This document shows, piece after piece, positions 1 through 64,000 of a DNA stretch of 64,000 nt; positions within the stretch are counted from its first letter, which is position 1; every line of letters begins with the position of its first letter. The notes under the pieces were generated by a model. That model made no database searches. It saw only the letters and a list, made by a program, of their open reading frames with translations, and was not told the DNA's origin. A program made the position numbers and the translations under genes. The stretch is from a virus, in the IMG/VR virus record IMGVR_UViG_3300020122_000238, positions 211,301-275,300 of that record, one strand, 5' to 3'.

Positions 1-22
1 CCCAGTATAATTTTCCTCGCAT
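1..22 (-). CDS. Start of a gene running off the left edge
   Basis: Only seven codons (MRGKLYW) are visible before the window edge. The start is inferred because the left arm of the inverted repeat at 20-64, read on this strand, gives the same TGTATAGATCCCC-ATG arrangement that starts the plus-strand gene at 62. The two would be divergent genes with mirror-image leaderless promoters. Nothing can be said about function. Confidence 0.35.
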
Positions 23-64
23 GGGGATCTATACAAGGCTCCCCACCTTGTATAGATCCCCATG
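20..64. repeat. Perfect 19-bp inverted repeat holding two divergent promoter/start regions
   Basis: The arms 20-38 and 46-64 are exact reverse complements around a 7-nt loop. Each arm carries a TGTATA -10-like hexamer and ends in ATG on the outward-facing strand. Confidence 0.85.
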
Positions 65-268
65 CCCATCGAACTCTCTCCCCAGCTCATGAACACCCTC
101 GCCGGCTTGATCGGTGAAGGCGCTTCCATCGATGACCTGTTCGCCCGTCTGCGGGAGGAAGGGGACATCCCGGAACACGAGTTTCCGGGCATCCTCTGCA
201 AGGTGCTGACGACCACCTTGGCGGAGAACACCAACAACTTCCGCAACCAGCTCGTGAAGTTCCTGTGA
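62..268 (+). CDS. Hypothetical protein, 68 aa
   Basis: A small, probably helical protein with no recognised domain. The ATG lies 7 nt after a TGTATA hexamer inside the inverted-repeat arm, so the mRNA is probably leaderless. It overlaps the next gene by 4 nt (GTGA), which implies translational coupling. Function is unknown. Confidence 0.7.
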   Translation: MPIELSPQLMNTLAGLIGEGASIDDLFARLREEGDIPEHEFPGILCKVLTTTLAENTNNFRNQLVKFL

Positions 269-543
269 ACCTCGAAATTCACGACAACACGACGGATGAG
301 GGGGGCACCTTGATAGGAGTCGCCAGAAATCTGGACTACATGTACCAGGCGGAGCAGTGGGTGATCGACTCCAAGGACGAGAGGCGGGTCGCTCGCTTCG
401 TCCTGTTCTCGGGCCCTATGACGCCGATTCGCGAATGGCGTATGGTCAACGGAGAGCCGAGCGACGTCCCCATCACGCCGGGGACGGTCGCCGATCCCCG
501 AACGTTCGCCCGCGAGACAACGGACCGAACATGTAGAGGTTGA
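265..543 (+). CDS. Hypothetical protein, 92 aa
   Basis: Starts with GTG overlapping the TGA of the previous gene, so it is probably coupled to it. The product is polar, with an aromatic stretch near residue 20 (LDYMYQAEQW) and no family I recognise. Its TGA stop is part of the TTGATC -35 box of the following promoter. Confidence 0.65.
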   Translation: MNLEIHDNTTDEGGTLIGVARNLDYMYQAEQWVIDSKDERRVARFVLFSGPMTPIREWRMVNGEPSDVPITPGTVADPRTFARETTDRTCRG

Positions 544-567
544 TCGGCAGCTCCCTCGGACTGTAGG
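540..567 (+). promoter_or_regulatory. Promoter TTGATC-N16-TGTAGG
   Basis: The -35 hexamer is at 540-545 and the -10 hexamer at 562-567, with a 16-bp spacer. The -10 box ends 6 nt before the ATG at 574, so transcription should begin at or very near the start codon. It is one of at least 12 copies of this layout. Confidence 0.8.
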
Positions 568-573
568 ACGGGC

Positions 574-807
574 ATGAACACTGAAGAAATGGTGGACGCC
601 CTATTCGCCAACAAGCCCGTGAAAGTCAGAGTGCCCGAAACGGGCCTGGCGTTCACGATCGCTCCGAAGAGGGGGTCTTTCGGGATCCTGTTCTTCGGGA
701 TCATCCCCGAGGGAAAGAAGCGCGCTCTGAAAACTCATGGGTACATGCTCATGGGGCGGAATGAGATGTGGGCCTGGGTAAACAGTCTTGAGTCCGTGGA
801 GAACTGA
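574..807 (+). CDS. Hypothetical protein, 77 aa
   Basis: A small beta-rich protein with a hydrophobic centre (GSFGILFFGIIPEGKK) and the C-terminus MWAWVNSLESVEN, which only weakly recalls the W-rich acidic tag seen elsewhere. The start is fixed by the promoter at 540-567, since no Shine-Dalgarno sequence is present. Function unknown. Confidence 0.75.
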   Translation: MNTEEMVDALFANKPVKVRVPETGLAFTIAPKRGSFGILFFGIIPEGKKRALKTHGYMLMGRNEMWAWVNSLESVEN

Positions 808-808
808 C

Positions 809-1168
809 ATGTTGAGCACCATTGAACGAGCCATTGCTCTCAGAACGCACTACCGGGAAATCCTGGTCGCTCGCAACGGACACTGGGGTACTTGCTCTGG
901 GTGCCCTCGCGACGAAGATGGTGTCCCACACCCTGGACGCTGTTCGGAGTATTCGCGATCCGATCATCACATTCCGGCCAGCGAAACGCATCGTGGTGAA
1001 GGCGTAAACACGACCGAAGCCATCGCTGCATTGGCTCGGGTTCTTTACGAGCGCGCTCCGAAGCCTGTGAAGACTGGCCACGCGGAAGCCGACGCGAAAG
1101 CGGAATGGCTGGCTGCGTGGGGCTGTGTGGAAGAAGCCGAGAAGAAATTTTATCCTCCTCGTGGTTGA
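809..1168 (+). CDS. Hypothetical protein with CxxC pair, 119 aa
   Basis: The ATG follows the previous stop directly. Residues about 27-42 contain a CSGCP...C cluster with nearby His residues that could bind zinc, and the C-terminal half is helical (TTEAIAALARVLYER). The TGA stop is shared with the TTGATC box of the next promoter. No family recognised. Confidence 0.7.
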   Translation: MLSTIERAIALRTHYREILVARNGHWGTCSGCPRDEDGVPHPGRCSEYSRSDHHIPASETHRGEGVNTTEAIAALARVLYERAPKPVKTGHAEADAKAEWLAAWGCVEEAEKKFYPPRG

Positions 1169-1192
1169 TCGACAGCCACCCCCGACTGTAGG
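1165..1192 (+). promoter_or_regulatory. Promoter TTGATC-N16-TGTAGG
   Basis: -35 at 1165-1170, -10 at 1187-1192, spacer 16 bp, and 6 nt from the -10 box to the ATG at 1199. The TGA in the -35 box is the stop codon of the upstream gene. Confidence 0.8.
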
Positions 1193-1198
1193 ACTCCC

Positions 1199-1561
1199 AT
1201 GACGACCACCAAGTACGACTTCACCAAGCTCACCGCGGACCTCAAGGCTGGCCTCCTCGTGGCCAAGCAGGTTGCGGCGGCCACCCACGACGGCGGCACC
1301 TGTAACTTCGACGCCCCCAAGTTCCACTTCGATCGTTCACCGTCCCCCAAGGTGCGGGCGGAGTTCGAGAAGGCCGCAACGGAAGCGGGGGTTCCCGGCT
1401 ACTGGACGGGGGACACGTTCGGCCGTCACCAAAACCGTCGCTTCGTCTTCGGTCCCGGGTGCGGCGGGCAGGGCCACTCGCGCACGAAGGCCGCGGAAGC
1501 TCTCAAGGATCACCTCGTCGCTGCGGGCTGGGACGTCAGCATGTACTACCAGGCGGACTGA
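1199..1561 (+). CDS. Hypothetical protein, 120 aa
   Basis: The start is set by the promoter at 1165-1192. The product has a Gly/His/Arg-rich middle (FGPGCGGQGHSRTKAAEAL) followed by a helix, and reads as a small soluble alpha/beta protein. No homologue recognised. Confidence 0.75.
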   Translation: MTTTKYDFTKLTADLKAGLLVAKQVAAATHDGGTCNFDAPKFHFDRSPSPKVRAEFEKAATEAGVPGYWTGDTFGRHQNRRFVFGPGCGGQGHSRTKAAEALKDHLVAAGWDVSMYYQAD

Positions 1562-1563
1562 TC

Positions 1564-1810
1564 ATGGGACGCCTGGTAGTTACCGTGAGGGGAGAATGCG
1601 AGCACCACAAGCGACGCGGACATCTACTGTGATGTCCGCGTCGCTTGTGGTGCAACGATCCTCCGCGTCGAGATGATAGGGGACTACCCCTCCACGGGCG
1701 CCCACATCTACGTGAAGTGCCAAAAATCTCCCGCCGAGCTGTCCGCGGCTATCGACGCTGCGGACGAGATCCCGCAATATTCAATCAGGACGGAAGTAGA
1801 GCGAAAATGA
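1564..1810 (+). CDS. Hypothetical protein, reading frame broken near 1593
   Basis: The ATG at 1564 opens MGRLVVTVRG, then the frame ends after 22 codons. Removing one G from the GGGG run near 1589-1592 joins it to a clean frame (ENASTTSDADIYCDVRVACG...) that runs to a TGA overlapping the ATG of the synthetase at 1807. The joined product would be about 81 aa. The 23-bp inverted repeat at 1602-1653 lies inside it. A sequencing indel is the likeliest cause; a real pseudogene is possible. Confidence 0.5.
1602..1653. repeat. Perfect 23-bp inverted repeat inside a reading frame
   Basis: Arms 1602-1624 and 1631-1653 with a 6-nt loop. It lies early in the broken reading frame and has no T tract, so it does not look like a terminator. 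Confidence 0.85.
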
Positions 1811-3123
1811 GTAACGTAATCCTGATCGCGGGCCTCAACTACGGAGATGAGGGCAAGGGGACGACCGTCGACTACCTCGCTCGGAAGCACGAAGCGCACA
1901 CGGTCGTCCGCTACAACGGCGGAGCCCAAGCAGGCCATTCGGTGGTCCTGGAGGATGATCGGCACCACACCTTCGCCCAGTTCGGGAGCGCCACCTTCGT
2001 CCCTGGGGTGAAGACGCACCTCAGCCGGCACATGCTCATCAACCCGATCTTCATGATGTCTGAGGAGAAGCACCTCCGCACTGTCGGCGTCGAGGATGCC
2101 TTCGAACGGATGACCATCGAACGGGATGCGCTGATCACGACTCCCTACCATGTCGCCGCGAATCGCATCCGGGAGATGGCTCGCTCAAACCGCCACGGAT
2201 CTTGTGGGATGGGAATCGGCGAGACGGTGAGCAGTCACCTGTTCCACCCTCAAGAGGATCTCCGGATTGGGGATCTGGAAGGGCCAATCACCGCGCGATT
2301 GGAGCAGATCCGAGCGCGGTATTTGTGGGAGCTGGCTACTCTGCACATTCCCGAGTGCAAGTTCCGCGACTACGATTGCATCTGCCCGTTCAAGCATGAA
2401 TGGGGCATGCTCTTGAACAAGAGCCTTCTCCCCTTGATTGTGGGGTTGCTCACGGGATTTCTCAAGCTCCCGCTCAAGGTTGTCGATGAGACCTACCTCC
2501 CGCTCATCATGGGGGAAGGGACCACGATCTTCGAGGGTGCTCAGGGTGTCCTCCTTGATCAGGACTACGGGTTCCACCCCTACACGACCTGGTCCGACAC
2601 GACCTTCAGCAACGCCCTCAACCTGATCGAAGGCTTCTCTGGAGACGTAAGGAAGATCGGGATCGTTCGATCCTACATGACCCGGCACGGGGCGGGCCCA
2701 TTCGTCACGGAAGATGTCACCCTCCAGCTCCCCTCCACGAAGGTTGAGCACAACTCGCTCAATCCCTGGCAATCGAATTTCCGGGTGGGGCATTTCGACG
2801 CCTTCGCGACCAATTACGCCCTCAAGGTGATTGGGGGTGTCGACGAGATCGCCATGACACACTGCGATGTGCCAAGTAGTGGTAAAATTTGTGTTGGATA
2901 CAGGGGAGAGTTTACCCCCGAAGTGCTTCAGGATATGCCGCATGTGAAGCATATTCGTGAAGACCTCGACGTTCGTACGGGTATCACAAATGCTCTTTTC
3001 AATGTCTTTCCGGTGTACTTGACCGATGTGGCAGAGAAGGATTTCATCCCCAAAATTGAAGATTTCGTGGGGACTCCCATCACCATCAAGTCGTACGGCC
3101 CCACGGCCAAGGACAAGCGATAA
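1807..3123 (+). CDS. purA: Adenylosuccinate synthetase family (PurA/PurZ-like)
   Basis: The 438-aa length fits adenylosuccinate synthetase, which joins IMP and aspartate using GTP. The N-terminus has LNYGDEGKG (catalytic Asp and GTP loop) and YNGGAQAGHSVV (catalytic His). IFEGAQGVLLDQDYG and YMTRHGAGPFVTED match conserved family blocks. The usual aspartate loop TTGRxRRCGW is replaced by NPWQSNFRVGHFDA, a change I associate with the phage PurZ branch that acts on dGMP to make 2-aminoadenine DNA precursors; this is from memory and unverified. A hydrophobic insert near residue 200 is unusual. The start ATG overlaps the previous TGA, and the TAA overlaps the next ATG by 1 nt. Confidence 0.92.
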   Translation: MSNVILIAGLNYGDEGKGTTVDYLARKHEAHTVVRYNGGAQAGHSVVLEDDRHHTFAQFGSATFVPGVKTHLSRHMLINPIFMMSEEKHLRTVGVEDAFERMTIERDALITTPYHVAANRIREMARSNRHGSCGMGIGETVSSHLFHPQEDLRIGDLEGPITARLEQIRARYLWELATLHIPECKFRDYDCICPFKHEWGMLLNKSLLPLIVGLLTGFLKLPLKVVDETYLPLIMGEGTTIFEGAQGVLLDQDYGFHPYTTWSDTTFSNALNLIEGFSGDVRKIGIVRSYMTRHGAGPFVTEDVTLQLPSTKVEHNSLNPWQSNFRVGHFDAFATNYALKVIGGVDEIAMTHCDVPSSGKICVGYRGEFTPEVLQDMPHVKHIREDLDVRTGITNALFNVFPVYLTDVAEKDFIPKIEDFVGTPITIKSYGPTAKDKR

Positions 3124-4037
3124 TGGACCCCATCAAGATCATCCTCCCGCCCACCAGGCCCAAGCACGCGACGAACGCGTGGGAAGCCCTCATGGCGGAT
3201 GATGATGGTATCCTTGAGGGTGATACCGCGACCTTCACCTTCGACACGAAGGTTGCGGAAGGGGACCTCTGCGACATCTACCGAGGCACCTACAACGGCC
3301 GCCCGGCGGCTTTGAAGGTGTCCCATGGGGTCGACGTCAACGACCTCGTCGAGCATGAGGCGGACGTCATCCGGCACCTCTTCCCCGCAGAAGAGGCGAA
3401 CGTCGGGTTCCTCCGCTACCTCTCCAAGCTCAGCTACTCCTTCCATGACGAACGGGAGGGAAAGCGGATCAACGTCTTCCCCTGGCTCGGAGAACATGTC
3501 TCCGTCGCCGACATCCTGAAGGCGTATCCAGGCGGCATCGAGTACCAAAACATGGTCTGGATGTTCAAGCGTGGACTGGAAGGCCTCGGATACGTTCACG
3601 AAAAGAACGTCATTCACGGTGCGGTCCTCCCCCCGCATCTGCTGATCCATCCGGCCGACCACGGGGCCAAGCTGATCGACTGGTCCTACGCCGTCCTCAA
3701 CGCGGACGCACGACGGAACAAGGTCCGGGCCATGTCCGCACCCTGGAGGTCCTTCTATGCCCCCGAGATTCCCGGGAAAGGGATCCCGACGGCGGCGACG
3801 GATATCTACATGCTGGCCAAGTGCATGGTCGCTCTGCAAGGCGGGGACGTCACCACGGACGCGATGCCGGATACGACCCCAGAGCCCATTCAGAGGTTCT
3901 TGAGGGAGTGCCTGTCTCCCATGCAGCACCTTCGGCCGAACAGCGCATGGGATCTCGTCGAGGAGTTCAACGCGCTTCTTCGCTCCGTGATCGGCCCGCC
4001 GAAATACTTCAAGTTCGAGATGTCCCCCAAGGTGTAA
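3123..4037 (+). CDS. Protein-kinase-fold protein, probable pseudokinase
   Basis: A kinase-like fold of 304 aa. AALKVSH gives the ATP-binding Lys, FPWLGEH a hinge and KLIDWSYA the DFG-equivalent (DWS). The catalytic loop reads VIHGAVLPPHLLIH, lacking the HRD aspartate and the downstream Asn, so activity is doubtful. Residues 17-29 carry TNAWEALMADDDG, the tag seen at the C-terminus of many other proteins but here ahead of the kinase fold. It starts on TAATG overlap with the synthetase gene. The stop codon (GTG TAA) lies in a GGTGTAAT -10 element for the next gene. Confidence 0.75.
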   Translation: MDPIKIILPPTRPKHATNAWEALMADDDGILEGDTATFTFDTKVAEGDLCDIYRGTYNGRPAALKVSHGVDVNDLVEHEADVIRHLFPAEEANVGFLRYLSKLSYSFHDEREGKRINVFPWLGEHVSVADILKAYPGGIEYQNMVWMFKRGLEGLGYVHEKNVIHGAVLPPHLLIHPADHGAKLIDWSYAVLNADARRNKVRAMSAPWRSFYAPEIPGKGIPTAATDIYMLAKCMVALQGGDVTTDAMPDTTPEPIQRFLRECLSPMQHLRPNSAWDLVEEFNALLRSVIGPPKYFKFEMSPKV

Positions 4038-4039
4038 TC

Positions 4040-4201
4040 ATGCTGAGTATGCAAAATATCCCGCCCGTCTGTGGGATCGTCATCGTGGTGGTTCTCATCC
4101 TCTCCGCTCTGGGGGTGGAAAATCGCTACTTGGGATACTTCATTATCGGAGCGGCGTTGGCCATGATTCTCGATGTGATCATCATGTGGGCACGTAAATA
4201 A
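4040..4201 (+). CDS. Small two-TM membrane protein, 53 aa
   Basis: Two hydrophobic segments (about residues 9-25 and 31-48) separated by VENRYLG and a basic end (WARK) suggest an inner-membrane hairpin. The -10 element TGTAAT (4033-4038) is 1 nt from this ATG but 10 nt from the in-frame ATG at 4049, so translation may begin there (MQNIPP). It could be holin-like, but nothing proves this. Confidence 0.65.
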   Translation: MLSMQNIPPVCGIVIVVVLILSALGVENRYLGYFIIGAALAMILDVIIMWARK

Positions 4202-4232
4202 CGTTCTCCCACTCTGGCCGTAGAGGAGTTCC

Positions 4233-4541
4233 ATGTTCAAATTCAACGGAGGCCGGGGCGCAACGATATGTGACTTCTGCCGGACCATGTTGACCAGCGG
4301 GTCCCGCCAGATTCGACCTTTTCTCACGGTCAAGATGATGGAAGGGTCCGAAGAGCATCTCGCTTTGGTCCACCTGTGTGACGCACAGTGCTTGGCCAAG
4401 AAGATCGACCGCGTGGTCGATCAGACCGAAGCGGGCTGGGGTGACGACCACGACTTCGGAGCTGAGAACCTGCAACTCCTGATCGCCGCCCTCAAAGAGC
4501 AAGGCGTCAGGGAGGCTCGCCGTATCACGCAGCCTCGATAA
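4233..4541 (+). CDS. Hypothetical Zn-binding protein, 102 aa
   Basis: Has ICDFC near residue 13 and HLCDAQC near residue 48, a plausible four-Cys zinc site. CGTAGAG ends 7 nt before the ATG, in the place of the -10 element used elsewhere. Function unknown. Confidence 0.75.
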   Translation: MFKFNGGRGATICDFCRTMLTSGSRQIRPFLTVKMMEGSEEHLALVHLCDAQCLAKKIDRVVDQTEAGWGDDHDFGAENLQLLIAALKEQGVREARRITQPR

Positions 4542-4597
4542 ACACAGCACACACCTAAAGTATTGACCTACCTCACGTCATACGTCAATATGTACGT

Positions 4598-5299
4598 ATG
4601 GGACGTCCTGCCACAGACCTGACGGATTTCAGGTCTGGTAAACTAACAGCCACACATCGAGAAGGGAGCACTGCTCAAGGAGCTGCTCTCTGGTTCTGCC
4701 GTTGCGATTGCGGGGAATTCGTACTCGTTCGAGGCACCAAGCTCAAATCAGGACAGATACAATCCTGTGGGTGCGGGATGCGTGAGTACCAAAACAGCCC
4801 AAAAGACTGGGAGATTCACGGTCAGGCGGGCACCCCAAAACGCAAGCCCACATCACTTTACAACACCTGGACCCTGATGCGATCCAGGTGTTGTAAAGTG
4901 AGAAACCCTGACTATCCGTCATATGGCGGGCGGGGGGTACAAGTGTGTGAAAGATGGCTAAATAGCTTCACGGCTTTCCAAGAAGATATGGGGCCGAAGC
5001 CGGGAGCCTCATACACAATCGATCGTATCGATGTCAACGGGAACTACACCCCCGAAAATTGTAGGTGGGCCACACGTAAAGAACAGGCGAGAAACCGCCG
5101 AGATAATGTCTTTGTGTCTTACGAAGGTGAGACGCTGTGCCTCACAAACTGGTCCGAACGTTTCGGGGTTGCAGCTAGAGACATCAAACGAAGGCTGTAC
5201 TTGGGCTGGTCTATTGAGCGAGCCCTGAGAGAACCTTCTCGTATGCTACCCAAGAGGCGACATGGTGACTCCGAAAGAAGTGGGCTGGGGATCGTATAA
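4598..5299 (+). CDS. HNH homing endonuclease, free-standing
   Basis: The 233-aa protein has an N-terminal segment with C-x-C-x-C-G-E and SCGCG cysteines. A classic phage HNH core follows: YNTWTLMRSRCCKV, YGGRGVQVCERW, DRIDVNGNYTPENCRWAT and EQARNRR. A C-terminal NUMOD-like helix-turn-helix (LTNWSERFGVAARDIKRRL) probably reads the target site. It is a paralogue of the gene at 28305. AT-rich stretches and a different upstream region (no GGTGTA) suggest later entry. It overlaps the next gene by 38 nt, and a 19-bp inverted repeat lies within its coding sequence. Confidence 0.9.
   Translation: MGRPATDLTDFRSGKLTATHREGSTAQGAALWFCRCDCGEFVLVRGTKLKSGQIQSCGCGMREYQNSPKDWEIHGQAGTPKRKPTSLYNTWTLMRSRCCKVRNPDYPSYGGRGVQVCERWLNSFTAFQEDMGPKPGASYTIDRIDVNGNYTPENCRWATRKEQARNRRDNVFVSYEGETLCLTNWSERFGVAARDIKRRLYLGWSIERALREPSRMLPKRRHGDSERSGLGIV
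4853..4901. repeat. Perfect 19-bp inverted repeat inside the HNH gene
   Basis: Arms 4853-4871 and 4883-4901 with an 11-nt loop. It codes for residues around YNTWTLMRSRCCKV at the start of the HNH core. Confidence 0.85.
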
Positions 5300-6389
5300 A
5301 TCCTATGAAGGACCGATTTGGCTCGGTCGCGATACCCCCTACAAGATGCCCGACGCCCCTACAAGTGCGGAGAAAGTGATGACTGTCATCACAAGTACGG
5401 AAGGGGGGTCCTTCTCAGCGATCAACATGTACGACCGCATGGTTATTTCATGCGGCATTTTGCAGTGGGGCGAGGCAGGCCAGTACAGCGTCTCCGATAT
5501 GATCGGGGCCATCGTTGACCAGGCAGGGGGCTTCCCGAAGCCTTTCCAAACCCAGCTCTCCAACGTCGACATCAACTTCGAGAAGAACGCCAAGGGGCGC
5601 TGGAGGTTCTTCTTCCGGGACTTCCGAGGTGAGGTCGACCGTCTCGGAGAGCAGAAGCAGCTCTTCTTGCTCCGCTCGAATGGCCTGAAGGGGACATGGG
5701 ACGAGGGCTCCAAGGAGTACGCCAAGAGCTGGGCAGCGGCTATCGCGAGCACCCTGGCACTCCCCGAGGCGCAGAAGGTCCAGGTTGCCTTCACGGTCCC
5801 GAAACTCTTGAGCTTCATCACGCCCGAGGCCCATGCGATCCTTTGGGAAGGGTCTCTCACGACGGACGCATCCGCCATGTCTTCTGGCTGGATCGGGGCT
5901 CTCCGTTCGGCCTACCTTTCCTTCGCCGCCAATCTCCCCATGGTCGCAAGCAACCAGCTCAAGATCGCGGTCGCGAAGTCAAAGGCTCCGAAGTGGTCCT
6001 CGGACTGGTGCATCGACATCTTGAAGCAGCTCACCTTTGGGCCGCAGATCACGATCTACCCGGTCCGCTACAACGGGATCCGGCCGGTCATTGAGCGGAT
6101 CTACGGTGTGGACCTACCTGACTTCGCTGCGGATCTCCAGGCATGGAGCGCGAAGCTGGGGATCGACCCGACGGATTCGATGCCTCCTTTCCTGACCCCG
6201 AAAGAGATTCAGATGGAGCTGATCGCAGAGGGTTATGACCTCGGGCCGGCGGGAGCTGATGGGCGGATTGGGGTCAAGACCACGGATGCCTTGTTTGCAT
6301 TCCAGGCAATACACGGGCTCAAGGTCGACGGAATCATCGGACCCATGACCCGCAAGGCTCTTCTGGCCGAGTGGCAGCGGCGGAACTAG
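5262..6389 (+). CDS. Endolysin-like protein with C-terminal peptidoglycan-binding domain
   Basis: The 375-aa protein ends in a PG_binding_1 domain (about residues 305-372: DGRIGVKTTDALFAFQ, LKVDGIIGPMTRKALL). The N-terminal part has STEGG near residue 47 and ISCGILQW, which I read as a glycosidase-like catalytic region with Glu as candidate catalyst. No signal peptide is evident, so release would need a holin or another route. ATG 5262 overlaps the HNH gene; ATG at 5344 is an alternative start. It probably degrades peptidoglycan at lysis or entry. Confidence 0.75.
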   Translation: MVTPKEVGWGSYKSYEGPIWLGRDTPYKMPDAPTSAEKVMTVITSTEGGSFSAINMYDRMVISCGILQWGEAGQYSVSDMIGAIVDQAGGFPKPFQTQLSNVDINFEKNAKGRWRFFFRDFRGEVDRLGEQKQLFLLRSNGLKGTWDEGSKEYAKSWAAAIASTLALPEAQKVQVAFTVPKLLSFITPEAHAILWEGSLTTDASAMSSGWIGALRSAYLSFAANLPMVASNQLKIAVAKSKAPKWSSDWCIDILKQLTFGPQITIYPVRYNGIRPVIERIYGVDLPDFAADLQAWSAKLGIDPTDSMPPFLTPKEIQMELIAEGYDLGPAGADGRIGVKTTDALFAFQAIHGLKVDGIIGPMTRKALLAEWQRRN

Positions 6390-6405
6390 AGGAGGCGCCA
6401 AGTCG

Positions 6406-6440
6406 GAAGATGTAGGAGCTTGGGCGCATCCCACATCTTC
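6406..6440. terminator. Weak inverted repeat between convergent genes
   Basis: GAAGATGT (6406-6413) and ACATCTTC (6433-6440) pair between the convergent genes ending at 6389 and 6450. The loop is long and there is no clear T tract. Confidence 0.3.
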
Positions 6441-6449
6441 ACACCGACA

Positions 6450-7139
6450 TCAGATCGTCGGGATGGTCATCGACTCGACCGGCTCATCGACGGCCTCCGG
6501 CTTCAAGATGTCCGCGGTCGTGAAGCTCGGGATGTGCGTGCCGAACCAGCGAACAGCAACCCCCATGCGGAGCTGGCTCTCCTTGGAGCCGCCCTCGCAT
6601 GTGCCGCTCGCATAGGCCCGGAGACCCTCCAGCGTGCCAAGACGTGAGCACGAAGCCACCGACGACTTCATCAAGTGATGCGCCGCTCGAAAGCACTTCT
6701 TCCGATCCGCTAGCAGCTCGTCAGCCGTCCACCCAATCTGGACATCGGCTGCATCATCGTAGGGAGAAGCCCAGCGACTCAGGGTCTTGTTCCAGTCCCT
6801 CGTTCGCCCCTTACCCACGTTGATCTGCATCAAGCAGACGCTCTTCCCACCGTCGCCTCGAAGGAGGCCATTGTCCACCTTCGAGGCGAAACGACCCGAC
6901 TCAAAGTAGGCCCCTCCGAGCATTGCCGCAGCCGTGCGAACAAGCCCATGGTCTGGACCTTTTGCCGGGGTGCTGTAGAAAGAAGGCTCGCTCATGACCA
7001 CTTCAGCAAGGTCTTGGGCAGTCTGCTCATACCGTGCCTGGGTTTGCTCGGGAGTTTCGAGACCTCCCCCATATTGGGTGTGACCCGGCGGAGACTTAGT
7101 CACCAAGAACGTCAGGATCCAAGAAACAAGCAACTTCAC
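6450..7139 (-). CDS. Lytic-transglycosylase-like exported protein
   Basis: 229 aa from a GTG at 7139 with a good Shine-Dalgarno sequence (AGGAGG, 6 nt upstream), one of the few here. The N-terminus (MKLLVSWILTFLVT) is a signal or membrane anchor. MLGGAYFESGRF followed by SVCLMQINVG matches the Glu-Ser and Gln-Ile-Asn pattern of SLT-type muramidases, giving Glu in YFESG as candidate catalyst. It probably cleaves peptidoglycan in the periplasm. Its promoter (TGTAGA near 7190) is about 50 nt upstream, so this mRNA has a leader. Confidence 0.75.
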   Translation of the reverse strand: MKLLVSWILTFLVTKSPPGHTQYGGGLETPEQTQARYEQTAQDLAEVVMSEPSFYSTPAKGPDHGLVRTAAAMLGGAYFESGRFASKVDNGLLRGDGGKSVCLMQINVGKGRTRDWNKTLSRWASPYDDAADVQIGWTADELLADRKKCFRAAHHLMKSSVASCSRLGTLEGLRAYASGTCEGGSKESQLRMGVAVRWFGTHIPSFTTADILKPEAVDEPVESMTIPTI

Positions 7140-7224
7140 AATCAACCTCCTGAAAGCCTGACCCAAAAAGGGTAGGGCTGGCCTTTCTACACCAGATAAA
7201 GTCTAAATCAAGAGAAATCGACGT

Positions 7225-7270
7225 AATTATGAGCCTTTTGGGGATCCACACCCCCAAAAGGCTCATAATT
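7225..7270. repeat. Perfect 19-bp inverted repeat between divergent genes
   Basis: Arms 7225-7243 and 7252-7270 with an 8-nt loop, placed upstream of both divergent promoters. It could be an operator or a barrier between transcripts. Confidence 0.8.
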
Positions 7271-7292
7271 TCTAGAACGCCTACACTTCTGG

Positions 7293-7298
7293 TGTAGA
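7293..7298 (+). promoter_or_regulatory. Extended -10 element GGTGTAGA
   Basis: TGTAGA preceded by TGG, 7 nt before the GTG start at 7306. No TTGATC box lies at 16 bp. Confidence 0.65.
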
Positions 7299-7305
7299 CG
7301 CCCTT

Positions 7306-7821
7306 GTGACCATCGACGCAAAGAAGCTCCGGGCGATTCACGAGATGTTCCTGTGCAAGTCTCCGGACTCGACTCAAGAACTCCTCTACACAGCATACCC
7401 CAAAGCACGAGGTTTCTCCCACAATGAACGGAATCTAGCGGTTCTCGACGCGACCATCATTTTGGGGCTAGCTCAGACGTGGCCGGAAAACGAAGAGGAA
7501 CCGAACCAGGTGTTTTTCTTGGTCCGGTCCGCAGACGAGCTGGTCTGGTGTCTGAAAAGGCTCAAGGAGATCGCCAGAGGCTTCTTCGAGCGCCTCAAGC
7601 AGATGCCCAGTCAGAAGGAGGCCAAGGTGCAAGCGGCAAAGCTCATTGCCTCTTTCTTCAACAACCTTCGTATCGGGATCTCCACTCAGTTTGACGAGCC
7701 CCCGGCAAACTGGGTGTCCTTTAGCTACCTCGCATCCGACCCGGTCCCGACCTGGATGCGAGACAAGCTTATCCCTGTGCCTGTGCAACAGGACATGTTC
7801 GCCGGAGTCGAGGAGCAGTGA
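7306..7821 (+). CDS. Hypothetical protein, 171 aa
   Basis: The GTG start is chosen by its 7-nt distance from the TGTAGA element. The protein is mostly helical (ELVWCLKRLKEIARGFFERLKQ), without recognised motifs and without the tag. It is the first of a short plus-strand series leading to tagged genes. Confidence 0.75.
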   Translation: MTIDAKKLRAIHEMFLCKSPDSTQELLYTAYPKARGFSHNERNLAVLDATIILGLAQTWPENEEEPNQVFFLVRSADELVWCLKRLKEIARGFFERLKQMPSQKEAKVQAAKLIASFFNNLRIGISTQFDEPPANWVSFSYLASDPVPTWMRDKLIPVPVQQDMFAGVEEQ

Positions 7822-7913
7822 GTATGTCCAGAGAGTAGACTTTCACGTTTTCCGTCTAGTACGTGATCCAACATACTAGACGATACCCGTCGAAGTCGGT
7901 GTAACCTCTCCCC

Positions 7914-8729
7914 ATGTATGACGATGCCTCGCTGGACGATTACTGGGCCATGTTGCGGCCCCCCGAGCCCATGCCGTCCCCTGTGATCTCCCTTGAGACC
8001 GCTACCGAATGGCTGAAAACCATTGGGGCTCCGAGACATTCTCCCCTCTTGGTAGTCCCTGGTACATCTGTGGAGCGTTGCAGCGTTTTTCGGGCTCTGG
8101 GGAAAGTCGTGGACAGCACCTACTTCGAGTGCGACCTGGAAAACGCCTCCTGGTTAGAGGTGGGTCTCGACACGACCATCGCAGCTCTCGTCTCCTGTCA
8201 GGACCTCGATCTGGAGGGCACCATTCGAACGATGGCTGACACGTCCCATTACCTGGAGCATGACGTGTACCGGATTCTCTGGGAAATTCGGTTCTTGCGT
8301 CGTGAAGATCGGCATCAAGCGGACGAGCTGTTCGATATCTTCCGGCGATTGGTCCGTGACACACAACTTCGAGAACATGAGGTTCGGAGGCTCCGGGACC
8401 TTGGCATCTCGAAGTTCATCTTCTCTTTCCGGGAGAAAGTGGAAGTGCTGTGCTTCCTCCGCACCCTCGCCTCTCAGAACGAAATCCCGAGTCGCCTGGT
8501 TCTTTCTTTCGACGGGTTGGACCAGGCCATACAAGCTGAGAACAAGGGGGTTCTTCGCCAGCTCGTGATGCTCATCTCTGAAGTCCGACGTTGGACGCTA
8601 ATCACCAGTTGCCCGATTGGCATCCTCCTGGGTTTTTCAGCGGCCCGAAGTAATACCGCAAAACTCCGCAAGCTCAATCAGAATCTCACCGCCGAAATGG
8701 AGGCCGGGCTCGCCTGGACCAAGTCATGA
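7914..8729 (+). CDS. N-tagged protein, possible degenerate ATPase fold, 271 aa
   Basis: Opens with MYDDASLDDYWAMLRPPEP, a member of the acidic/aromatic/proline leader family. LLVVPGTSVERCSVF could be a decayed P-loop and RLVLSFDGLDQA a Walker-B-like strand followed by LITSCPIGILL, so a distant AAA/STAND-like fold is possible but unproven. The -10 element TGTAAC (7900-7905) is 8 nt from the ATG. ATGA overlap couples it to the next gene. Confidence 0.75.
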   Translation: MYDDASLDDYWAMLRPPEPMPSPVISLETATEWLKTIGAPRHSPLLVVPGTSVERCSVFRALGKVVDSTYFECDLENASWLEVGLDTTIAALVSCQDLDLEGTIRTMADTSHYLEHDVYRILWEIRFLRREDRHQADELFDIFRRLVRDTQLREHEVRRLRDLGISKFIFSFREKVEVLCFLRTLASQNEIPSRLVLSFDGLDQAIQAENKGVLRQLVMLISEVRRWTLITSCPIGILLGFSAARSNTAKLRKLNQNLTAEMEAGLAWTKS

Positions 8730-9235
8730 TCCGGATCAATTTCACTTGCGATGTTGTCGAACTCGAACCGCTCAACACTGACGAGTACGACGGCCTGCTC
8801 ATGGTGATCTCCACAGCCACCACCCCGATTGGAGGGAATGACCAGGTGAAACATCAGGATACGGCGACGGGGGAATGGGACGACATCCCTGTTTCTGCGG
8901 GGGCCCGCTCAACAGGGGGGTTGGTCTTCCGGGAGCGGCAAGTCACTCTGCCGGGGAAGTACCTGATCCGCTCCGCGATCCGCAATGGGAAAGAGCCCTT
9001 CAGGACTTTCGACCTCTTCCTCGAACATCTGGGAGACCGAAATGCCCGCCTCACGGTCGAGCCTGGAAGCACCCTTGCGTTCTGGATCATGGGCAACTTC
9101 GACCCGATCTTGATCGGTGCAGAGCGTACGATCATTCACATCGAGAATGGGCAAATCACGTTGATCGACACAGGGAAGCCGAGCGATCAGCGCCGTCCGA
9201 CCGCCTGGGAGAAAATGGACGACGACGACATCTAG
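8726..9235 (+). CDS. C-tagged hypothetical protein, 169 aa
   Basis: Beta-rich protein with no known domain that ends PTAWEKMDDDDI, a clear copy of the C-terminal tag after a basic/proline linker (DQRR). Coupled by ATGA overlap to the N-tagged gene upstream, so the two products may work together. Confidence 0.8.
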   Translation: MIRINFTCDVVELEPLNTDEYDGLLMVISTATTPIGGNDQVKHQDTATGEWDDIPVSAGARSTGGLVFRERQVTLPGKYLIRSAIRNGKEPFRTFDLFLEHLGDRNARLTVEPGSTLAFWIMGNFDPILIGAERTIIHIENGQITLIDTGKPSDQRRPTAWEKMDDDDI

Positions 9236-9256
9236 CTCTTGGTGTCCATAGAAGGG

Positions 9257-9859
9257 ATGCCCCCTCGTCACCATCAACTAGACCCCCAAAGTGGAATGGG
9301 TATGAGCCCTCCGCACTGCCTCGTCTGTCGGGCCAGCTTCAACCCCAACGAGCCGCTCACCTCATGCGACCATATCTCGATCGACGACCTGAAGATCCAG
9401 ACAGTCTACGACATCGACATGGACGAGAAGCCCATCGGCATGGGGCTCTCGGGGGAGTGCTTCAACCTGAAGTGCCCCGACTGCAAGCAGACCTTCATGC
9501 AGCTCCGCAAGTCCATGCACGGGCTCTTCTATGGGTGCCCTTCCTACCCCGCGTGCAAGGGCACTCACGGGGCCAATGCGGACGGCGCTCCGAAGGGCAT
9601 CCCTGGAGACTTCGCGACCCGTCAGGCCCGTATAGCGGTTCACCTGGTCTTCGATCGTATATGGAATCAACCTGGCTCCAACCTGACCCGAATCCAGGCC
9701 TATACCTGGATGGCTTGGGAAATGAGGCTGGGAATCATGGAAGCCCATATCGCACGCTTCGACATTGAAATGTGCGAGAAGCTCGTCTCCCTGGTGAAAA
9801 AACACTTCGGGGTCACGAACGCGTGGGAAGCCATCCTCGACGACTCCATCTGGGATTGA
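9257..9859 (+). CDS. Topoisomerase-type Zn-finger protein with C-terminal tag
   Basis: An N-terminal CLVCRASF and a later CPDCKQTFMQLRK...FYGCPSYPACKGTHGAN form a topoisomerase I-like zinc ribbon (zf-C4 type), suggesting DNA binding. The last residues TNAWEAILDDSIWD are the tag. The ATG at 9257 is 8 nt after TGTCCA, matching the window's start rule; the frame is open further upstream. Confidence 0.8.
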   Translation: MPPRHHQLDPQSGMGMSPPHCLVCRASFNPNEPLTSCDHISIDDLKIQTVYDIDMDEKPIGMGLSGECFNLKCPDCKQTFMQLRKSMHGLFYGCPSYPACKGTHGANADGAPKGIPGDFATRQARIAVHLVFDRIWNQPGSNLTRIQAYTWMAWEMRLGIMEAHIARFDIEMCEKLVSLVKKHFGVTNAWEAILDDSIWD

Positions 9860-9883
9860 CGTCGTAAGACGCTACCCCGAAGG

Positions 9884-10108
9884 ATGGGTCCCCCAACAGC
9901 GTTTGCCGGGGGTTCATTTTGCGCCCGCGGACCCATGCGTCTTATCGACGGACCCTACGGCCGGTTCTACGGCTGCAAGCACTGGCCTGACTGTGTGTCT
10001 CGAATTCCGGCCGAGTATGACGGTACGCCGAAGTACCCGAAAAAGAAGCTGCCCCGAAGTCATTCGCGGGGCAGCTTCTTTCGGACGACTTCGACTAGTC
10101 GTTGGTGA
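9884..10108 (+). CDS. Small topoisomerase-type Zn-finger protein, 74 aa
   Basis: GSFCARGPMRLIDGPYGRFYGCKHWPDC resembles the same zf-C4 fold as the previous gene, with one cysteine position altered. The frame runs through the terminator hairpin at 10042-10081, so its last 20 residues may not be natural, and an indel near the end is possible. Confidence 0.6.
   Translation: MGPPTAFAGGSFCARGPMRLIDGPYGRFYGCKHWPDCVSRIPAEYDGTPKYPKKKLPRSHSRGSFFRTTSTSRW
10042..10081. terminator. Bidirectional intrinsic terminator
   Basis: Perfect 14-bp stem (10042-10055 and 10068-10081) with flanking A and T runs, between convergent genes. Confidence 0.8.
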
Positions 10109-10541
10109 CGGTCTCGACCGTCCAGTAAGGCGGGAGGGGCTCGGCGATCCGAGCGGCCATGGCCTGGACGACGTCCAGGGGAGTTCCGTGCAGGTTCCGA
10201 GCTGCCGCCTTCTCGACAGAGCACTCGATGCGCAGGATGGCCGCCTCGTACCCGAAGGCCGAAGCCGCGAGCATGTAAGGCGCGATCTCGGCAACCGACG
10301 TGTTCGTGTTGTCGACGACGATGAGACTCCAGTCGGCCTCCAACGCAATGAGGAATCTCTTGAAGCACCTTCCGTGCGCTTCCCCGATCTTGGTGGGATC
10401 GAACTCATACTCCCCCGCCTCGTTGACCATGAATTGGTCGGTGGAGACGATGACCGCCTGGTTGACACCCTCGACCAGCTTTTTTGCAATCGTGGACTTC
10501 CCCGATCCCGACAGACCTTGCAAAACGATAACCTTCGGCAT
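10095..10541 (-). CDS. P-loop kinase, polynucleotide-kinase-like (AAA_33)
   Basis: The 148-aa protein begins MPKVIVLQGLSGSGKST, a Walker A motif in a small kinase fold. VSTDQFM and VVDNTNTS fit the substrate Asp and DNTN element of phage T4 Pnk-like kinases. It lacks a phosphatase domain. It probably phosphorylates a nucleic-acid end or a small molecule. The ATG is 7 nt after TGTAGA of a bipartite promoter. Confidence 0.85.
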   Translation of the reverse strand: MPKVIVLQGLSGSGKSTIAKKLVEGVNQAVIVSTDQFMVNEAGEYEFDPTKIGEAHGRCFKRFLIALEADWSLIVVDNTNTSVAEIAPYMLAASAFGYEAAILRIECSVEKAAARNLHGTPLDVVQAMAARIAEPLPPYWTVETVTND

Positions 10542-10548
10542 GTGTACA

Positions 10549-10576
10549 TCTACACAGGAAGAGGGAGGGGGATCAA
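10549..10576 (-). promoter_or_regulatory. Promoter TTGATC-N16-TGTAGA
   Basis: -35 at 10571-10576 and -10 at 10549-10554 (read on minus), spacer 16 bp, 7 nt from the ATG at 10541. The -35 box sits in an inverted-repeat arm. Confidence 0.8.
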
Positions 10577-10605
10577 CCATATTTTCCCTGGTTGATCCCC
10601 CTCCC
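10563..10605. repeat. Inverted repeat carrying both divergent -35 boxes
   Basis: 17-bp arms 10563-10579 and 10589-10605. Each arm contains TTGATC facing outward, so two divergent promoters share one palindromic centre. Confidence 0.85.
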
Positions 10606-10619
10606 GGTGTTTTTGTAAG
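10592..10619 (+). promoter_or_regulatory. Promoter TTGATC-N16-TGTAAG
   Basis: -35 at 10592-10597, -10 at 10614-10619, spacer 16 bp, 8 nt from the ATG at 10628. Confidence 0.8.
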
Positions 10620-10627
10620 ACGACCAC

Positions 10628-11953
10628 ATGACGGCCACCCAAATGCACTTTCGGATCGATGGGGACGACTTCACTCGCATCGCCAGGGATTTCTTTCTGG
10701 AGGAGCGCCCTGATGCTGCGTGGCGCTTCATCACGGAAGGCCTGATGGGTGGTGAGCCAGGACAAGCCGAGCACTACGCCAAGCTCATCCTCAACGGAAA
10801 GACCAAGCTCATCGGCAACGAGACCGTGGGGCTGGAGCCGGTCGACGATGACGCGGCTGACTTTCAAAAGCAGGCCCGGTACATCTACGCCGGGCGCATC
10901 CGTAAAGAGGGCCGATGGTGGCGGCCGAGAGCCAAGGTCACGAACTTCGGCCCCGAGGATTGGCCGAAGGGAGCTGTGGCAGGTGATCAAGCCACCACGG
11001 CAGGCAAGGCGCATCTCCACGAGATCGGACGTCAGCGCGTCGCCCACTACGAGCTCAAGGACGAGCGCGTCTTCGATGTCGAAGGGGATTCCCTCATCTT
11101 CGAGCCGTGTGGAGAGCCACCGCATTGGTGGCCGGTTAACCGCACGACCGATGCCGCCCTCAAGGATTTCTTGGCCGCCGGGCGCAAGCTGGAGCTGGAT
11201 GGCTGGTCGCGTCGCTACCAGGTCCGTACCAAGAAGATCACCCCGCCGCCCCTCACGGACGACGAAAAGAGGGCCATTGCTGCCAAGCGGGCCAAGGAAG
11301 ACGAGGAAGATCGGAAGAAGATTGCAGCCTTCTCGATGAAGTGCACCATCATCGGGGCTCAGGTGGTGCTCCAAGCCGGCGAGGACACGTTCGACATGCC
11401 CTTGGAGGACGGGACGACGATCAAGGTCCCGCGGGCTCCGTTCGAAAACTGGGCCCTCCGGAACACGTCGCTGAGCCACCTCGCCCCGGCGTGGCAACCA
11501 ATATCCACGCCGGGGATGAAGATGCCGGGGGACGATGTCTTCCACACGGACTGGGTTCTCGGGGCCCAGCAGACGCTCAAGTCGGCCTATGAGGGCCCGG
11601 TCAAGGATGCCTCCTGGACTGCACGGTTCGATCTGCAACGGAAGCTGGGCAACTGGGAGTGTGGTGTCGTCGTCTCGGGGGAAGATGTGACGGGTGTGGT
11701 CGGCAAGGGCATCCTTGTGCTGTCCGACCTCGACCCCAAGAACCTCGAAGCCGTGATGAAGTCGAAAGCCGTCATCACGCAAGCGGGAGGGAGGCTCGCG
11801 CACCTGGCTCTGGTGGCCATGGAGCACTGCGTCCCGATCCTGCTTGTCCCCGACGCTCTGACCCGATACCCCAAGGGGGCGAAGTTGACCCTCTCGCCGA
11901 AAGACGGGAAGATCCACACGAGGGAGATCGGGGCCATCTACGACTGCGGTTGA
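10628..11953 (+). CDS. PEP-utiliser swivelling-domain (phosphohistidine) protein, 441 aa
   Basis: Residues about 370-410 (VITQAGGRLAHLALVA, CVPILLV) match the swivelling phosphohistidine domain of PEP synthase and PPDK, with His in GGRLAH as the carrier residue. The partner catalytic domains (ATP-grasp or TIM barrel) are not seen; the first 350 residues are unassigned and include a charged linker near 215-240 (DDEKRAIAAKRAKEDEED). It may be a phosphotransfer partner or a relic. The stop TGA lies in the next TTGATC box. Confidence 0.8.
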   Translation: MTATQMHFRIDGDDFTRIARDFFLEERPDAAWRFITEGLMGGEPGQAEHYAKLILNGKTKLIGNETVGLEPVDDDAADFQKQARYIYAGRIRKEGRWWRPRAKVTNFGPEDWPKGAVAGDQATTAGKAHLHEIGRQRVAHYELKDERVFDVEGDSLIFEPCGEPPHWWPVNRTTDAALKDFLAAGRKLELDGWSRRYQVRTKKITPPPLTDDEKRAIAAKRAKEDEEDRKKIAAFSMKCTIIGAQVVLQAGEDTFDMPLEDGTTIKVPRAPFENWALRNTSLSHLAPAWQPISTPGMKMPGDDVFHTDWVLGAQQTLKSAYEGPVKDASWTARFDLQRKLGNWECGVVVSGEDVTGVVGKGILVLSDLDPKNLEAVMKSKAVITQAGGRLAHLALVAMEHCVPILLVPDALTRYPKGAKLTLSPKDGKIHTREIGAIYDCG

Positions 11954-11977
11954 TCCCGGTCGCCCACTTGCTGTAGG
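11950..11977 (+). promoter_or_regulatory. Promoter TTGATC-N16-TGTAGG
   Basis: -35 at 11950-11955, -10 at 11972-11977, spacer 16 bp, 6 nt from the ATG at 11984. Confidence 0.8.
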
Positions 11978-11983
11978 TGAAAC

Positions 11984-12223
11984 ATGGACCGTCGAACCAA
12001 CTACGAAGATCGCACCATCCGTCGTCTGACCCGCATCATGTACCCCAAGTACGTGGAGGTCATGAAGAAGGGGGTGGCGCAGGGTGACATCTGGACCCTG
12101 AACGTCTCTGGGAAGAATGTCCTCGCCATCATCGGCGACGGAAACATCACCGTGATGGCGGATGGCGGGGGCTTCCGCCAGGTGGGCACCCCCAAGCGCA
12201 GCAAGTACACCCCCATCTTCTGA
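11984..12223 (+). CDS. Hypothetical protein, 79 aa
   Basis: Start fixed by the promoter just upstream. The middle reads as two beta strands (IWTLNVSGKNVLAIIGDGNITVM) with basic ends. No family recognised. Confidence 0.7.
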   Translation: MDRRTNYEDRTIRRLTRIMYPKYVEVMKKGVAQGDIWTLNVSGKNVLAIIGDGNITVMADGGGFRQVGTPKRSKYTPIF

Positions 12224-12227
12224 CCCC

Positions 12228-12443
12228 ATGTCGACCCCTCAGCACCCTTCCCTGGAAGAACGCCTCAGTCTCTCTTGGGCCTCGTGGCTGCACTCGCATG
12301 AGGACGCAACACAGAAGTGCCCGGTGGTCCACTGCGAGCATAACCGCCCGCTTGGGACTATGCCGGGCTCCTCGTGTTGTTGCTCGTGGTGTCAAGGCCC
12401 GCCTTGGCCGATAAAAGAGCCGAATCCTAGTCCGAAGGTGTAA
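12228..12443 (+). CDS. Cys/His-rich small protein, 71 aa
   Basis: Cysteine and histidine residues (KCPVVHCEH, SSCCCSWC) suggest metal binding. The stop, GTG TAA, is part of the GGTGTAAT element of the next gene. Function unknown. Confidence 0.6.
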   Translation: MSTPQHPSLEERLSLSWASWLHSHEDATQKCPVVHCEHNRPLGTMPGSSCCCSWCQGPPWPIKEPNPSPKV

Positions 12444-12446
12444 TCT

Positions 12447-12911
12447 ATGGCGATGAACCCCGACGCCGTAGCCGTGTGGCAAGACTTGAAGACATGGGCG
12501 ATCCCTATCTTCGAGTGGTGCAAGGTGCATCCCTGGGGTGTTCTTACGTTCAACTTGTTCTTCGTCCTCGGGTGTTTCGACTCCTACCGCAGAGGGGCTC
12601 GCAAATACCGGCGTCTGGCAGAAGCTCAACAACTTCGAGACAGCAAACTGATCCGGGGCCTGGAGCAAAATGTGGAAAGTCGCATCCGGCGCCTGGACCA
12701 AGTGCAGCAAGCGCTTGCGGATCTTCGAGCGCAAGTCGCGTTGATTCGACCTGGGGGTGAGACAACGCCTGAACTCTTCCCCGAGATCCCGTCGCCACCC
12801 AAGAAGGCTCCGCGAAAGTCTCGGGCAAAGAAGGTCCCGCCGGAGCCGACCACATGGCACTCAAAGCTCCTCGACGACGGGGATGACATTGGGACGGCCG
12901 AGAAGAAGTAG
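12447..12911 (+). CDS. Membrane-anchored coiled-coil protein with C-terminal tag, 154 aa
   Basis: A hydrophobic segment near residues 30-45 (WGVLTFNLFFVLGCF) is followed by a long coiled coil, a Pro/Lys linker and TTWHSKLLDDGDDIG, a tag copy with six extra residues after it. It probably sits in the inner membrane with the tag in the cytoplasm. TGTAAT (12439-12444) is 8 nt from ATG 12453, so the second Met is the likelier start. Confidence 0.75.
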   Translation: MAMNPDAVAVWQDLKTWAIPIFEWCKVHPWGVLTFNLFFVLGCFDSYRRGARKYRRLAEAQQLRDSKLIRGLEQNVESRIRRLDQVQQALADLRAQVALIRPGGETTPELFPEIPSPPKKAPRKSRAKKVPPEPTTWHSKLLDDGDDIGTAEKK

Positions 12912-12914
12912 ACG

Positions 12915-13658
12915 ATGCCTACCCCTGACGACGACATCCTCAAAGAGTACTGGGAAGACCTACAGGTTGGGCCGGTCCCGGACCCCACCCTCCCGAGCTT
13001 CTACGGGAAGCATCCTGGAGACCTGGTCATCGGGACATCCAAGGATCGGATCCTTGTTCGGATCCACCCCGACGGCACTCTGACCTATGGCCCGGACTAC
13101 ACGCCGGATGAAGCTGCGGTCGAGTTCTGGACGCAAATGTGCGTTCGTCGTATGGAGTCTGAAGAGCGGGTGATGCACCTCGGAGTCGTCGAGTCGATGC
13201 TCATTCGCATGGGGAACGCCGACCTCAACTACGAGGGCCGACAGAGGCAAGCTCAAGCCGAGGGCGCGACAGACCACGATCGCTTCCAAGCGGAGATGGC
13301 CCGACGCAACCTCGAAGCCATCGTTCACCAGACGATCGAATTCGGACGTGGCCTGGTCGCTCGTCCGGATGCTCCGGCTCCCATCGTGCCTGAACCTGCC
13401 CCCTCGGACGTGGACGGTCCTCCGGTCGATTACGAGCAGTATTCGTCCCCCATCGCGGATCCCCCTCCGACTCCGCGACCCTCGGCGAACCTTCAAGATG
13501 CGTGGAACATGATGAGCAACAGGCTCGAAGAGGCCGCAGCTCGTCGCCCCGTGGAGCACAGGCGAGCCCCTGGGTTTGGCAATGGCGTCGGGCCTTGTGT
13601 GTGTGGCGCTGCCTGGGATTTCAGGCAGCGTCGATGTTCGACCAGGAATTCTGGTTGA
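12915..13658 (+). CDS. N-tagged proline-rich protein, 247 aa
   Basis: Begins MPTPDDDILKEYWEDLQV, a leader-family copy, followed by GPVPDP. The middle is helical and the C-terminal third is rich in proline and acidic residues, with CVCG near the end. The gene directly follows a C-tagged gene. Function unknown. Confidence 0.75.
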   Translation: MPTPDDDILKEYWEDLQVGPVPDPTLPSFYGKHPGDLVIGTSKDRILVRIHPDGTLTYGPDYTPDEAAVEFWTQMCVRRMESEERVMHLGVVESMLIRMGNADLNYEGRQRQAQAEGATDHDRFQAEMARRNLEAIVHQTIEFGRGLVARPDAPAPIVPEPAPSDVDGPPVDYEQYSSPIADPPPTPRPSANLQDAWNMMSNRLEEAAARRPVEHRRAPGFGNGVGPCVCGAAWDFRQRRCSTRNSG

Positions 13659-13879
13659 GCGGATCAATCGAGTCGAAGATCATGGAATTCGCGAGCATCG
13701 TCACTGAGTACCTCGAACTCGTTGGCTCGTATGCACTGGTCGACGAGTTCGAGGTAAGCCTAGTCACGGTCGAACGTTGGGCGACCGGCATTGCGACCCC
13801 ACACCCGAAGATCCAGGAGCTTGTCACGGCTTGGGTCCTCAAGCAGAAGCCGCTTGCAATTCTCGCTGTCTTGCTGTAG
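13634..13879 (+). CDS. Small HTH-like protein, 81 aa
   Basis: Overlaps the end of the previous gene by 25 nt. YALVDEFEVSLVTVERWATG reads like a short helix-turn-helix of the kind found in phage regulators. A strong terminator follows. Confidence 0.55.
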   Translation: MFDQEFWLSGSIESKIMEFASIVTEYLELVGSYALVDEFEVSLVTVERWATGIATPHPKIQELVTAWVLKQKPLAILAVLL

Positions 13880-13917
13880 GCTGGTTTCTCTGGATCGGTC
13901 GTGGTGAGTGGGCATGG

Positions 13918-13952
13918 AAGCCCGGGAAGTTTTGACTTCCCGGGCTTTTTTC
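13918..13952. terminator. Strong intrinsic terminator
   Basis: 13-bp perfect stem (13918-13930 and 13935-13947), TTTG loop and a T run, placed between convergent genes. Confidence 0.9.
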
Positions 13953-14694
13953 ATTGGCCAACGCCAGGCAGACGCACAAGTTTCAGGGCCCCGTTGTGGC
14001 TAACGAGAGGCGCCAGCTCGGGACTCCGGAACACGTCGAACAGGTGCATATCCTGACCGTCGACCGTGCAGCCCAACGAGACAAGGGTGACCGTCTGGCT
14101 GTAGTCCGTGTGCGCCATGTTGTGTCGCCACCCACAACCCTGAATGACGCGGACGAAGCGCCCCTTGGAGTCCTTCGAAAGAGAGACATTGGCTTCCCCT
14201 CGGATGCCCTTGTACCCCACGCCCTCGAAGTGCCAGCCGTAGTTCTCGACGAAGCCCGGGTGCGAGAGAATGGCGTTGTCGAGGACCCAGTGCTTGCCGA
14301 CGTTGCACACGAGGCCCTCAGGGTTCCCTTGCGCAGCGAGAGCCGTGTCAATCCGGCCGCTATGGGCGAGCATTGCAGCCGTTGAAGAATTGAACGGCTG
14401 AATCGAAGGCCCGAGAGTAACAACTTTCTGCGTCCAGATGAGATCCGCCAGCTTCGGGGTGAGTAGAGAACAGCCAAGAAGATCCGCGAGGTGCTGCTCC
14501 GTTTCGGCGGAAGCGTTGATCCGCACGCCCTCGATTTTGAGCGCATCCGAGAAGACCTGGAACTCGGCGTGGTGATCGCCATGGTCGGAGGTGACCGTGG
14601 ACCACAAGATAGGGTCAAAGGTCCCTTCTGCGACGAGTGCTCGGATTGCTTGTTCGCGAGCAGGGCCAGCGGACGGGGGAAGGTTCAGGCTCAT
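13951..14694 (-). CDS. Conserved-looking globular protein of unknown function, 247 aa
   Basis: The frame is clean with well-spaced candidate catalytic residues: GKHWVLDN, NYGWHFEG, CGWRHNMAHTDYSQTVTLV. The His/Asp/Tyr pattern suggests an enzyme, but I cannot name the family. No tag is present. It ends at a terminator and has no obvious partner. Confidence 0.75.
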   Translation of the reverse strand: MSLNLPPSAGPAREQAIRALVAEGTFDPILWSTVTSDHGDHHAEFQVFSDALKIEGVRINASAETEQHLADLLGCSLLTPKLADLIWTQKVVTLGPSIQPFNSSTAAMLAHSGRIDTALAAQGNPEGLVCNVGKHWVLDNAILSHPGFVENYGWHFEGVGYKGIRGEANVSLSKDSKGRFVRVIQGCGWRHNMAHTDYSQTVTLVSLGCTVDGQDMHLFDVFRSPELAPLVSHNGALKLVRLPGVGQ

Positions 14695-14727
14695 ACTGAG
14701 GATCTTCCTAAAAAAACCCTATACACG

Positions 14728-15765
14728 ATGGCCATGATCGGACTCCGGGTGCCTCCCGAAACTGCTCAACTCCTGAAGCAGATCGACCTCAAGGGATTTG
14801 GGGTCCCCGAGCCTATGGATCAAGCGCACATCACGCTGCTCCATTTGGGGGATGATGTTCCGATTGAGTCTCTGACCGAGGCAATTCGGGTGTTGTACAC
14901 AGTGGCCTCGAAGACCAGACCATTTGCTGTGCAGACGAGCCGAGCGACAACCTTCCCGCCCCAAGATGGGAAGAAGACTCCCATGATTGCTCAGGTGGAC
15001 TCCAATGCCCTCCACGACTTCCACCGAGCCCTACAAGAAGCCTTCGAGGCTGCCGGGATCGACTTCTCGAAGAAGTGGCCCGAGTTCAAGCCTCATGTGA
15101 CTTTGGGGTATTCTAAAGACCCTTTGGTCGATGCAGACCACGTATTCGATGAGACTTTCCCTACGGTCGAGTGGGGCGCCCATGAAGCTGTGCTTTTTGG
15201 GGGTGACAAAGGAAAACAGACCATGATGGTAACAACCCCCTTCTCTCTGAGCCCCTTTCGCCAGGCTGTCCGACAGGCCATGTTCCGAGCTGCCAACCGG
15301 CCCTACGAACACGACCAGGAGGCTCAAAGCGAGAAGAAGGAGCTTCTTAAGAAGCTCGAATTGCTTTCCCAAGCAGCCTATGCTTCGGGAGACAACGCAA
15401 TGGCGTCCTTCGCAGAAAGTCTGGGGATGCAACTCGAACGAGCGGACACAGCCTGGAACTTCAGTCTCCCCCAAGAACGGAAACTCCGGGAAGGCCTACA
15501 ACAGTACCATCACCTGATGTCTCACCCGGCTGAGCTTGATCGACTGTTTGAAGAGAAGAACCGAGCCCCTCAAGTCAGCCCCGCGGAGCAGACGAGAAAC
15601 CTTCGGATCCGAATCAACCAGCTCCTCGATGCCGCGAAGCAAGATGGGGACAACTGGGTGATCAGTTTCGCAACCAATATCGGGAACATGGTGCGAAACA
15701 ACCGACAGCTATCTCCCGCTCAAAGCAACGCGCTGGAGAAAGCATTCAAGAAGTACCGTCTTTGA
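14728..15765 (+). CDS. 2H phosphoesterase (LigT/2'-5' RNA ligase-like) with helical C-terminal extension
   Basis: Two HxT motifs (HITLLHLG near residue 32 and HVTLGYS near residue 122) define the 2H fold, which hydrolyses cyclic or 2'-5'-linked phosphodiesters. About 150 extra helical residues follow, so the 345-aa protein is longer than simple LigT proteins. TATACA (14720-14725) is 8 nt before ATG 14734, making the second Met the likelier start. Roles could include RNA repair or removal of cyclic-nucleotide alarm signals. Confidence 0.85.
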   Translation: MAMIGLRVPPETAQLLKQIDLKGFGVPEPMDQAHITLLHLGDDVPIESLTEAIRVLYTVASKTRPFAVQTSRATTFPPQDGKKTPMIAQVDSNALHDFHRALQEAFEAAGIDFSKKWPEFKPHVTLGYSKDPLVDADHVFDETFPTVEWGAHEAVLFGGDKGKQTMMVTTPFSLSPFRQAVRQAMFRAANRPYEHDQEAQSEKKELLKKLELLSQAAYASGDNAMASFAESLGMQLERADTAWNFSLPQERKLREGLQQYHHLMSHPAELDRLFEEKNRAPQVSPAEQTRNLRIRINQLLDAAKQDGDNWVISFATNIGNMVRNNRQLSPAQSNALEKAFKKYRL

Positions 15766-16135
15766 GATTCGAGCCCCAGTAAATGACGTCATTCTGAGAG
15801 TACGACCTCGCGTGCCCCATTTCTTCGAGCCACGCGAGACCGTGCCGTAGAAGGGCAGAGGAGACCCCCGACGTCTTCCGCCACGCTTCGAGTTGGGGCC
15901 ACGTCCGAGGCTCCGACAAGTACTTGGAGATGGGGGCAGTCCACCCCACCCAACAGGGGTCCGTGAGAGTTGGAGCCCGCACATCCGAGAGCCGATGGTC
16001 GAACTTGTTCCTGGGAACCCCAGGAACAAGTTCGGGTTTTTTGGTGCGGGAGGGTCTCTTCACAGACGGGACTTTTGCTGCGGGGGCCACGTTGGAAACA
16101 GGGAACCCCAAGTCGTCTTCTGTCTCTTGCCACAT
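15746..16135 (-). CDS. Hypothetical protein with acidic aromatic N-terminus, 129 aa
   Basis: Starts MWQETEDDLGF, a loose relative of the leader or tag composition. A basic linker follows and then a compact helical domain (KYLSEPRTWPQLEAWRKTSG, SALLRHGLAWLEEMG) that could bind nucleic acid. The -10 element TGTAGG is 7 nt from the ATG. A 16-bp inverted repeat lies within the linker-coding region. The 3' end overlaps the convergent gene by 20 nt. Confidence 0.7.
   Translation of the reverse strand: MWQETEDDLGFPVSNVAPAAKVPSVKRPSRTKKPELVPGVPRNKFDHRLSDVRAPTLTDPCWVGWTAPISKYLSEPRTWPQLEAWRKTSGVSSALLRHGLAWLEEMGHARSYSQNDVIYWGSNLKDGTS
16000..16034. repeat. 16-bp inverted repeat inside a reading frame
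   Basis: Arms 16000-16015 and 16019-16034, with T-rich sequence following on the plus strand. It is within the coding region of the minus-strand gene 15746-16135. Confidence 0.75.
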
Positions 16136-16198
16136 CCCCGTCCCTACACCGACATTTTTATCGTTGCAGGATTACCCAAAGAATCGTAGGAAATAGGT

Positions 16199-17008
16199 AT
16201 GGCCACCGTAATCGCCCAATGCAAGAGCTGTCATCAGATGATCTATTGGGAGGACCACATCGCCGGAGCGTGTTCCTGCCCTGAAGGCTCCTTGCGTCAG
16301 CTTCTCGCGCAGAAGCAACGTCGGCCGGCAACAATGGCTCGAACCGCGAGCCAAGCTCCAGTTCGTCAACAACTTCCGGACCTTACCCCCGAGATGCTCC
16401 TATCGAGCAGTGCCCTCCGAGAAATGCGAGCGGCCGAGGGCCACACGCATCGGATGCCTGCTCCTCGGCCTCCCCGAAATGAGGACAGGAACGCCTATCG
16501 GCGTGAGTATGCCGCCTCCTTCGACTCCGAGGATGAGCCCGCTGAAGACCCGGCGGCGTCCCTGGGGAGCCTGGAGGACATCTGGGGAGGGGCTGTGGCG
16601 AGGGATACCGGACGGCGAGGGAGCCTCGACATCGACTTCTCGACCGGGGAGCTGGATTACGAACCGCCTGTGCAGCAAGCACGGCCTTCGGGCATGGGAG
16701 CCGCCAGCCTTCCTCGCTTCAATGTCACCCGTCCTCCGGTGGATCAGACCGCGTTCCGCCGAGAGCTGGTCGGGGCCAACATGCGTGAGATCGGCCGGAC
16801 CCGAAACGGGCAGGTGATCTTCTCCGATCGGAGCACCCGCTCGGTTGATGAGCCCGCGCCTCGCCCCAGCTTCATCGAGCACACCTCCAGGACGGTGCCT
16901 GCCTCGCAAGCAAACGCCAGAACGGCCGCGATTCGAGCCGCGGAGCATGCGAAGCTCCCGACGGCGTTCGAGGTTCTACAGAGGCCCTTCCTCGAAGACG
17001 ACGACTGA
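16199..17008 (+). CDS. Disordered protein with N-terminal Zn motif and C-terminal tag, 269 aa
   Basis: CKSCHQMIYW at residues 8-17 with a later CSC gives a small zinc ribbon. The middle is long, charged and proline-rich, and looks disordered. The C-terminus PTAFEVLQRPFLEDDD is a divergent tag with Phe in place of Trp. It may be a scaffold or adaptor. Confidence 0.75.
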   Translation: MATVIAQCKSCHQMIYWEDHIAGACSCPEGSLRQLLAQKQRRPATMARTASQAPVRQQLPDLTPEMLLSSSALREMRAAEGHTHRMPAPRPPRNEDRNAYRREYAASFDSEDEPAEDPAASLGSLEDIWGGAVARDTGRRGSLDIDFSTGELDYEPPVQQARPSGMGAASLPRFNVTRPPVDQTAFRRELVGANMREIGRTRNGQVIFSDRSTRSVDEPAPRPSFIEHTSRTVPASQANARTAAIRAAEHAKLPTAFEVLQRPFLEDDD

Positions 17009-17098
17009 TTTGGGGTCGTCTTGGGAGTCCCTTGGTGTACTCTCAAGGAATGGACCTCGAAGCATTCTCAAGCCCGCAATGAGGACGAGCGCCTGGAA

Positions 17099-17440
17099 AT
17101 GCAAGTCATCCTCGTGGGGCAAAAGGGGTCTGTCCCCGAGACGGTCAAAGACATCATTCAGGTTGTCCCGGACTTGTTCGAGATGACCATCGAACAAGTC
17201 CGTGATCATCTGGCTCATGTCCAGCCTCAGATCCCCACGTTCATCATCTTGCCCGAAGTGGCAGAGGAGCTGCTGGGGTTGAATCTGACGCAGATATACG
17301 CCTGTGTGACACAGGCGGTTCTGGACCTCAAGCTCACCCCGAACGAGCCCAACGAGCCCAACGAGCTGGTCCGTGGCGTCAGGGACATGTCCGCGGAGCT
17401 GGTCCGCCTGCATCGCAATCGTCTCTTCCCGGCCAAATAG
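17099..17440 (+). CDS. Hypothetical protein, 113 aa (start uncertain)
   Basis: From ATG 17099 the product is MQVILVGQKGSVPETV..., with a repeated PNEPNEPNE segment near residue 82. The promoter element TGTACT (17036-17041) is 8 nt from the ATG at 17050, whose frame stops after ten codons. A one-base loss in the CCC run near 17075 would join it to this frame (MDLEAFSS...). It is therefore either a short uORF or another indel. Confidence 0.6.
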   Translation: MQVILVGQKGSVPETVKDIIQVVPDLFEMTIEQVRDHLAHVQPQIPTFIILPEVAEELLGLNLTQIYACVTQAVLDLKLTPNEPNEPNELVRGVRDMSAELVRLHRNRLFPAK

Positions 17441-17477
17441 GCTCAGGACAGCCATGGGGCGGTGTAGTCCCGCCTCC

Positions 17478-17915
17478 ATGCTAGACATTTCTTCTCCCGA
17501 GTCCTTCATCAAGGGTCTCGAAGTCCTCAACACCCTCCGAGACCTCGTCGTCGACAATTCCACGAAGAAGGGCTTTCGAGCCCAGCTCATGTTGGGCTTG
17601 ACGGCAGCTCAGATCGCGGGCCCGATCGGCACCCTCATCCGAGCTGCCGTGATGACGATGAACGAAGTCGGCGAGCTGGCCGAGTTCTGGGAGTCGTTCC
17701 GGGATGGAACTCTCTTCTCGGAATGCGATAAGGCCGAGAAGATGCGCTTGATGGGGCTACCCGTTCTCACGAGTGCCGAAGAAGAAGTCGCGGACTCCTT
17801 CATTCGGAATCTCGATCGGGCAGAAGCCTTCAACGTTGATGTGGCGAAGGCGGTCGCCGTGAAGATGCTGATGAACGCAGGGCGCGCGCATCTTCACGGC
17901 GGAAAATTGGCATAG
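17478..17915 (+). CDS. Hypothetical helical protein, 145 aa
   Basis: TGTAGT (17463-17468) is 9 nt from the ATG. The protein is helical with an Ala-rich hydrophobic segment (LTAAQIAGPIGTLIRAAVM), which may be membrane-associated or simply a buried helix. No family recognised. Confidence 0.75.
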   Translation: MLDISSPESFIKGLEVLNTLRDLVVDNSTKKGFRAQLMLGLTAAQIAGPIGTLIRAAVMTMNEVGELAEFWESFRDGTLFSECDKAEKMRLMGLPVLTSAEEEVADSFIRNLDRAEAFNVDVAKAVAVKMLMNAGRAHLHGGKLA

Positions 17916-17946
17916 TTGGAGGAAGTGCTTGTAAAGCGTCTCAGGT

Positions 17947-18565
17947 ATGACACTGAGCGACGAAGCACGACAACAAAAAATTAGAGCCAAAGCTGAAGGA
18001 CGAGCTTGGAGGGAAGCCAACCCCAAGCTCGTCCTTCAGGGTATCCGGCGGTGTGCCCGATGTGGTTATATCGGGCAGCAAGAAACAGATTTCATTGCTG
18101 ATGCTCGGTGTCAAGGGGGCTACCGAAATGTGCCGAAAGTGTATTCGGGAATCTTCAGTCAAGTATCGTGAGACAAATCACGACGAGCTTCGCGAACGAT
18201 TCAAGAAGTGGCACCAAGCGAACATGGAAACATACCGAGCTAGCAAAAGAGCGTCTAACAAGAAACATGCGGTAAAGATCGCAGTGCAGAAGCGATCCGC
18301 TCGTCTCAAGCGGAATTATGGCCTCACGCTTGAGGATTACGAACACATGCTAGCGGAACAGGGGGGTGCATGTGCGATCTGTCACGACACTCCAAACGGG
18401 CGTTGGACGAAATTGAATATCGACCATTGCCACATAACCGGAAAAGTCCGGGGCCTTCTTTGCGTCAACTGTAACCGGGCTCTGGGGTATCTCAAGGATG
18501 ACCCCTCTAGGGCGATCCGTTGTGCAGAGTATCTTCAAATTAGCAAAGAAGGGAAGCTTCCCTGA
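17947..18565 (+). CDS. EndoVII-like HNH homing endonuclease, frame broken near 18115
   Basis: The first frame gives CARCGYIGQQETDFI, and the second gives ATEMCRKC and the HNH core GACAICHDT, IDHCHITGKVRGLLCVNCNRALG. Dropping one G from the GGGGG run near 18115 joins them into a protein of about 205 aa with two CxxC pairs plus the EndoVII core, as in the gene at 39079. It is either an indel error or a decayed element. A 17-bp inverted repeat lies early in the gene. Confidence 0.8.
17993..18039. repeat. Perfect 17-bp inverted repeat inside an HNH gene
   Basis: Arms 17993-18009 and 18023-18039, 13-nt loop, coding for residues about 16-31 of the endonuclease. Confidence 0.85.
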
Positions 18566-18578
18566 TGGACACTATTCC

Positions 18579-18634
18579 CCCGCGGATCCCGATCCCAAGC
18601 CGTACTAGTACGGCTTGGGATCGGGATCCGCGGG
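18579..18634. repeat. 56-bp perfect palindrome
   Basis: 28-bp arms with no loop, centred at 18606/18607, between two convergent genes. It has no T tract and would form a cruciform or a long hairpin. Confidence 0.9.
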
Positions 18635-18642
18635 AAGCGGGC

Positions 18643-19203
18643 CTAGAAGCAGGTCCCCTCGCTGAACCATCCGCCGGCTTTGTTCTGGGCCGTGCAGATG
18701 CTTCCGTGCTTGCAGTAGCCGAGATCCGCCGGGTTACCCGAGCAGAGAAGCTTCCTCATCGGGTCATCCCACTTCCCCTGGAAGAGATTGTACCCGTTGG
18801 GAGAAGTATTCCCCGACCCGTCGCACCCAAGCACCGTGATGTACCCACCCTCAGGAGCCGGCACAGCACAGACGACAGGGACATGGGGCAAGCAGACTCC
18901 ATCGAGACAGACTCCGTCGGGGCACAGATCCCCATCTGTCGCACAGAACCCGCCCCCCGAAGACGAAGACGAAGACGAAGACGCCGAAACGGATGTTGAC
19001 GAGCTGGTCTCGCCCGTCCCTCCGGCCGTACCCATCTCACCCCCAGCTCCGCCGAGTCCAGGCATCCCCCCCATGCCGCCCATGCCGCCCGTACCCGAAG
19101 AGCCGGCGTTCGTTGCGGTCGTGCTGCCGCCAGATCCCGAAGGGTCAGGGGTGGAAGCACAGCCAGTCAAAACCAAGATTCCCAAGAGAACGATGTTCTT
19201 CAT
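18643..19203 (-). CDS. Secreted lipoprotein with Ser/Gly-rich linker, 186 aa
   Basis: MKNIVLLGILVLTGC is a signal peptide with lipobox (LTGC). A Gly/Met/Ser/Thr-rich linker spans about residues 20-75, and then a Cys-rich domain (FCATDGDLCPDG...) continues to the C-terminus. The layout matches myxobacterial surface lipoproteins. The C-terminal domain resembles that of the neighbour at 19264. TGTACC is 8 nt from the ATG. It may alter the host surface, for example by superinfection exclusion; that is inference. Confidence 0.85.
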   Translation of the reverse strand: MKNIVLLGILVLTGCASTPDPSGSGGSTTATNAGSSGTGGMGGMGGMPGLGGAGGEMGTAGGTGETSSSTSVSASSSSSSSSGGGFCATDGDLCPDGVCLDGVCLPHVPVVCAVPAPEGGYITVLGCDGSGNTSPNGYNLFQGKWDDPMRKLLCSGNPADLGYCKHGSICTAQNKAGGWFSEGTCF

Positions 19204-19263
19204 GTTTTTGGGGTACACCGAAGCCAGGGTCTTACTTCCCTGGTTTCGATGTACGGGGGATCC

Positions 19264-19809
19264 TTAGTTCGTCGAGTTGGCGAGGTAACAGGTCCCGCGC
19301 ATCATGAAGAACGGCCCCCCATTGGGGTACACGACCGTCACCGCGCAGGAGTCGCCGTTGTCGCAGAACCCGATCTCCTCGACCTTGCCCGTGCAGAGCT
19401 GAAGAGCCGCCGCCCAGTCCTCGTTGGTGGGCACATCGGGCAGCGGACCATCCGTCTTGTAGATGGTGACCCCGTGCGGGGGAAAGCCGACTGCGTCGAT
19501 CCCATCCTTGCCGTCGCAGCCCTTCACGAAGAGGGAGGGCTTGGCCGGGTCCTTGTCCACGATCTGACAGGTGACCGGGATGCGCTCGACGCACTCACCC
19601 TGGAAGCAGATGCCCGTGGTGGGTCCGCCGCCTTCCAAGGGGCAGACGGTTCCGTTTTCCCCACAGAGGTTCGGTTTGCCGCCCGTACCGGAGCTGGATG
19701 AAGTCGTCGTCGTCGAGCTGGATGCGTCGGACCACGGAGCAGTATCGTCCGTGCCGCAGCCGCAGCCGAAGATGAAACCAGAGAAAATGATCAAAATGGT
19801 GTGCTTCAT
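19264..19809 (-). CDS. Secreted lipoprotein, paralogue of 18643, 181 aa
   Basis: MKHTILIIFSGFIFGC is a signal peptide with lipobox-like end. A Ser/Thr linker (SSSTTTTSSSSGTGG) precedes a Cys-rich domain (CGENGTVCPLEGG..., VKGCDGKDG, GFCDNGD) that aligns by eye with the neighbouring lipoprotein. The start is fixed by a bipartite promoter with TATAGA 6 nt upstream. Confidence 0.85.
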   Translation of the reverse strand: MKHTILIIFSGFIFGCGCGTDDTAPWSDASSSTTTTSSSSGTGGKPNLCGENGTVCPLEGGGPTTGICFQGECVERIPVTCQIVDKDPAKPSLFVKGCDGKDGIDAVGFPPHGVTIYKTDGPLPDVPTNEDWAAALQLCTGKVEEIGFCDNGDSCAVTVVYPNGGPFFMMRGTCYLANSTN

Positions 19810-19815
19810 GTCGCC

Positions 19816-19843
19816 TCTATAGTCCGACCTGGATTCGGATCAA
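19816..19843 (-). promoter_or_regulatory. Promoter TTGATC-N16-TATAGA
   Basis: On the minus strand, -35 at 19838-19843 and -10 at 19816-19821, spacer 16 bp, 6 nt from the lipoprotein ATG at 19809. Confidence 0.8.
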
Positions 19844-19864
19844 CTGGTGTAAGTAAAAAAAGAT

Positions 19865-20347
19865 ATGCCTAAGCTCGACAAGAAACTCCGCCTGGAAGTC
19901 GCACAGACCGTGCTCGATGGGGGGTCCGTCCTCTTCCTCACTCCGAACTCAGAAATGAATGACCGGGTTGCGGACCTCTTCAGGAAGGCATTCGTGGAGA
20001 ACGCCATGGATGTCACAGGCTGCGCGGAACTCACCGCCCGCAAGCTCATGAAGCCCGAAGGCGCAAATCCGAGCTATGTCCAGCTCGCGAAAGGCCCCGG
20101 GCATGCCTTCTTCCACCCGAACCAGGACATGACCGCCGACGAAGAGATCGGGAACCCCACCTTCGTCTACTGGCCGACCGAGGGCGGGGACTACCAGAAG
20201 GTGCCCTATAACACATGGAAGCGAGAGCGTCGGGCTCACCTCTGGCGGCCGGTTCACCTGAAGGGACAGCTCCTTTGGGAAGACACGCCGGCTGTGATTG
20301 CGGGCCCGTCGAATGCGTGGGCCAAGATCCTGGAGGATGACCTGTGA
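19865..20347 (+). CDS. C-tagged hypothetical protein, 160 aa
   Basis: Soluble alpha/beta protein without a recognised domain. It ends SNAWAKILEDDL, a clear tag. GGTGTAAG lies 11 nt upstream of the ATG. GTGA overlap couples it to the next gene. Confidence 0.8.
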   Translation: MPKLDKKLRLEVAQTVLDGGSVLFLTPNSEMNDRVADLFRKAFVENAMDVTGCAELTARKLMKPEGANPSYVQLAKGPGHAFFHPNQDMTADEEIGNPTFVYWPTEGGDYQKVPYNTWKRERRAHLWRPVHLKGQLLWEDTPAVIAGPSNAWAKILEDDL

Positions 20348-20580
20348 CCCCAAGCGAGATGAAGCTGGCGGGCATTCTCCTGGAGATGGCGGCCGACGAG
20401 TTCGGCAATCACAGCTGCAACGACTTCAAGTTGCCACCGATGCCGGAGACAGCCGTGCTCACCCTCCTCACGGAGTACTACGCCCCGGATCCGATCCCTG
20501 AGCTTCAGAGCCCCATCCTCAACGACGCCATCCTCATGTCGATGATGGCCAAGAAGCTCCTGGTGGATGCCGGGCCATGA
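20344..20580 (+). CDS. Hypothetical protein, 78 aa
   Basis: Starts at a GTG overlapping the previous stop and ends in an ATGA overlap with the next gene, so the three form one translational unit. Mostly helical; function unknown. Confidence 0.7.
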   Translation: MTPSEMKLAGILLEMAADEFGNHSCNDFKLPPMPETAVLTLLTEYYAPDPIPELQSPILNDAILMSMMAKKLLVDAGP

Positions 20581-21002
20581 GCACGACGGCATGGGACCTG
20601 ATCCTGAACGATTTCGATGAAATCGAAGACCGGATCACGGCGGCCTGCCTCGCCTGCAAAGCCCGAGGGATTGTTGTCCAGTCTGGCGACTGGGGCGTCA
20701 CCTATGACGAAGACACCCACAAGTGGGTCCAGGGTACACCTTGGCGGGAGAGCACCTCTCTCCCTGTGAATCTCCTCGGCGCCTTGTTGCTCATCGAGAA
20801 CCCTTTCCCCGAGATGTACGTGTACGAGAACCGCACATGTTACGCGCCCACCGACACGGTGAGTAGACTTTTGGGCGTTGGGATCGCCTGGACTCTCTCA
20901 TTCTTCGCGGGGTGGGATGCAGCTCGGTTCCCCTCTTCGGGAGTCAGGACCGCCTATGACTTCGGGCAGCGGTTGGCAACAGAGATTTCATGTCCTCTGT
21001 GA
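20577..21002 (+). CDS. Protein with tag-like N-terminus (TTAWDLILNDFDE), 141 aa
   Basis: The first 15 residues MSTTAWDLILNDFDE match the C-terminal tag sequence but at the N-terminus, as in the pseudokinase at 3123. The rest is an unassigned globular domain with CLACK near residue 22. The final stop lies by a small inverted repeat near 20983-21010. Confidence 0.75.
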   Translation: MSTTAWDLILNDFDEIEDRITAACLACKARGIVVQSGDWGVTYDEDTHKWVQGTPWRESTSLPVNLLGALLLIENPFPEMYVYENRTCYAPTDTVSRLLGVGIAWTLSFFAGWDAARFPSSGVRTAYDFGQRLATEISCPL

Positions 21003-21045
21003 AATCTCTGAATGTCCGGGATAATTTCTGGTGTACTACGAGAAT

Positions 21046-21369
21046 ATGACCGACCCCACTTCGATTCCGACCGCAACCGCAACTGCAACTGCAACCCCGA
21101 AGCGCATCAAGCGCCCGACCAAGAAGACCTCGGCGAAGAAAACCGCCAAGAAGGTGGCCAAGAAGACCGTGGACACCACCATCAACGCCGTGGCTGCGTG
21201 GGCGACCACCAAGGCCAAGGCCAAGAAGGGTGACCGTGCCATGTTCGAGGCTGCCGCTGGCTTCCTCAACCAGCTCGCCAGCGCTCAGGCGGCGCTCCTC
21301 GCGAACCTCAGCCCCAGCGTGCTGAAGGCCGTCAAGGATCGCCTCGCTGCACTCCCGTACGGAAAGTGA
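21046..21369 (+). CDS. Histone H1-like basic DNA-binding protein, 107 aa
   Basis: The N-terminal half is Lys/Ala/Pro-rich (KRIKRPTKKTSAKKTAKKVA), as in bacterial H1/HC1-like proteins, followed by a helical Ala-rich domain. It probably binds or compacts DNA. ATG 21046 is 8 nt after TGTACT, so the Met at 21031 is unlikely. The gene ends at a strong terminator. Confidence 0.8.
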   Translation: MTDPTSIPTATATATATPKRIKRPTKKTSAKKTAKKVAKKTVDTTINAVAAWATTKAKAKKGDRAMFEAAAGFLNQLASAQAALLANLSPSVLKAVKDRLAALPYGK

Positions 21370-21373
21370 ACGC

Positions 21374-21415
21374 AAAAAAGCCCCCGGAGCAGCACGCTGC
21401 TCCGGGGGCTTTTTT
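21374..21415. terminator. Strong bidirectional terminator
   Basis: 20-bp perfect stem (21374-21393 and 21396-21415) with A6 and T6 ends and a 2-nt loop, between convergent genes. Confidence 0.95.
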
Positions 21416-21419
21416 CATT

Positions 21420-22283
21420 TCAGCCCGCCTTCTTCCAGCCGTCTTCCGTCAACGTGACCCTGAACGTCCCCTTCGGGTTGTCCTTCGAGGTCCCGTTGTC
21501 ACGCTCGTTCAGCCAGAACCGGATGCCCAGCCCCGGCTTCTGGTGAAGAAGCCACACGAAGCAGACCCCGCCGCCATTCTCCAGCTCGCGAGAGACGACC
21601 ATCGGACGACCGTCGCGGTGGACCAGGATGCGCTCATCCGCGTCCTTGATGCGACGGAGGTTGTTGACCGTGCAGTTCGAGTTACGCGTGCAACCCGCCC
21701 GCTTCGCCGAGTGAATGACCGCCGTGCCGACGATCGTGTAGTACTTGCCAGCGATCTGGCAGGGAACCGTCTCGATGAAGGGGTGCTTCAACCCCTTCGA
21801 GAAACGATCCGCCGCCTCCTCCAGAGCCACCTGAAGGCCATCCTTCGGGGGAGCCGGAGCAGGCTCGTTCAGGTCCTCCAGAAGGAGGTCCATGTCCGCC
21901 GGATCGAGCGCGAGATTCACACCCGGGTTCGAGGGAGGAGTCTTGTCCTCCTCCTTCTTCCCCTGGAGGAAGTTCTGGAGAGCCTCTTCCGTCTTGGACT
22001 GGACAGGACGGAAGAGATTCCGGAGTGCCTCTTCCATCTTGTCCACGACAGGAGGAAGCTGCATCGCCATCGGAGGCTGCGGGAAGAGCCTGGATAGAAT
22101 CGTCCAGGCGTGGCGGTTCGTCTCCGCCGGGTACTGCTTGCCCATCGGCTCCAACATCAGCAGCTCCAGGAACTTGGTCCGCACAGCGTCCGCCTTGTCG
22201 GGCCGGAGAGCACCCTCCGAGACGAGAACCGTCGTGAGGGTCTGGAGTAGAAACGAGTTCGAGCCTTCCTTGATCTTCGCCAT
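21420..22283 (-). CDS. Hypothetical protein, 287 aa
   Basis: The N-terminal half is helical with a Pro/acidic middle (LDPADMDLLLEDLNEP). The C-terminal half has TRNSNCTVNNLRRI and a beta-rich region (VCFVWLLHQKPGLGIRFWL) and reads as a folded domain of unknown type. A GGTGTAGAG element near 22380 lies about 100 nt upstream, so this mRNA has a leader; AGAGGTG before the ATG may be its ribosome site. Confidence 0.75.
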   Translation of the reverse strand: MAKIKEGSNSFLLQTLTTVLVSEGALRPDKADAVRTKFLELLMLEPMGKQYPAETNRHAWTILSRLFPQPPMAMQLPPVVDKMEEALRNLFRPVQSKTEEALQNFLQGKKEEDKTPPSNPGVNLALDPADMDLLLEDLNEPAPAPPKDGLQVALEEAADRFSKGLKHPFIETVPCQIAGKYYTIVGTAVIHSAKRAGCTRNSNCTVNNLRRIKDADERILVHRDGRPMVVSRELENGGGVCFVWLLHQKPGLGIRFWLNERDNGTSKDNPKGTFRVTLTEDGWKKAG

Positions 22284-22409
22284 GACACACCTCTGTGTGA
22301 GTGTTTCGACCCTCGATCCCCCACTGAGGACTTCGAGGGAGGCCGAGACTCCTCTGAGCCCCGGTCGTATACCCACTCTACACCAGAGATATCGTGTCTC
22401 AGACGGAAA

Positions 22410-22709
22410 TCAGAAGTCTTCGTCTTCTTTTAGCAACCGCTCATGCCACGTCCGAATTTTTTGAGCCCGAAGTCTGGCGAGGGGGCTAGGAAACAGAACA
22501 TCATACCCACGCAACTCACTCCGGAATGGCCCTCTGTAGCCTTCTTTGAAGATGACACGAATTCTAAATGAGTCCCTCGTAAAAATGGACTCCAACACGG
22601 CTTCAACCATCGAATCAGAACGGAAAAGAGAGACAATATGACGGAAACGAGTTTTCTCCTCAATCGTGAAGGTAGGGAACTCCAAGTCCCAAACGACTTG
22701 ATTAGACAT
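22410..22709 (-). CDS. C-tagged hypothetical protein, 99 aa
   Basis: Small protein starting MSNQVVWDLEF and ending RTWHERLLKEDEDF, a strong tag. It follows another tagged gene (22711) with 1 nt between them, so two tagged proteins are co-translated. Confidence 0.75.
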   Translation of the reverse strand: MSNQVVWDLEFPTFTIEEKTRFRHIVSLFRSDSMVEAVLESIFTRDSFRIRVIFKEGYRGPFRSELRGYDVLFPSPLARLRAQKIRTWHERLLKEDEDF

Positions 22710-22710
22710 A

Positions 22711-23106
22711 TCAGTCCTCCAGGATGGCATCCCAAACCGTGGGACCCTTCAAAGAATGAAACTGGTTGATAAAGTTTACCCATGAAGTAATTCGGAATTG
22801 TCTTGAATCATCGTGACTATAAGACAGCCAGCCATTTTTGATGGTCATAACGGAGACCATGTTTTTAAAATGTGTGGGATCCTTGTCTACAAAAACGGCG
22901 TCATGGTGTACCCAATGAGGAACGGGGGTGCCTTCATATTTCGGATGGAAAGGCGACCAAAAACGCTCAACTCTCTCAAGAGAAGTACATCCTGGTCGAC
23001 TCTCCCCCACGGCCAAAAGCCAGAGCCCATTGTCCGAGAAAGCCACGACCTCCGCCCAATACCCGGGCCCCTCAAGTTCCAACCAATCCCCAATTTCGTA
23101 GGCCAT
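22711..23106 (-). CDS. C-tagged hypothetical protein, 131 aa
   Basis: Trp-rich beta protein (IGDWLELEGPGYWAEVVAF) ending GPTVWDAILED, a tag copy shortened at the acidic end. TGTAAT is 7 nt from the ATG. It is divergent from the gene at 23122, with only 15 nt between start codons. Confidence 0.8.
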   Translation of the reverse strand: MAYEIGDWLELEGPGYWAEVVAFSDNGLWLLAVGESRPGCTSLERVERFWSPFHPKYEGTPVPHWVHHDAVFVDKDPTHFKNMVSVMTIKNGWLSYSHDDSRQFRITSWVNFINQFHSLKGPTVWDAILED

Positions 23107-23121
23107 ACAAGAGATTACACC

Positions 23122-23448
23122 ATGAAGTGGAACGTCGACAAAGCCCTGACCGACTTGGCGAAGTGGGCGAGCGATCGGGACACCTTGGCGGGCATCTCGC
23201 AGGTCTACGTGGACGCTTCGAGGGCGACAGAGGTTGGGGTGCATCCGACCCCGCCCGAGACGAAGAAGGGGGTCGTCTACGTCTGGAAGGTGTACCTGCT
23301 CGCCGGGATGAACATCCACAGTTTCTACGGCCGGACGATTCAGGAGGCCTACCACAAGGCTCGCCGGATGCTTCGGCCCCCGGTCGGCAAGTCGACCAAG
23401 AAGAAGGTTGATCGGTTCAAACGTCGGCGTGTAGGACACGAGCAATGA
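23122..23448 (+). CDS. Hypothetical basic protein, 108 aa
   Basis: Helical N-terminus, beta middle and a Lys/Arg-rich end (KSTKKKVDRFKRRRVGHEQ). Its start codon overlaps the -10 element of the divergent gene. ATGA overlap leads into the next gene. Function unknown. Confidence 0.7.
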   Translation: MKWNVDKALTDLAKWASDRDTLAGISQVYVDASRATEVGVHPTPPETKKGVVYVWKVYLLAGMNIHSFYGRTIQEAYHKARRMLRPPVGKSTKKKVDRFKRRRVGHEQ

Positions 23449-23690
23449 GCACAGTAGAATCCAAAGAGCCTGCCTGCTTCGCCATTTCGTTGGCAGTCAG
23501 TTCCTACATCGTTACCACGGCGGTCCGATCAGGAGGGACCGTGGTGTATGTCACAAAAAGTGTGGGAACTCACGCTCATCACAAGTACATCGGGACCTTC
23601 GGAGCTGAGGATGAAACTCCGGAGATGGAGCATCTCCGAGGCTACCGAGATTTACTGCTCGACACTGTCAAGAGGATGTTCGTGAAATGA
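23445..23690 (+). CDS. Hypothetical protein, 81 aa
   Basis: Coupled to both neighbours by ATGA overlaps. Beta strands around residues 12-40 and a helical end. No family recognised. Confidence 0.7.
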   Translation: MSTVESKEPACFAISLAVSSYIVTTAVRSGGTVVYVTKSVGTHAHHKYIGTFGAEDETPEMEHLRGYRDLLLDTVKRMFVK

Positions 23691-23965
23691 AAGAAAAAAA
23701 GCCCCCCATCTCTCTGAAGGCTGTCCGCAAGGTGTGCAGCTTGCCGGGGAACAAGGCAAGCGTCGCCTGGTGGGATGACACGCTTCACGTCTGGTGGTAC
23801 AAGCCTTTGAGCATCGAAGCCGCACAGGGGCGCCTGAACAAGCTTCTGGACGACAAGGATGTGCATGACGGGCGTTGCCCCTACGCCCTGAGCCCCAAGC
23901 CGGGGGCTCGTCCCGCCCTCACGGTCGACGACGTGTACACGCCTCCGAAGCACATCCTGGAGTAA
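23687..23965 (+). CDS. Hypothetical protein, 92 aa
   Basis: Last gene of a three-gene coupled set. Basic start (MKEKKPP) and an aromatic strand (VAWWDDTLHVWWYK). Function unknown. Confidence 0.7.
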   Translation: MKEKKPPISLKAVRKVCSLPGNKASVAWWDDTLHVWWYKPLSIEAAQGRLNKLLDDKDVHDGRCPYALSPKPGARPALTVDDVYTPPKHILE

Positions 23966-24130
23966 GAATTTTGGGTACGCGAGCCTGAATCCCTATATGG
24001 TCAAGACTCGCGTACGTCGTCCGGTGGACCTTCCCAGTAATGGGTGAGCTACGATGCTCTTGAGCCATTCGACCGCGGAATCAACAGCGGGCAAACCCGG
24101 CGGGCGTGGTGGAAAGCCACGCCATTTTCT
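23966..24130. other. Intergenic stretch with a 9-bp inverted repeat
   Basis: GTACGCGAG (23975-23983) and CTCGCGTAC (24007-24015) pair across 23 nt. The rest shows no convincing gene. Confidence 0.5.
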
Positions 24131-24384
24131 CTAGAACTCCTCGTCGAGCCTCTCCCACCCCGTGAGATACGGGAGTTTCGGTGGGGTGAGTGGCGGGGTT
24201 CAGGATTGGAGCAAGGCTCCACAAGAATCGAACCTACCCCGATTGGGAAGTAGGTTGCTATCTCCTTCGAACAACGCGTGCAGATGTAGAAGTGCTTTGC
24301 CCAAAGCCCAATCGCACCGGACTCAACCTGAGTCCGGTGCGATTGGGGGCAAAAGAGGTGCCCAGCGTTATACGTCGTCGCCAT
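24131..24384 (-). CDS. C-tagged Zn-ribbon protein, frame broken near 24205
   Basis: From the ATG at 24384 the product reads MATTYNAGHLFCP...HFYICTRCSKEIATYF, a small zinc site. Adding one C to the CCCC run near 24195-24199 joins it to a frame reading PPPLTPPKLPYLTGWERLDEEF and a stop, a perfect tag with a proline linker. The ATG lies within the tag codons of the upstream gene. The match to the tag strongly favours a sequencing indel over decay. Confidence 0.6.
24307..24347. repeat. 19-bp inverted repeat in the 5' part of a gene
   Basis: Arms 24307-24325 and 24329-24347 with a 3-nt loop, coding for residues about 13-26 of the protein from 24384. Confidence 0.85.
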
Positions 24385-24733
24385 CAAGATGCTCCCAAAC
24401 CGTGGGGTTGGTCTCTGGCAGCTTCGGTTGAGCTTGCGCCATCGGGGGCAGAGTTGTTCTCAGAACGAGGCTCAGAAGCTCTGAATCACCCCGCGGTCGA
24501 GCTTGTGCCTGAAGCTGGGCTCGTAGCTCCCTGCGTTCTCGGATGATCCTCTCCAGGACCTCGACGGAGTTCTCGTCGCTGTCTTCCGCGTACCTTTGCA
24601 GACGTTCCGTGAGCTGCTTGAGGAGGACTGCATCTTCAGACTCCGTGTGAACGTAGGCAAGGAGCTTGCCTACGCCAATTGCTATCGCAATGAGCAGCAC
24701 CGCGAGACCAAGGGTAACAATGAAAGCGATCAT
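24368..24733 (-). CDS. Single-pass membrane protein with cytoplasmic C-terminal tag, 121 aa
   Basis: Residues 3-25 (AFIVTLGLAVLLIAIAIGVGK) form one transmembrane segment, followed by a charged helical region and NPTVWEHLDGDDV, a tag. With one TM at the start, the tag should face the cytoplasm. ATGA overlap couples it to the gene before it. Confidence 0.8.
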   Translation of the reverse strand: MIAFIVTLGLAVLLIAIAIGVGKLLAYVHTESEDAVLLKQLTERLQRYAEDSDENSVEVLERIIRERRELRAQLQAQARPRGDSELLSLVLRTTLPPMAQAQPKLPETNPTVWEHLDGDDV

Positions 24734-25122
24734 CCGATCTCCTCTTCATCCGAGAGCAAGGCCGCAGCTCCCGCCGGTTGCGGGGGAGGAGTAGGTTCTT
24801 CAAACACATCTCCTCCCGCCCAGACCACTTCACCCCCACGAGTACAAATATAGCCAAAGCAAGAGGCCTTAAGCCCCCTCACGATTTCCCGAGTGTCATC
24901 GAGAACCTGACTGTGAGGTGGCGTCTCGTTGCCATCCTTGAAGGTTGTCCCTGTCCCCCCCACAGTCAGAGACAGGAGAGCAGAGTACTTGGTGTTCTGC
25001 GAGAGCTTCTTGGTTGATGCGAGGGCGCCCACTGTATACCCTTTGGCCACCAATCCCGCAATAATGCGAGGGATGTGCATCTCGGATATGAGGGTCACCC
25101 AAAGTCGACACGTAGCTTCCAT
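24730..25122 (-). CDS. Hypothetical protein, 130 aa
   Basis: Alpha/beta protein with a proline linker and an acidic end (AALLSDEEEIG) that may be a degenerate tag without the Trp. The hairpin and T7 run at 25131-25174 lie just upstream of its GGAG ribosome site. Confidence 0.7.
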   Translation of the reverse strand: MEATCRLWVTLISEMHIPRIIAGLVAKGYTVGALASTKKLSQNTKYSALLSLTVGGTGTTFKDGNETPPHSQVLDDTREIVRGLKASCFGYICTRGGEVVWAGGDVFEEPTPPPQPAGAAALLSDEEEIG

Positions 25123-25130
25123 GACGTCTC

Positions 25131-25174
25131 CAAAAAAAGGAAGGTCTGTCCCGCTTTCGGGACAGACCTTCCTT
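25131..25174 (-). terminator. Hairpin plus T7 just upstream of a start codon
   Basis: 17-bp stem (25137-25153 and 25158-25174) followed on the minus strand by seven T. It can end the gene at 25199, but a GGTGTAAG element lies before it, so it may act as a leader attenuator for 24730-25122. Confidence 0.8.
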
Positions 25175-25198
25175 ACACCTCAACCAGAGCGAACCTGC

Positions 25199-26365
25199 TT
25201 ACCAGTCGGAGCCGCCGCCGCTGGAGTCCGAGCTGGACGATGAGTCCGAGCTGGACGATGAGTCCGAGCTGCTTCCTCCGCGGTCCGAGGGCGGAGAAGT
25301 CGAGGAGACCCAGTTCGAGGACCCGCCACCCGCATCGTAGCTCGAAGAACCTCCCGAGCTGGGCTCGTAGCTCGGCGTGGGCGTGTAGCTGTGACGTTGG
25401 ATCGGAACCTCACGCTCGATGTACACGTCCCGCTCGACGACGCGACCCCGATCCCGATGCAAGGCATCTCCGATGAGCATGCCCGTGAGCAGGTCGTTGC
25501 CATTCGAGCCGTAGTGGCCACCGTACCCGCCGTTGTTGTTGATGACCGTCGTGGAACTCGATGCAGCGGCAGCCGCGGGAGCCGGCTGGATGTAGGTGGG
25601 AGCCGCGACCCGGCGAGGAATGGGGGTGCTCGCCACGTTGTAGTCACCTCGGCCGATGCCACCCGTCCTCGCCCTGGCGGCCCCTGCTGAGGCGCTGGCT
25701 GTCGCCGTGGACTTCCGGATACCCTCGGCCCACGCACCTTCCTCGATGTTCCGCGAGCGCATTTCCTGAGCTTCCTCGCGGGTTTCGTTCAACACGGCCT
25801 GGTAGCGGGCCTGATCCGCCTGCGACTTGCGGTACAGGTAGATGGCGAACCAGACGAGCGAGCCGACACCGAGGAGGATGAGAGCCCAGCCACCGACACC
25901 GAGGCCTTCATGCACGACGATCGGGGGCGGGGGAGCGAGAGTCCCGCTGGTCGTCCTGGTCGACACATCGGCACGGGCTCCGATGGCCGTGAGTCCGCCC
26001 ACCCAGTTCTTCTCGCGAAAGGCCGGATTGCCCGCGGCGAAGATGGAGTCCTGATCGAGGGCCTTCACCGGGACGCCGACCCCGAACCGAACGATCGTCG
26101 AGTGATGGTCCGGATCGAGCGCGATGACGATGACGTTGGGCGAGTCCACCCAGGCTTTGGCCGCGCTGACGAGCGCTTCCTTGGCGGGCGAAACCCGGAT
26201 GAGGACATGGGTCTCGAAGGACCAGCTCGACCCTCTGGCCTGGAGGTTCGCGACATCAGCCGACGAAAGCAGATGCGCCTCATCGTTGACGACGACATGT
26301 CCAGCCATGGCGGACAAGGTCCAGAAGAAGACGGCGAATGCGAGGGAAATGCTGTGTTTTTTCAT
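25199..26365 (-). CDS. TPM-domain membrane protein with low-complexity tail, 388 aa
   Basis: Signal peptide (MKKHSISLAFAVFFWTLSAMA), then a TPM domain (about residues 22-145: VNDEAHLLSSADVANLQ..., VRFGVGVPV), a transmembrane segment near 165-185 and a Ser/Gly/Tyr-rich tail with repeated DSSSSSD. TPM proteins are secreted or membrane proteins of uncertain role. TGTAGA lies 13 nt upstream with a purine-rich ribosome site, so it is not leaderless. Confidence 0.85.
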   Translation of the reverse strand: MKKHSISLAFAVFFWTLSAMAGHVVVNDEAHLLSSADVANLQARGSSWSFETHVLIRVSPAKEALVSAAKAWVDSPNVIVIALDPDHHSTIVRFGVGVPVKALDQDSIFAAGNPAFREKNWVGGLTAIGARADVSTRTTSGTLAPPPPIVVHEGLGVGGWALILLGVGSLVWFAIYLYRKSQADQARYQAVLNETREEAQEMRSRNIEEGAWAEGIRKSTATASASAGAARARTGGIGRGDYNVASTPIPRRVAAPTYIQPAPAAAAASSSTTVINNNGGYGGHYGSNGNDLLTGMLIGDALHRDRGRVVERDVYIEREVPIQRHSYTPTPSYEPSSGGSSSYDAGGGSSNWVSSTSPPSDRGGSSSDSSSSSDSSSSSDSSGGGSDW

Positions 26366-26379
26366 GTCTTCTCTTCAAT

Positions 26380-27486
26380 CTACACCAGCTTGAGATCAAC
26401 CGAAGCGCGTTCAAGAGAGTCGAACGATGCCCTCAAATCCCCGACACCACCACGGTAGGCGAGAGCGTAAGGGGTAGGGTTGTCCCCAGCGGCATCCGTC
26501 AGTTTTTTGGAAACGGCGTGCCCGATCAGACCTTCCAAGATGATCATGGCACCCACACCCCCATTTCGGATCTTATGCGCGAGGTTGGATGATATCTTGT
26601 GCCCGCCGTTGTCGGTGGGATACCATTCGGCCTCGATGTTGAAGCGCTCCCGAATCGTCCGGAGCTTCTCGTCTTTGACGATGCCCCCGATGATGACGAG
26701 CGGCTTGTTTTGAAGCCGGGCCCTGAGCGTGGGCCATTCCCCAGGGGTGACTGTCTTCGCGAGGATCACATCTTCTTCCCCCTCGAAGGCGGCGAGCTTC
26801 TCCCTGGATTCGCGGGCGATCCTATCCCAGTCGTCGTTATGATCCTTCGCGAGTCCTCGTACGTAGTTGTGGGGGCAGTTGTCCCCACGGACCTTGGAGA
26901 GCAGGGGGATCGAGCGTTCGACCTGCCAGAACAGGTGATGGGTTGAGGGCAGCCGCGTCAACATCTGGCGCACCTCAGCCGTGAGAGCCTGCACGTAGGT
27001 TTGGATCTGAGCAGGGGGTTTCTTCCGAAGATCTGACGTGGCGAAATCCTCGATCTCATCGAGGATCCTCTGTGCACTATGTGCGAGAGGATCTTCCTCG
27101 ACTGCCGGGTCTTCGTGCGGGGGTGCCTGGGGTGGGAGGACCACCTTGACAGGAGGCACCTCTACCACCTTGACAGGGACAGGCGAGGCTTTCAGCTCTT
27201 GCGGGGGAGCTTGAAACGGAACCGCACCGATCAACTCCAGAAGGCTTGTCAACGCATCGCATAGTTTGAGACGCTCTGCATCGATGATTGAAGGCGCTGG
27301 AGTGGACGCTTCCTGTTTGATGGCCGCGAGCATGGCGGCGATCGTTCGTTGTTCCGCATCCTCTCTGTGCGCGACCTCGAAGGAGGTGAGTCGTTCGCGG
27401 AGACATGCGACCATGTCAGATATCGGCCGCACCTCGGCTTCGACGCTGAGAGCACAGGCATTGTATAGTAAATTGGGCAGTTCCAT
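26380..27486 (-). CDS. DUF2325-like protein with helical N-terminus, 368 aa
   Basis: The C-terminal 130 residues (LVIIGGIVKDEKLRTI, WYPTDNGGHKISS, GAMIILEGLIGHAVS) fit the DUF2325 fold, a small Rossmann-like domain of unknown role. The N-terminal part is helical with a proline/valine linker (KVVEVPPVKVVLPPQAPP). GGTGTATAG about 75 nt upstream suggests a leader. Confidence 0.7.
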   Translation of the reverse strand: MELPNLLYNACALSVEAEVRPISDMVACLRERLTSFEVAHREDAEQRTIAAMLAAIKQEASTPAPSIIDAERLKLCDALTSLLELIGAVPFQAPPQELKASPVPVKVVEVPPVKVVLPPQAPPHEDPAVEEDPLAHSAQRILDEIEDFATSDLRKKPPAQIQTYVQALTAEVRQMLTRLPSTHHLFWQVERSIPLLSKVRGDNCPHNYVRGLAKDHNDDWDRIARESREKLAAFEGEEDVILAKTVTPGEWPTLRARLQNKPLVIIGGIVKDEKLRTIRERFNIEAEWYPTDNGGHKISSNLAHKIRNGGVGAMIILEGLIGHAVSKKLTDAAGDNPTPYALAYRGGVGDLRASFDSLERASVDLKLV

Positions 27487-27561
27487 TGTTTCCCGAGTTA
27501 CCTTTGAAAGGTGTACAATGTAGGCAAAAATGGCCTCGTTGAGGTTCTCCCTTCTATACAC

Positions 27562-27594
27562 CGGGGAGCCCTGGGGGTAAAACAGGGCTCCCCG
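27562..27594. repeat. 12-bp inverted repeat between divergent promoters
   Basis: Arms 27562-27573 and 27583-27594. On the minus strand the next bases are GGTGTATAG; the plus-strand GGTGTATAG lies at 27621-27629. Confidence 0.7.
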
Positions 27595-27622
27595 CACGTC
27601 GACCTAGAATACAAATTGCCGG

Positions 27623-27628
27623 TGTATA
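27623..27628 (+). promoter_or_regulatory. Extended -10 element GGTGTATA
   Basis: 7 nt before the ATG at 27636. Confidence 0.65.
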
Positions 27629-27635
27629 GGCCAAC

Positions 27636-28025
27636 ATGTCCGACGACGACTTGGAAGAATACTGGGAGGTCAGTGTCCTCCCTCCCCGCCCTCCTGGTCT
27701 TCTCCAACCTTTGGGCCCTCCGGAAGGATCTGGAGGGCCTCTCTATATTTTTGGAAAGGCCTCTGTGCTCTATTTGGAGGTAGGGGCCGCAAATTGCGAG
27801 CGCTTTGGAGACCGGCAACCCATTACGATGACCCCCGTATCTGACACAGGGGGCACGCAATGGCGACTCAGCCCGGAATTCCGATTTACACGATCAGCAC
27901 TCATCTCAAGGTTCGATCTTTGGGATAATCCAAGCGGCGGGCGCAAGCTATACACCTCTGACTTCGAGCCTCTCAACGTTGGCCCTGAGTATACATTCAC
28001 CTTCCACCTGAATATTAAAATTTGA
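27636..28025 (+). CDS. N-tagged virion-type protein (tail/fibre-associated beta domain), 129 aa
   Basis: MSDDDLEEYWEVSVLPPRPP is the leader. The C-terminal domain has FRFTRSALI, LWDNPSGGRKLYTSDF and a final beta strand, the same pattern as the protein at 33924. It resembles the small phage structural domain with YxR, LWDxPxGG and LY blocks. Likely a virion component; the leader could direct assembly. Confidence 0.75.
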   Translation: MSDDDLEEYWEVSVLPPRPPGLLQPLGPPEGSGGPLYIFGKASVLYLEVGAANCERFGDRQPITMTPVSDTGGTQWRLSPEFRFTRSALISRFDLWDNPSGGRKLYTSDFEPLNVGPEYTFTFHLNIKI

Positions 28026-28026
28026 C

Positions 28027-28308
28027 ATGCCTACCGATCGCCAAACCCTCGTCGCTGTTCTATCGCTCCCTCCGGGCAAGCTATCCCCGCGAGAGAAGAC
28101 CATCTTCACGCAGTGGCTCGATACTCTCGACGCTGGAGTCATCGCCCTGACCAAGGGGCAGCGAAAGTGGGTGGATGATGTCTTCGTGAAAAATGAGCTA
28201 GACAAGGGGGAGCGGCCTCCCCCCAAGCCGCTGAAGGGGCGCATCAAGAATGAGCAGCCCCTCGACAAGATGCCCCGACCTCTGCGTCCCCCGGGGCGAT
28301 CGAAATGA
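28027..28308 (+). CDS. Hypothetical basic protein, 93 aa
   Basis: Directly follows the previous stop. Helical, with a basic proline-rich tail (PPPKPLKGRIKN...PRPLRPPGRSK). ATGA overlap joins it to the HNH gene. Function unknown. Confidence 0.65.
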   Translation: MPTDRQTLVAVLSLPPGKLSPREKTIFTQWLDTLDAGVIALTKGQRKWVDDVFVKNELDKGERPPPKPLKGRIKNEQPLDKMPRPLRPPGRSK

Positions 28309-28940
28309 GCGGTACCCATGAAAATCTCATGGGGCAGGTCTTCGGTCGCCTCACGGTAATCGCGGGCCCGACCCATAAACGTGGGCGCACAGCCTGGATG
28401 TGTCTGTGCTCATGCAGCAAACGAAACTCTTTTATCGTTTGCTCGAAAGAGTTGAAGATGGGGCAGTCCACCTCATGCGGTTGCATCAAGGATGAGCTTC
28501 ATCGCGTCCGCCTCGCAACACATGGGATGTCCGAAACCCCTGAATACCGTGCCTGGCAGCTCATCAAGAACAGATGTGGAAACCCCAAGGCAAGAGAGTA
28601 CCTCTACTACGGGGGACGGGGAATCAAGCTATACGACGCCTGGCAGACCTCCTTTGTGCTATTCCACACACATCTTGGGCCAAGACCCTCACCCCTACAT
28701 TCTGTGGATCGGCATCCCGACATGAATGGGGACTATGCACCTGGTAACGTTCGATGGGCAACCTCCAAAGAGCAGAACAGAAATCGTAGAAACAACGTAC
28801 TAATCGTAGTTGGCGGGCGCACAATAACGTTGGCACAGGCTGCCGAAGAAGCTGGCCTCCCTTACGGTCTGGTGTATCGAAGATTCGTCAGAGATAAATT
28901 TACACCTGAATTGACTCTCAAACCTCCTGGACGAAAATGA
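28305..28940 (+). CDS. HNH homing endonuclease, free-standing
   Basis: Paralogue of the gene at 4598. N-terminal CxCS and SCGCI cysteines, HNH core (YRAWQLIKNRCGNP, YYGGRGIKLYDAW, DRHPDMNGDYAPGNVRWAT, EQNRNRRNN) and a C-terminal NUMOD-like helix-turn-helix (TLAQAAEEAGLPYGLVYRR). It overlaps both neighbours by 4 nt, yet no neighbour looks interrupted. Confidence 0.9.
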   Translation: MSGTHENLMGQVFGRLTVIAGPTHKRGRTAWMCLCSCSKRNSFIVCSKELKMGQSTSCGCIKDELHRVRLATHGMSETPEYRAWQLIKNRCGNPKAREYLYYGGRGIKLYDAWQTSFVLFHTHLGPRPSPLHSVDRHPDMNGDYAPGNVRWATSKEQNRNRRNNVLIVVGGRTITLAQAAEEAGLPYGLVYRRFVRDKFTPELTLKPPGRK

Positions 28941-29497
28941 AACGCTGGGATCCTGACATCGAGGATTACATCGACGAGACGAATGGCGAGGAGCCGGATA
29001 TCGAAGACGATATCCGCTTCAAGCTCGATATGGTCGAGATGATCCGTACCGAGTTGGGAGACAAGAAAGCAGCTTTGGCTCAAACCACGCTGAAGATCCC
29101 CGAGCTGGACTATTCTATGTCCTTCCACGTCGGGATGTGGCTGCGCCATGCTGAAGACGAAGTAACCAGAGTTCGTCTCGAAATATTGGAGGTTCGAGAC
29201 GAAACCTGTCTCGTCTACTGCGTCGGGTGGGAGGAGCCGACTGAGAAAACAAAGAAGATACTCTGTTGGTATAGAATATCTGAACCCCCCTCGACGGCTC
29301 TGCCATCTTGGGTGAAGCCGGGTGCGTACTTCGGCAGCAATTCTCGCAACAGATGGTGCATTCTTACCATCAAAGAGGGCATGTTCACAGCGAAGCGTAC
29401 ACGCGATCAGTACTTCGCCACCTGGACATCAGAGGACCTGTTCGACGAGTGCCGTCCCATCCTCACGGCATGGGAACAGCTCGACGACTTGGGATAG
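28937..29497 (+). CDS. C-tagged protein with acidic N-terminus, 186 aa
   Basis: Starts MKRWDPDIEDYIDETNG, partly leader-like, and ends LTAWEQLDDLG, a tag copy. The middle is an unassigned beta domain. It is one of few proteins with both ends resembling the tag families. Confidence 0.75.
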   Translation: MKRWDPDIEDYIDETNGEEPDIEDDIRFKLDMVEMIRTELGDKKAALAQTTLKIPELDYSMSFHVGMWLRHAEDEVTRVRLEILEVRDETCLVYCVGWEEPTEKTKKILCWYRISEPPSTALPSWVKPGAYFGSNSRNRWCILTIKEGMFTAKRTRDQYFATWTSEDLFDECRPILTAWEQLDDLG

Positions 29498-29499
29498 CT

Positions 29500-29805
29500 A
29501 TGGCTCGTTTCTGTACACACTTTTCCGATATCGACTGCTGTGATGTCCCTTGTTCAAGGCAAGGCTGTGGACACGAATGCTCGTACCACGAAGAGAAGTT
29601 GTGCATTGGCGTGGGTTGTACCTGCACAGCCTTCGACAACACCCCCGTTGTCCGAGATCACCATGCTGAGGACCTCAGCTTCATCCTGGAGCTGAGGACT
29701 GCGACCCCCGAGAAGCTCCGCGAGCTTGAGATCAACCTGCACTTTGGGGGTCCACAGTGGCAGCGCATCGCAGTTGAACGAGAAGTCTCAAAAAGATCGG
29801 TGTAG
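29500..29805 (+). CDS. Cys-rich protein, 101 aa
   Basis: Ten Cys and several His within residues 5-45 (DCCDVPCSRQGCGHECSYHEEKLC) suggest a multi-zinc or disulfide fold. The stop, GTG TAG, is in the promoter element for the next gene. Function unknown. Confidence 0.7.
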   Translation: MARFCTHFSDIDCCDVPCSRQGCGHECSYHEEKLCIGVGCTCTAFDNTPVVRDHHAEDLSFILELRTATPEKLRELEINLHFGGPQWQRIAVEREVSKRSV

Positions 29806-29814
29806 TCGCTCGGG

Positions 29815-30387
29815 ATGTTGACGAAGAAGATCCTGACGGCGACGAAGCATTACCTGAGCAAGACCCCCGAAGAGAACCGCGCCTATGGCCTGGTTACGGA
29901 TGGGAAGATCAACCCCGGCACCTTCCGCTTCATGCCGGTGCTGGCGTGGCTTCGCAAGAAGCCCGAGAGGAGCAGGATTGTCCTCTCGGGCTTCTTGCTG
30001 CGCATGACGGAAGGTGCTTTCGTGGGAGGCCTCGACTGGTCCATCCCGCTGAACCCGGAAACCGAGAACGACGCCGCGAACCTTCTCTCGTCCTTCGGGT
30101 GGGACAATCGAGTGTGGCCTTCAGACCCGGGCTGGCCCGACGATCTGCCGGATGAGGAACACACGCTGCACGGGATGCTCAAGAAGAAGGGCATCTTGGA
30201 GACGCTCACGTTCCCGCCGAAGGAATCGGGCAACAGGGTGATGACGCTTCATGTGCTGAAGGTGTCGAACCCCTTCCCGCTGCCGATCCTGGTTGCTGAT
30301 GAAGACCGTCAGGAGGTGGCCCCCGAGATGCTCTCGAAACTTCGAGAGCTGGTCGCCGACCCGAGCTGCTTCTCGCTGTCCTCCTAG
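29815..30387 (+). CDS. Hypothetical protein, 190 aa
   Basis: TGTAGT (29801-29806) is 8 nt from the ATG. Alpha/beta protein without recognised motifs; an 18-bp inverted repeat encodes residues about 47-61. Its TAG stop shares a CTAG tetranucleotide with the convergent gene. Confidence 0.75.
   Translation: MLTKKILTATKHYLSKTPEENRAYGLVTDGKINPGTFRFMPVLAWLRKKPERSRIVLSGFLLRMTEGAFVGGLDWSIPLNPETENDAANLLSSFGWDNRVWPSDPGWPDDLPDEEHTLHGMLKKKGILETLTFPPKESGNRVMTLHVLKVSNPFPLPILVADEDRQEVAPEMLSKLRELVADPSCFSLSS
29954..29998. repeat. Perfect 18-bp inverted repeat inside a gene
   Basis: Arms 29954-29971 and 29981-29998 with a 9-nt loop. Confidence 0.85.
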
Positions 30388-30977
30388 TCGTCCGCGAGAA
30401 GGTGCCCCCACGCGTTGTCAGGTCTACCTTTGGGCCCTCTCGTCCGAAGCAACCTGACAATGGGGAGATCGGCTGCCGCAGCCAGGGAATCATCCAGCTC
30501 CCTGGTTGCGATGGAGCACTGGTCGATGTGGTGCGCGGGATTTGAGATGTCCCGCACCGTGATGAGCCACACCCCCTTCTTCTTCTGAATGTAGACCCCA
30601 GCCCGCCAGGTGTTCATGACCTTCGTGTTGGGGTCTTGGGCTCCCGTGGCGACATCGAATGGCTCTGGGATCAAAGCCATCGTGTTCTCCGTCTCACGGT
30701 AGAGATGTTTCCCGAAGGGCCGTCGCGTGTACTCCGTGCTGATCTGGTTCAGCGGAATTTGAGTCTCATGGCAGACAGTATCCCACCGCGTAAGAATTCC
30801 CCCAGGCACGAGAGTGGTGATTGGCCCTGTAGTTCTTGACCCGTGGGGGGTCGTCAGGTCAGGCCGCCAGGTCACGATCCCATCAACCTCGGAGGTCTTC
30901 AGCGATCGAATCACAACATGACCGGGGCACATGTCCCCCAAAATCATGACAGGCTTCTGCATCAGGACAAGGATCAT
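30384..30977 (-). CDS. C-tagged hypothetical protein, 197 aa
   Basis: Beta-rich protein ending RPDNAWGHLLADD, a tag. TGTAGA is 8 nt from the ATG; its promoter is back to back with that of 31012. Function unknown. Confidence 0.8.
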   Translation of the reverse strand: MILVLMQKPVMILGDMCPGHVVIRSLKTSEVDGIVTWRPDLTTPHGSRTTGPITTLVPGGILTRWDTVCHETQIPLNQISTEYTRRPFGKHLYRETENTMALIPEPFDVATGAQDPNTKVMNTWRAGVYIQKKKGVWLITVRDISNPAHHIDQCSIATRELDDSLAAAADLPIVRLLRTRGPKGRPDNAWGHLLADD

Positions 30978-30985
30978 CTTGAGGA

Positions 30986-31003
30986 TCTACACCGCGGTGT
31001 ACT
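30986..31003. promoter_or_regulatory. Back-to-back divergent -10 elements
   Basis: TCTACACCGCGGTGTACT holds TGTAGA on minus (30986-30991) and TGTACT on plus (30998-31003), each 8 nt from its ATG, separated by only 6 bp. Confidence 0.75.
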
Positions 31004-31011
31004 CTAGCGAC

Positions 31012-31731
31012 ATGGGATCGACCCCCAAAAAGACCCCTGTGAAGTACCACTCCTGGTGGACCGAGAAAGCCGTACCTCATCGGAACATGTTGATGGTGAG
31101 GTACGACTACGGGCACTCCAGGGTCGATAGATCCTTGTACGGATGTCTGGTCGTCGGAGACGACCAGACGCTCCTCTGGCTCAGCAGTGAGGAGATCCGG
31201 GAAAAGTGGAAGCCCTTCCGCGTACCCTTCTCGGCAGTTATTCCTCTGGGGGTGTGGCCCCAGTGGGTGACTCGACGAGATGTCCAATGGCACACAGCGC
31301 CAGACCATCCTCGGCGAATGACCATCGTCTCGTACAAGCCCAAGAGCTTCTGGCTTGCAACCACCACCGTGGTCGAGCCCTTCGAGGGCCCAAGATTCCA
31401 AGTCTACAGAGCAACGCAGAGTTTCAAGGTTGATCACGAGATGGTGCAATACGGGGACCATCTCACCCTCGATAGAGACTACAACGTGTGGACCGTGCGT
31501 AAGAAGAGCATCGCTCGGTTCTGCAACCGGGAGATCACAGCCTTCCTTGCTATGCAATACCTCATCCCCGTGATTCAACCGAGCGGGATGCCCTTCGATT
31601 GGAGCATTCAGAAGTTCACCACACGCTTCTGGAGTCTCCACACTTTCGCTCAGAACCATCGGCCTCTGATGCCCTCAAAACCGACCGCTTGGGACGTTGT
31701 GATGGCCGACGAATTCGAGGAAATGGTGTAG
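31012..31731 (+). CDS. C-tagged hypothetical protein, 239 aa
   Basis: Trp-rich protein with no recognised domain, ending KPTAWDVVMADEFEEMV, a tag with three extra residues. The stop, GTG TAG, forms part of the next promoter. Confidence 0.8.
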   Translation: MGSTPKKTPVKYHSWWTEKAVPHRNMLMVRYDYGHSRVDRSLYGCLVVGDDQTLLWLSSEEIREKWKPFRVPFSAVIPLGVWPQWVTRRDVQWHTAPDHPRRMTIVSYKPKSFWLATTTVVEPFEGPRFQVYRATQSFKVDHEMVQYGDHLTLDRDYNVWTVRKKSIARFCNREITAFLAMQYLIPVIQPSGMPFDWSIQKFTTRFWSLHTFAQNHRPLMPSKPTAWDVVMADEFEEMV

Positions 31732-31740
31732 GTATAGCCC

Positions 31741-32286
31741 ATGGGAATCCTCGATCGTGTTGTGCGTCGCGTCTGTGAAAAAGTCTCCAAGTGGGCCCCT
31801 TCGTGGCGCATGATCACCCGAGGTGACAACGAGCCCTACCTGAAGAGGTACTACTTCTTCAGGCGTGAATGGGTTCTGGAATGGTTCGAGACTCAGGGTT
31901 GGGAGACCCCGAGGTTCGTGGCCAAGATCCCCTCGCTCTACCTTCACCATTTCGTGGCGGGGGATGATGAGGTCGAGCTGCACAACCATCCCTTCAAGAA
32001 GAGCCTCGCCCTCGTTCTGACGGGCGGGTATCACGAGGAACGTAAGGTGGGGAACGAGGTCCACAGCCGGATCGTCCCGCCCTGGTCCTTCAACCTCATC
32101 GACGCCAATACCTTCCACAAGGTGGAACTCCTCGACAAGGAGAAGGGCGCCTGGACCATCTTCCTTTCGGGAGAGCGTACCCAGCGCTGGGGTTTTTGGC
32201 ATCCGGAGACGTTCGAGTACGTCGACTGGGAAAACCATGTGGACGCCCGCCCCAACCCCGAGGCAAGGCTTCACCATGCCCCCTAG
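31741..32286 (+). CDS. Cupin-fold protein, 181 aa
   Basis: LHHFVAGDDEVELHNHPF and FNLIDANTFHKVEL give the His pairs of a small metal-binding cupin, with strands ALVLTGGY and WTIFLSG. It could be a metal-dependent dioxygenase or isomerase or a binding protein. TGTAGG (31727-31732) is 8 nt from the ATG. It overlaps the next gene by 11 nt. Confidence 0.75.
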   Translation: MGILDRVVRRVCEKVSKWAPSWRMITRGDNEPYLKRYYFFRREWVLEWFETQGWETPRFVAKIPSLYLHHFVAGDDEVELHNHPFKKSLALVLTGGYHEERKVGNEVHSRIVPPWSFNLIDANTFHKVELLDKEKGAWTIFLSGERTQRWGFWHPETFEYVDWENHVDARPNPEARLHHAP

Positions 32287-32608
32287 AATGTGGGCTGGGG
32301 GGCCCCTCTACCCTGACTGGTTGGTCATCAACCAACTCGTTGAGACGACGGCAAGACACCCAGGGATACGACAACAATCAGTCATTACCAGGATCACTGA
32401 CGGGTTGGTGTACGTCCGATCAAATACCGGCATCGGAGATATTTGGTATCGAGCAGAGCACTTCGTGGACGAATGGCGGGTGCTTCATACCCCCCTGAAG
32501 AACGATCTCGCTCCCGAGGACTACAGGTGGGAGCCCAAGCCTGTCGAGCCCCCCAAGCCCGCTCCGACGTGGCATGAGCTCCTCATTGACGATGACTTCG
32601 ACATCTAG
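32276..32608 (+). CDS. C-tagged hypothetical protein, 110 aa
   Basis: Small beta protein with a proline linker (EPKPVEPPKPAP) leading to TWHELLIDDDFDI, a strong tag. The tag codons form a 25-bp inverted repeat with those of the convergent gene, and the two stop codons share CTAG. Confidence 0.8.
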   Translation: MPPRMWAGGPLYPDWLVINQLVETTARHPGIRQQSVITRITDGLVYVRSNTGIGDIWYRAEHFVDEWRVLHTPLKNDLAPEDYRWEPKPVEPPKPAPTWHELLIDDDFDI

Positions 32609-32633
32609 TCGAAGTCATCGTCAATGAGGAGCT
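32577..32633. repeat. 25-bp inverted repeat made of two convergent tag coding ends
   Basis: Arms 32577-32601 and 32609-32633. Both encode LLIDDDFD at the C-termini of two unrelated proteins, using the same codons. Confidence 0.9.
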
Positions 32634-33321
32634 GCTCCCAGGCAGTGGGCCAGAAGATGTGGACCCTGGGGGTGGCCGGAGGGGGAGGGGGCTGCGTCGG
32701 CACCCCGGGAAGGTACCTCCCCATCAGAGAGGGGGTCTCGGTCGGATCGAACTCCGGGACTTCAACTCGACGTCGCATGTTTTCCAAAGCCCGCGTGTTG
32801 AAGACCATGTCCCCAACGTGTTCGTGAGCCGTTAACCCCTCGCCGGAAATCCGATCCATGGCGTCGAAGACCCGCTGGTCCTCTTCCTCTCGAAGACGCT
32901 CTTGCGCGAACATCTCTCGTGTCCTCACAACATCCTGCCACACAGTATTAGGGGCAACCTGCACGAAGGAGGGCGTAAACTCCTCTCGGAAAACCGAGTA
33001 CCTGGGGTCAGGAGAGGGTTCTCCAATCCCGTAGACGTTGCGGAACGTTTCTTGGGAGACGCACAGATCCACGTGGACCATACGCTCCATGATCTCCATT
33101 TCCTCCGATAGGTTGAGGGATGAGGGCAGCAAAGGAAGCAACTGTATGGGGGGTGCCGGTAGGATGGGGAGCGCCGGTAGGACCGGTAGGATGGGGAGCG
33201 CCGGTAGGACCGGTAGGAGCCCCATCCTCCTGATCACTTCATTCGCACGCTCACGTATGTCTTGGAGCACCAGATGCTCCAGAACTCGCCGGATGAGAGG
33301 GACACCATCACGAGGGGGCAT
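32605..33321 (-). CDS. C-tagged protein with Leu-Pro repeat, 238 aa
   Basis: Residues about 35-65 are a LPALPILPVL repeat encoded by a 27-bp tandem repeat; a helical middle and a proline linker (TQPPPPPATPRVH) lead to PTAWEQLLIDDDFD. TGTAGG is 7 nt from the ATG. Confidence 0.8.
   Translation of the reverse strand: MPPRDGVPLIRRVLEHLVLQDIRERANEVIRRMGLLPVLPALPILPVLPALPILPAPPIQLLPLLPSSLNLSEEMEIMERMVHVDLCVSQETFRNVYGIGEPSPDPRYSVFREEFTPSFVQVAPNTVWQDVVRTREMFAQERLREEEDQRVFDAMDRISGEGLTAHEHVGDMVFNTRALENMRRRVEVPEFDPTETPSLMGRYLPGVPTQPPPPPATPRVHIFWPTAWEQLLIDDDFD
33155..33220. repeat. 27-bp tandem repeat, about 2.4 units
   Basis: Units of GCCGGTAGGACC and GGTAGGATGGGGAGC encode the Leu-Pro-rich stretch of the minus-strand gene. 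Confidence 0.8.
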
Positions 33322-33328
33322 GGAGAGC

Positions 33329-33354
33329 CCTACACCACCTTTCCGCGGTGTAGG
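33329..33354. promoter_or_regulatory. Divergent -10 elements
   Basis: TGTAGG on minus (33329-33334), 7 nt from the ATG at 33321, and TGTAGG on plus (33349-33354), 8 nt from the ATG at 33363. Confidence 0.75.
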
Positions 33355-33362
33355 GCAGGAAG

Positions 33363-33836
33363 ATGGCTGACGAAGATCCGGATGATTTGAGCGCGGACTG
33401 GAAACTGATCGGAGGACCTCCGCCTCCTCCCGAAGAACCCCCTCCGATCAGTGCAACCGAAGCCATCGAGCGCATGGTGATGGCTTCGGTTCAGTACTTG
33501 GCCATCCTATCGGCAAGGGTGGAAAAGTCCCCATCCATCACCATACAGGTGCATCACAAGAAGGACGCAGAGGGGCAAATCGTCACGACCTGGTCTGCCC
33601 AATACCGCTCCGAGTCGAACCCAGCCATCAGCCTGGTCCCCAGTACGCAGTTCCCCACCATCGACGAAGCCGTTGAGAGCTTGCATAGCAACATGGCTAC
33701 CATGCTCTCGAATCAGTTGAGAGCATGGCAAAAAGAGGCGGCCTCGCACCAACAGCAGATGGAGGAGAAGTTCAAGATCGCTTCCTCCATCGCTACGATC
33801 TTGGGGAATTTAGGGGTTCCGCAGACGAAAGTCTAG
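33363..33836 (+). CDS. N-tagged helical protein, 157 aa
   Basis: MADEDPDDLSADWKLIG and PPPPPEEPPP form the leader. The rest has a beta segment and a C-terminal coiled coil (LRAWQKEAASHQQQMEEKFK). A 12-bp inverted repeat encodes residues near 35-45. Function unknown. Confidence 0.75.
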   Translation: MADEDPDDLSADWKLIGGPPPPPEEPPPISATEAIERMVMASVQYLAILSARVEKSPSITIQVHHKKDAEGQIVTTWSAQYRSESNPAISLVPSTQFPTIDEAVESLHSNMATMLSNQLRAWQKEAASHQQQMEEKFKIASSIATILGNLGVPQTKV

Positions 33837-33923
33837 CCTTACAGGCTACGTCTGTGTTACCCTCGCCTCGAAACCCTGCCAGATCAGCGCGATCTAGGGC
33901 AAAGCCGGTGTATAGGAGTACTC

Positions 33924-34349
33924 ATGAGCGAAGACCTGTATGATTTGGACAGCTATTGGGAGTTGAGGGTTCTACCTCCTCGGCCTCCCGAACCTGAGAT
34001 CGAAGCAGCGCCAGAACCCATTCAAGAACTCACTTTCACTCCGAGGGGAGTGTACTTGGGCCTATTCACAGCCCTACCCCAAGACACCAATGAGGGTGTG
34101 GAGCTTACCGATACCAGATACGCTCGCGCATCTGTGAATCCCAGATTCACATCAAACAGTAGGGGGGAATCGGTAGCTGAGATCACACACCGATTCCCCC
34201 CTATGAGCACTCCCGTGGTTGTGATGGGTGGGGGTCTTTGGGATGCCCCTGTGGGGGGCAATCTCCTCTACTTTTCAAGCCTAGCCGTGAATCTCCGCGT
34301 CGACCTCGGAATGAACGCGGAGATTCACCTCACCGTCTCTGCTGACTAG
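33924..34349 (+). CDS. N-tagged virion-type protein, paralogue of 27636, 141 aa
   Basis: MSEDLYDLDSYWELRVLPP and RPPEPE are the leader. The domain that follows has YLGLFTALP, YARASVNPRF, THRFPP, GGGLWDAPVGGNLLYFSSLA and matches the phage structural domain better than its paralogue. Two inverted repeats lie inside the gene. TATAGG is 7 nt from the ATG. Confidence 0.8.
   Translation: MSEDLYDLDSYWELRVLPPRPPEPEIEAAPEPIQELTFTPRGVYLGLFTALPQDTNEGVELTDTRYARASVNPRFTSNSRGESVAEITHRFPPMSTPVVVMGGGLWDAPVGGNLLYFSSLAVNLRVDLGMNAEIHLTVSAD
34160..34203. repeat. 15-bp inverted repeat inside a gene
   Basis: Arms 34160-34174 and 34189-34203 within the virion-type gene. Confidence 0.8.
34287..34328. repeat. 14-bp inverted repeat inside a gene
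   Basis: Arms 34287-34300 and 34315-34328, 14-nt loop, at the 3' end of the same gene. Confidence 0.8.
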
Positions 34350-34735
34350 AGCTGTACCTTCACCTGAGCGTAAGCGAGCGCATCGGCCCAGCCCTCTTCG
34401 GAGGCGGGAAAGCGAGCGGAAGGACCCGGGGCCTCCGTGGCGTCACGAGAAGCCTTCTTAGGGTCTCGGAAGTGCGGGTCGATGGTCCGCCAGCGCATCG
34501 CATTCAGAGACGAGACGCCCAGATAGACGAGGACCTTCACCCCCTCGTAACTGCATGTCTTGCAGTTGGGGTAGGACACCTTGATGACGAGGTGCCGTCC
34601 AACCGCAACTGCGTCCACGATTGTGTAGTTCTTGGCGTCGGGTGTCTTGGGCACGGAGGAGTAGCTTTCGTAGGGGTCTCTGTAGTCCTTGTGGCTGCTA
34701 CAGCTCGGGTCATTGGCGCTGTGTCGACAGGTCAT
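34346..34735 (-). CDS. Hypothetical protein, 129 aa
   Basis: Polar start with Cys (MTCRHSANDPSCSSH), a beta region with CKTC near residue 60 and a helical end. Its stop shares CTAG with the convergent gene. No tag. Confidence 0.7.
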   Translation of the reverse strand: MTCRHSANDPSCSSHKDYRDPYESYSSVPKTPDAKNYTIVDAVAVGRHLVIKVSYPNCKTCSYEGVKVLVYLGVSSLNAMRWRTIDPHFRDPKKASRDATEAPGPSARFPASEEGWADALAYAQVKVQL

Positions 34736-34759
34736 GGGCTCTCTTCAAGGGTAAGACGT

Positions 34760-34999
34760 TTAGACGTAACGTGGATCCCGCAAGTACGGAAACAGCTCTT
34801 GCATCGAACCAGGCTTGGCCGGAGGGAACCCTTCACCATCCGGCACCCCCAGCATCTTGCTGAAGTTCGGCTCGCCCGTTTCAGCCGCCATATCATTCAG
34901 GGTATCGGCGAAAGACGCTGCCAGATCCTCCGGAAGATCGGGGTTGGCGTCGATGGCCTTTTGTTCTGCGGGCGTCCAGTTCGTCGTCTTCATCGTCAC
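34760..34999 (-). CDS. Hypothetical protein, 79 aa
   Basis: GTG start overlapping the stop of the NAD-enzyme gene upstream (GTGA), so it is co-translated with it; an ATG two codons in is an alternative. Acidic helical protein of unknown role. Confidence 0.7.
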   Translation of the reverse strand: MTMKTTNWTPAEQKAIDANPDLPEDLAASFADTLNDMAAETGEPNFSKMLGVPDGEGFPPAKPGSMQELFPYLRDPRYV

Positions 35000-36129
35000 T
35001 TCGCCGTGTTGCGCAGCTCGGTCGAGCTGATGTCCCAGCGGCCCGGGACGTCCTTGAACAGAAAGACAAGGATGTCGACGACATCCTTGTGGGCGTAGAT
35101 GATGTCACTGCCCGTCTTGTACTCACCCTTGACGAGCCGACCGAGCACGTAAAAGCGCGTGCAGTGGGCCGAGAACTCCTCCAGCAAGGGCGCGACTTCG
35201 ATGCCCCACTTGGGGTCGAGCATCGTCGCCAGGGTGTCCGCCCCGAGCACGAAGGCAGCACCCGGGAAGGCCTTCGCCTTGTCGAGGAAGAGCGGGTCGT
35301 TCTCCGACAAGAGGTAGTTACGCCCTCGCATCCCAGCCACCCGTTGCAACAGCTCCGGGACCGTGACAGGCGTCTTGTGGACCGGGTTGATGGTGGTCAT
35401 GTGGACCAACGTCTGGTAGAACCTGTAGGCGAGAAGATGCGCTTCCCGGCCCCCCTTCTCGTGCCCATCATGGAAGGGATTGAAGCTCCCCGGGTAGATA
35501 AGGGTCGTCAGGGGGTTGATGTCCGCAGCCGTTCCGCGCGTCCCATCCGCCTTGAAGTAGGGGTGAGCGAAGAGACGAGCCCGCGCTTTGTCCATGGCCT
35601 CGATGGGCTCGAACTTCACCCCGAGGATGTCGGGGTCGACCGGGAGGCCCATCGCTCGCGAGAGGATGTTCAACCCCATCGAATCGGCGATCATCCCGTC
35701 CACCGTGCGCTGCTCCCAGCCCACTCCTTTGGGGATGACAGCGGAGGCGATGTAGCAGCCCCCATCACCGAAGGCCGCGACGAAGATCCGGTGATCTCCC
35801 CGGTGCTCCCGAGTCGAAGCGACCGAAGCAGCGAGGCCAATCCCGATTGCCTTCGAGCCAGGCTTCACGGCCCGGAGGTACGCGGTCATGGCGAGGTCGA
35901 GCGCGATGTTCTCGTCGCAGTACTTCTCGGGGATGAATCCGAGATGGCGCGCGGTGGCCTCGGGCTCGTACGGGAAGCACGCTTCGATGAAGAAGTTAGA
36001 AATGCCCGGAGGAGCCCAGAGGCGGGACTGGACCCCTGCTCCGGCCCCCGTGGCGATGACGACGACCCGTGGAGCGTCAGCCCCAAGGTCGCGGAGGATT
36101 TCGATGTTGCGTGTGGTGTTGGTGCTCAT
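34996..36129 (-). CDS. CinA/PncC-like NMN amidase fused to NadD-like adenylyltransferase
   Basis: Residues about 15-185 resemble the CinA C-terminal (PncC) domain, which converts NMN to nicotinate mononucleotide (PPGISNFFIEACFPYEPEAT, SKAIGIGLAASVAS). From about 215, LIYPGSFNPFHDGHEKG is the HxGH-type nucleotidyltransferase motif (FHDGH) and DISSTELRN the ISSTxxR motif of NadD. Together they would make NaAD from NMN. A bipartite promoter gives the start (TGTAGA, 9 nt). It is a candidate for NAD supply or repair during infection. Confidence 0.85.
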   Translation of the reverse strand: MSTNTTRNIEILRDLGADAPRVVVIATGAGAGVQSRLWAPPGISNFFIEACFPYEPEATARHLGFIPEKYCDENIALDLAMTAYLRAVKPGSKAIGIGLAASVASTREHRGDHRIFVAAFGDGGCYIASAVIPKGVGWEQRTVDGMIADSMGLNILSRAMGLPVDPDILGVKFEPIEAMDKARARLFAHPYFKADGTRGTAADINPLTTLIYPGSFNPFHDGHEKGGREAHLLAYRFYQTLVHMTTINPVHKTPVTVPELLQRVAGMRGRNYLLSENDPLFLDKAKAFPGAAFVLGADTLATMLDPKWGIEVAPLLEEFSAHCTRFYVLGRLVKGEYKTGSDIIYAHKDVVDILVFLFKDVPGRWDISSTELRNTAK

Positions 36130-36138
36130 GTTGTCGGC

Positions 36139-36166
36139 TCTACAAGACGAGAAAGCCACGGATCAA
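36139..36166 (-). promoter_or_regulatory. Promoter TTGATC-N16-TGTAGA
   Basis: On minus, -35 at 36161-36166 and -10 at 36139-36144, spacer 16 bp, 9 nt from the ATG at 36129. Confidence 0.8.
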
Positions 36167-36283
36167 CCAGGATTCTCTTCGGGGTTGTGGGTCCCCACAG
36201 AGATCGGACCAGTGGCGTCGATGTAGCATAGCCTAACCTTCCAGGGCTTCCTTCTCCCGAAGGACATGGTGCTTTGGGGCACC

Positions 36284-36562
36284 TTAAAAATCGTCGTCTT
36301 CCAAGAGGAAGGCCACATGTGGGGGAGGCAGAAGCCGTAACCGACTCACGAGCACGCCTGCATGTGTCGTCTCCCCATACTGAAGATCCAGGGGGCATAC
36401 AGTGACCCACCCCTTCTGGAAATGATACCCGGGAGTGGAGTTGTCGCGCACTCCCGAAATCAATCGAACTTTTCTCCCCTGCCAACTATAACCCAAGCGA
36501 CCTTCGACGATGTATATCTCGGGAGAAAAGTTGGCACGTGGTTGAGGACAGTCTTCGCTCAT
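36284..36562 (-). CDS. C-tagged hypothetical protein, 92 aa
   Basis: Small beta protein ending LPPPHVAFLLEDDDF, a tag that keeps the acidic end and a proline linker but lacks Trp. ATGA overlap couples it to the previous gene. Confidence 0.75.
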   Translation of the reverse strand: MSEDCPQPRANFSPEIYIVEGRLGYSWQGRKVRLISGVRDNSTPGYHFQKGWVTVCPLDLQYGETTHAGVLVSRLRLLPPPHVAFLLEDDDF

Positions 36563-36783
36563 TTGCGGTGGAAGACCTTGATCTCCCCCTCGGTCTCTTC
36601 GACGGAAGCCAGCATTTGCAGGGCTTCTTGGGCGGTTCGGACCTTCTCCCGAGTGCTGTAGGTGAAGGCCCAAGATCGTACGTCAACCCATCCGTCGGTA
36701 TCCCCCGCCCACCAATACCTCCGAGCCCAGCGATTGGCGGCAGAGGTATCAACACGCACATCTCGACGGATGATGTAGAGCAT
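36559..36783 (-). CDS. Hypothetical protein, 74 aa
   Basis: Trp/Arg-rich beta start (NRWARRYWWAGDTDG) and a helical second half. Lies 3 nt after the DUF4419 gene and is probably in its transcript. Confidence 0.7.
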   Translation of the reverse strand: MLYIIRRDVRVDTSAANRWARRYWWAGDTDGWVDVRSWAFTYSTREKVRTAQEALQMLASVEETEGEIKVFHRK

Positions 36784-36786
36784 GGA

Positions 36787-37878
36787 CTACTTCGCAGCCG
36801 GCTCGTCGCGCACAGCCCAGCCGATGGCCGGACGCACGATGAGGCTCTCCTCGTTCTGTGATACGCCAACGAAGCCCCCGAGGAACTCCATCTCGAACTT
36901 CGCGTCGTAGTAGAGCCAGGTGAACGGGACCTTCGAGAGACCGAGCGAGAAATCGGAGGGGTTGGGCCCTCCGCACATGTCCCCGATGCCCCGGGACCAC
37001 TTGTCGAGCGCGCGGTTCTTCCCGCGCGTGAGGTACGGGAAGAGCACGTTGATCCAACCCGTCACGTACGGCCCGCCGCTACCCCCGCCCTCATGGTAGA
37101 AGCTCTCCCAGAACTTGGGGTCGGCCTTACCTTCGGCCGACTCGATGACCTTGTCCAACACGGGGAGCAGCGCGTCAATCCACCACCCAAGGTCGTACTC
37201 CGCGAGGACCGCTGCCCGCGCCTTGACCCGACGCCAGTCTTCCACGGTGCCGAGCAGGGTGATCTCCGGGATGCCGCATGCCGTCCGCATGCCGTATGTG
37301 AAGTAGGCGCTCATGGCGTCCATGAGGACAATCTCGGAGGCCGCCTTCTCGATCAGGCCGGTCGTCGAGAAGTCCGCAACGATGAGGTCACGGGTCTTGC
37401 CGATGTGCTGGGCGAGCTGGTCAGAGAACTCACCGAAGGCTCCCGGCCAATCATTATCGGCGGAGCCCTTCACGAAGAAGTCCCGCACGACCTCGATGTG
37501 CTCCTTCCCCTCGTGCTTGACGAAGCGGCTCCGGAGCTTCTCCGCATTCTCATTGACATGGGCCGCGAAGCCCTGCGCGATGCAGAGCCAGAAGTCGTCC
37601 GGGCTCAGGGCGAACGGGTAGTGGTGATCGAAGGCGATGTGGACAGCCGAGATGAAGGGGTTGATGCTGACGGTGTCCCCTTTTCTCTCCGACTTGCGGG
37701 TTCCGATGAGGGTCTCCGAGCTGGAGGCCGCTGCTTCGGGGGGAGCACCCCCAACGAGCCGGTGAATGGCTTCACCAACGGCAATACCGGCATCATAGGG
37801 CCGGTATTTGTTTTTGATCTGGGTGTACGGAGCTTCCGCGAGGGCGATCTTTTTGATCGTGGCTTTGAAGGTCTGCAT
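36787..37878 (-). CDS. DUF4419 protein, 363 aa
   Basis: DUF4419 blocks are clear: PDDFWLCIAQGFAAHVN, ITLLGTVEDWRRV, LPVLDKVIES, DPKFWESFY and GWINVLFPYL. The family is widespread in fungi and bacteria, with no known activity that I can name. TGTAAG is 8 nt from the ATG. It sits near the NAD-related genes. Confidence 0.85.
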   Translation of the reverse strand: MQTFKATIKKIALAEAPYTQIKNKYRPYDAGIAVGEAIHRLVGGAPPEAAASSSETLIGTRKSERKGDTVSINPFISAVHIAFDHHYPFALSPDDFWLCIAQGFAAHVNENAEKLRSRFVKHEGKEHIEVVRDFFVKGSADNDWPGAFGEFSDQLAQHIGKTRDLIVADFSTTGLIEKAASEIVLMDAMSAYFTYGMRTACGIPEITLLGTVEDWRRVKARAAVLAEYDLGWWIDALLPVLDKVIESAEGKADPKFWESFYHEGGGSGGPYVTGWINVLFPYLTRGKNRALDKWSRGIGDMCGGPNPSDFSLGLSKVPFTWLYYDAKFEMEFLGGFVGVSQNEESLIVRPAIGWAVRDEPAAK

Positions 37879-37904
37879 GAGGACCTCTTACACCAAGACG
37901 ACCC

Positions 37905-38234
37905 TCAAGAGAGGAAGAAAAAGTCCACCCTTTTGCCCTCGAACTCCCAAACCTCGACGATCTTCTCATCCTGAGACCCCAAGCTCCGCCACCTCGCCTG
38001 GACGATGTCCTTGTCGTAGAGCTTCTTCAGCCCAGCGCCTCGAAGGATCTGTTCCACCCAGAGCTTGTCCTGATCAGCGGACGACGCCGGGTAGACGATC
38101 AGATCCATGTCTTTGGTGCTCGACCCCTTGATCAAAACACTCCCCGTCAAGCCGAGATAGTACCTCGGCTTGAGAAGCTCGGAAAGCGTGAGAATGAAGG
38201 TCAGGCCGGAATCTCGATCCCAGGTGATAGGCAT
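37905..38234 (-). CDS. Nucleotidyltransferase-fold protein, 109 aa
   Basis: LTGSVLIKGSSTKDMDLIVYP fits the GS...DxD motif of small nucleotidyltransferases; the final KRVDFFF may supply the third Asp. It is short, as MNT/antitoxin-type members are. TGTAGC is 8 nt from the ATG. Confidence 0.7.
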   Translation of the reverse strand: MPITWDRDSGLTFILTLSELLKPRYYLGLTGSVLIKGSSTKDMDLIVYPASSADQDKLWVEQILRGAGLKKLYDKDIVQARWRSLGSQDEKIVEVWEFEGKRVDFFFLS

Positions 38235-38257
38235 CCCCAGGGGCTACACCAACCAGG

Positions 38258-39070
38258 TCAGAGCGATTCCGTCTCAAGCCACCAAAAATGAGGCAAGTAC
38301 TCTGCGGGTACGAATGGAGATTGACGTCCAGCCACTCGCATAGGTTGGAAATTCACCAGAAGGCGAAGCAAGGTTTCGAACTCCCAAGGTTCTGGTGTTT
38401 TGGGGTCCTTGAGCCATTCTTCAATGAAACCGCGCTGCTCGTATCGAAATCTGGACAGAAAAACTCTTGTCTCAAGAAGTTTGTGCGCCGCGACCATCTG
38501 ATCATAGGCAAGAGCATCCAGTCGAGCCTGCATCTCTACAGAGATGCAGGCTTCCGGCACTCGAAGTCGGAAGCGTTCGGGAACAACAGTTTGAGGGTTC
38601 CAGTCTTCAAGACCCAAGGATGCTCGAAGTTCATTGATATAGGACAGCAGAGAAGAAGACAGACGAAACAATTCTCGTGTCCCCTCCACATAGATCCAGT
38701 CCGACGAAAACCGACTGTGGAGGAGTTTTTCGTCCTCCATGTCTCCTGTTACCCATGCCAGAAGCTCAATCTTGCGCGTCGATGACGACTGTATATTGTT
38801 CAGTCGTTGATGTATGTTGGTGGCAAATCCAATCTTTACCACGTCCGCATCAAGTCGAACAATGTATACCCCTGTAGCTTTTGGCCGAGGGTAAATAGGC
38901 GCGTCCAACTGTGCGGGCATCAATGTGTGCATGGCCCTGCGCCAATAAAAAAGACATGCTGCACATGTGAAGGATACCCAATATCCGTGCCCCTCATGCA
39001 CCTCAACGGTCGTTGAGGTGCATGAGGGGCACGGAGGGGTAAGCGCGGGCGGGAAGAAAACAAGAACCAC
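38258..39070 (-). CDS. GIY-YIG endonuclease with N-terminal zinc ribbon, 270 aa
   Basis: An N-terminal CPSC...C-AAC zinc site is followed by GVYIVRLDADVVKIGFATNIHQRLNNIQ and LLHSRFSSDWIYVEGTRELF, a GIY-YIG-type (T5orf172-like) nuclease core. A helical C-terminal region may recognise DNA. The GTG start is 7 nt after TGTAGG. Two inverted repeats (24 and 13 bp) lie inside it. Confidence 0.85.
   Translation of the reverse strand: MVLVFFPPALTPPCPSCTSTTVEVHEGHGYWVSFTCAACLFYWRRAMHTLMPAQLDAPIYPRPKATGVYIVRLDADVVKIGFATNIHQRLNNIQSSSTRKIELLAWVTGDMEDEKLLHSRFSSDWIYVEGTRELFRLSSSLLSYINELRASLGLEDWNPQTVVPERFRLRVPEACISVEMQARLDALAYDQMVAAHKLLETRVFLSRFRYEQRGFIEEWLKDPKTPEPWEFETLLRLLVNFQPMRVAGRQSPFVPAEYLPHFWWLETESL
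38525..38552. repeat. 13-bp inverted repeat in the GIY-YIG gene
   Basis: Arms 38525-38537 and 38540-38552 with a 2-nt loop. Confidence 0.75.
38986..39035. repeat. Perfect 24-bp inverted repeat in the GIY-YIG gene
   Basis: Arms 38986-39009 and 39012-39035, 2-nt loop, coding for the zinc-ribbon segment CPSCTSTTVEVHEGHG. Confidence 0.9.
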
Positions 39071-39078
39071 GAGGACAC

Positions 39079-39633
39079 CTACACCAAGGCTGCCCTCAAA
39101 TATCCGGTGGCAGTCTCCAGACGCTCCAAAGTGTCCCCCAGCAAACCAAGCGCCAGATTGCAGCTATGACAGAGAAGACCCCGGACCTTGCCCGTTGTGT
39201 GGCAGTGGTCGACGGCCCAAGAGGAGTTGTCCTTCTGTCCAGGTTTGTCTGCTCGGCAAATGGCACAACGTCCGCCTTGAGCTTCAAGCATCCTGGCGTA
39301 GTCGTCAGGGGTCAAGCCCTTCTTCTTGAGTCGTGAAACCCACGACTTGTAAGTGTTTTCGTTGCGATGCCCCTTCCGATACTCTTGGGCCTCAACGAGG
39401 TGCTCAGAATGGTACTTGCGCATCCGAGCCCGACGAGCATCAGAATTCTCGTGGTATCTGCGGTTGTTGTCCGAGATGCGCTTCTCGTGGTGCTTCCTGA
39501 AGTCGGCCTTCGATTGGAGGCGACGACAAGGCGGGCACCTCGATTGCGGCTTCATCACGCCGCGTTTCTTGATGAGACCGAAGACTTCCAACGGGAATGG
39601 GAGGGTACAGCCGGGGCAGATTTTCTCTTCCAT
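39079..39633 (-). CDS. EndoVII-like HNH homing endonuclease, 184 aa
   Basis: CPGC and CPPC form a zinc site, a basic helical linker follows, then the EndoVII core (GRCAICRAD, AVDHCHTTGKVRGLLCHSCNLALG). It is the intact relative of the broken gene at 17947. Its stop, GTG TAG, is in the promoter of the GIY-YIG gene, so two endonuclease genes stand in tandem. Confidence 0.9.
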   Translation of the reverse strand: MEEKICPGCTLPFPLEVFGLIKKRGVMKPQSRCPPCRRLQSKADFRKHHEKRISDNNRRYHENSDARRARMRKYHSEHLVEAQEYRKGHRNENTYKSWVSRLKKKGLTPDDYARMLEAQGGRCAICRADKPGQKDNSSWAVDHCHTTGKVRGLLCHSCNLALGLLGDTLERLETATGYLRAALV

Positions 39634-39684
39634 TCTGACAAGCGGCTCGTATTAATGAGAAACCACGCCAGAATGATGAGAAAC

Positions 39685-40230
39685 CTAAAGCCAGGTCAAC
39701 GCGATGCCATTACAAATCAAATGGCAAGTATTATCACAAATGATGAGGAGCCAGACGGAGAGCCACATCGGCCGGTCCTTGTGGTAGCCCGTCCCGACGC
39801 AGTCCGACCACATATAGTTGCGGACCATGGGCTTCTCGCTGGGGATATCCGAAGGGTCCATGTGCGTGCAAGTGCCGCATTTACGACAGGCTTTGATACC
39901 GCTGGGAGGAGCATCATGCTCTGTGAGGCTCACGCAGACCGCACAGAAGGTATCCCGTCGGTAGGTCGGAGCAAGCCACTTCGGAGCGAGGAAGTTTTTC
40001 GCCCAACAGACGTAGCGGGCGAGCCGGAAGCGGTCGATGAGGAAGTGGGTGAGGATGATGAACGCGAGCGCAGGGAGCGAACGCGTGATGAAGAGGAACG
40101 GTAGGCTGTAGCTCAGCGCATGAGCCGCAGCCGGAACCGAACTCTTCGTTTTTTCTTGAGCTTGCCAATCACTTTGTAAAAGGTAGTCCCCCACCAAGTG
40201 ACAAAGAAGCGCATCAGCAGTTAGAAACAT
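39685..40230 (-). CDS. DUF3307-like membrane protein with Cys insert, 181 aa
   Basis: HLVGDYLLQSDWQAQEK is the DUF3307 hallmark, followed by membrane helices (PFLFITRSL, ALAFIILTHFLIDRF). A Cys-rich insert (FCAVCVSL, CRKCGTCTH) splits the fold and a last helix (LSVWLLIICDN) ends it. Likely an inner-membrane protein of unknown role. Confidence 0.75.
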   Translation of the reverse strand: MFLTADALLCHLVGDYLLQSDWQAQEKTKSSVPAAAHALSYSLPFLFITRSLPALAFIILTHFLIDRFRLARYVCWAKNFLAPKWLAPTYRRDTFCAVCVSLTEHDAPPSGIKACRKCGTCTHMDPSDIPSEKPMVRNYMWSDCVGTGYHKDRPMWLSVWLLIICDNTCHLICNGIALTWL

Positions 40231-40726
40231 TTTCTATCCTTTGATGGGGGCAAGTACCCCCAAATCGAGTCGACCAATTGCAGTTCATGCAGAGCACCGT
40301 ATACCCTTCCTGGGGCCATCCCTTGTTTCGTAGGTCCCGGTAGGTATTCGATCCCCCTCCCACCTGTTTGCGATGGGAGGCCCCGTCCCTATTCAAATGC
40401 TCCAGGGTCAAAAACTCTTCGCACTCCTCACCGCAGCACTTACAGGAGCCCCCATAAGCAGCAATCATCTCTCGCTTCAAACGGAGAAATGACGCGTGAC
40501 TGCTCTGTCGAGCTTCCTCTGGGTGCTCTTTTCTGAAGCGCAGTTGGGCTGCGTTATTTCTTTCGCGTTTTTTGGGGTCTGACAGGTATGTCTGCCTATA
40601 GACAGCCTGCTTTGTCTTGAAACAGGCTTTACACCAAGGTTGACGGCCATCCTTGGACCCCTTACGAGGCGGGAAAGTATCCGTGGGGAAGGGATCTCCA
40701 CAGGTGCGGCAGTTTTTGAGAGGCAT
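40214..40726 (-). CDS. HNH endonuclease with zinc ribbon, 170 aa
   Basis: CRTCGDPF and CKAC form an N-terminal zinc site. The core GSCKCCGEECEEFLTLEHLNRDGASHR and LCMNCNWS is a diverged HNH of phage type. An upstream GGTGTAG with a hairpin near 40775-40806 suggests a structured leader. It overlaps the next gene by 17 nt. Confidence 0.85.
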   Translation of the reverse strand: MPLKNCRTCGDPFPTDTFPPRKGSKDGRQPWCKACFKTKQAVYRQTYLSDPKKRERNNAAQLRFRKEHPEEARQSSHASFLRLKREMIAAYGGSCKCCGEECEEFLTLEHLNRDGASHRKQVGGGSNTYRDLRNKGWPQEGYTVLCMNCNWSTRFGGTCPHQRIENVSNC

Positions 40727-40842
40727 GTCTACAAACAGACAGCCGTATAATTGGAGTACCGCAATCTCCGATGAGTTGAGCGGCAGTAAAAATCATACCG
40801 CTCAACTACACCAGCTACGAGACAATCAGAGGGAAGCCCCGT

Positions 40843-41823
40843 TCAGTCCTCCCAGAGAGAATTGTCCCAGAGCTTCACATTCATCTCCCAGATCATGTCG
40901 TGACCCTCCAGCCCGGTCAGGTACTTCTCGGGGATGCCCTTGTAGCGGTAGAAAGCCCCCGCGAAGGATCCGGCGATGGCCGCTGTCGTATCCGTGTCTC
41001 CGCCCGCCCGAATGGCCGAGACAATCGCTTCCTCGTAGGTGTCCGTGAGCAGGAAGCAGGCGAACGCAGCCGGCACCGTCTGGAGAACATGGCCCTTGGT
41101 GCCAATCTCCAGAAGGAGAGTGGGCAGATTCACCCTCGGCTCCGTCACCGCTTCCACAGCCAGCCGGTTCAGCAGATCCTTGATCTGCGAAGACCGCAGC
41201 TTGGAAATGACCTCCGTGAAGGCATTCAGCTTGCTGTAGGTACAGTCCCGACGGCACAGGAGAGCAACCATCCCGGCGACGGCAGCGGAGCCTTCCTCGG
41301 CCTCCAGGGAGCGATGGGTGAGCTGGGCATCCCGACGAGCCACAGCCATCCCCTCATCGAGGGGCCGATGGCAGTAGTACATCCCAATCGGGGTCGCCCT
41401 CATCGCGGTCCCGTTGCCCTCGGACCCAACGACTCCGCACGTCTCGGGGTTTCCTTCGCGAGCGAAGGTCTCCAGGGCCTTCTTCGTCGTCCCACCAATG
41501 CCCCGGCAATCCACAGACTGGAACCAGGCGAGGTAAAACTGAGCCACGGTGACAGGGTCAAACCCCCGACGCTTCACCAGAGCCCCTGCGAGCGCGAGCG
41601 ACATCTGAGTGTCGTCCGTCCACTCCCCAGCTTCTTGGTCGTGGAAGCCCCCGCGGGAATCGCGGTACTCCCCCTTCCAGGTGAGAAGGTCCTGGTCGAC
41701 GATGTGGGACTTGCTGAAGGGCTTCTCGAACGGCGCCCCGAGAGCATCCCCAATGGCGAGCCCGACGAGCGGGGCGGGGTAATGCTGCATGATATCCGCC
41801 AATGCTTCCTTCGAAAGAGTCAT
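40843..41823 (-). CDS. ADP-ribosylglycohydrolase (DraG family), 326 aa
   Basis: All main blocks are present: GLAIGDALGAPFE, WTDDTQMSLALAG (metal-binding acid pair), GNGTAMRATPIG, and AIRAGGDTDTTAAIAGSFAGA (GGDTDT). It should remove ADP-ribose from proteins or nucleic acids. TAATG overlap joins it to the gene upstream. The end (KLWDNSLWED) is tag-like by chance or design. A role against ADP-ribosyl-based defence is possible. Confidence 0.93.
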   Translation of the reverse strand: MTLSKEALADIMQHYPAPLVGLAIGDALGAPFEKPFSKSHIVDQDLLTWKGEYRDSRGGFHDQEAGEWTDDTQMSLALAGALVKRRGFDPVTVAQFYLAWFQSVDCRGIGGTTKKALETFAREGNPETCGVVGSEGNGTAMRATPIGMYYCHRPLDEGMAVARRDAQLTHRSLEAEEGSAAVAGMVALLCRRDCTYSKLNAFTEVISKLRSSQIKDLLNRLAVEAVTEPRVNLPTLLLEIGTKGHVLQTVPAAFACFLLTDTYEEAIVSAIRAGGDTDTTAAIAGSFAGAFYRYKGIPEKYLTGLEGHDMIWEMNVKLWDNSLWED

Positions 41824-42227
41824 TACAATCCGCTCTCCTGGGGGGTCTTGCGCACACGGGCCTTGGTCATGCTGAGCGCAGCATGACTCACGGTATCCTT
41901 GCCCAAGACCTTGAACTCGTGATCCACGATGAGCAACCCCACCCGGTTGTCCCAGCCGATGGAAAAACGGTAGAGCCAGGCGTCATCGACCTTGAGGATG
42001 GTCTTCAGATGAGTCCAGGCTTGAGCGCTTTTGGCCAGATCGAAAGCCCACAGGACAGCGCCCAGAGCGGTACATCGAACGGGGACATTCTTGTCCAACC
42101 CCGTCCAATCGAACATCGCTCCACGGTCGAGCTGGATCCCTTGAGCTTCGGCCGTGTCGCACGCTTCCCCGATGATCTGGAGGGCCGGCTTCCGAGGCGG
42201 GACATAGAGAACGTTCAGTTCAATCAC
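41823..42227 (-). CDS. Hypothetical protein, 134 aa
   Basis: Alpha/beta protein (TALGAVLWAFDLAKSAQAW, WDNRVGLLIVDHEFK). It precedes and overlaps the ADP-ribosylglycohydrolase gene by 1 nt, so it may be a functional partner. No family recognised. Confidence 0.75.
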   Translation of the reverse strand: MIELNVLYVPPRKPALQIIGEACDTAEAQGIQLDRGAMFDWTGLDKNVPVRCTALGAVLWAFDLAKSAQAWTHLKTILKVDDAWLYRFSIGWDNRVGLLIVDHEFKVLGKDTVSHAALSMTKARVRKTPQESGL

Positions 42228-42900
42228 CTTTTGGGTTTACACCGAATTCGGGGGAATCGAGCTGGTCCCAAGATGTTGGACGTCGATTGTACTCCGCCTC
42301 AGCCCGACGGCGCTTTTTCTCTTCTCGACGCCGGACCTGGTCATCGGTGAGAGACGGAGTATTTGCAGCTTGAAGCTCGACGCCATCAACCCAAGGGGGG
42401 CGTTGGGGCGTATATTCCTCAAGAACCACGTCAACCGCAAAAGACAGCGTTGCAACCTGTACTTCTCTTGGGGTTCTTTCGGCGGAACCAGCGAAGTTCA
42501 CCTCGAAGGGACCATCTTGCCGTTCTTGCAGGATGGTAAAGGCATCCTGAAATAAAGTGATATCTCTTTCGATGATGGTGTGTGTACCCCCCAAAATGTG
42601 TACTCCAAACCTGTCAATGGAAGAGACCATTGACAGGTTACATACAAGTCCAGCTTGTCGGAGCTGTCGGCTGGCTTCAAAAGGAGAAATAGGCACTACT
42701 ACTTCCGACACTGGAGCAGGCTGCGGCGGAGGAGACCAACCATGGGGCTTGCGAATCACCCGCGTGAGCACCCCGTTCTGCTCTGAGAAGGCCTGGCTGC
42801 TTTGAATCGCCTCGTGCTCATGCACAGAAGCGAGAGACGGAAGGTCAACCCACCCGGCACGGGCCGCACGAGACTGGACGCAGTAGAAGCGAGAAGGCAT
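42220..42900 (-). CDS. Tag-bearing protein, 226 aa
   Basis: Polar protein with proline segment (SPPPQPAPVS) and basic helix (RREEKKRRRAEAEYNRR) before PTSWDQLDSPEFGVNPKGD, a tag with seven extra residues. TGTAGA is 8 nt from the ATG. It overlaps the next gene by 8 nt. Confidence 0.75.
   Translation of the reverse strand: MPSRFYCVQSRAARAGWVDLPSLASVHEHEAIQSSQAFSEQNGVLTRVIRKPHGWSPPPQPAPVSEVVVPISPFEASRQLRQAGLVCNLSMVSSIDRFGVHILGGTHTIIERDITLFQDAFTILQERQDGPFEVNFAGSAERTPREVQVATLSFAVDVVLEEYTPQRPPWVDGVELQAANTPSLTDDQVRRREEKKRRRAEAEYNRRPTSWDQLDSPEFGVNPKGD
42608..42639. repeat. 13-bp inverted repeat inside a gene
   Basis: Arms 42608-42620 and 42627-42639 with a 6-nt loop. Confidence 0.7.
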
Positions 42901-42909
42901 ACCCCGCTT

Positions 42910-43245
42910 CTACACCGCGGGGTATGTCGACCTTTTGGGTATCTCGACCCCCACCCGGGCCGTGGAGATCAAAACAGCAACAAGAGCCTCCCGTTGATTC
43001 GGTGTGAGGCTCGTGGGGTCGATCTCGACGGGCCCCGATTCAATGCTTCGTTCCGCCAGCGTCAGAATGTCGAGCGTCGGAAGAGCCTTGATCAGCTTCC
43101 CCCATCGAGACACAGCAAGCCGGCGACGGTCGTGCTCCACTTCCCACAAGTAAGGAGCTGAAAGACCCATAATCTTCCCAAGCCCCCTGAGACTCAATCC
43201 CACAGCTTGACGTTGCTCACGAATGAGGCTTCCGACTGTTTGCAT
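42910..43245 (-). CDS. XRE-family transcriptional regulator, 111 aa
   Basis: LIREQRQAVGLSLRGLGKIMGLSAPYLWEVEHDRR is a typical HTH_3 DNA-binding domain. It is the only clear DNA-binding regulator in the window, so it is a candidate to bind the inverted repeats or promoters here. The stop, GTG TAG, is in the next promoter. Confidence 0.9.
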   Translation of the reverse strand: MQTVGSLIREQRQAVGLSLRGLGKIMGLSAPYLWEVEHDRRRLAVSRWGKLIKALPTLDILTLAERSIESGPVEIDPTSLTPNQREALVAVLISTARVGVEIPKRSTYPAV

Positions 43246-43257
43246 ACGCGCTAACTA

Positions 43258-43431
43258 CTACACCGAAGGTTTGGGCAGCTTCGTCTTGGGGGTGCCGACC
43301 ATCTTGACGCCCCTCGCCGGGCTCGTCTTCCCCGCGCAAGAGGAGCAAAGAGGGACCGTGGTGCCCCCTTTGGTGGTGTATGCGGGGGCTCCGCAGTTGA
43401 GGCACTTGTCACCCTGAGTCGTGGTAGTCAT
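43258..43431 (-). CDS. Small zinc-ribbon protein, 57 aa
   Basis: KCLNCGAPAYTTKGGTTVPLCSSC has two CxxC pairs in a classic zinc ribbon, with a basic Pro/Lys tail. The stop, GTG TAG, is part of the -10 element for the XRE gene. It may bind nucleic acid or protein. Confidence 0.7.
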   Translation of the reverse strand: MTTTTQGDKCLNCGAPAYTTKGGTTVPLCSSCAGKTSPARGVKMVGTPKTKLPKPSV

Positions 43432-43455
43432 GTCGAGAGGTCTACCACAAATTCT

Positions 43456-44289
43456 TCAGGGGATGCTCAGATCAACGCCCGCGGCCAGAGCCAGGCGTCG
43501 GAGGGTCTCCCGTACCTGCTTGCGATACTTCGGGTTGAAGCTCCTACGCATGGCGTCCGTGTAGACTTGCCGGAGGTAGACAGGGTTCCCCACCACCGCA
43601 TTGGAAGCCTGGAAATCCGCGATTCCAGCCGACATGAGGAGGTCATAGTCGGGGTTGTCTTCGTAGACGGGCGTGACCTCGGGGAATGCTTTCAGCAGTT
43701 CCGTGTACATGCTCTCCAAGGTCAACCCCCAGGTGAGCTGGTACACCTTCCCCGTGGGAGGCACCACCAACAGGAAGTTGTGCTCCCTGTTGTAGGGAGG
43801 GCAAACCCCCTCCCAGCAATACCAATCCGATTCGCCTCCCCACTCGTGCCAGGCTTCCCGGGTATCCCATCGAGCGATCCACCCATAGCGACACTTGCGA
43901 AGATCTCCAATCACCCGATACTTGGCGTCGAAGCCCTCGACGTGTTTGAGCCACTCCTCTGCCGCAATATGCGCTTCGCGGCCCCCGAAGATATCGACCT
44001 CTTTCAAGTCCTTGATGTTCTGAGGCGGACCATGATCGCGCCCTTGGCGGTCGGCCTGGATCACTCTCCCGAGCATGTGTTGAAACGACAGAGCGTATTC
44101 CTTCGCCTCCTCGAAGGAGGCGAAGGGGAGCTGGGTGTTGAGCGGGATCATGCCGAACCCGACGTCATAGCCGCCAGGCTCAGCATGCGGGTGACAACGA
44201 GCATCATTCCCAGAGGCCGTTCGCCCCTTGCACCGCCAAATGTGTACGTGACAGGACGCTTCTTCTTCGGCGGTCAAGGGGGTTGCCAT
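43456..44289 (-). CDS. Hypothetical protein, 277 aa
   Basis: N-terminal CHVHIWRCKG...ARCHPH could bind metal; the rest is Trp/Tyr-rich (WHEWGGESDWYCWEG) with a helical end. Not recognised. It starts 8 nt after the gene at 44298 and is probably in the same transcript. Confidence 0.7.
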   Translation of the reverse strand: MATPLTAEEEASCHVHIWRCKGRTASGNDARCHPHAEPGGYDVGFGMIPLNTQLPFASFEEAKEYALSFQHMLGRVIQADRQGRDHGPPQNIKDLKEVDIFGGREAHIAAEEWLKHVEGFDAKYRVIGDLRKCRYGWIARWDTREAWHEWGGESDWYCWEGVCPPYNREHNFLLVVPPTGKVYQLTWGLTLESMYTELLKAFPEVTPVYEDNPDYDLLMSAGIADFQASNAVVGNPVYLRQVYTDAMRRSFNPKYRKQVRETLRRLALAAGVDLSIP

Positions 44290-44297
44290 TGGGAGAC

Positions 44298-45140
44298 CTA
44301 CTGCGCTTCGACGGCCCAGCTCGTTCCGGGGACGACGCGCTCGAACAGGTTGGTGTTCTGCCCCTCGTAGCCGAGACGAGCGAAGTTCCGGATGGGGAAG
44401 TACCAGTCCCCATTGCGCATGGTCCGCATGGTCTTCACCCCTGCCACGCGAGCCGCGAGATAGGGCTGGACGCTGCGGTCCATGCTCCGGTCCGTATAGT
44501 AGACCGGGCTCGCTTGAGACATCGCGCGAAGCCCCGTCCCGACGATGAGGGAGTGGTCCGTGGCCACGTCGGCATTGAGATTCGGGGGACGACCGTCGTG
44601 CCCATCCAGACCCGGGAGGAAGAGATTCGCGGTGTCAGTCGGCGTGTACCACCAGAGGAGGGGCTCCGCGCTCACATGCCCGCTCCAGCAACACAGAGCG
44701 AACTGCGAGTAGGGGTAGAGCCTGGCGTAGGCGTCGAAGATGGCCTGGTTGATCTTCGGCCGCTTGGCCATGGGCACGAACCCGAGCGCGGACGGGATGG
44801 CGCTCGCATCTTCCGCGAGGACGACCGTGTAGGACCCGCTGTCGAAGACCTGGATCCCCTTGAGACCATCGGACCCCAGCGAGCGCGTGTCGCTCCGCGT
44901 CTTGGGGGTGATGGCTTCCACCATATCCTTGAGGCAGTTCGGAGCCGAGCGCGTGTCGATGATGTTCTCTGGGCCCATCGGGGTCTTCGAGGGGATCGGC
45001 AAAAGCATCGCATTCGGCCCGACGCTCACAGCCATGTTGCTGTAGCCGAGCGTGTGCATCACCCCGCCCTTGGGGTCAGGCAGCTCGGCAGTGTAGAGGA
45101 TGGTCTTTGAGAGGGTGGCGGGAGCGAGGGTGCAACACAT
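44298..45140 (-). CDS. Hypothetical protein, 280 aa
   Basis: A clean frame with no known motif. Residues 50-110 include a beta-rich stretch (VFDSGSYTVVLAEDASAIPSA) and the middle CCWSGHVSAEPLLWWYTP. It lies between the SLATT-like gene and 43456 on the same strand, and the three may form one operon. Confidence 0.7.
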   Translation of the reverse strand: MCCTLAPATLSKTILYTAELPDPKGGVMHTLGYSNMAVSVGPNAMLLPIPSKTPMGPENIIDTRSAPNCLKDMVEAITPKTRSDTRSLGSDGLKGIQVFDSGSYTVVLAEDASAIPSALGFVPMAKRPKINQAIFDAYARLYPYSQFALCCWSGHVSAEPLLWWYTPTDTANLFLPGLDGHDGRPPNLNADVATDHSLIVGTGLRAMSQASPVYYTDRSMDRSVQPYLAARVAGVKTMRTMRNGDWYFPIRNFARLGYEGQNTNLFERVVPGTSWAVEAQ

Positions 45141-45163
45141 GGAGATTCGATACTTTCGAGGGT

Positions 45164-45946
45164 TCAGATCAGACGAAGAGAGGGAATCGTCCGCTCTTCC
45201 TGAGAGACGATGTTTTCTTCTTGGGCCTTCTTGAGGAAGCTCAGAGTCGGAGTGAAGGTCTTCTCCAGCTCCCGACGAGAGTTGTTGAGTGAGGTGATCT
45301 TGGACAGGAGGTCGCTCTGGGTCGTGATGGTCACCGCGTCGACCTTGTACCCCTTCTGCGCTTCTTGAGCGAGGAGCCGAAAGCTTGCAGAGATCGCCCG
45401 ACAGTCCCCGAGGTCTCGCCGAATCGCCTTGAAGTAGAAGTCGTTGCTGATGGCCGTGGTGACGAACGCGACGATCATGCTGACGATCACGATCCAGAGG
45501 CGGTAGTTTTCGGGGCCCCATCCGTGATGGGCAAGGATGCCGATGACGGGGACGAAGCTCACGAGCAACCCGTAGAAGATCCACATGCGGGTCTGCTTCT
45601 CCGAATCGTGTTTCGTGAGCTGGTCGTCGTGCATCATCATCGACGCGGTCGCCTTGATCCCGCAGTCTGTCTCCATCTCGAAACAGAACTGTTGGAAGGC
45701 CTCGCGGTCCTTCAGCTCAGGCGGAACGTTCGCCGCCACACGAGCCGCCTCTTTGGCTCGTGCGGCCTCTTCCTGCTTCTGGACTGCGGACTGTGAGGCG
45801 ACCAGCTCCGCGTACCGATCGTCGGCCTCCTGCTTGACGTTGAGGACAAGATTCACGTCGAGATCCTGGAGCAGCTTGTGGAAGCTGCTCCGCGCCTCTT
45901 GGACGAGAGAGGCGCAGCGGTCTTCGAGGCTCTTGGGTGTGGGCAT
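45164..45946 (-). CDS. Two-TM coiled-coil membrane protein, SLATT-like, 260 aa
   Basis: Coiled coil at residues 20-85, then two membrane helices (about 122-138 WIFYGLLVSFVPVIGIL and 150-167 LWIVIVSMIVAFVTTAI), then a second helical domain. The layout recalls SLATT/DUF4231 effectors that act at membranes in nucleotide-linked defence; family membership is inferred from topology only. TGTAAA is 8 nt from the ATG. Confidence 0.7.
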   Translation of the reverse strand: MPTPKSLEDRCASLVQEARSSFHKLLQDLDVNLVLNVKQEADDRYAELVASQSAVQKQEEAARAKEAARVAANVPPELKDREAFQQFCFEMETDCGIKATASMMMHDDQLTKHDSEKQTRMWIFYGLLVSFVPVIGILAHHGWGPENYRLWIVIVSMIVAFVTTAISNDFYFKAIRRDLGDCRAISASFRLLAQEAQKGYKVDAVTITTQSDLLSKITSLNNSRRELEKTFTPTLSFLKKAQEENIVSQEERTIPSLRLI

Positions 45947-45955
45947 GGGGGACCT

Positions 45956-46189
45956 TTACACCACAAAGCCACGATACTCGATCGCGTCCAGCTTGGGGGT
46001 GCCTTCTCCGCGAAGGATGAGCCCTACCTCATCCTTCGGTCTCGGGTAGCGGGGGAAGTCGATGCCGACGAGCTGCCAGGACCGATCCCCTTGATGCAAG
46101 AAATCTCCCACTCTGATGGGGGTCTCGGGCAACCCCTTGATGAGAGCGATCATCCGGTCCTTGGTGTGGAAAATCGCGAAGATGTTCAA
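45956..46189 (-). CDS. Hypothetical protein, 77 aa
   Basis: TTG start overlapping the TGA of the tagged gene upstream. Small beta protein (SWQLVGIDFPRYPRPKDEVGLIL). Function unknown. Confidence 0.65.
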   Translation of the reverse strand: MNIFAIFHTKDRMIALIKGLPETPIRVGDFLHQGDRSWQLVGIDFPRYPRPKDEVGLILRGEGTPKLDAIEYRGFVV

Positions 46190-46881
46190 AATTCATCCTC
46201 CCCCAAAAGCGCGCGGCCCAACGTCGAGAGATGGGGGCCGAAGGGCTTCGCCGGGGCCAGCTCATTTCTGGATTCGACCCTGGAGTCCAGAGTTCTCGAA
46301 AAGACGTAGCAGAGCCGGGGGTGGCTGAGTTGTCGAAGAGCCTGTTGCAAGTCTTTGGCTGCTCGGGGCGCAAGGTGCATGTCCTCGAACGCGAAGACGA
46401 ACAGGGGGTTCTCGTTTCGCAAACCACCCGCGATGAACTCCGTAGCCTCATTGACGTATTCGTACCAGACCGAGTGTCTATCCGTGGCGGCCCACCTCGG
46501 CGGTTCGAGTTCAAACAGTACGCTCACGTACTGCCGCCAGGCGTTCTGCACTCGCTCCGAGCTGTTCTCGTTCCACCCCATAGTCCGAAATCGACTCAAA
46601 ACGACAGCATTCAACGCCGACATCAGGTAGAAAGGCAGGGAGGTGGTGTTTCGAGTAACTTCGTTGATCTCGAAGTTATCCCAGACTCGCACAGGGATGA
46701 TGTTGTGGTACAGGCACTCGTTCAACAGCTCGCCGATAGTACAGGCGCCATGGAGATCCAGGGTGATCGGTTGTCCCCGTCCCCTCAGATCCACGAAGTC
46801 TTGTCGTCTGTGGGACTCGTTGCGCCAAGGACGGTCGAGCTGACGAAGAGCATCATGAAGTTGCTGGGGTCTGATTTCCAC
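46186..46881 (-). CDS. C-tagged hypothetical protein, 231 aa
   Basis: The GTG start is 8 nt after TGTAAG, fitting the leaderless rule. The body is helical and alpha/beta without recognised motif. It ends HLSTLGRALLGEDEF, a tag without Trp. Confidence 0.75.
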   Translation of the reverse strand: MEIRPQQLHDALRQLDRPWRNESHRRQDFVDLRGRGQPITLDLHGACTIGELLNECLYHNIIPVRVWDNFEINEVTRNTTSLPFYLMSALNAVVLSRFRTMGWNENSSERVQNAWRQYVSVLFELEPPRWAATDRHSVWYEYVNEATEFIAGGLRNENPLFVFAFEDMHLAPRAAKDLQQALRQLSHPRLCYVFSRTLDSRVESRNELAPAKPFGPHLSTLGRALLGEDEF

Positions 46882-46890
46882 AAGGGGGGC

Positions 46891-47298
46891 TTACACCGGG
46901 TCGTTGATCCCCAACGCGGCCCTCTCTGCCGAATCGAGCTTGGCGAGTGCTCTCTGACGCACCTGCTCCACGGACATGATGCGAGGCAGCACAATGACCG
47001 GCTCCCCGATCTTGATGATGTGCCCGACCATTCCCTCATCCAACAAAACGCGGACCGAACGGACAAATCCCGTACCCCCAGCCACACCTCTGCCCCGCGC
47101 AAATTCCAGCGCCGTGCTCTCATCTTCGGTGACGCAAATGTGGTAGGTCCCCTGGGTTGCGGGGGTACGGCATCCACGTACCTCGAAGGCGTCGATGATA
47201 CGCACAAGATGTGGGAGCGGAGGAGGGGGGGGCAGAATGGTCATGGAGGATGGGGGGGAGACCTCTGTCTCTCGGTCTGAATAATCTTCGTCCAACAT
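46891..47298 (-). CDS. N-tagged-like hypothetical protein, 135 aa
   Basis: MLDEDYSDRETEVSPPSS and ILPPPPPLP give an acidic, proline-rich leader lacking Trp. The domain after it has IIDAFEVRGC and CVTEDESTALEFARGRG. A GGGAGGA ribosome site is present. The stop, GTG TAA, serves the next promoter. Confidence 0.7.
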   Translation of the reverse strand: MLDEDYSDRETEVSPPSSMTILPPPPPLPHLVRIIDAFEVRGCRTPATQGTYHICVTEDESTALEFARGRGVAGGTGFVRSVRVLLDEGMVGHIIKIGEPVIVLPRIMSVEQVRQRALAKLDSAERAALGINDPV

Positions 47299-47391
47299 AA
47301 ATCCTCCCTGTACCCTACACCCAAGACAGAAAATCCTGGACGTCGAATTTCTAACACAGCCAAAAAGTCTGGCATGGTGTAAAATAAACCC

Positions 47392-48135
47392 ATGAGCGTC
47401 AACGACATTTACAGGGACTACCTTCGAGCGGCTTCCAGGACCAACGAAACCGTCTACCTCCGCAAGGTATATGCGTGGTTGACTGTGGGCCTGATGCTCA
47501 CATCCGGCGCGGCTTGGTACTCCTTGACGGGCTTTGGTGAGAGGCTCCTGGTTCAGGGCGACAAGCAGGCGATGGTCCCGAACCTCGTCGCCGACATGGA
47601 GGCGCATCCCTTCATGGCCATCGGGATGTTCTTCGCCCTCGGCCTCGGAGCCATGATCTTCAGCCGTACGAAGGGGCTGAACGCGGTGCTCTTCTTCAGC
47701 TTCTCGGCGTTCTCGGGGGCCTTTATCGGGCCGTCACTCTTCATCGCCCAGCTCTCCGCGAGCCACGGCCACACGCTCAGCCCGAATCCCATCCTCCATG
47801 CTGGGGTGCTCACCGTGAGTGCCTTCGTCGGGCTCACCACCTACGTCTTGACGACGCGGAAGGACTTCTCCGCCTGGGGGGGCTTCTTGATGTCTGGGCT
47901 CTTCGTTCTCATCGCGGCTGGCATCCTTGGGCTCTTCGTCCAGGCTGAGGTCTTCCACCTGGCCGTTGCAAGCGCGGGTGTCTTCATCTTCCTCGGGTAC
48001 ATCCTCTATGACACGTCGAAGATTCTCCTGAAGTCGGACTACAGCGATCCGATCGGGGACGCGTTGAACCTCTACCTGGACGTCCTCAACCTCTTCCTGA
48101 ACTTGCTGCGGATCTTCGCCTCGTCCAAGGACTGA
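47392..48135 (+). CDS. BI-1/YccA-family seven-TM membrane protein, 247 aa
   Basis: Seven hydrophobic helices and the family end GYILYDTSKILL...DPIGDALNLYLDVLNLFLNLLRI. In E. coli YccA inhibits FtsH; a phage copy might protect products from that protease. TGTAAA is 8 nt from the ATG. Confidence 0.93.
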   Translation: MSVNDIYRDYLRAASRTNETVYLRKVYAWLTVGLMLTSGAAWYSLTGFGERLLVQGDKQAMVPNLVADMEAHPFMAIGMFFALGLGAMIFSRTKGLNAVLFFSFSAFSGAFIGPSLFIAQLSASHGHTLSPNPILHAGVLTVSAFVGLTTYVLTTRKDFSAWGGFLMSGLFVLIAAGILGLFVQAEVFHLAVASAGVFIFLGYILYDTSKILLKSDYSDPIGDALNLYLDVLNLFLNLLRIFASSKD

Positions 48136-48138
48136 GTC

Positions 48139-48613
48139 ATGGAAGACGTCGACCTGGACTCCGATTGGGCCGTTTTGAAGGGAGAGCCGGACAGGCTCTC
48201 CCTTCGTGGCGACAGGCGATTGGGACAAGCCCAGCGCGATCTGGCTCGTCGAGTGTACAGGCAGTACTAAAGAGTGCTGGCACATCGCGAACCCCAAGCT
48301 GGTATGGGTCGAGTCCAGCCCTCTCTTGGACACGCCCAAAAACGCGGAGTACATTCGCCGATACCATCTCGGGGGTGTGCAAACCACAACAGGGCGTTGT
48401 AGCAAGGATTCAGCTACGTTCACTATGGCAGAGGCGCACACCCTGATTCGCCGGAGTCGAGTCGGGCATCTGAATCGTATCAAAGAAGAGATCAAGACGG
48501 TTGAGATCGAGCAGGAAAGAGCGCTGCTCTTTCTGGAGTGGGCTCGCAATCGAGCCCGCGAGATCGTCGATGACCTCGAAGGTAACCCGTACCGCTCTTC
48601 CCCACCTCCCTAA
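48139..48613 (+). CDS. N-tagged protein, frame broken near 48180
   Basis: ATG 48139 gives MEDVDLDSDWAVLK, a leader copy, but the frame ends at 48270. Removing one G from GGG at 48180-48182 leads into the frame GSPFVATGDWDKPSAIWLVECTG... ending at 48613 (helical, KEEIKTVEIEQERALLF). A hairpin (GGGAGAGCC...GGCTCTCCC) lies at the junction. Alternatively a separate gene starts at GTG 48206. Confidence 0.6.
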
Positions 48614-49218
48614 TCGTACGACTGTCGAGACTTCACCCGCATACTGGCTTCCCAGGCCAGATGAAGCGCCAAGAGGCTAATGTTCAACGCGAACATAAGG
48701 CCCATAGCCGCGGGCCAATTCGCAAAGTAATACCCCCCAAGCACCGCGGTTTCCGCTGACAGGTATGCCATAATGGCCTGTTCGGTGAGCCCCAACCAGC
48801 ACTTCCCTCTCCAGAGTGCCCGGCCGATATAGAACCAGCCCACGCCTATGCTGACGGCCTGGACCACTGCATATACCCAGAAGCTCGCTGAGTAGGGATA
48901 TCCGAGAGCGATTGCCAGAGTGACCCATAGGCACACTTCTGGTGTAATCCAACTCCACTTCTTTCGGATCGTGCGTATGACAGTCACGCAGAGCCCGACT
49001 GGGAGCGAGAGGAACGAGACCTCGTCGAGAATGAACATCAGGCCTCGATGGGGTCTCGTCATTTCGAGAGGGACCCTACCAAAATCAACGAGGGCCACCC
49101 AGAGGGCGTAGTACGCGAGAGGTTTATGGAAAGGCGCCTTCTTGGCGTGACTGAACGCCAAGAAGGCGACCCCCCCTTGCATGGCATACCCCACCCAAGC
49201 GAGCCACGTAAGGGGCAT
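48610..49218 (-). CDS. Polytopic membrane protein, 202 aa
   Basis: Five to six hydrophobic helices (WLAWVGYAMQGGVAFLAF, PLAYYALWVALVDF, VCLWVTLAIALGYPY, SFWVYAVVQAVSIGVGWFYI, AMGLMFALNISLLALHLA) mark an inner-membrane protein. A 14-bp inverted repeat lies early in the gene. Function unknown. Confidence 0.75.
   Translation of the reverse strand: MPLTWLAWVGYAMQGGVAFLAFSHAKKAPFHKPLAYYALWVALVDFGRVPLEMTRPHRGLMFILDEVSFLSLPVGLCVTVIRTIRKKWSWITPEVCLWVTLAIALGYPYSASFWVYAVVQAVSIGVGWFYIGRALWRGKCWLGLTEQAIMAYLSAETAVLGGYYFANWPAAMGLMFALNISLLALHLAWEASMRVKSRQSYD
49135..49168. repeat. 14-bp inverted repeat inside a gene
   Basis: Arms 49135-49148 and 49155-49168 in the 5' part of the membrane-protein gene. Confidence 0.8.
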
Positions 49219-49225
49219 GAAAGTA

Positions 49226-49429
49226 TCAGGTCTTGGGAACGGGAGCACCCAGAACGGCGGGGTCGATCAGCTCGATCGCCTTCGTAGCGACCGCTCGCCA
49301 CGCGTTCTTGGTGCTAACGTCGAGCTTTTCCCACGTGATGTACGTGGTTTCTCCACGTGTGGCAAGCGACGTCTTCCAGAGTTCTTCAGCGACACGATCG
49401 GGCGGCGGGGGCGGGGATGTAAAACCCAT
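49226..49429 (-). CDS. Small protein with proline-rich start, 67 aa
   Basis: MGFTSPPPPPDRVAEELW resembles the leader family without its acidic block, and ITWEKLD and NAWRAV recall the C-terminal tag. AGGAGG before the ATG is a good ribosome site. Ends 7 nt before the membrane-protein gene start. Confidence 0.65.
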   Translation of the reverse strand: MGFTSPPPPPDRVAEELWKTSLATRGETTYITWEKLDVSTKNAWRAVATKAIELIDPAVLGAPVPKT

Positions 49430-49578
49430 GGTTGATCTCCTCCTAGAGATGACTCTCAGGAATAATAAGAGAAACCCCACAGGAAAACCCTTACGCTCTG
49501 GGGACAGCACGATTATTACCGTGTCGGTGGAATACACGCGGCGGTTGATCGGGAGCAGTTGGGGGTGTACTAGGAACC

Positions 49579-49896
49579 ATGCCCAACCATTTCGAAACCT
49601 GCATGTCCGACGCCATCGCTTCCCTGCGGAATCTCAGCCGAGACGCGAAGGAGACCAAACCCATCCTCGCCTGTCAGGCAGGGCTGATCTCCTACATGCT
49701 GATGGCCGCCGACTACCCGTTCTGCATCGCGGCGGCCATTCACTCCGGGCTGGACACCCTGGCGCCGTACGAGGAGTTCATGGTGGAAGGCGACCCGATG
49801 ATCGAACGAGAGCGCCCGACCGAGCTGACCAACATCGCGTGCCACGCTGTCACCGCGCTCCTCCGCCTCGCAGACACCCTCACCAAGATCGATTGA
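49579..49896 (+). CDS. Hypothetical helical protein, 105 aa
   Basis: TGTACT (49566-49571) is 7 nt from the ATG. Helical with several Cys and a hydrophobic middle (GLISYMLMAADYPFCIAAAI). No family recognised. Confidence 0.7.
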   Translation: MPNHFETCMSDAIASLRNLSRDAKETKPILACQAGLISYMLMAADYPFCIAAAIHSGLDTLAPYEEFMVEGDPMIERERPTELTNIACHAVTALLRLADTLTKID

Positions 49897-49907
49897 TAGG
49901 AGACCCC

Positions 49908-50259
49908 ATGCTTCACCTGCACACCGAAAAAGCTCTTGCTGTTGCACGCACGGAGCTGGGCAAGCTCTTCGCTTCGACGAAGAACTACGGAGCTTCTGTC
50001 TTCGCACGACGGGTTGGGCTCCTTGCGACCGACCTGGAACGGGCGGGGAGCTTCGGGCACGTCAACGAACTTCCGTTACTCGTCGATCGTGGGCTCGATC
50101 TCATGACCGGATTCATGGGTAAGTCGTTCATGACGGAGAACACTCTCGGGCTCTCCAAAGAAGAGTTCGACATCTTGTTTGGAGGATGGCATTGATGGGC
50201 AGACCTACCAGGCTGCTCGTGCCCTCATGCTCCTTGCCGACGAACTCATCACGCTCTGA
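49908..50259 (+). CDS. Hypothetical helical protein, frame broken near 50180
   Basis: The frame stops at 50195 (DILFGGWH). Removing one G at 50177-50180 continues as DILFEDGIDGQTYQAARALMLLADELITL with a stop at 50259, right before the next promoter, as is usual here. An AGGAG ribosome site precedes the ATG. A sequencing indel is likely. Confidence 0.6.
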
Positions 50260-50261
50260 GG

Positions 50262-50289
50262 TTGATCCCGGCTTCGGCGTACCTGTAGT
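50262..50289 (+). promoter_or_regulatory. Promoter TTGATC-N16-TGTAGT
   Basis: -35 at 50262-50267, -10 at 50284-50289, 6 nt from the ATG at 50296. Confidence 0.8.
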
Positions 50290-50295
50290 ACCCCC

Positions 50296-50661
50296 ATGAA
50301 GCACTACTGGAAGTTCCCCGCCGACCTACCCGAAGACGCTGCGGAAGGTATCGCAACGTGCCAACACTGTGGCGCTCTAATGAAGGTCGACGTTGGGCCT
50401 CAAGGCGGATCACGGTCGCACTACAGGTGGTCCCTCGACGCTGATTGGGGAGCGAAGAAGCTGGGGAACTGCCCCGGATCGGCGAAGATCAAGATTTCCC
50501 TCGTTCGTATCGGTCAAGCCTACATTAGGGGGATCGTGGAGACCAAGGGGGAGCGCTACGGCTACGAGATGAACAACGTGGCTCGCTGCGATGTGATCAT
50601 CACCCCGTGGGACATTCGAGCCAAGTGGGAGAAGTACCCCACAAATTTCACCAAGCTGTGA
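50296..50661 (+). CDS. Hypothetical protein, 121 aa
   Basis: ATCQHCGALM with a later NCPG hints at a zinc site. The rest is a beta domain (YIRGIVETKGERYGYEM). Start fixed by promoter. Function unknown. Confidence 0.75.
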   Translation: MKHYWKFPADLPEDAAEGIATCQHCGALMKVDVGPQGGSRSHYRWSLDADWGAKKLGNCPGSAKIKISLVRIGQAYIRGIVETKGERYGYEMNNVARCDVIITPWDIRAKWEKYPTNFTKL

Positions 50662-50664
50662 GAG

Positions 50665-50847
50665 ATGATGGGACGCTTCAGCACCATCCTGGAGGCCCAA
50701 GTTCTGGGTCATACCCTATGGTGCACCCACTGGGAGCTTGGCCTGGTTGACGTCGCGGTCTTCAAGAAGGGGCACATCCTCTGGCGACCCTTCGGAGACG
50801 TCAAACCACGCACAGCGTGGTTTGTGCTCGACAACGACGACTTCTAA
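50665..50847 (+). CDS. C-tagged small protein, 60 aa
   Basis: Only 60 aa, of which the last 13 (PRTAWFVLDNDDF) are the tag; the rest is a small aromatic beta unit. It is the smallest tagged product. Its stop overlaps that of the convergent nuclease-like gene. Confidence 0.75.
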   Translation: MMGRFSTILEAQVLGHTLWCTHWELGLVDVAVFKKGHILWRPFGDVKPRTAWFVLDNDDF

Positions 50848-51266
50848 CGACGAAAGCGATCCCCCAAAGAAAACGTCAGGGGGATCGCTTTCGTCGTTTT
50901 GCCTCGGTCCCCACGCGGGGGTTTCGCCGTGTACCCCGGAACGAGCTTCGCCCGCTCTTGCCCCAGAATGCTCAAGAGGTTCCTGCGAACGTGCTCCTCG
51001 GAGTCCTCGGGGTGAACCACAAGCACAGGGATGTTGGGATGCTTCTTCTTGAACTCTTGGGCCCGCTTCCAGCTCGACTTGACTTGAACCTTCAGGATGC
51101 CGGCGTCGAGGACCACCACGAGGTCAATTCCTTGGTGGTCCTCTTCTTGTGTTGCACGCCGTACTGAATGCACCCATGATGGCATCCTGTTGGGACACAC
51201 CTCAAAACAGAGCGACGCGAGAAGCTCTGCCGTCTCGCCCATGACCTGTCCCGCACGTCCTGTCAT
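50844..51266 (-). CDS. Possible PD-(D/E)XK nuclease, 140 aa
   Basis: GETAELLASL, then HQGIDLVVVLDAGILKVQVKSSW gives an Asp plus Q-x-K pair in the arrangement of Holliday-junction-resolvase or restriction-like nucleases. No other domain. TGTAGT is 9 nt from the ATG. The assignment rests on motif spacing only. Confidence 0.65.
   Translation of the reverse strand: MTGRAGQVMGETAELLASLCFEVCPNRMPSWVHSVRRATQEEDHQGIDLVVVLDAGILKVQVKSSWKRAQEFKKKHPNIPVLVVHPEDSEEHVRRNLLSILGQERAKLVPGYTAKPPRGDRGKTTKAIPLTFSLGDRFRR
50847..50897. terminator. 19-bp inverted repeat at convergent gene ends
   Basis: Arms 50847-50865 and 50879-50897 with a short T run after the right arm; covers the 3' end of the nuclease-like gene. 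Confidence 0.75.
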
Positions 51267-51285
51267 CCTCTTGCCACTACACCAG

Positions 51286-51313
51286 TTGATCCGCGGCCCC
51301 CCAACCTTGTAGA
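51286..51313 (+). promoter_or_regulatory. Promoter TTGATC-N16-TGTAGA
   Basis: -35 at 51286-51291, -10 at 51308-51313, 6 nt from the ATG at 51320. Confidence 0.8.
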
Positions 51314-51319
51314 AAAGCC

Positions 51320-52039
51320 ATGCCTTCCGATGAAGAGTACAGCCGTGAAGATTGGATGCGAGGCGTACCCCCACCTGGAACGGCCCCCGTTGTGCCTCCT
51401 GTGACCACGTACACATACGGAGTTGGCCTTGGGGATGAGAACCAGCTCATTCCGTTCCTGGTTCGTACTGGAAGACCCACACCCGGTGACGTGGTCGAGG
51501 TCCTCGAACAGCACGATATGGAAGGGAAGGCCTCGGAAGCTGCCGCCCAAAGGAACGCGCTCCTCAAGAAGTACCGATGGGCTCTCGCCGAAGTCCGACA
51601 AGACCAAACCGACAAGCACAAGTCCCGGGCAAGCCTGGCTCTGGAGCAACAGCGGTCTGAGGAGGCCCGGCGTCTGGAGGAAGAACGCTGGCAGAAGCAA
51701 CAAGCCGAACGACAGATCCAGCTCAGAGCGGCTCGGAAGCTGGAGATTGGCCGTGTGGCTGCTCACTCGGATGGGCAGTCGATCCACATGGCCATCTTGC
51801 TGGACGTTGAAGACGAGTGCCTTGCGCTCTTCTTGACCTCTAGGCCGGGCTGGGCTCGTCAGTATCGGGAGATGACGGCAGATGAGCGGGCTCTCTGTGG
51901 GATGAGCGCCCGGAACAGGACCACCTATCTGGCCCCGGTCATTCGTCCTTGGGACACGTTCTCGATGACCCCCAAGCAGTTTCCAGAGTCGCGAGTCATC
52001 GAGCTGCGCGAGGAATTCAAGCGAGAATATGCCGACTGA
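51320..52039 (+). CDS. N-tagged coiled-coil protein, 239 aa
   Basis: MPSDEEYSREDWMRGVPPPG and APVVPP are the leader. A long charged coiled coil (about residues 85-150) is followed by a helical end. Start fixed by promoter. Function unknown. Confidence 0.8.
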   Translation: MPSDEEYSREDWMRGVPPPGTAPVVPPVTTYTYGVGLGDENQLIPFLVRTGRPTPGDVVEVLEQHDMEGKASEAAAQRNALLKKYRWALAEVRQDQTDKHKSRASLALEQQRSEEARRLEEERWQKQQAERQIQLRAARKLEIGRVAAHSDGQSIHMAILLDVEDECLALFLTSRPGWARQYREMTADERALCGMSARNRTTYLAPVIRPWDTFSMTPKQFPESRVIELREEFKREYAD

Positions 52040-52567
52040 TCAGCGGCACTCAGGAGATCCGAACGACCCGTCCGAGTTGCAGCACGATGTACAGGTCATG
52101 CCCTCGGGGCAGAAGATCTGATCGTCGTCCGCGCAGTAGGACCCGCCCTGGCACGTCGTGCTGTAGTAGTCCGAGCAGACCGCGGGAGGGGGCTGGCCGT
52201 CGTCCACGCAGGCGTAGAAATCGTCAAAGCAGGCGATGATCATCGCCACCTTGCAGTCCGTGTCGGGGACTTGTTGGGGGCTCTGGCAGAAGTTCGAGCC
52301 GCACTCCGGCTGGGCACAGATGCAGGACAGAGCAGCATCGAAGACACCCTGCGAGGCCTCACAAAGCACCCGCGGAGGCCCAAAGTCCTCGCCAATGGTG
52401 CCGAGCACGCCCGCGCAGAAGTCGCACTCGACAGGGGCTCCCCCTGTCCCTCCCGTACCGCCCATGCCTCCCGAGCAGAGAGCCTGGGAGTGCTCTGCTA
52501 CAGGTTCGATCGAGCTACAAGAGGCGAGGATACCGACGAGAATTGAGATGGAAATGAGCTTGTTCAT
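52040..52567 (-). CDS. Secreted Cys-rich lipoprotein, 175 aa
   Basis: MNKLISISILVGILASC is a signal peptide with lipobox (LASC), then a Gly/Thr linker and a domain with about 20 Cys. Third lipoprotein of the set, but its Cys domain differs from the pair at 18643 and 19264. TATACA lies 11 nt upstream of the ATG. Stop codons of the convergent genes abut (TGATCA). Confidence 0.8.
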   Translation of the reverse strand: MNKLISISILVGILASCSSIEPVAEHSQALCSGGMGGTGGTGGAPVECDFCAGVLGTIGEDFGPPRVLCEASQGVFDAALSCICAQPECGSNFCQSPQQVPDTDCKVAMIIACFDDFYACVDDGQPPPAVCSDYYSTTCQGGSYCADDDQIFCPEGMTCTSCCNSDGSFGSPECR

Positions 52568-52631
52568 ACCCCAAGTCCTGTATAAAAAGAACTGCGGCCC
52601 CCAGTAGGGCTCTTATGATCCTCTCTGAGTG

Positions 52632-53348
52632 ATGTACTCCTACGACCGACGGGCTAACGTGAAGATGTCTCCCTGGATCTGGAAGCTGTTCGACAAGATC
52701 GCCCAAGTACGCAAATCGAAGATCGACGAGTGGGTGAAAGAGGCGGCCGAGAGCGTCTACACGGGCGAAGACCTCGTTCGAGACAACCCGAACGACTCGG
52801 ATGAGGAGCTGGCGAAACGGGCCATGTCGTCCCTGGAAATCAATTGGGACGACATCATCAAGGACGAGACCCCTCGCATCGCCAAGTGGGTCAACCACGT
52901 CCTCTCGCAGGTCAGTGGCTCTCTTGCCCTCGACGATGACTCCTACGCGGACATCAACGTTGACGGTAAAACGTTGACGGTCGAGACGCAGGCTACTGGG
53001 GCCATGTACGAATACGACCCCAACGACTACCTCTCTCGAACCGAAGTGCCTGCCCTGAGCGACATGCACAACAAGGAAATCGAAGCGAAGTTTGAATCTA
53101 CAGGGGCCGATGTCGATGTTCGGTGGTCCCTGGAGAAGCACGCCACCTACGACGCAGACGAAGTGATCTACAAGATCAAGCTCAAATGGGCATACGACTC
53201 GAAAGAGCTGAGCCTGAAGTATGGGGCAGCGACGTTCGAGCACGCGTTCAAGGCCAAGCTGCCGGAGTTCCGGGCGGAGGTCGCGGCGAACCCGCGATCG
53301 CCTACTCCGGTGGGACCCGCTGTGAAGACACGCCGTCGTGGTCGTTAG
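52632..53348 (+). CDS. Hypothetical protein, 238 aa
   Basis: Helical first half (WIWKLFDKIAQVRKSKIDEW), beta second half (YADINVDGKTLTVETQATG) and a basic tail (KTRRRGR). The ATG is preceded by an in-frame GTG. Not recognised. Confidence 0.75.
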   Translation: MYSYDRRANVKMSPWIWKLFDKIAQVRKSKIDEWVKEAAESVYTGEDLVRDNPNDSDEELAKRAMSSLEINWDDIIKDETPRIAKWVNHVLSQVSGSLALDDDSYADINVDGKTLTVETQATGAMYEYDPNDYLSRTEVPALSDMHNKEIEAKFESTGADVDVRWSLEKHATYDADEVIYKIKLKWAYDSKELSLKYGAATFEHAFKAKLPEFRAEVAANPRSPTPVGPAVKTRRRGR

Positions 53349-53539
53349 GCCATCCCCTGGATCCCATGAGCGTCCAAGTAGTCGAGACGCTCAACAGCTC
53401 GTGTAGCCGTTCGCTTGACGATTTCGGCCGAGCTAGGGTCCGAGAGAATCTCTTGAAATATGACTCGAAGCCTCGCTCGTCCCTTCGGCGAGGCCTGAGC
53501 TTCATAAACGAGCCGACTGATATCCTCCAAGACAGTCAT
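53345..53539 (-). CDS. Hypothetical helical protein, 64 aa
   Basis: ATG overlaps the stop of the gene before it. Helical throughout (ISRLVYEAQASPKGRARLRV). Last of a three-gene coupled set. Confidence 0.65.
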   Translation of the reverse strand: MTVLEDISRLVYEAQASPKGRARLRVIFQEILSDPSSAEIVKRTATRAVERLDYLDAHGIQGMA

Positions 53540-53964
53540 CAGAACTTCTCCGGATGGGGGTCCCAAGATGGCCATTCGCTATCGTAGGGGCGAGAGGGTG
53601 CTTCGTAGCCAGTCTCCCATCGAGTCATGGCCTCTCGGAAGACTTCTTCGTCAACGCCCTCCTCAGGGATCCAGAGCATCCATATGCGAAGACGTTCTTG
53701 AGCTTTGTGGGACATCGTTTTCCACTTCGCGGGAGTCCCCGCACAACCGTTGGGGGGCAAGCGGTCGATTGGCTTCGGGGTGAAGGGTCCTTGAATGACT
53801 CCCGCGACCCAAACGATATGCCGTCGACAATTGAGGCAAACGAAGAGGTGCTTGGTTGTCCACTGATAGGTCTTCTCTCGCAAGAATTGCCACTTGTGGG
53901 GGTCGCCAATCAGCTCCTCGGGCTTGTGCTCGGGCAATTGATCATCGTCCAAATCGTCAGTCAT
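53539..53964 (-). CDS. Hypothetical Trp-rich protein with acidic start, 141 aa
   Basis: MTDDLDDDQLPEHKPEEL is acidic but lacks the Trp of the leader family. FVCLNCRRHIVWV gives a CxxC; the end (YDSEWPSWDPHPEKF) is aromatic. Coupled to the zinc protein upstream by ATGA. Confidence 0.7.
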   Translation of the reverse strand: MTDDLDDDQLPEHKPEELIGDPHKWQFLREKTYQWTTKHLFVCLNCRRHIVWVAGVIQGPFTPKPIDRLPPNGCAGTPAKWKTMSHKAQERLRIWMLWIPEEGVDEEVFREAMTRWETGYEAPSRPYDSEWPSWDPHPEKF

Positions 53965-54137
53965 AGAGTTGGCACGTAGATGAATCGTTTGAACTGCACG
54001 CACCACTTGCAGACCCAGAGAGCGCCGCTCTTGACCCAACCCTCTTTCGGTTGATGTCCTGGAGCCGTGCTAGCCCCTGTGGGGGCAAAGCGACGCTTCT
54101 TCTTGCAGACAGGGCACTTCTTGCTGAAGGAACCCAT
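53961..54137 (-). CDS. Small zinc-ribbon protein, 58 aa
   Basis: KCPVCKKKRRF and WVCKWCVQFKRF give two CxxC pairs on a basic scaffold. First gene of the coupled set 54137-53345. The 21-bp repeats at 54158 lie just upstream. Confidence 0.7.
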   Translation of the reverse strand: MGSFSKKCPVCKKKRRFAPTGASTAPGHQPKEGWVKSGALWVCKWCVQFKRFIYVPTL

Positions 54138-54157
54138 GGGATCAATCTCTATGTACC

Positions 54158-54210
54158 TTGATCCACGTGAGATGAATTTTGATCCACGTGTGTTGAATTT
54201 TAACCCACCT
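54158..54210. repeat. Two 21-bp direct repeats with TTGATCCACGTG, plus a partial third
   Basis: TTGATCCACGTG occurs at 54158 and 54179, followed each time by (A/T)GAATTT, and TTAACCCACC follows at 54200. CACGTG is palindromic. Between two minus-strand genes; likely regulatory. Confidence 0.7.
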
Positions 54211-54226
54211 TTTACACATGCTAACC

Positions 54227-54793
54227 TCAGCTTCTTCTCGGCAAGCCCATAGACTCCAGGACCTTAAACGCAGACTCTTTGCTCGGATCCTTCCGAAGAA
54301 GGAAGCGGGGACGATACTTCCCGTCGGGCCATTTCACGAGTTCGGTCCAGACGTCGACATGCCTGGCGAACATCTCGCTCTTCAAGTTCGTGTAGAGGAC
54401 CACCTGTCTACCTTCATCTCCCGTCCACGTGTGCAGAGGAAGCATCACGAAGTAGACACCACCCTTGAAGTGGTCGTAGACCCCCGCGACCACTTGCTGC
54501 GACCGAAGACTGTGGGCCCATCCCTCAGCACAACAGATGAGGAGGAGACGAATTTCCTCTTCATTTTTGACAGGCGGGGGAGGCACGAACGTTTCCCAGT
54601 TGGGGTTCAGCCATCCTGCGAAAGTAGCTCCCTGCGGAGGGAGCCCGCGATTCTCACCATGAGCAGCGGACCACTGATTGAACATGAGACCCACAGCCAT
54701 TTCGATGCCGTTGTGACCCATGCACTGGGTGTTCCCCTCATACCAGAGATCGACGATGCGTTTCCAGACGTTACGGATGCCGGGGGTTGCCAT
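54227..54793 (-). CDS. Hypothetical protein, 188 aa
   Basis: Trp/His-rich alpha/beta protein (GIRNVWKRIVDLWYEGN, GIEMAVGLMFNQW, CCAEGWAHSL). TGTATT is 8 nt from the ATG at 54793. A 35-bp interior piece (WLNPNWETFVPPPPV) recurs at 56731-56766. Confidence 0.75.
   Translation of the reverse strand: MATPGIRNVWKRIVDLWYEGNTQCMGHNGIEMAVGLMFNQWSAAHGENRGLPPQGATFAGWLNPNWETFVPPPPVKNEEEIRLLLICCAEGWAHSLRSQQVVAGVYDHFKGGVYFVMLPLHTWTGDEGRQVVLYTNLKSEMFARHVDVWTELVKWPDGKYRPRFLLRKDPSKESAFKVLESMGLPRRS
54574..54608. repeat. Direct repeat, copy 1 (35 bp)
   Basis: Inside gene 54227-54793. Matches 56731-56766 with one mismatch and one extra G. The two copies bracket the virion module. Confidence 0.85.
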
Positions 54794-54886
54794 GAGTAAG
54801 TAATACACCGGAGGGCATTTTTAGTCTCCTTGTATCGAACGTCTAACTAGAAGGTACACCTTCAACTTCGTCCCACAGGAGACTAC

Positions 54887-55288
54887 ATGAAAGGTTATGT
54901 ATACCCTTCAAATGCAACACCCCTCACTGATTCGCAATTAGCAGTAGTTGCTCTTGCATCTGACCGGTCACTCAAAGTGACCGTTGTAAGTGGGGGTGGA
55001 GGATCAACAGCAGCCACCACGGTTACCACGAGCGAAGTTACAGTGGATACCAGCTCGGCAGCCCTGAGCGGAGTCTACCCTCTTGGCGTTCAGTTGTACG
55101 CTGACGATACAAACACCGTGACCATCTTTCTTGGAGGAGAAGCGGTTACTACTTCTGGGGCTACCCGAGGGATGCCTTTGGCCCCTGGTAGTTTCTACAC
55201 ACCTCCTGACAGTATACAAGATCTCAGCAAACTCTTTGCTGTAGCTGCCTCAAATTCACAAAAACTTGTCATCCTGGGAGTCGTCTGA
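54887..55288 (+). CDS. Probable virion protein, 133 aa
   Basis: MKGYVYPSNATPLTDSQLA, Gly/Ser/Thr-rich centre and beta strands (YPLGVQLYADDTNTVTIFLGG) look like a small head decoration or tail protein. CAGGAG ribosome site upstream; no leaderless promoter. It overlaps the next gene by 1 nt. Confidence 0.7.
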   Translation: MKGYVYPSNATPLTDSQLAVVALASDRSLKVTVVSGGGGSTAATTVTTSEVTVDTSSAALSGVYPLGVQLYADDTNTVTIFLGGEAVTTSGATRGMPLAPGSFYTPPDSIQDLSKLFAVAASNSQKLVILGVV

Positions 55289-56727
55289 TGAGCAACGGAA
55301 CTCTCAACCGAATCGTCCCCACCCTCCTCATCGCTGACCGTGCCGCACTGGCGGCACTCGTCGGCTATTCCAACGGCGAGATCGTCAGTACGATCTCGCC
55401 GCCTGCAACATGGCGGTTCCGCGTCACCCTGGCTTCGTCTCCTGATCCTCGGCGTGAGGTACGGGCCGGGGACGACTCTGGTACCTGGTTCAGGCATCTC
55501 GCTATCGGCGAGCCCGGAGGGAACACAATCCCCGAATGGTACATCAATGCCGACCTTGGCTCTGACGACAACCCAAGCGGCTCGGACGACAACCCACTCG
55601 CGAGCATTCAGGAAATGCTCTACCGTCTGGGGCAGCAACCGATCGACGGCTACAGTCCGTTCTTGTCTGACGTGGGTGGAATCGTCTACGTCTACCTGAA
55701 CGGCACCTTCTTCGATCCGCTTACGATAGACGTGAGTTTCGTGAACGATGGTGGGCTCGCCTTCGTCGGTAATCGTACTGTCCTCACGTCCCATACCATC
55801 TCGGCGGTCACCCCTTGGAACTCGGCAACAGGTGTCATCGGGTCCTACACGGTCTCTGGGACGGCACTGTCAACGAACGCCGCTGGGAAGTTCATGCGGA
55901 TTAGCGGAGGCGCCAGGCAGGGCAACAAGGCGCCCATCGCCAAGGTCATCACTGGGGGCGTCGGGGGTAGCTTCAGGGCCAACTGGGCCGATCAAGCCAC
56001 CAATGGCGGTGTCATTGAACCTCAAGTTGGAGACCCCGTCGACATCATCTATTGTACGGTCATTGCAGCGGATATCAGAATTCGTAGTGGTGTGGCCGGT
56101 ACTAATGGTGGGACGGTATACTTCGAGGCGTGTGAGCTGGGTATCGTGGGCCAAAACCACAGCGTCGTGGTCGAGTCTGGACAGGCCAGTTTCACCGCGT
56201 GCGTGGTCCACGGGCTCGACTTCTACGAGGGAGTGGTGAGCGGCTTGCTCAATACCTGCCTCGTGAACGAGTGCAGGTCGTACAGCTTTGTTGACGCTGC
56301 TGGAACCACATTCAAGTCCATCGGCGGCACTCCACTCTCGGCTCGTGGAGGAGGCATCATCAGAGTGTCAACACGATGTCTCGTGCAAGGTGGCGGTATA
56401 TCGGTCGGGCACGTGCAAGAGGGACCGGGGCACATCCGCTGCTTGAGTCCCATCGCCTGTGCCGACTACACCCCAAGCGCGGCCCTTGTCATGGCCGGGT
56501 CGTCCATCGTCCTCGATGACGTGCTGACAGCCCGAGACGCAGCTCCCGCGCCACTCGCGGTGCAAGTCATGTCGGGGGGTCAGTTTTTTTACGCTTCCAC
56601 CAAGGCTCCGGTCATCGTCGGAACCAACCCGACGAATGACTACAAGATTGGGGGCACATTCAAGGCAAAAGGTGCCATCCCCTACTTTGAAGTTCTCAAC
56701 GGTGCTGTTGTCGCGGTCAACCAGTAG
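55288..56727 (+). CDS. Tailspike/fibre-like beta-helix protein, 479 aa
   Basis: An N-terminal virion-attachment segment (APATWRF-like ISPPATWRFRVTLA), a paired DDNPSGSDDNPLASIQEML stretch typical of right-handed beta-helix entry, and repeated short strands with Gly turns to the end suggest a pectate-lyase-type spike. It probably binds or degrades host polysaccharide. Encoded right after the small virion protein. Confidence 0.75.
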   Translation: MSNGTLNRIVPTLLIADRAALAALVGYSNGEIVSTISPPATWRFRVTLASSPDPRREVRAGDDSGTWFRHLAIGEPGGNTIPEWYINADLGSDDNPSGSDDNPLASIQEMLYRLGQQPIDGYSPFLSDVGGIVYVYLNGTFFDPLTIDVSFVNDGGLAFVGNRTVLTSHTISAVTPWNSATGVIGSYTVSGTALSTNAAGKFMRISGGARQGNKAPIAKVITGGVGGSFRANWADQATNGGVIEPQVGDPVDIIYCTVIAADIRIRSGVAGTNGGTVYFEACELGIVGQNHSVVVESGQASFTACVVHGLDFYEGVVSGLLNTCLVNECRSYSFVDAAGTTFKSIGGTPLSARGGGIIRVSTRCLVQGGGISVGHVQEGPGHIRCLSPIACADYTPSAALVMAGSSIVLDDVLTARDAAPAPLAVQVMSGGQFFYASTKAPVIVGTNPTNDYKIGGTFKAKGAIPYFEVLNGAVVAVNQ

Positions 56728-56730
56728 AGG

Positions 56731-56766
56731 GGCGGGAGAGGCACGAACGTTTCCCAGTTGGGGGTT
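56731..56766. repeat. Direct repeat, copy 2 (36 bp)
   Basis: Matches 54574-54608. It begins 4 nt after the spike gene stop and abuts a stranded tag-coding end. Confidence 0.85.
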
Positions 56767-56842
56767 ACCATATGTCGGATAGGTCCTTGTCAAGGCGCTC
56801 CCAGGCTGTAGAACCACGCAGCTCTTGGTGTATAGTTTCTTT
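56765..56842 (-). pseudogene. Stranded 3' end of a C-tagged gene
   Basis: Reads ...ELRGSTAWERLDKDLSDIW and a stop, a good tag. No gene body precedes it: the frame upstream is antisense to the gene at 56881. It looks like the relic of a tagged gene cut by the rearrangement that left the direct repeat. Confidence 0.6.
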
Positions 56843-56845
56843 CGG

Positions 56846-56874
56846 TTGATCCCGAGCGTGTATTCCCCTGTAGG
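56846..56874 (+). promoter_or_regulatory. Promoter TTGATC-N17-TGTAGG
   Basis: -35 at 56846-56851, -10 at 56869-56874, spacer 17 bp, 6 nt from the ATG at 56881. Confidence 0.8.
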
Positions 56875-56880
56875 ACCCCC

Positions 56881-57336
56881 ATGGCTCCCCCCGAAACCAG
56901 GAAATGGTGCGCCACTCGCGACCCCCACCCGAACGTGGCGGGCTGCCACGAGATGCACGGCTACTATACGGGAGATCAGTGCCCCGTGTGCTTCGAGGAT
57001 GCCTACGAAGCACAGCTCGCGGGCAACGATGACTACCGAAGGCGGCTCGCTCTGGACGGCTTCAGCTTCCGGCCGACCACCGACTACTGGTACCCCTGTT
57101 TCGATCGGGGCCTGGTTGGAATCTACATCACGGAACCCACCTCGAAAAGTCTCGCCGAACGATCCTCGAAATATGTGACCTATGTGGAAGGGGCCTGCAT
57201 GATCGTCGTCATGGGTGGGGACGACGACTCCTACACCCTCCAAGCGGCCTCCTACGAGGAGGCCGTCGCTATCGTCCGGGGGCTCCCGTTCATCATCTCG
57301 AAGGATGATCTCAAAGCCCGAGGCTTTCGGCCGTGA
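56881..57336 (+). CDS. Hypothetical protein with Cys/His cluster, 151 aa
   Basis: WCATRDPHPNVAGCHEMHGYY and CPVCFEDAYE form a likely zinc site, followed by a beta domain (LVGIYITEPTSKS, GACMIVVMGGDDDSY). Start fixed by promoter. Function unknown. Confidence 0.75.
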   Translation: MAPPETRKWCATRDPHPNVAGCHEMHGYYTGDQCPVCFEDAYEAQLAGNDDYRRRLALDGFSFRPTTDYWYPCFDRGLVGIYITEPTSKSLAERSSKYVTYVEGACMIVVMGGDDDSYTLQAASYEEAVAIVRGLPFIISKDDLKARGFRP

Positions 57337-57423
57337 TTCTGGACAGAGGGACCTTCGCAAAGAGATCGACGAGCCGGAGTTCCGCTCGGTCCCTGCCGGC
57401 TGAAGTCGGTGTAGAAACGCGGG

Positions 57424-57893
57424 ATGCCCCATCCCAAAGCTATTCATTCCGAAAACATCCTCGAATCCGCCTACTTCAACATCAGTGATGGAGGGTTGAA
57501 GATCAGCCTCATCGAGGACAACTGGACGCGGGAAGCTTTGATCTTCGCCGAGCGAAAGCCGGACTGATCGGCTTCGAGTACAAGCAGGTCGGCTCGGAGA
57601 CCAGGTACAACCGGAGCTGGATCTTCGAGGTGAAGATGTCCAACTCCGGGGAGACGACCACCTTCCGCTTCCCGATTGCCAGCCCTGTGGTCGTCTCCTG
57701 GACCATCGACGCGCTGAAGCGCGTCCTCGCCCGGATGCTGGTCCCTGAAATCAGGCCCACCGATGGTGTGGAGTTACCCTTCCGGGATCTGCGGTATGCG
57801 GATGTTTCCCGTATCGACGGACAAGACGCTCCCCCCCGCCCTCTTCCGGAAAAGGAAGCGTACACCCCCGGCTCCGAGGACATCAAGCAATAA
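57424..57893 (+). CDS. Hypothetical protein, frame broken near 57555
   Basis: ATG 57424 (8 nt after TGTAGA) gives 47 codons ending FAERKPD. A -1 shift at CGA-AAG (57553-57558), or one more A, continues as ERKAGLIGFEYKQVGSETRYN... to 57893 (about 156 aa). CGA-AAG is, as I recall, a known -1 slippery hexamer, so programmed shifting is possible here, but an indel is simpler. Confidence 0.6.
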
Positions 57894-57916
57894 ACCTCTC
57901 GGGTGCGGCCTTGGTT

Positions 57917-58834
57917 ATGGATGATCTACGCCCGACGGGAACTGTCGAGGTCAAGTGCTCGCACTCTGGCTGCAATACCTATTGGTGGATCGATTGCCTC
58001 GATCCCAGGCTGCCTGACGGCCCATTCCTGTGTGGGTCAACCCACGAGGATGACCGCCAGAAACAAATCGACAGCCTTCAACCGCTCTTCGGGATTCGTT
58101 GGGGTCAACGGGTCTATCGTGGAGAACGCTCAGACGGTCTACCCAGCGTGGGTGGCTATGGGGGCGAACCCGCGGGTTCTGTGCTCTTCAACGACAAGTG
58201 GGGCGTCAAGAAGGGGAGCCTGGATTACGAAGACGTCACGAGCCTCGACAACCCCCTGACGATTCCCGAGCACATCAACTGGGATGACCTCGGCCCCTAT
58301 CTCAAGGACATGAATCAGGATCTTGAGACGTTCCCGCACATGGGAGGCAAGGTATACATCGGCCAAGCAGACGGCTCCCTCAAGGCCACGAATCTCGTCC
58401 TACATCAATGCACAAAGTGTGGGAGGGTCGCACATCTCAACGAAGCTCACCCTCGGGCTCTGACGGGGCCTGCCACTTGCGATGATGAGTATTCGTGGGA
58501 CGAGACGAGCCCGTGTCCGACCAAGGATGGCATTGCGCTGGCTCTCGATGACTTGTTGACGGCGTACCATGGCAAAGAGACCATCTGGACCATGTGGACG
58601 GGATGCGACACGAGCGCCCGGAATGCCGTCAACCACTACGATCAGGGTATCATCCTCATCAGAAAGCTCGTCGAGCCCTTCCCTGTCTTCGCGCTTCTCC
58701 GCTACTCCAGCCCCTACGAGATCCTCAGCCTCGTCAAGAGCCTGAAGTTCACCCGGCTTGTCGAGATCCCCATGCTTGCATCCACGCCCCCCGAGTTCTC
58801 CAGCCGGGCCTTGACGGCGCTCGACTTCGTTTGA
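57917..58834 (+). CDS. Hypothetical protein with zinc sites, 305 aa
   Basis: VKCSHSGCNTYWWIDC near residue 12 and HQCTKCGRVAHLNE near residue 165 suggest two metal sites. The C-terminal part is helical and ends in an alpha/beta unit (SPYEILSLVKSLKFTRLVEIPM). Not recognised. Confidence 0.75.
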   Translation: MDDLRPTGTVEVKCSHSGCNTYWWIDCLDPRLPDGPFLCGSTHEDDRQKQIDSLQPLFGIRWGQRVYRGERSDGLPSVGGYGGEPAGSVLFNDKWGVKKGSLDYEDVTSLDNPLTIPEHINWDDLGPYLKDMNQDLETFPHMGGKVYIGQADGSLKATNLVLHQCTKCGRVAHLNEAHPRALTGPATCDDEYSWDETSPCPTKDGIALALDDLLTAYHGKETIWTMWTGCDTSARNAVNHYDQGIILIRKLVEPFPVFALLRYSSPYEILSLVKSLKFTRLVEIPMLASTPPEFSSRALTALDFV

Positions 58835-58868
58835 GCTTTTGGGGGTCCGTGGTGTAAGGTTGGGGGTC

Positions 58869-59156
58869 ATGTCTGAAACGACCCCCACGAGCTGCACACA
58901 CGACTGGAAGATCCAGCCGGACGCCTCCGACCGTAGGGTGACCCGCTACCAGTGCGCGACATGCCAGCGCTGGGGCTACCGGATGTGGACCGCGAAAGAG
59001 AACGGGCGAATACAGCTCTACACATCGCCGACCCCCGTCGCCTCCTGGTACAAGCTCCCCGAGTCGCCTCCTCGCCCCGCCAAGAAGAGGATCAACCCTG
59101 AGGAAGTCGTCGAGACTTTCGTGCCAGATTTCGAACGTTGGCGAAATCCGAGTTGA
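58869..59156 (+). CDS. Hypothetical zinc-finger protein, 95 aa
   Basis: SCTHDW and YQCATCQRWGYRMW give a Cys/His zinc site of the recognition-ribbon type. GGTGTAAG lies 10 nt from the ATG. The TGA stop is in the next -35 box. Confidence 0.75.
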   Translation: MSETTPTSCTHDWKIQPDASDRRVTRYQCATCQRWGYRMWTAKENGRIQLYTSPTPVASWYKLPESPPRPAKKRINPEEVVETFVPDFERWRNPS

Positions 59157-59180
59157 TCCGCTTCGTCCTCGCCTTGTAGG
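59153..59180 (+). promoter_or_regulatory. Promoter TTGATC-N16-TGTAGG
   Basis: -35 at 59153-59158, -10 at 59175-59180, 6 nt from the ATG at 59187. Confidence 0.85.
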
Positions 59181-59186
59181 ATACTC

Positions 59187-59474
59187 ATGCCTTCCAAGAC
59201 AACCAAGACCGTCTCTGTTTTATCTGACGTCAAGATCAAAAGCAGAGGTCGGTTCGAGTACGTGTCCAAGCACGGGACCAGAACTAGCGCGCGCTTCGAT
59301 CTTTTTCTCATCCGTGAGGCGTGGGACCAGGACTGCGACTTCGAGGACCTCGCCGATGGTTATGGTGTGGGTAAGGGCACACAGGGCGACTGGAGCGCGA
59401 TCCGTGACTCGTCGCCCGCAGCCATCGACCGGATGTTGCAGAAGGCCATCAATTTTCTCTTTCCGAACGCGTAG
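59187..59474 (+). CDS. Hypothetical protein, 95 aa
   Basis: Basic beta start, acidic middle (WDQDCDFEDLADGYG) and helical end. Start fixed by promoter. No family recognised. Confidence 0.75.
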   Translation: MPSKTTKTVSVLSDVKIKSRGRFEYVSKHGTRTSARFDLFLIREAWDQDCDFEDLADGYGVGKGTQGDWSAIRDSSPAAIDRMLQKAINFLFPNA

Positions 59475-59502
59475 TTGATCGGCTGTGTCTTATGGCTGTA
59501 GG
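59475..59502 (+). promoter_or_regulatory. Promoter TTGATC-N16-TGTAGG
   Basis: -35 at 59475-59480 begins right after the previous stop; -10 at 59497-59502, 6 nt from the ATG at 59509. Confidence 0.85.
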
Positions 59503-59508
59503 AGGTTC

Positions 59509-59808
59509 ATGAAAGAACCCCTCAGCAACATCGGCCACGTCTGCGAAGCCCACGCCGCCAAGGGCGGACGGTTCAGCTCGCATGCCCCCGAAAGCTTCGT
59601 CGGCAAGTACATCAAGATGAACTTCGTCGGTAAGACCGACGAAGGCGTCTCCAGGAACGAGCACATGTGGGTGCTTGTTGCGAGCGTGGAGAACGGCCTC
59701 TTGAAGGGCACGCTCAACAACGACCCCGTCTACGATCACGGCGGCCTGGTGTATGGCTCGATCGTCCAGGGGATCACGCTCGCCCAGATCGAGGAAGTCT
59801 GTGATTGA
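59509..59808 (+). CDS. DUF2314-like protein, 99 aa
   Basis: YIKMNFVGKTDEGVSRNEHMW, LVASVENGLLKGTLNNDP and YGSIVQGITLAQIEE match the DUF2314 pattern (E-x-MW-V, G-x-L-x-NDP), a domain of unknown function common in bacteria. Start fixed by promoter. Confidence 0.8.
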   Translation: MKEPLSNIGHVCEAHAAKGGRFSSHAPESFVGKYIKMNFVGKTDEGVSRNEHMWVLVASVENGLLKGTLNNDPVYDHGGLVYGSIVQGITLAQIEEVCD

Positions 59809-60362
59809 GCATCAGTGGGTTCTGGTCGACTACCGGGAAATCTGGAGAAAGCAACTCGATCAGGCCCGAGTAATCGAACTAGCCCAAAGCGCACTACCAG
59901 ATCCACGTCTCCTGGCGCGATCTGGAGAATCAGATCAGCAAGGACTCGGGTCTACCGATCAACATGGAGCCCGACTATCAGCGCGACCACGTCTGGACGC
60001 CGGAGCAGAAAACGGCCTTCGTCGAGTACGCCCTCATGGGTGGTGAGTCCTCGATGGACATCACCACCAACTGTCCCGGATGGATGACCGGTTACGAAGG
60101 CCCCTACGAGCTGGTGGACGGCCTTCAGCGCGTGTCTGCGGCCCTTGGCTTCATGCGGAACGAAGTCCCGGCGTTCGGGAAGCTTTACTCGGAGTTCGAT
60201 GGCAAGCTCAGCTACGCCTCGGGGCCATCGTTCAACTGGCGCGTGATGAACCTTGCGACCCGCGCCGAAGTTCTCAAGCTGTACCTCCTCATCAATGCGG
60301 GCGGGGTGGTCCACTCGGCGGAAGAGATCGCCCGCGTCAAAAAGATCCTGGAGACGGCCTAG
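59801..60362 (+). CDS. DUF262-like (ParB-fold) protein, frame broken near 59885
   Basis: The main frame has MEPDYQRDHVWTPEQKTAFVEYAL and YELVDGLQRVSAAL, the DUF262 nucleotide-hydrolase hallmark seen in phage-defence enzymes. GTG 59801 opens IEHQWVLVDYREIWRKQLDQARVIEL; dropping one C from CCC near 59882 joins the two (KAHYQIHVSWRDLENQ). The joined protein is about 186 aa, only the N-terminal half of typical members. Confidence 0.75.
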
Positions 60363-60366
60363 TTGG

Positions 60367-60394
60367 TTGATCCGTGAAGCGCTTGACCTGTATG
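60367..60394 (+). promoter_or_regulatory. Promoter TTGATC-N16-TGTATG
   Basis: -35 at 60367-60372, -10 at 60389-60394, 9 nt from the ATG at 60404. It argues against the upstream ATG at 60374, which lies between the two boxes. Confidence 0.75.
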
Positions 60395-60403
60395 AAGGGG
60401 ACT

Positions 60404-60652
60404 ATGTATATCGCAATCGAAGCTGGTTGGCTGGTCATCGAGTTCGGCGAATCCTCGATGGGGACGTTCGCTCTCGACGACGTGGAAGGAGCGGCAACGT
60501 TCCTGGCTGCACACAAGGACCGCAACGACGGGGGCGCACTCTACTCGTCGTCGTGTGATGCTCCCGAGCTGTTCGGGGCCTCCCAGGGATGGAAGTTCGA
60601 GCCCCACATGGATCGCGTGATCGCGCGGGCCATGGTCCTCATCGAGGGTTGA
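60404..60652 (+). CDS. Hypothetical protein, 82 aa
   Basis: Starts MYIAIEAGWLVIEFG, chosen by the promoter. Small alpha/beta protein of unknown role. The stop TGA is again within a TTGATC. Confidence 0.75.
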   Translation: MYIAIEAGWLVIEFGESSMGTFALDDVEGAATFLAAHKDRNDGGALYSSSCDAPELFGASQGWKFEPHMDRVIARAMVLIEG

Positions 60653-60713
60653 TCCGTATGCCCCTCAACATCGCCCCGCTGTGGAGGTTGAATTGACGGA
60701 AGAAGTATCGCGG

Positions 60714-60741
60714 TTGATCCGTACGACCCTCGCGCTGTAGT
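60714..60741 (+). promoter_or_regulatory. Promoter TTGATC-N16-TGTAGT
   Basis: -35 at 60714-60719, -10 at 60736-60741, 6 nt from the ATG at 60748. Confidence 0.85.
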
Positions 60742-60747
60742 CCCATC

Positions 60748-61002
60748 ATGAATACCGCCTACCGAAACACCCTCCTCGCGGAATGCCTCGAAGGAGCCCG
60801 CAAGCACATCGCCGAGTTCAACGCAGGCGGAGGGCACATCTCCTTCTCGGGTCTACGCGGAGCTGTGTCCTCCTGGGGTGGCGGCCTGAACGAAGAAGAC
60901 CGTGCCGTCATCACCAACACGCTCGCCAGCGAACTCGTCACCTCTGGCTTTGATCTTCGCGTGAGCGTCATGAACCCCAAGGTCTGGACCCCCAAGAGCT
61001 GA
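60748..61002 (+). CDS. Hypothetical protein, 84 aa
   Basis: Helical start, Gly-rich middle (FNAGGGHISFSGLRGAVSSWGGG) and alpha/beta end. Three nt separate it from the next gene, so both share a transcript. Function unknown. Confidence 0.75.
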   Translation: MNTAYRNTLLAECLEGARKHIAEFNAGGGHISFSGLRGAVSSWGGGLNEEDRAVITNTLASELVTSGFDLRVSVMNPKVWTPKS

Positions 61003-61005
61003 ACC

Positions 61006-61377
61006 ATGCTTCGAGGAACCGTGAAGCTTCGTACCTGGCACTTCGAGAACGCCGTCGTTGCGGCCATTCTGCTCTGTGTGTGGGTCGTGACCGGCATGAA
61101 GCCCATCGAGCTGTTCGGCTCTGTGGCCGTCTTCTGCGGCCACGTCTGCACGTCGATGGGCGACCGGATGACCGAGAAGGACGCCGCTCGGGAGAAGCCC
61201 TCGGTCCCCTGCGCCCGGCACTTCTGGTACTTCTTCGTGGTGAAGGAGCTGTGCTGGCTCACGTACTTCGCTCTGAAGGGCGCCTGGAGTGCTCTCGCTG
61301 GAGTGGGGATCGCGCTGGGGTACATCGCCTGGAGGAAGTTCTGGCGGCGCTACCACCCCATGAGCATGGAGTCCTGA
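61006..61377 (+). CDS. Membrane protein, 123 aa
   Basis: Hydrophobic helices near residues 15-30, 38-48 and 85-103 (AVVAAILLCVWVVTG, GVGIALGYIAW) with basic ends. It could be holin-like; there is no direct proof. Second gene of the 60714 promoter unit. Confidence 0.7.
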   Translation: MLRGTVKLRTWHFENAVVAAILLCVWVVTGMKPIELFGSVAVFCGHVCTSMGDRMTEKDAAREKPSVPCARHFWYFFVVKELCWLTYFALKGAWSALAGVGIALGYIAWRKFWRRYHPMSMES

Positions 61378-61381
61378 AACT

Positions 61382-61588
61382 ATGAAACAAAGCGAAGTCA
61401 CTCAACAACAATTTGCTGAATGGTCGTTCGAACGAGACCAAAGCATCGGGATCTACCCCGGGCGCACCTCTTTGGCCGACCTTCCCGAGGACGAGCAGAA
61501 TCAGTACCAAGAGGAAGCTGCCTACTACCTCAACGAGCACCCGAAAGATGATTGGCCAAAGGACATCATGGTGAGGTTGGAGCCCTGA
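61382..61588 (+). CDS. Hypothetical acidic protein, 68 aa
   Basis: Small polar protein with a helical middle (LPEDEQNQYQEEAAYYLNEH). Four nt after the membrane gene. Function unknown. Confidence 0.65.
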   Translation: MKQSEVTQQQFAEWSFERDQSIGIYPGRTSLADLPEDEQNQYQEEAAYYLNEHPKDDWPKDIMVRLEP

Positions 61589-61611
61589 TTCACCTGTGGC
61601 AGGTCTTGTGT

Positions 61612-61872
61612 ATGAAAGTCCAAGACCTTCTCAACCTGCTCTCGGGTGTGGACCCCTCCCTGGACATCTGCATCAGCACAGGTCCTGGGGGAGGGGACAC
61701 GTACACCATTGCCTACTTCTCAGCAGTCAAGATTCAGACACCCGTCAAGGACGTCCAAGCCGATGCCACTTGGCGTAGGGTCGACTGCTTCATCCTCGCG
61801 GCGACCCAAGGCGAGCTGCTCCCGGTCTACGTACCCGCACCTCTAATACAATCGAACCCCTGCGACTGTTGA
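61612..61872 (+). CDS. Hypothetical protein, 86 aa
   Basis: MKVQDLLNLLSGVDPSLDICI begins like a small adaptor fold; Gly-rich turn and beta strands follow. One nt separates its stop from the next ATG. Confidence 0.7.
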   Translation: MKVQDLLNLLSGVDPSLDICISTGPGGGDTYTIAYFSAVKIQTPVKDVQADATWRRVDCFILAATQGELLPVYVPAPLIQSNPCDC

Positions 61873-61873
61873 C

Positions 61874-62239
61874 ATGCTGATCCAGAGCGAAGGCACCATC
61901 GAAATCAGCATTTCGCTCGACGGGATGTTCCGCTTGGTGTTGCTTGTTGACCCCGAGATCACCGCCCTTGCGAGGGCTCTGGTGCCTCCCAGCGTTCGGC
62001 TCAACAAGCAGAAGTTCGCACCCCATATCACGGTCGTGCGAAGTACACAAGGGATCCTCTCCTTCCGATCCATGTCCCTGGCAGGGAAGACCGTCCCCTT
62101 CGAGTACGACCCCGAGGTGCATGTCGGAGAGGTCTACTACTGGCTCAATGTCTACTCCCCCCAGCTCCAAGAAATCCGAGTAAGGCTGGGGCTGAGTCCC
62201 TCGGACTGGTACACGAGGCCGTCATGTGGGGCGCTCTAA
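61874..62239 (+). CDS. Hypothetical protein with one 2H-like motif, 121 aa
   Basis: LNKQKFAPHITVVRS resembles the first HxT motif of 2H phosphoesterases, preceded by a fitting strand (LVLLVDPEIT). The second HxT is not seen, so the protein may be inactive, truncated or unrelated. Confidence 0.65.
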   Translation: MLIQSEGTIEISISLDGMFRLVLLVDPEITALARALVPPSVRLNKQKFAPHITVVRSTQGILSFRSMSLAGKTVPFEYDPEVHVGEVYYWLNVYSPQLQEIRVRLGLSPSDWYTRPSCGAL

Positions 62240-62367
62240 GGGTTCAATACCCCCTTTGGACGTGCCCCTATCACGCTGGGAACCAGCCGCTGGATGCTCT
62301 CAGCGCCTTCCGTCATGGCTTCTGTACGCCCATGGAAAAGGGCCTTTGCCGCAAGATCCAGGATTGA
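62224..62367 (+). CDS. Small Cys/His protein, 47 aa
   Basis: ATG inside the end of the previous gene. WTCPYHAGNQPLDALSAF and CTPMEKGLC suggest a small zinc site. It fills an otherwise empty 130-nt gap. Confidence 0.5.
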   Translation: MWGALRVQYPLWTCPYHAGNQPLDALSAFRHGFCTPMEKGLCRKIQD

Positions 62368-62369
62368 CC

Positions 62370-62714
62370 ATGCAAGACAAAGCCGCTCTCCTCGCCCGCG
62401 CTGCTCAAGTTCGCGAAATGCTCATCGAAGAGCTGGCTCATTTCGGAAGCACCTTGGTGGAATGCTCCAACCGAGAGTACGTCGTGGCGCACTACAAAAT
62501 CTTGAACCGAGAAATGGGCGTGCTGCACTTCGGGGCCACTCGCGATGATGCGGAGGCCGCTCTCTGCGAGCTGGGATGGACAACCCTGGTCCACAGGTAT
62601 CAAGGCAGCTATCGCACCTGGTACGTCTGCCCTGACGACGGAAAGCCCCTTCTCCTCAACGAGGCCATGGAGCGCATCCTGTTGGGATCGATCCACATCG
62701 ACATCCCGGTGTAA
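62370..62714 (+). CDS. Hypothetical protein, 114 aa
   Basis: Helical start (AALLARAAQVREMLIEEL), beta middle and helical end. The stop, GTG TAA, lies in the next -10 element. Function unknown. Confidence 0.7.
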   Translation: MQDKAALLARAAQVREMLIEELAHFGSTLVECSNREYVVAHYKILNREMGVLHFGATRDDAEAALCELGWTTLVHRYQGSYRTWYVCPDDGKPLLLNEAMERILLGSIHIDIPV

Positions 62715-62722
62715 GGGTTGAT

Positions 62723-63034
62723 ATGCCCACCGACCTCGTTCTTGCTCAGAAAATCCTCGATTTCGTGAATGCCGAGTGCGGCAACTCGTTCCTGACACTG
62801 AAGGACATTCAGAGCATCGCCAAAGACGAGCCTGTCTTAGCCGCGTGTAAGTACTGGCAGTTCTTGCGGCTGATCCTCGAAGAGGGCGCCGTCAACTTCG
62901 GCTTCCTCAACCAGCACATCTTCATGCGTCGCCAGTACAAAGCCCTTCTGGCGAAGATCGAGCGATGGGACGCCTGGGGAGATGAGAACCTCCCCGGCTA
63001 CGATGGTGCTCACACCTACTTCCTCGGTTTCTAA
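62723..63034 (+). CDS. Hypothetical protein, 103 aa
   Basis: TGTAAG (62710-62715) is 7 nt from the ATG. Helical (LVLAQKILDFVNAECGNSFL) with aromatic end (GYDGAHTYFLGF). Function unknown. Confidence 0.75.
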   Translation: MPTDLVLAQKILDFVNAECGNSFLTLKDIQSIAKDEPVLAACKYWQFLRLILEEGAVNFGFLNQHIFMRRQYKALLAKIERWDAWGDENLPGYDGAHTYFLGF

Positions 63035-63036
63035 CC

Positions 63037-63327
63037 ATGAGCCCGTACCGCGCTTCCCCACCTCTCCCCACTCAAGACCCCAAGCCTTTCAAGAGAAGCT
63101 GGAGAGCCAGGCTTCGACGCTTTTTGCGCCACTTCGCGGGGGCCTACAAGGGGAGCTTCCTCGCTCGCTACCCGGTGCGCTGCCCCGAGTGTGGGAAGCG
63201 AAGCTGGGACCCCCACGAGGAGCGTAAGACCCCCTACAAGCACCAAATGCGATGGGCTCGGGTTGTGATGAACGCCTACCGCTGCGGGCACCGTGGGACC
63301 CTCTCGTGTACGGTCAACTTCAGCTAG
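63037..63327 (+). CDS. Basic zinc-finger protein, 96 aa
   Basis: Arg-rich start (KRSWRARLRRFLRHFAG), then RCPECGKRSW and YRCGHRGTLSC give a Cys/His zinc site. Likely binds nucleic acid. Two nt after the previous stop. Confidence 0.75.
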   Translation: MSPYRASPPLPTQDPKPFKRSWRARLRRFLRHFAGAYKGSFLARYPVRCPECGKRSWDPHEERKTPYKHQMRWARVVMNAYRCGHRGTLSCTVNFS

Positions 63328-63343
63328 CGGTGTAAAAAGGGCC

Positions 63344-63622
63344 ATGCCGAAAGAAATCGGAGTATATCGAGCATCCCCTATGAAGGCGCACGTCTGGGAC
63401 ACTGAGTACGTGGACGGCGGAGCCGTCGGGGATGGGTACTTTTACCGCTGTCAGGGCTGTGGAGCTTCAGGCGGCCCTGTGTGGGACGAATCCAAGCCCA
63501 AACCCACCAACTGGACGTTTCTCGCAGGAACGGGACTTCAGCTCGATCCTCATGATTGTGAGGCGGCAAGAGCACAGATCAAAAACTATCGGGCAGACGT
63601 TGAAAAGGAATGGGCTCGCTGA
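63344..63622 (+). CDS. Hypothetical zinc-binding protein, 92 aa
   Basis: TGTAAA (63331-63336) is 7 nt from the ATG. YRCQGCGASG is one Cys pair. Past its stop, another frame reads RPPPTLNPDRDVEDDL and a stop at 63674, tag-like in its acidic end, so the true gene may be longer with an indel near 63610. Confidence 0.7.
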   Translation: MPKEIGVYRASPMKAHVWDTEYVDGGAVGDGYFYRCQGCGASGGPVWDESKPKPTNWTFLAGTGLQLDPHDCEAARAQIKNYRADVEKEWAR

Positions 63623-63658
63623 TACGGCCCCCTCCGACGTTGAACCCCGATAGAGACG

Positions 63659-63719
63659 TCGAAGACGACCTATGAGTCAGGTGCCACGGAATGGCACCTG
63701 ACTCATAGGTCGTCTTCGA
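63659..63719. repeat. 28-bp perfect inverted repeat over tag-coding ends
   Basis: Arms 63659-63686 and 63692-63719, 5-nt loop. The minus-strand arm encodes LEDDL and stop of the tagged gene; the plus-strand arm also reads VEDDL and stop. Confidence 0.9.
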
Positions 63720-64000
63720 GAAGAACCACCCAGCACGGTTTCCCCTCAGAAGTGCTTCTGAGGGGTTCCTTCCCGAGGATCTGCCGCACCTCTTCGAGAT
63801 AGCTTTTGATCGCTGGTTTATGATCCGTGAAGTGAGGGGTGTTGTAATGAGACCTGAAGGCGCCCACCGTCCATGCCAGGACGACATCCCCTCGATACGC
63901 TCCATTGAGCAACTGTCGAGGGTCTTTCCACGGCAGCCATTCTCCAGGGTGTAGTTGCACACCAGCTCGAAGTGCGTCGAACCACGCTTGAAGCGACGTG
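63703..64000 (-). CDS. C-tagged protein, 5' end beyond the window
   Basis: The frame is open to the right edge (LQAWFDALRAGVQLHPGEW), so GTG 63960 is probably not the true start. It ends KPCWVVLLEDDL, a tag. Alpha/beta protein of unknown role. Confidence 0.75.
   Translation of the reverse strand, partial: TSLQAWFDALRAGVQLHPGEWLPWKDPRQLLNGAYRGDVVLAWTVGAFRSHYNTPHFTDHKPAIKSYLEEVRQILGKEPLRSTSEGKPCWVVLLEDDL

Follow-up and report, generated by a model that had tools for sequence, protein, structure and literature searches.

Two convergent genes of a large phage end in identical DNA, probably through hairpin-templated mutation

We believe that the matching ends of two convergent genes in a large phage are best understood as the product of hairpin-templated mutation, that is, of template switching at an imperfect palindrome, and we put the probability of this reading at about 0.8. 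The two genes encode the same C-terminal tag with the same codons, and together their ends form a perfect inverted repeat. In a syntenic relative the two ends have diverged from each other and the centre between them is inverted. The same genome holds an excess of perfect hairpins, of inverted loops and of overwritten hairpin arms, and template switching covers the focal site and these other sites together. From these observations we infer a replication mechanism, which probably acted in more than one step.

The DNA analysed here, called the window throughout, is a stretch of 64,000 nucleotides (bases 211301-275300) from a virus record of 275,300 bases. That record carries genes for a portal protein, a family-A DNA polymerase and helicases, so it belongs to a large tailed bacterial virus. 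The comparisons depend on a single syntenic relative, about 84-89% identical to the source virus and represented by two contigs, IMGVR 3300035181_001402 (128 kb) and 3300035180_001778 (350 kb), which are identical across the 15.8 kb that were compared directly. A scan of genome contigs found no relative, a search among phage records found no DNA match to the focal locus, and Rfam gave no match within the window. Neither focal protein has a Pfam or PHROGs family.

The focal repeat occupies positions 32577-32633, with arms of 26 bp around a loop of five nucleotides, and it runs on to 33 nt at 91%. The original prediction gave the arms as 25 bp; they are perfect and one base pair longer. It was right that LLIDDDFD is encoded on both strands by identical DNA. 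All eight codons match: both reading frames end CTC CTC ATT GAC GAT GAC TTC GAC, followed by ATC TAG in the + gene (stop at 32608) and directly by TAG in the − gene (stop at 32605). The two stops share CTAG, again as predicted. The prediction also held that independent convergence could not fix the same synonymous codons. Once equal amino acids and the codon usage of this genome are taken as given, a run of eight matching codons has a probability of 0.004. Taken alone, then, the codon match is only moderately improbable. As a whole, the 26-bp hairpin is far beyond chance; a first-order Markov version of the window contained no repeats even at 13-bp arms. The strength of the observation therefore rests on the whole hairpin and on the comparison with the relative. 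The features discussed here are collected in Table 1.

Table 1. Features of the focal junction, other hairpins and tagged gene ends. Positions are those of the window unless marked genome.
Feature	Position	Strand	Remarks
+ gene, ends PTWHELLIDDDFDI and stop	32288..32608	+	start 32276 or 32288
− gene, ends PTAWEQLLIDDDFD and stop	32605..33321	−	start uncertain
Left arm	32577..32602	+	3' end of + gene, codons for LLIDDDFD
Loop ATCTA	32603..32607		TAGAT (inverted) in relative, between CGAC and GTCG
CTAG common to both stops	32605..32608		holds both arms in the same codon phase
Right arm	32608..32633	−	3' end of − gene, codons for LLIDDDFD
Hairpin, 18-bp arms	29954..29998 (genome 241254)		in called gene; 9-nt loop exactly inverted in relative, GCAGGATTG / CAATCCTGC
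Hairpin, 19-bp arms	7225..7270 (genome 218525)		loop inverted in relative, one substitution
Hairpin, 16-bp arms, loop AAC	16000..16034 (genome 227300)		relative: GTT, imperfect right arm
Perfect 25-bp hairpin	genome 37873-37928 (L003 17873-17928)		relative: inverted loop, diverged right arm
28-bp hairpin	63659..63719		one arm is EDDL-stop end of − gene, other arm non-coding
Tagged + ends	9235, 9859, 20347, 29497, 31731, 32608	+	C-terminal motif
Tagged − ends	22711, 30384, 32605, 63703	−	C-terminal motif

The relative tells us that the identity of the two ends probably belongs to one lineage and is not a conserved element, because its own two ends differ even in amino acids. This comparison comes from one relative and one assembly, since the 350-kb contig stops just before the site. 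The + end there is WHEHLDDEDDFD and stop, against WEQLLKEDDI and stop for the − end. At the DNA level the + end is GAGCACCTCGATGACGAGGATGACTTCGACTAG (HLDDEDDFD and stop in the frame that continues the tag) and the − end is CTCCTCAAGGAAGACGACATCTAG (LLKEDDI and stop). The − protein is 63% identical to its counterpart, which ends PTAWEQLLKEDDI and stop. Just upstream of the tag in the relative's + gene a run of C is one C shorter (L014 5960-5990), which puts the tag out of frame. The cause is a genuine frameshift or an error of sequencing, and the tag may not be translated there. The prediction had named, as the result that would count against it, relatives whose two ends differ at synonymous sites as much as the flanking DNA does; the ends of this one relative do differ. 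The relative has at this site an imperfect inverted repeat with a short CGAC/GTCG core, arms of just 4 bp and diverged sequence beyond them.

The loop is flipped between the two phages: the relative's central GATGACTTCGACTAGATGTCG, read on the opposite strand, gives precisely the window's CGACATCTAGTCGAAGTCATC. The change is local, since about 41 bases of the distal right arm and its flank are the same in both. The two sequences are 23 edits apart; if one reverse-complement copy is allowed, 16 edits remain when the relative is converted to the window and 14 in the other direction. Control copies at the same site leave 21-22 edits (complement-only) or 18-20 (reverse-only). Direct-orientation copying is of some help too, with 19 and 17 edits left. 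A switch on its own never turns either sequence completely into the other, and with 14-16 edits left over more than one step is likely.

Here is how we think such a change would come about. Since each phage has the same kind of tag on both genes, the starting material could have come from the gene ends themselves: where the convergent genes overlap at CTAG, these would already form a short and imperfect inverted repeat with the codon phases aligned. During replication the nascent or the template strand would fold back on itself, and the polymerase would use the loop and a portion of one arm as template and write their reverse complement. The arms would thereby be homogenised and the five-nucleotide loop flipped, while the CTAG overlap would keep the copying in frame. 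Since C-ATCTA-G yields an in-frame stop in either orientation, the flip should do no more than shift one Ile codon (ATC) from one gene end to the other, leaving both proteins tagged. The direction of change between the two phages may have been either way.

The pattern recurs throughout the genome. We counted perfectly paired inverted repeats whose arms reach 15 bp or more and whose loops measure 3-20 nt. There are 23 in 264 kb of this genome, 18 of them inside the window, and the relative has 24 across 340 kb. Five other phages, sampled at 50 kb each and thus a small control of 250 kb, hold one such repeat altogether. A scan for 14-mers found solely as a local reverse complement between the window virus and the relative gave 19 merged events, against 2 in the reversed control and 0 in the complemented one. 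Per 100 kb this amounts to 8.2 events genome-wide and 17.7 within the window; the other pairs of phages, few in number and unequal in identity, gave 0 (T4/RB27), 4.5 (CcrKarma/CcrRogue) and 0 (201phi2-1/Viktualia). A strict search for exact loop inversions returned four sites, with 0 and 0 in the controls. The focal site is absent from these because the relative's arms there are only 4 bp.

The individual sites take several forms. At genome positions 41781 and 164038, both within called genes, one arm has been overwritten, and at 148630 and 262146 both arms change together. The hairpin at 63659..63719 repeats a gene end in inverted orientation, with no second gene on the copied side. An assembly artefact was considered for such loci and set aside: the relative's two assemblies agree at six of the six tested hairpin loci present in both, the focal site and the loop inversion at 241254 being present in one assembly only. 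The hairpin at genome 37873-37928 is the clearest second case of the focal pattern. Further perfect hairpins with arms of 23-26 bp lie at window positions 18579-18634, 38984-39035 and 1602-1653, for which a counterpart hairpin was not found in the relative.

The kind of mutation is already known. Quasipalindrome template-switch mutation in E. coli and yeast (PMC7202029, PMC8604942) likewise makes arms identical and inverts the spacer, and it too produces clustered multi-base changes from a nearby reverse complement, in coding sequence as well. In yeast genes template switching has been shown to homogenise repeat arms and invert spacers (PMC8604942). The present case differs from these in that it spans the ends of convergent genes, so both C-termini change together, and in that it occurs in a large phage at a frequency seemingly above that of a few control phages. 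Template switching can create and maintain hairpins (PMC8794818), and in the RNA genes treated in that work one switch can likewise make a perfect stem or restore pairing, whereas the stem described here is protein-coding on both strands. Nematomorpha mitochondria also carry many long perfect inverted repeats in protein-coding DNA (PMC6649704), but those reach 284 bp in a mitochondrial genome, against 15-28 bp in a double-stranded DNA phage here. A search of the literature for the same phenomenon in phages found no phage case. The frequency in this virus looks unusually high. It is possible, although we would lean against it for now, that the lineage as a whole has an unusually high rate of hairpin-templated switching and that convergent genes overlapping at CTAG let two protein ends be rewritten together and in frame. 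If that is true, a docking tag could pass to an adjacent gene by copying of DNA. On the main reading, already, two protein ends are altered together by one local mutational process, which methods based on selection would misread as convergent evolution. The pair of phages also provides numerous independent hairpins at which template switching could be measured in a naturally replicating system.

The most serious alternative is that the hairpin was selected as an RNA element, a two-way terminator or a stabiliser of 3' ends, with the tag codons constrained to pair. We consider this improbable. The focal hairpin is very stable when folded as RNA (-62.2 kcal/mol, z -9.6), and with a strong stem and a short loop at convergent gene ends it resembles an intrinsic (rho-independent) terminator. 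Inverted repeats are also over-represented in the 100 bp that follow the 3' ends of called genes, where 8 occur and 1.3 would be expected, and scarce inside called genes, with 4 found for 17.3 expected. These counts depend on approximate gene calls; selection for hairpins at gene ends, or against hairpins within genes, could produce them. At least one other convergent junction does have a classical T-flanked hairpin that is conserved in the relative. This is the 19-bp hairpin at window positions 21374-21415 (genome 232674), which lies between convergent genes with A-run and T-run flanks and looks like an ordinary two-way terminator. The focal stem has no T-run in either direction, it is absent from the list of the terminator scan, and it lies entirely inside coding sequence and stops. 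Its strength is not kept in the relative, where the fold at the site reaches -36.8 kcal/mol and is near background (z -1.7, from one relative), and several convergent junctions have no hairpin. The suggestion that the focal repeat doubles as a terminator thus finds little to recommend it, given the missing T-run and the weak stem in the relative.

Another idea, part of the original prediction, is that the tag moves as DNA among gene ends generally, by ectopic gene conversion or as a mobile cassette, and that the convergent pair is merely its latest copy. The tag is found on about 15 or more proteins, some of them present in just one of the two phages, and the eight codons common to the convergent pair are what such movement would leave. 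We nevertheless find general spread very hard to credit. Other tag pairs use the same codon at 190 of their 396 identical residues, where 168 would be expected, and because the pairs are not independent this small excess is no evidence of spread. The residues preceding LLIDDDFD and the codons around the W differ within the focal pair itself, and DNA that encodes no tag has also been copied. Other tag pairs with identical codons were sought, and a second was not found. The relative has a second convergent tag pair (G002 306320/306322, ending DDDFG and DVDFE before their stops), and its two ends have only 7 bp in common. A candidate on the relative's other contig (G002:142781; 32 bases at 88%, E 1e-3) does not fall where convergent genes end, and we treat it as chance. 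What survives of the prediction is local copying between these two ends, to which the differing ends of the relative, the inverted loop and the recurrence of the pattern in the genome all point.

That the same tag was selected independently and codon bias made the ends identical by chance is the least credible reading of all: codon usage is biased and 0.004 is not a vanishing probability, but no other tag pair shares eight residues, the relative's ends are clearly different with the loop inverted, and similar long repeats without tags occur all over the genome.

Template switching would account for how the two ends came to match; the tag itself is a separate matter. A motif of the form (T/N)AW(D/E)x(L/I)Lx(D/E)D stands at the C-termini of many unrelated small proteins, far more often than chance would give. 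Under a strict pattern 7 of the 268 called proteins have it, where shuffled sequences give 0.2, and so does 1 of 1964 internal windows. A looser automatic pattern gives 14 against 5 expected, and a looser list made by hand has 17 C-terminal cases. The counts differ with the pattern, so the exact number of tagged proteins is uncertain, but the tag does exist: some 15 proteins or more carry this short W-acidic motif at an end. It is conserved in the relative wherever the gene is present. Orthologous tags are well conserved as a rule, the focal pair belonging to the more diverged ones. In the DUF3268 protein the tag is located after the domain. We regard it as a putative docking or sorting motif. 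Two proteins carry the motif near the N-terminus (window 20577-21002 and 3123-4037, with MSTTAWDLILND and KHATNAWEALMADDD respectively), and both are conserved in the relative, which suggests that the motif works at either end of a protein.

Follow-up and report, generated by a model that had tools for sequence, protein, structure and literature searches.

The window analyzed here is a stretch of 64,000 nucleotides (positions 211,301 to 275,300 of the IMG/VR virus record IMGVR_UViG_3300020122_000238), for which no near DNA relative was found in the phage collection searched. At 34996..36129, on the minus strand, it encodes a 377-residue protein in which a CinA-like domain is joined to a NadD-like domain. 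We prefer the ATG at 36129 as its start, a position at which a sister phage has the equivalent methionine, while the frame itself is open up to a GTG at 36159. In an AF2 model of this protein (pLDDT 89.7), residues 1–161 (35647..36129, minus strand) adopt the CinA/PncC fold, with 153 residues aligned to 2a9s at a Z-score of 18.3 and an rmsd of 2.4, and residues 205–377 (34999..35517, minus strand) adopt the fold of NadD/NMNAT adenylyltransferases (Z 12.2). The fold matches (Foldseek, VIA) are those among Foldseek's highest-ranked entries; NadD and NMNAT stand well above CoaD among the matches listed for the C-terminal half, a fold that the phosphopantetheine adenylyltransferases share in this model (Z about 8).

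At the level of family models, the protein is less conspicuous. Its C-terminal half matches Pfam CTP_transf_like (8.1e-5), its N-terminal half has no Pfam CinA match at E<=1, and CinA matches in its relatives mostly fall under the cut-off, with a single one above it (L014, 4.5e-6). It is the profile of the N-terminal half that reveals the relationship to CinA (97.4%, E 4e-11; control 0.03%). Furthermore, the fusion misses the cut-off of the NadD family TIGR00482 (20.6 vs 112.45 bits), has no PADLOC match, and belongs to no PHROGs family in any of the three members tried.

The preliminary description had united the fusion with its neighbors in a 7-kb NAD and ADP-ribose gene set. Its assignments of a DUF4419 protein (363 residues, 36787..37878, minus strand; Pfam 8.3e-78) and of a DraG-type ADP-ribosylglycohydrolase (326 residues, 40843..41823, minus strand; Pfam 6.4e-68) hold up. 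The GDALG, WTDDT and GGDTDT motifs of the latter align with solved relatives, and it scores under the DraG and Tri1 equivalog cut-offs; the roles of GDALG, TDD and GGDTD are those that we presume for these motifs. By contrast, the 109-residue ORF at 37905..38234 (minus strand), read as a nucleotidyltransferase, is without a match in Pfam, PHROGs and PADLOC. The set itself also falls apart: three nuclease-like genes (T5orf172, endonuclease VII-like and HNH-like) and a DUF3307 gene, all outside NAD function, intervene between DUF4419 and DraG (38258..40726, minus strand; Pfam, PHROGs), and DraG flanks the fusion in only one of 53 IMG/VR fusion clusters, the adjacency being limited to the group of the source phage. 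Likewise, we rejected a gene set centered on DraG and DUF4419, which is broken in the sister phage (L001): there, DraG carries a frameshift near residue 51 and ends after residue 181, and DUF4419 is mostly missing, while the fusion is intact and 87% identical. As a separate observation, DraG co-occurs with the fusion on the scale of whole genomes in eight of nine records, two of them with broken copies; about 5% of jumbo phages are described as carrying DraG (PMC9503650).

To compare catalytic residues, we used 62 aligned rows (19 + 43), which correspond to 55 distinct proteins, as seven phage proteins occur twice. They cover 43 of the 53 fusion clusters; the ten omitted have ORFs of less than 340 residues, mostly without the CinA half. 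Residue equivalences were taken from the sequence alignment rather than from superposed coordinates. The C-terminal half retains the adenylyltransferase motifs, which in the window protein read GSFNPFHDGH, GAD and DISSTELR, accompanied by K252 and R263. Both histidines of HxGH, the glycine and aspartate of GxD, and the second serine and final arginine of SSTxxR are present in 62/62 rows; the NadD segment that binds the pyridine ring has diverged. In the N-terminal half, the phosphate-binding residues G46, S48, Y58 and R145 of Agrobacterium tumefaciens CinA (AtCinA) are retained in 61, 62, 61 and 62 of the 62 rows, respectively (G42, S44, Y54 and R141 in the window protein). K63 of AtCinA, however, which makes up the catalytic dyad of that enzyme with S31, is replaced by T59 in the window protein, and a lysine is found at this position in none of the 62 rows (55 distinct proteins). 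E30 and the ribose-loop motif are gone as well; the position of S31 is occupied by Thr in 47 rows, Ala in seven, Ser in six and Gly in two, and that of T105 by Thr in 38. According to the mutational data in PMC5384747, AtCinA K63A has no detectable activity and S31A is likewise inactive. The proposal of a PncC–NadD fusion is thus borne out as to its two joined domains and not as to the PncC catalytic lysine; because this residue is lost, a PncC deamidase function, and with it the suggested conversion of NMN to NaMN, is not supported by the alignment.

The natural partner of the fusion is NadV, and not the nearby DraG or DUF4419. The source record (G000) encodes a NAMPT-type NadV at 208683-209417 in record coordinates (E 3e-61; 515 bits to 7yqo), preceded by an NrtR-like gene. 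The window starts about 1.7 kb beyond the end of this NadV gene, which lies about 37 kb from the fusion. NadV is found within 10 kb of the fusion in 28 of the 53 IMG/VR clusters, on the same strand in 28/28, which is weaker evidence in phages, where long one-way gene blocks are common; in the other 25 clusters, it is not found within this distance. The stop-to-start distances between the two genes range from -17 to +41 in seven of the 11 cases examined, some with overlapping codons. P values for this linkage were computed on contigs of at least 100 kb (28/53 clusters), with one NadV per contig and an assumption of random placement, and are rough because the clusters are related. The motif filter was a single pattern, which retained 59 of 243 stretches. 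In the tree, which has several long branches, NadV-linked rows occur in both large phage groups. NadV is absent from three of the first nine fusion records, possibly fragments. An NrtR-like regulator is often located upstream of NadV; among seven proteins tried in PADLOC, six were without a match, and the NrtR-like protein hit the candidate model PDC-S07 (1e-6).

The fusion and NadM are mutually exclusive next to NadV: NadM is present in 64, the fusion in four and both in none of the 80 best of at least 593 NadV loci, a sample that leans toward near relatives of the NadV query set, as only the best 80 were kept. In 12 of 20 NadV-linked records, the fusion is the sole CTP_transf_like match. This is also the case in the source record, possibly a fragment, in which neither NadM nor NadR was found. 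A second PF01467 match occurs in seven NadV-linked records, and the two examined are a CoaD–CoaE and a CoaD (L155, L156); in G020 and G022, NadM is present elsewhere in the record besides the fusion. NadE, the enzyme that a route via deamidation would require at its end, was found in none of the 20 NadV-linked records and in five of the nine records of the first set.

The fusion is not an invention of phages alone, as 22 of 25 bacterial contig loci carry it or its C-terminal half. These loci come from Planctomycetota, Chloroflexota, one gammaproteobacterial MAG and one unclassified source; L032-L034 match over short stretches only. NadV is near none of the 25 bacterial relatives, and a separate NadD is encoded in 13 of 17 of their genomes.

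We consider it probable, at roughly 60%, that the fusion supplies the adenylyltransferase in a phage pathway that salvages nicotinamide to NAD, most likely acting from NMN to NAD, with a CinA-fold half that does not deamidate. Speaking against this reading are the 37-kb distance to NadV in the source record, the clusters, records and bacterial relatives in which NadV is missing nearby or altogether, the NadE of the first record set, the NadM elsewhere in G020 and G022, the separate NadD of most of the bacterial genomes and the diverged ring-binding segment. A true NadD specific for NaMN, whose product NaAD would be amidated by a phage or host NadE and whose linkage to NadV would reflect NAD supply in general, appears rather unlikely. 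It would fit the presence of NadD among the closest folds, the NadE genes of the first record set and the genome LR745208, which encodes the fusion and NadE without NadV; on the other hand, the product of NadV is the amide NMN, the NadV-linked records yielded no NadE, and the fusion occupies the place of NadM, an NMN enzyme, in four of the 80 best of at least 593 NadV loci. Genomic context thereby favors NMN as the substrate.

It is less probable still that the protein is bifunctional and deamidates NMN to NaMN through an altered site before forming NaAD. The CinA fold, the retained phosphate binders, the frequent threonines at the S31 and T105 positions and the NadE of some records would be compatible with this, but the loss of the lysine in 62/62 rows, the inactive K63A and S31A variants of AtCinA (PMC5384747) and the additional loss of E30 and the ribose-loop motif speak against it. 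The least probable of these alternatives is that the nucleotidyltransferase uses a different substrate, such as a modified nucleotide or a signal, and has NadV nearby for some other reason. While the fold is common to phosphopantetheine adenylyltransferases and the ring-binding segment differs from that of NadD, NadD and NMNAT clearly outrank CoaD among the fold matches listed, stop and start codons overlap with those of NadV, and NadM is excluded in the NadV loci sampled (best 80 of at least 593).

In the preferred salvage pathway, nicotinamide released by NAD breakdown would be condensed with PRPP to NMN by NadV. The NadD-fold domain would then adenylylate the mononucleotide, most likely NMN straight to NAD, which is the task of NadM in other phages. 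As its phosphate-binding residues are kept and the general-base lysine is lost, we propose that the CinA-fold domain is a non-deamidating binder of NMN or NaMN that may serve to hold or sense the substrate or to form dimers. Given that an NrtR-like regulator often precedes NadV, the operon may be induced when NAD is degraded to ADP-ribose. More tentatively, and with a good deal of doubt, one might picture an unnamed class of phage NMN adenylyltransferases fused to an inactive NMN deamidase, which retains NMN instead of diverting it, encoded in an NrtR-controlled operon with NadV, for which ADP-ribose from NAD-destroying defenses would be the inducer, such that NAD is rebuilt under attack.

Among the known systems, NARP2 has a composition that we take to be like that of the NadV salvage pathway. 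It is a named NAD-replenishing counter-defense (PMC11984713), and phage salvage of nicotinamide via NadV and NadM (or NadR) is described in PMC9503650 and PMC7824862. As in that pathway, NadV makes NMN, and NAD would be completed by a HIGH-superfamily nucleotidyltransferase encoded beside it in one operon; here, however, the second enzyme is a CinA-fold/NadD-fold fusion, an NrtR-like regulator often stands ahead, and NadM is missing beside the fusion. With NadD (TIGR00482), the fusion shares the fold and the motifs HxGH, GxD and ISSTxxR, but it lies far under the family cut-off, has a diverged ring-binding segment and sits behind a CinA-like domain. The fold and phosphate-binding residues of the PncC/CinA NMN deamidases (PF02464) are also shared, whereas no row has their catalytic lysine, and the AESCTGG and TGxAGPxGG motifs are largely gone. 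Fungal and other CinA proteins, termed non-functional in PMC3855486, have similarly lost the lysine of block P-III and retained the tyrosine; the account of them given there does not describe an adenylyltransferase partner. Finally, NARP1 (Adps + Namat; PMC12774641) likewise restores phage NAD from NAD-breakdown products, but the route of the fusion would pass via NMN and an adenylyltransferase. We rejected an identity with NARP1: PF13793, the N-terminal domain of PRPP synthase, occurs in one of nine records (G023) and in none of the other eight, the source record included. The earlier idea that NAD is restored along a route distinct from Adps/Namat is probably correct, given the operonic NadV linkage in relatives and the NadV in the record itself.

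Bacterial defenses against phages commonly end in the depletion of NAD, and to our knowledge few sets of phage enzymes for its restoration have been described. In these giant phages, the fusion seems to take the place of NadM in rebuilding NAD with NadV, and the two enzymes most likely complete the rebuilding of NAD from nicotinamide. The fusion also offers a natural test of how a pseudo-deamidase affects NMN flux. If it indeed represents an adenylyltransferase class of its own, with a dedicated regulator, NAD-restoring pathways would be more varied than annotation suggests.

The preliminary description named a fused PncC-NadD protein, and this proved to be a real gene, at 34996–36129 (minus strand). 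Its frame extends back to a GTG at 36159, while a start at the ATG at 36129, which matches the start in the sister phage, yields a protein of 377 residues. In a structural model predicted from 17 aligned relatives (mean pLDDT 89.7, pTM 0.88), residues 1–161 match CinA from A. tumefaciens (2a9s; Z 18.3, rmsd 2.4, 153 aligned) and T. thermophilus (Z 17.4), and residues 205–377 match NadD (Z 12.2) and the human NMN/NaMN adenylyltransferase (Z 11.9). Profile comparison agrees with these fold matches for both domains, pairing the N-terminal one with CinA (97.4%, E 4e-11) and the C-terminal one with NadD (98.0%, E 1.4e-12), against 0.03% for the swapped pairs that served as control. Titles and abstract openings in an open library, covering fusions, phage NAD salvage, NrtR with phage and CinA with NadV, contain no description of a CinA-NadD fusion, and CinA is not mentioned in the available portions of PMC9503650, PMC7824862 and PMC11097641.

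Despite its fold, the CinA-like half is probably a dead deamidase. According to PMC5384747, activity is not detectable in the S31A, K63A, Y58A and R145A variants of A. tumefaciens CinA, and T105A retains about 6% of the efficiency; the lysine corresponding to K63 in the T. thermophilus protein, K301, is the proposed general base (PMC4246079). An alignment of 62 rows, representing 55 distinct proteins, shows what the fusion has at these sites. At the position of K63 the window protein has a threonine, and every row has T, Q, L, F, I or W and none has K, so that the proposed deamidation of NMN by the fusion finds no support. At S31, 47 of the 62 rows have T. The phosphate-holding residues, however, are kept (S48 and R145 in all rows, G46 and Y58 in 61), and from the alignment the pocket therefore looks able to hold a mononucleotide without deamidating it by the known mechanism. 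The C-terminal half, judged by its motifs, looks like an active adenylyltransferase: in HxGH both histidines, in GxD the G and D, and in SSTxxR the second serine and the last arginine are found in all 62 rows; K252 is found in 61 and R263 in 59, the other three having K. By profile score it is not a standard NadD, reaching 20.6 bits where the curated cut-off is 112.45.

The partner of the fusion is NadV, which places the protein in the NAD context first suggested for it. A search of the phage collection with the window found no near relative; the record itself (275,300 bases, the window being positions 211301–275300) carries a NadV family match at 208683–209417, scoring 597 bits to NF006629 and 515 bits to the NAMPT-type chain 7yqo. 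It is directly preceded by an NrtR-like gene (172.9 bits, under the cut-off of 400). The window starts about 1.7 kb past the end of the NadV ORF, and the fusion, the sole CTP_transf_like match in the record, lies about 37 kb beyond NadV. The IMG/VR relatives comprise 59 loci in 53 clusters (80% identity); 28 of these clusters have NadV no more than 10 kb from the fusion, and in each of the 28 the two genes share a strand. In the tree, rows with linked NadV turn up in both of the large phage groups. For the 28 clusters on contigs of at least 100 kb, NadV is found within 10 kb in 12, versus 2.4 expected under a rough model, and within about 600 bases in nine. Eleven cases in which NadV lies upstream were measured from the NadV stop to the closest possible start of the fusion: seven give -17, -4, -1, +1, +1, +7 and +41, and the other four give 183 to 908. 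An NrtR-like gene precedes NadV in seven NadV-linked clusters. Nine short NadD-like phage ORFs of 196–222 residues lack the CinA half (L139, L141, L142, L143, L146, L147, L148, L150, L153), and four of these have NadV in their flank (L142, L148, L150, L153).

Among bacterial relatives, the fusion or its C-terminal half is present in 22 of 25 genome_contigs loci, and NadV is in the flank of none of the 25. In 13 of the 17 genomes of this kind that were searched, a separate NadD scores above the cut-off, so the fusion is not their sole NadD. Three Promineifilum/Ardenticatenia MAGs (G008, G010, G015; loci L017, L019, L024) have the fusion and no NadD above the family cut-off; the fusion may be their NadD, or else the MAGs are incomplete. 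A Chloroflexota MAG (L023, 4763–6534) encodes in a row a CinA-like gene with the lysine kept, a gene that is flavin-reductase-like by eye, and an unfused NadD-like gene.

The other proposed members of the gene set fared less well. DraG (40843–41823, minus strand) is genuine and matched in eight of nine fusion-bearing records, compared with about 5% of jumbo phages (PMC9503650), but neither it nor the DUF4419 protein (36787–37878, minus strand) is supported as a companion: DraG is near the fusion in one cluster of the 53, the one formed by this phage group, and the sister-phage copies are broken. There (L001, 4103–4110), 4.4 kb are absent relative to window positions 36867–41276, with about seven bases common at the junction; this absence, which may be a deletion or an assembly effect, removes the end of DraG, whose truncated copy is also frameshifted, and most of DUF4419, leaving the fusion intact. 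Among the best 80 NadV loci, five have DraG no more than 5 kb from NadV. The nucleotidyltransferase label at 37905–38234 was not confirmed. Elsewhere, the adenylosuccinate synthetase-like protein at 1807–3120 (plus strand) matches phrog_1211, '2-aminooxy adenylosuccinate synthetase' (7.5e-78), and, below their own cut-offs, purA (3.3e-46) and PurZ (6e-11), making a modified-adenine genome possible.

Next to NadV, the fusion appears to replace NadM. Within 5 kb of the best 80 NadV loci of IMG/VR, the adenylyltransferase half of NadM occurs in 64, the fusion in four, and both in none; at the 59 fusion loci, all NadM matches fall on the Nudix half only, which is common to NrtR-like genes. Since NadM uses NMN (PMC9503650), the fusion probably uses it as well. 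No NadE, the enzyme that a route by way of NaAD would need, was found in the 20 NadV-linked records, and one of 26 records in all has it. Against NMN counts NadE in five of the nine first-set fusion-bearing records; among them are LR745208, which has the fusion and NadE without NadV, and two large phage records, G020 and G022, in which NadM-Nudix, NadV and NadE stand in a row (L077, 4354–7743; L078, 4632–8527) and which both carry the fusion elsewhere; for scale, the NadE query matches 26 of 50,697 phage records. Two other ORFs were noted: one of 442 residues (L094, G023:C1:73745–74239), with a NadE gene about 2 kb away, joins a HIGH-type nucleotidyltransferase to a half that is phosphoribosyltransferase-like by eye, and a phage ORF of 396 residues (L155) was named a CoaD-CoaE fusion by eye from its motifs. 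The best reading makes the fusion a further kind of adenylyltransferase within the NadV salvage pathway already known; its substrate, control by NrtR and a role in escape from defence are our inferences.
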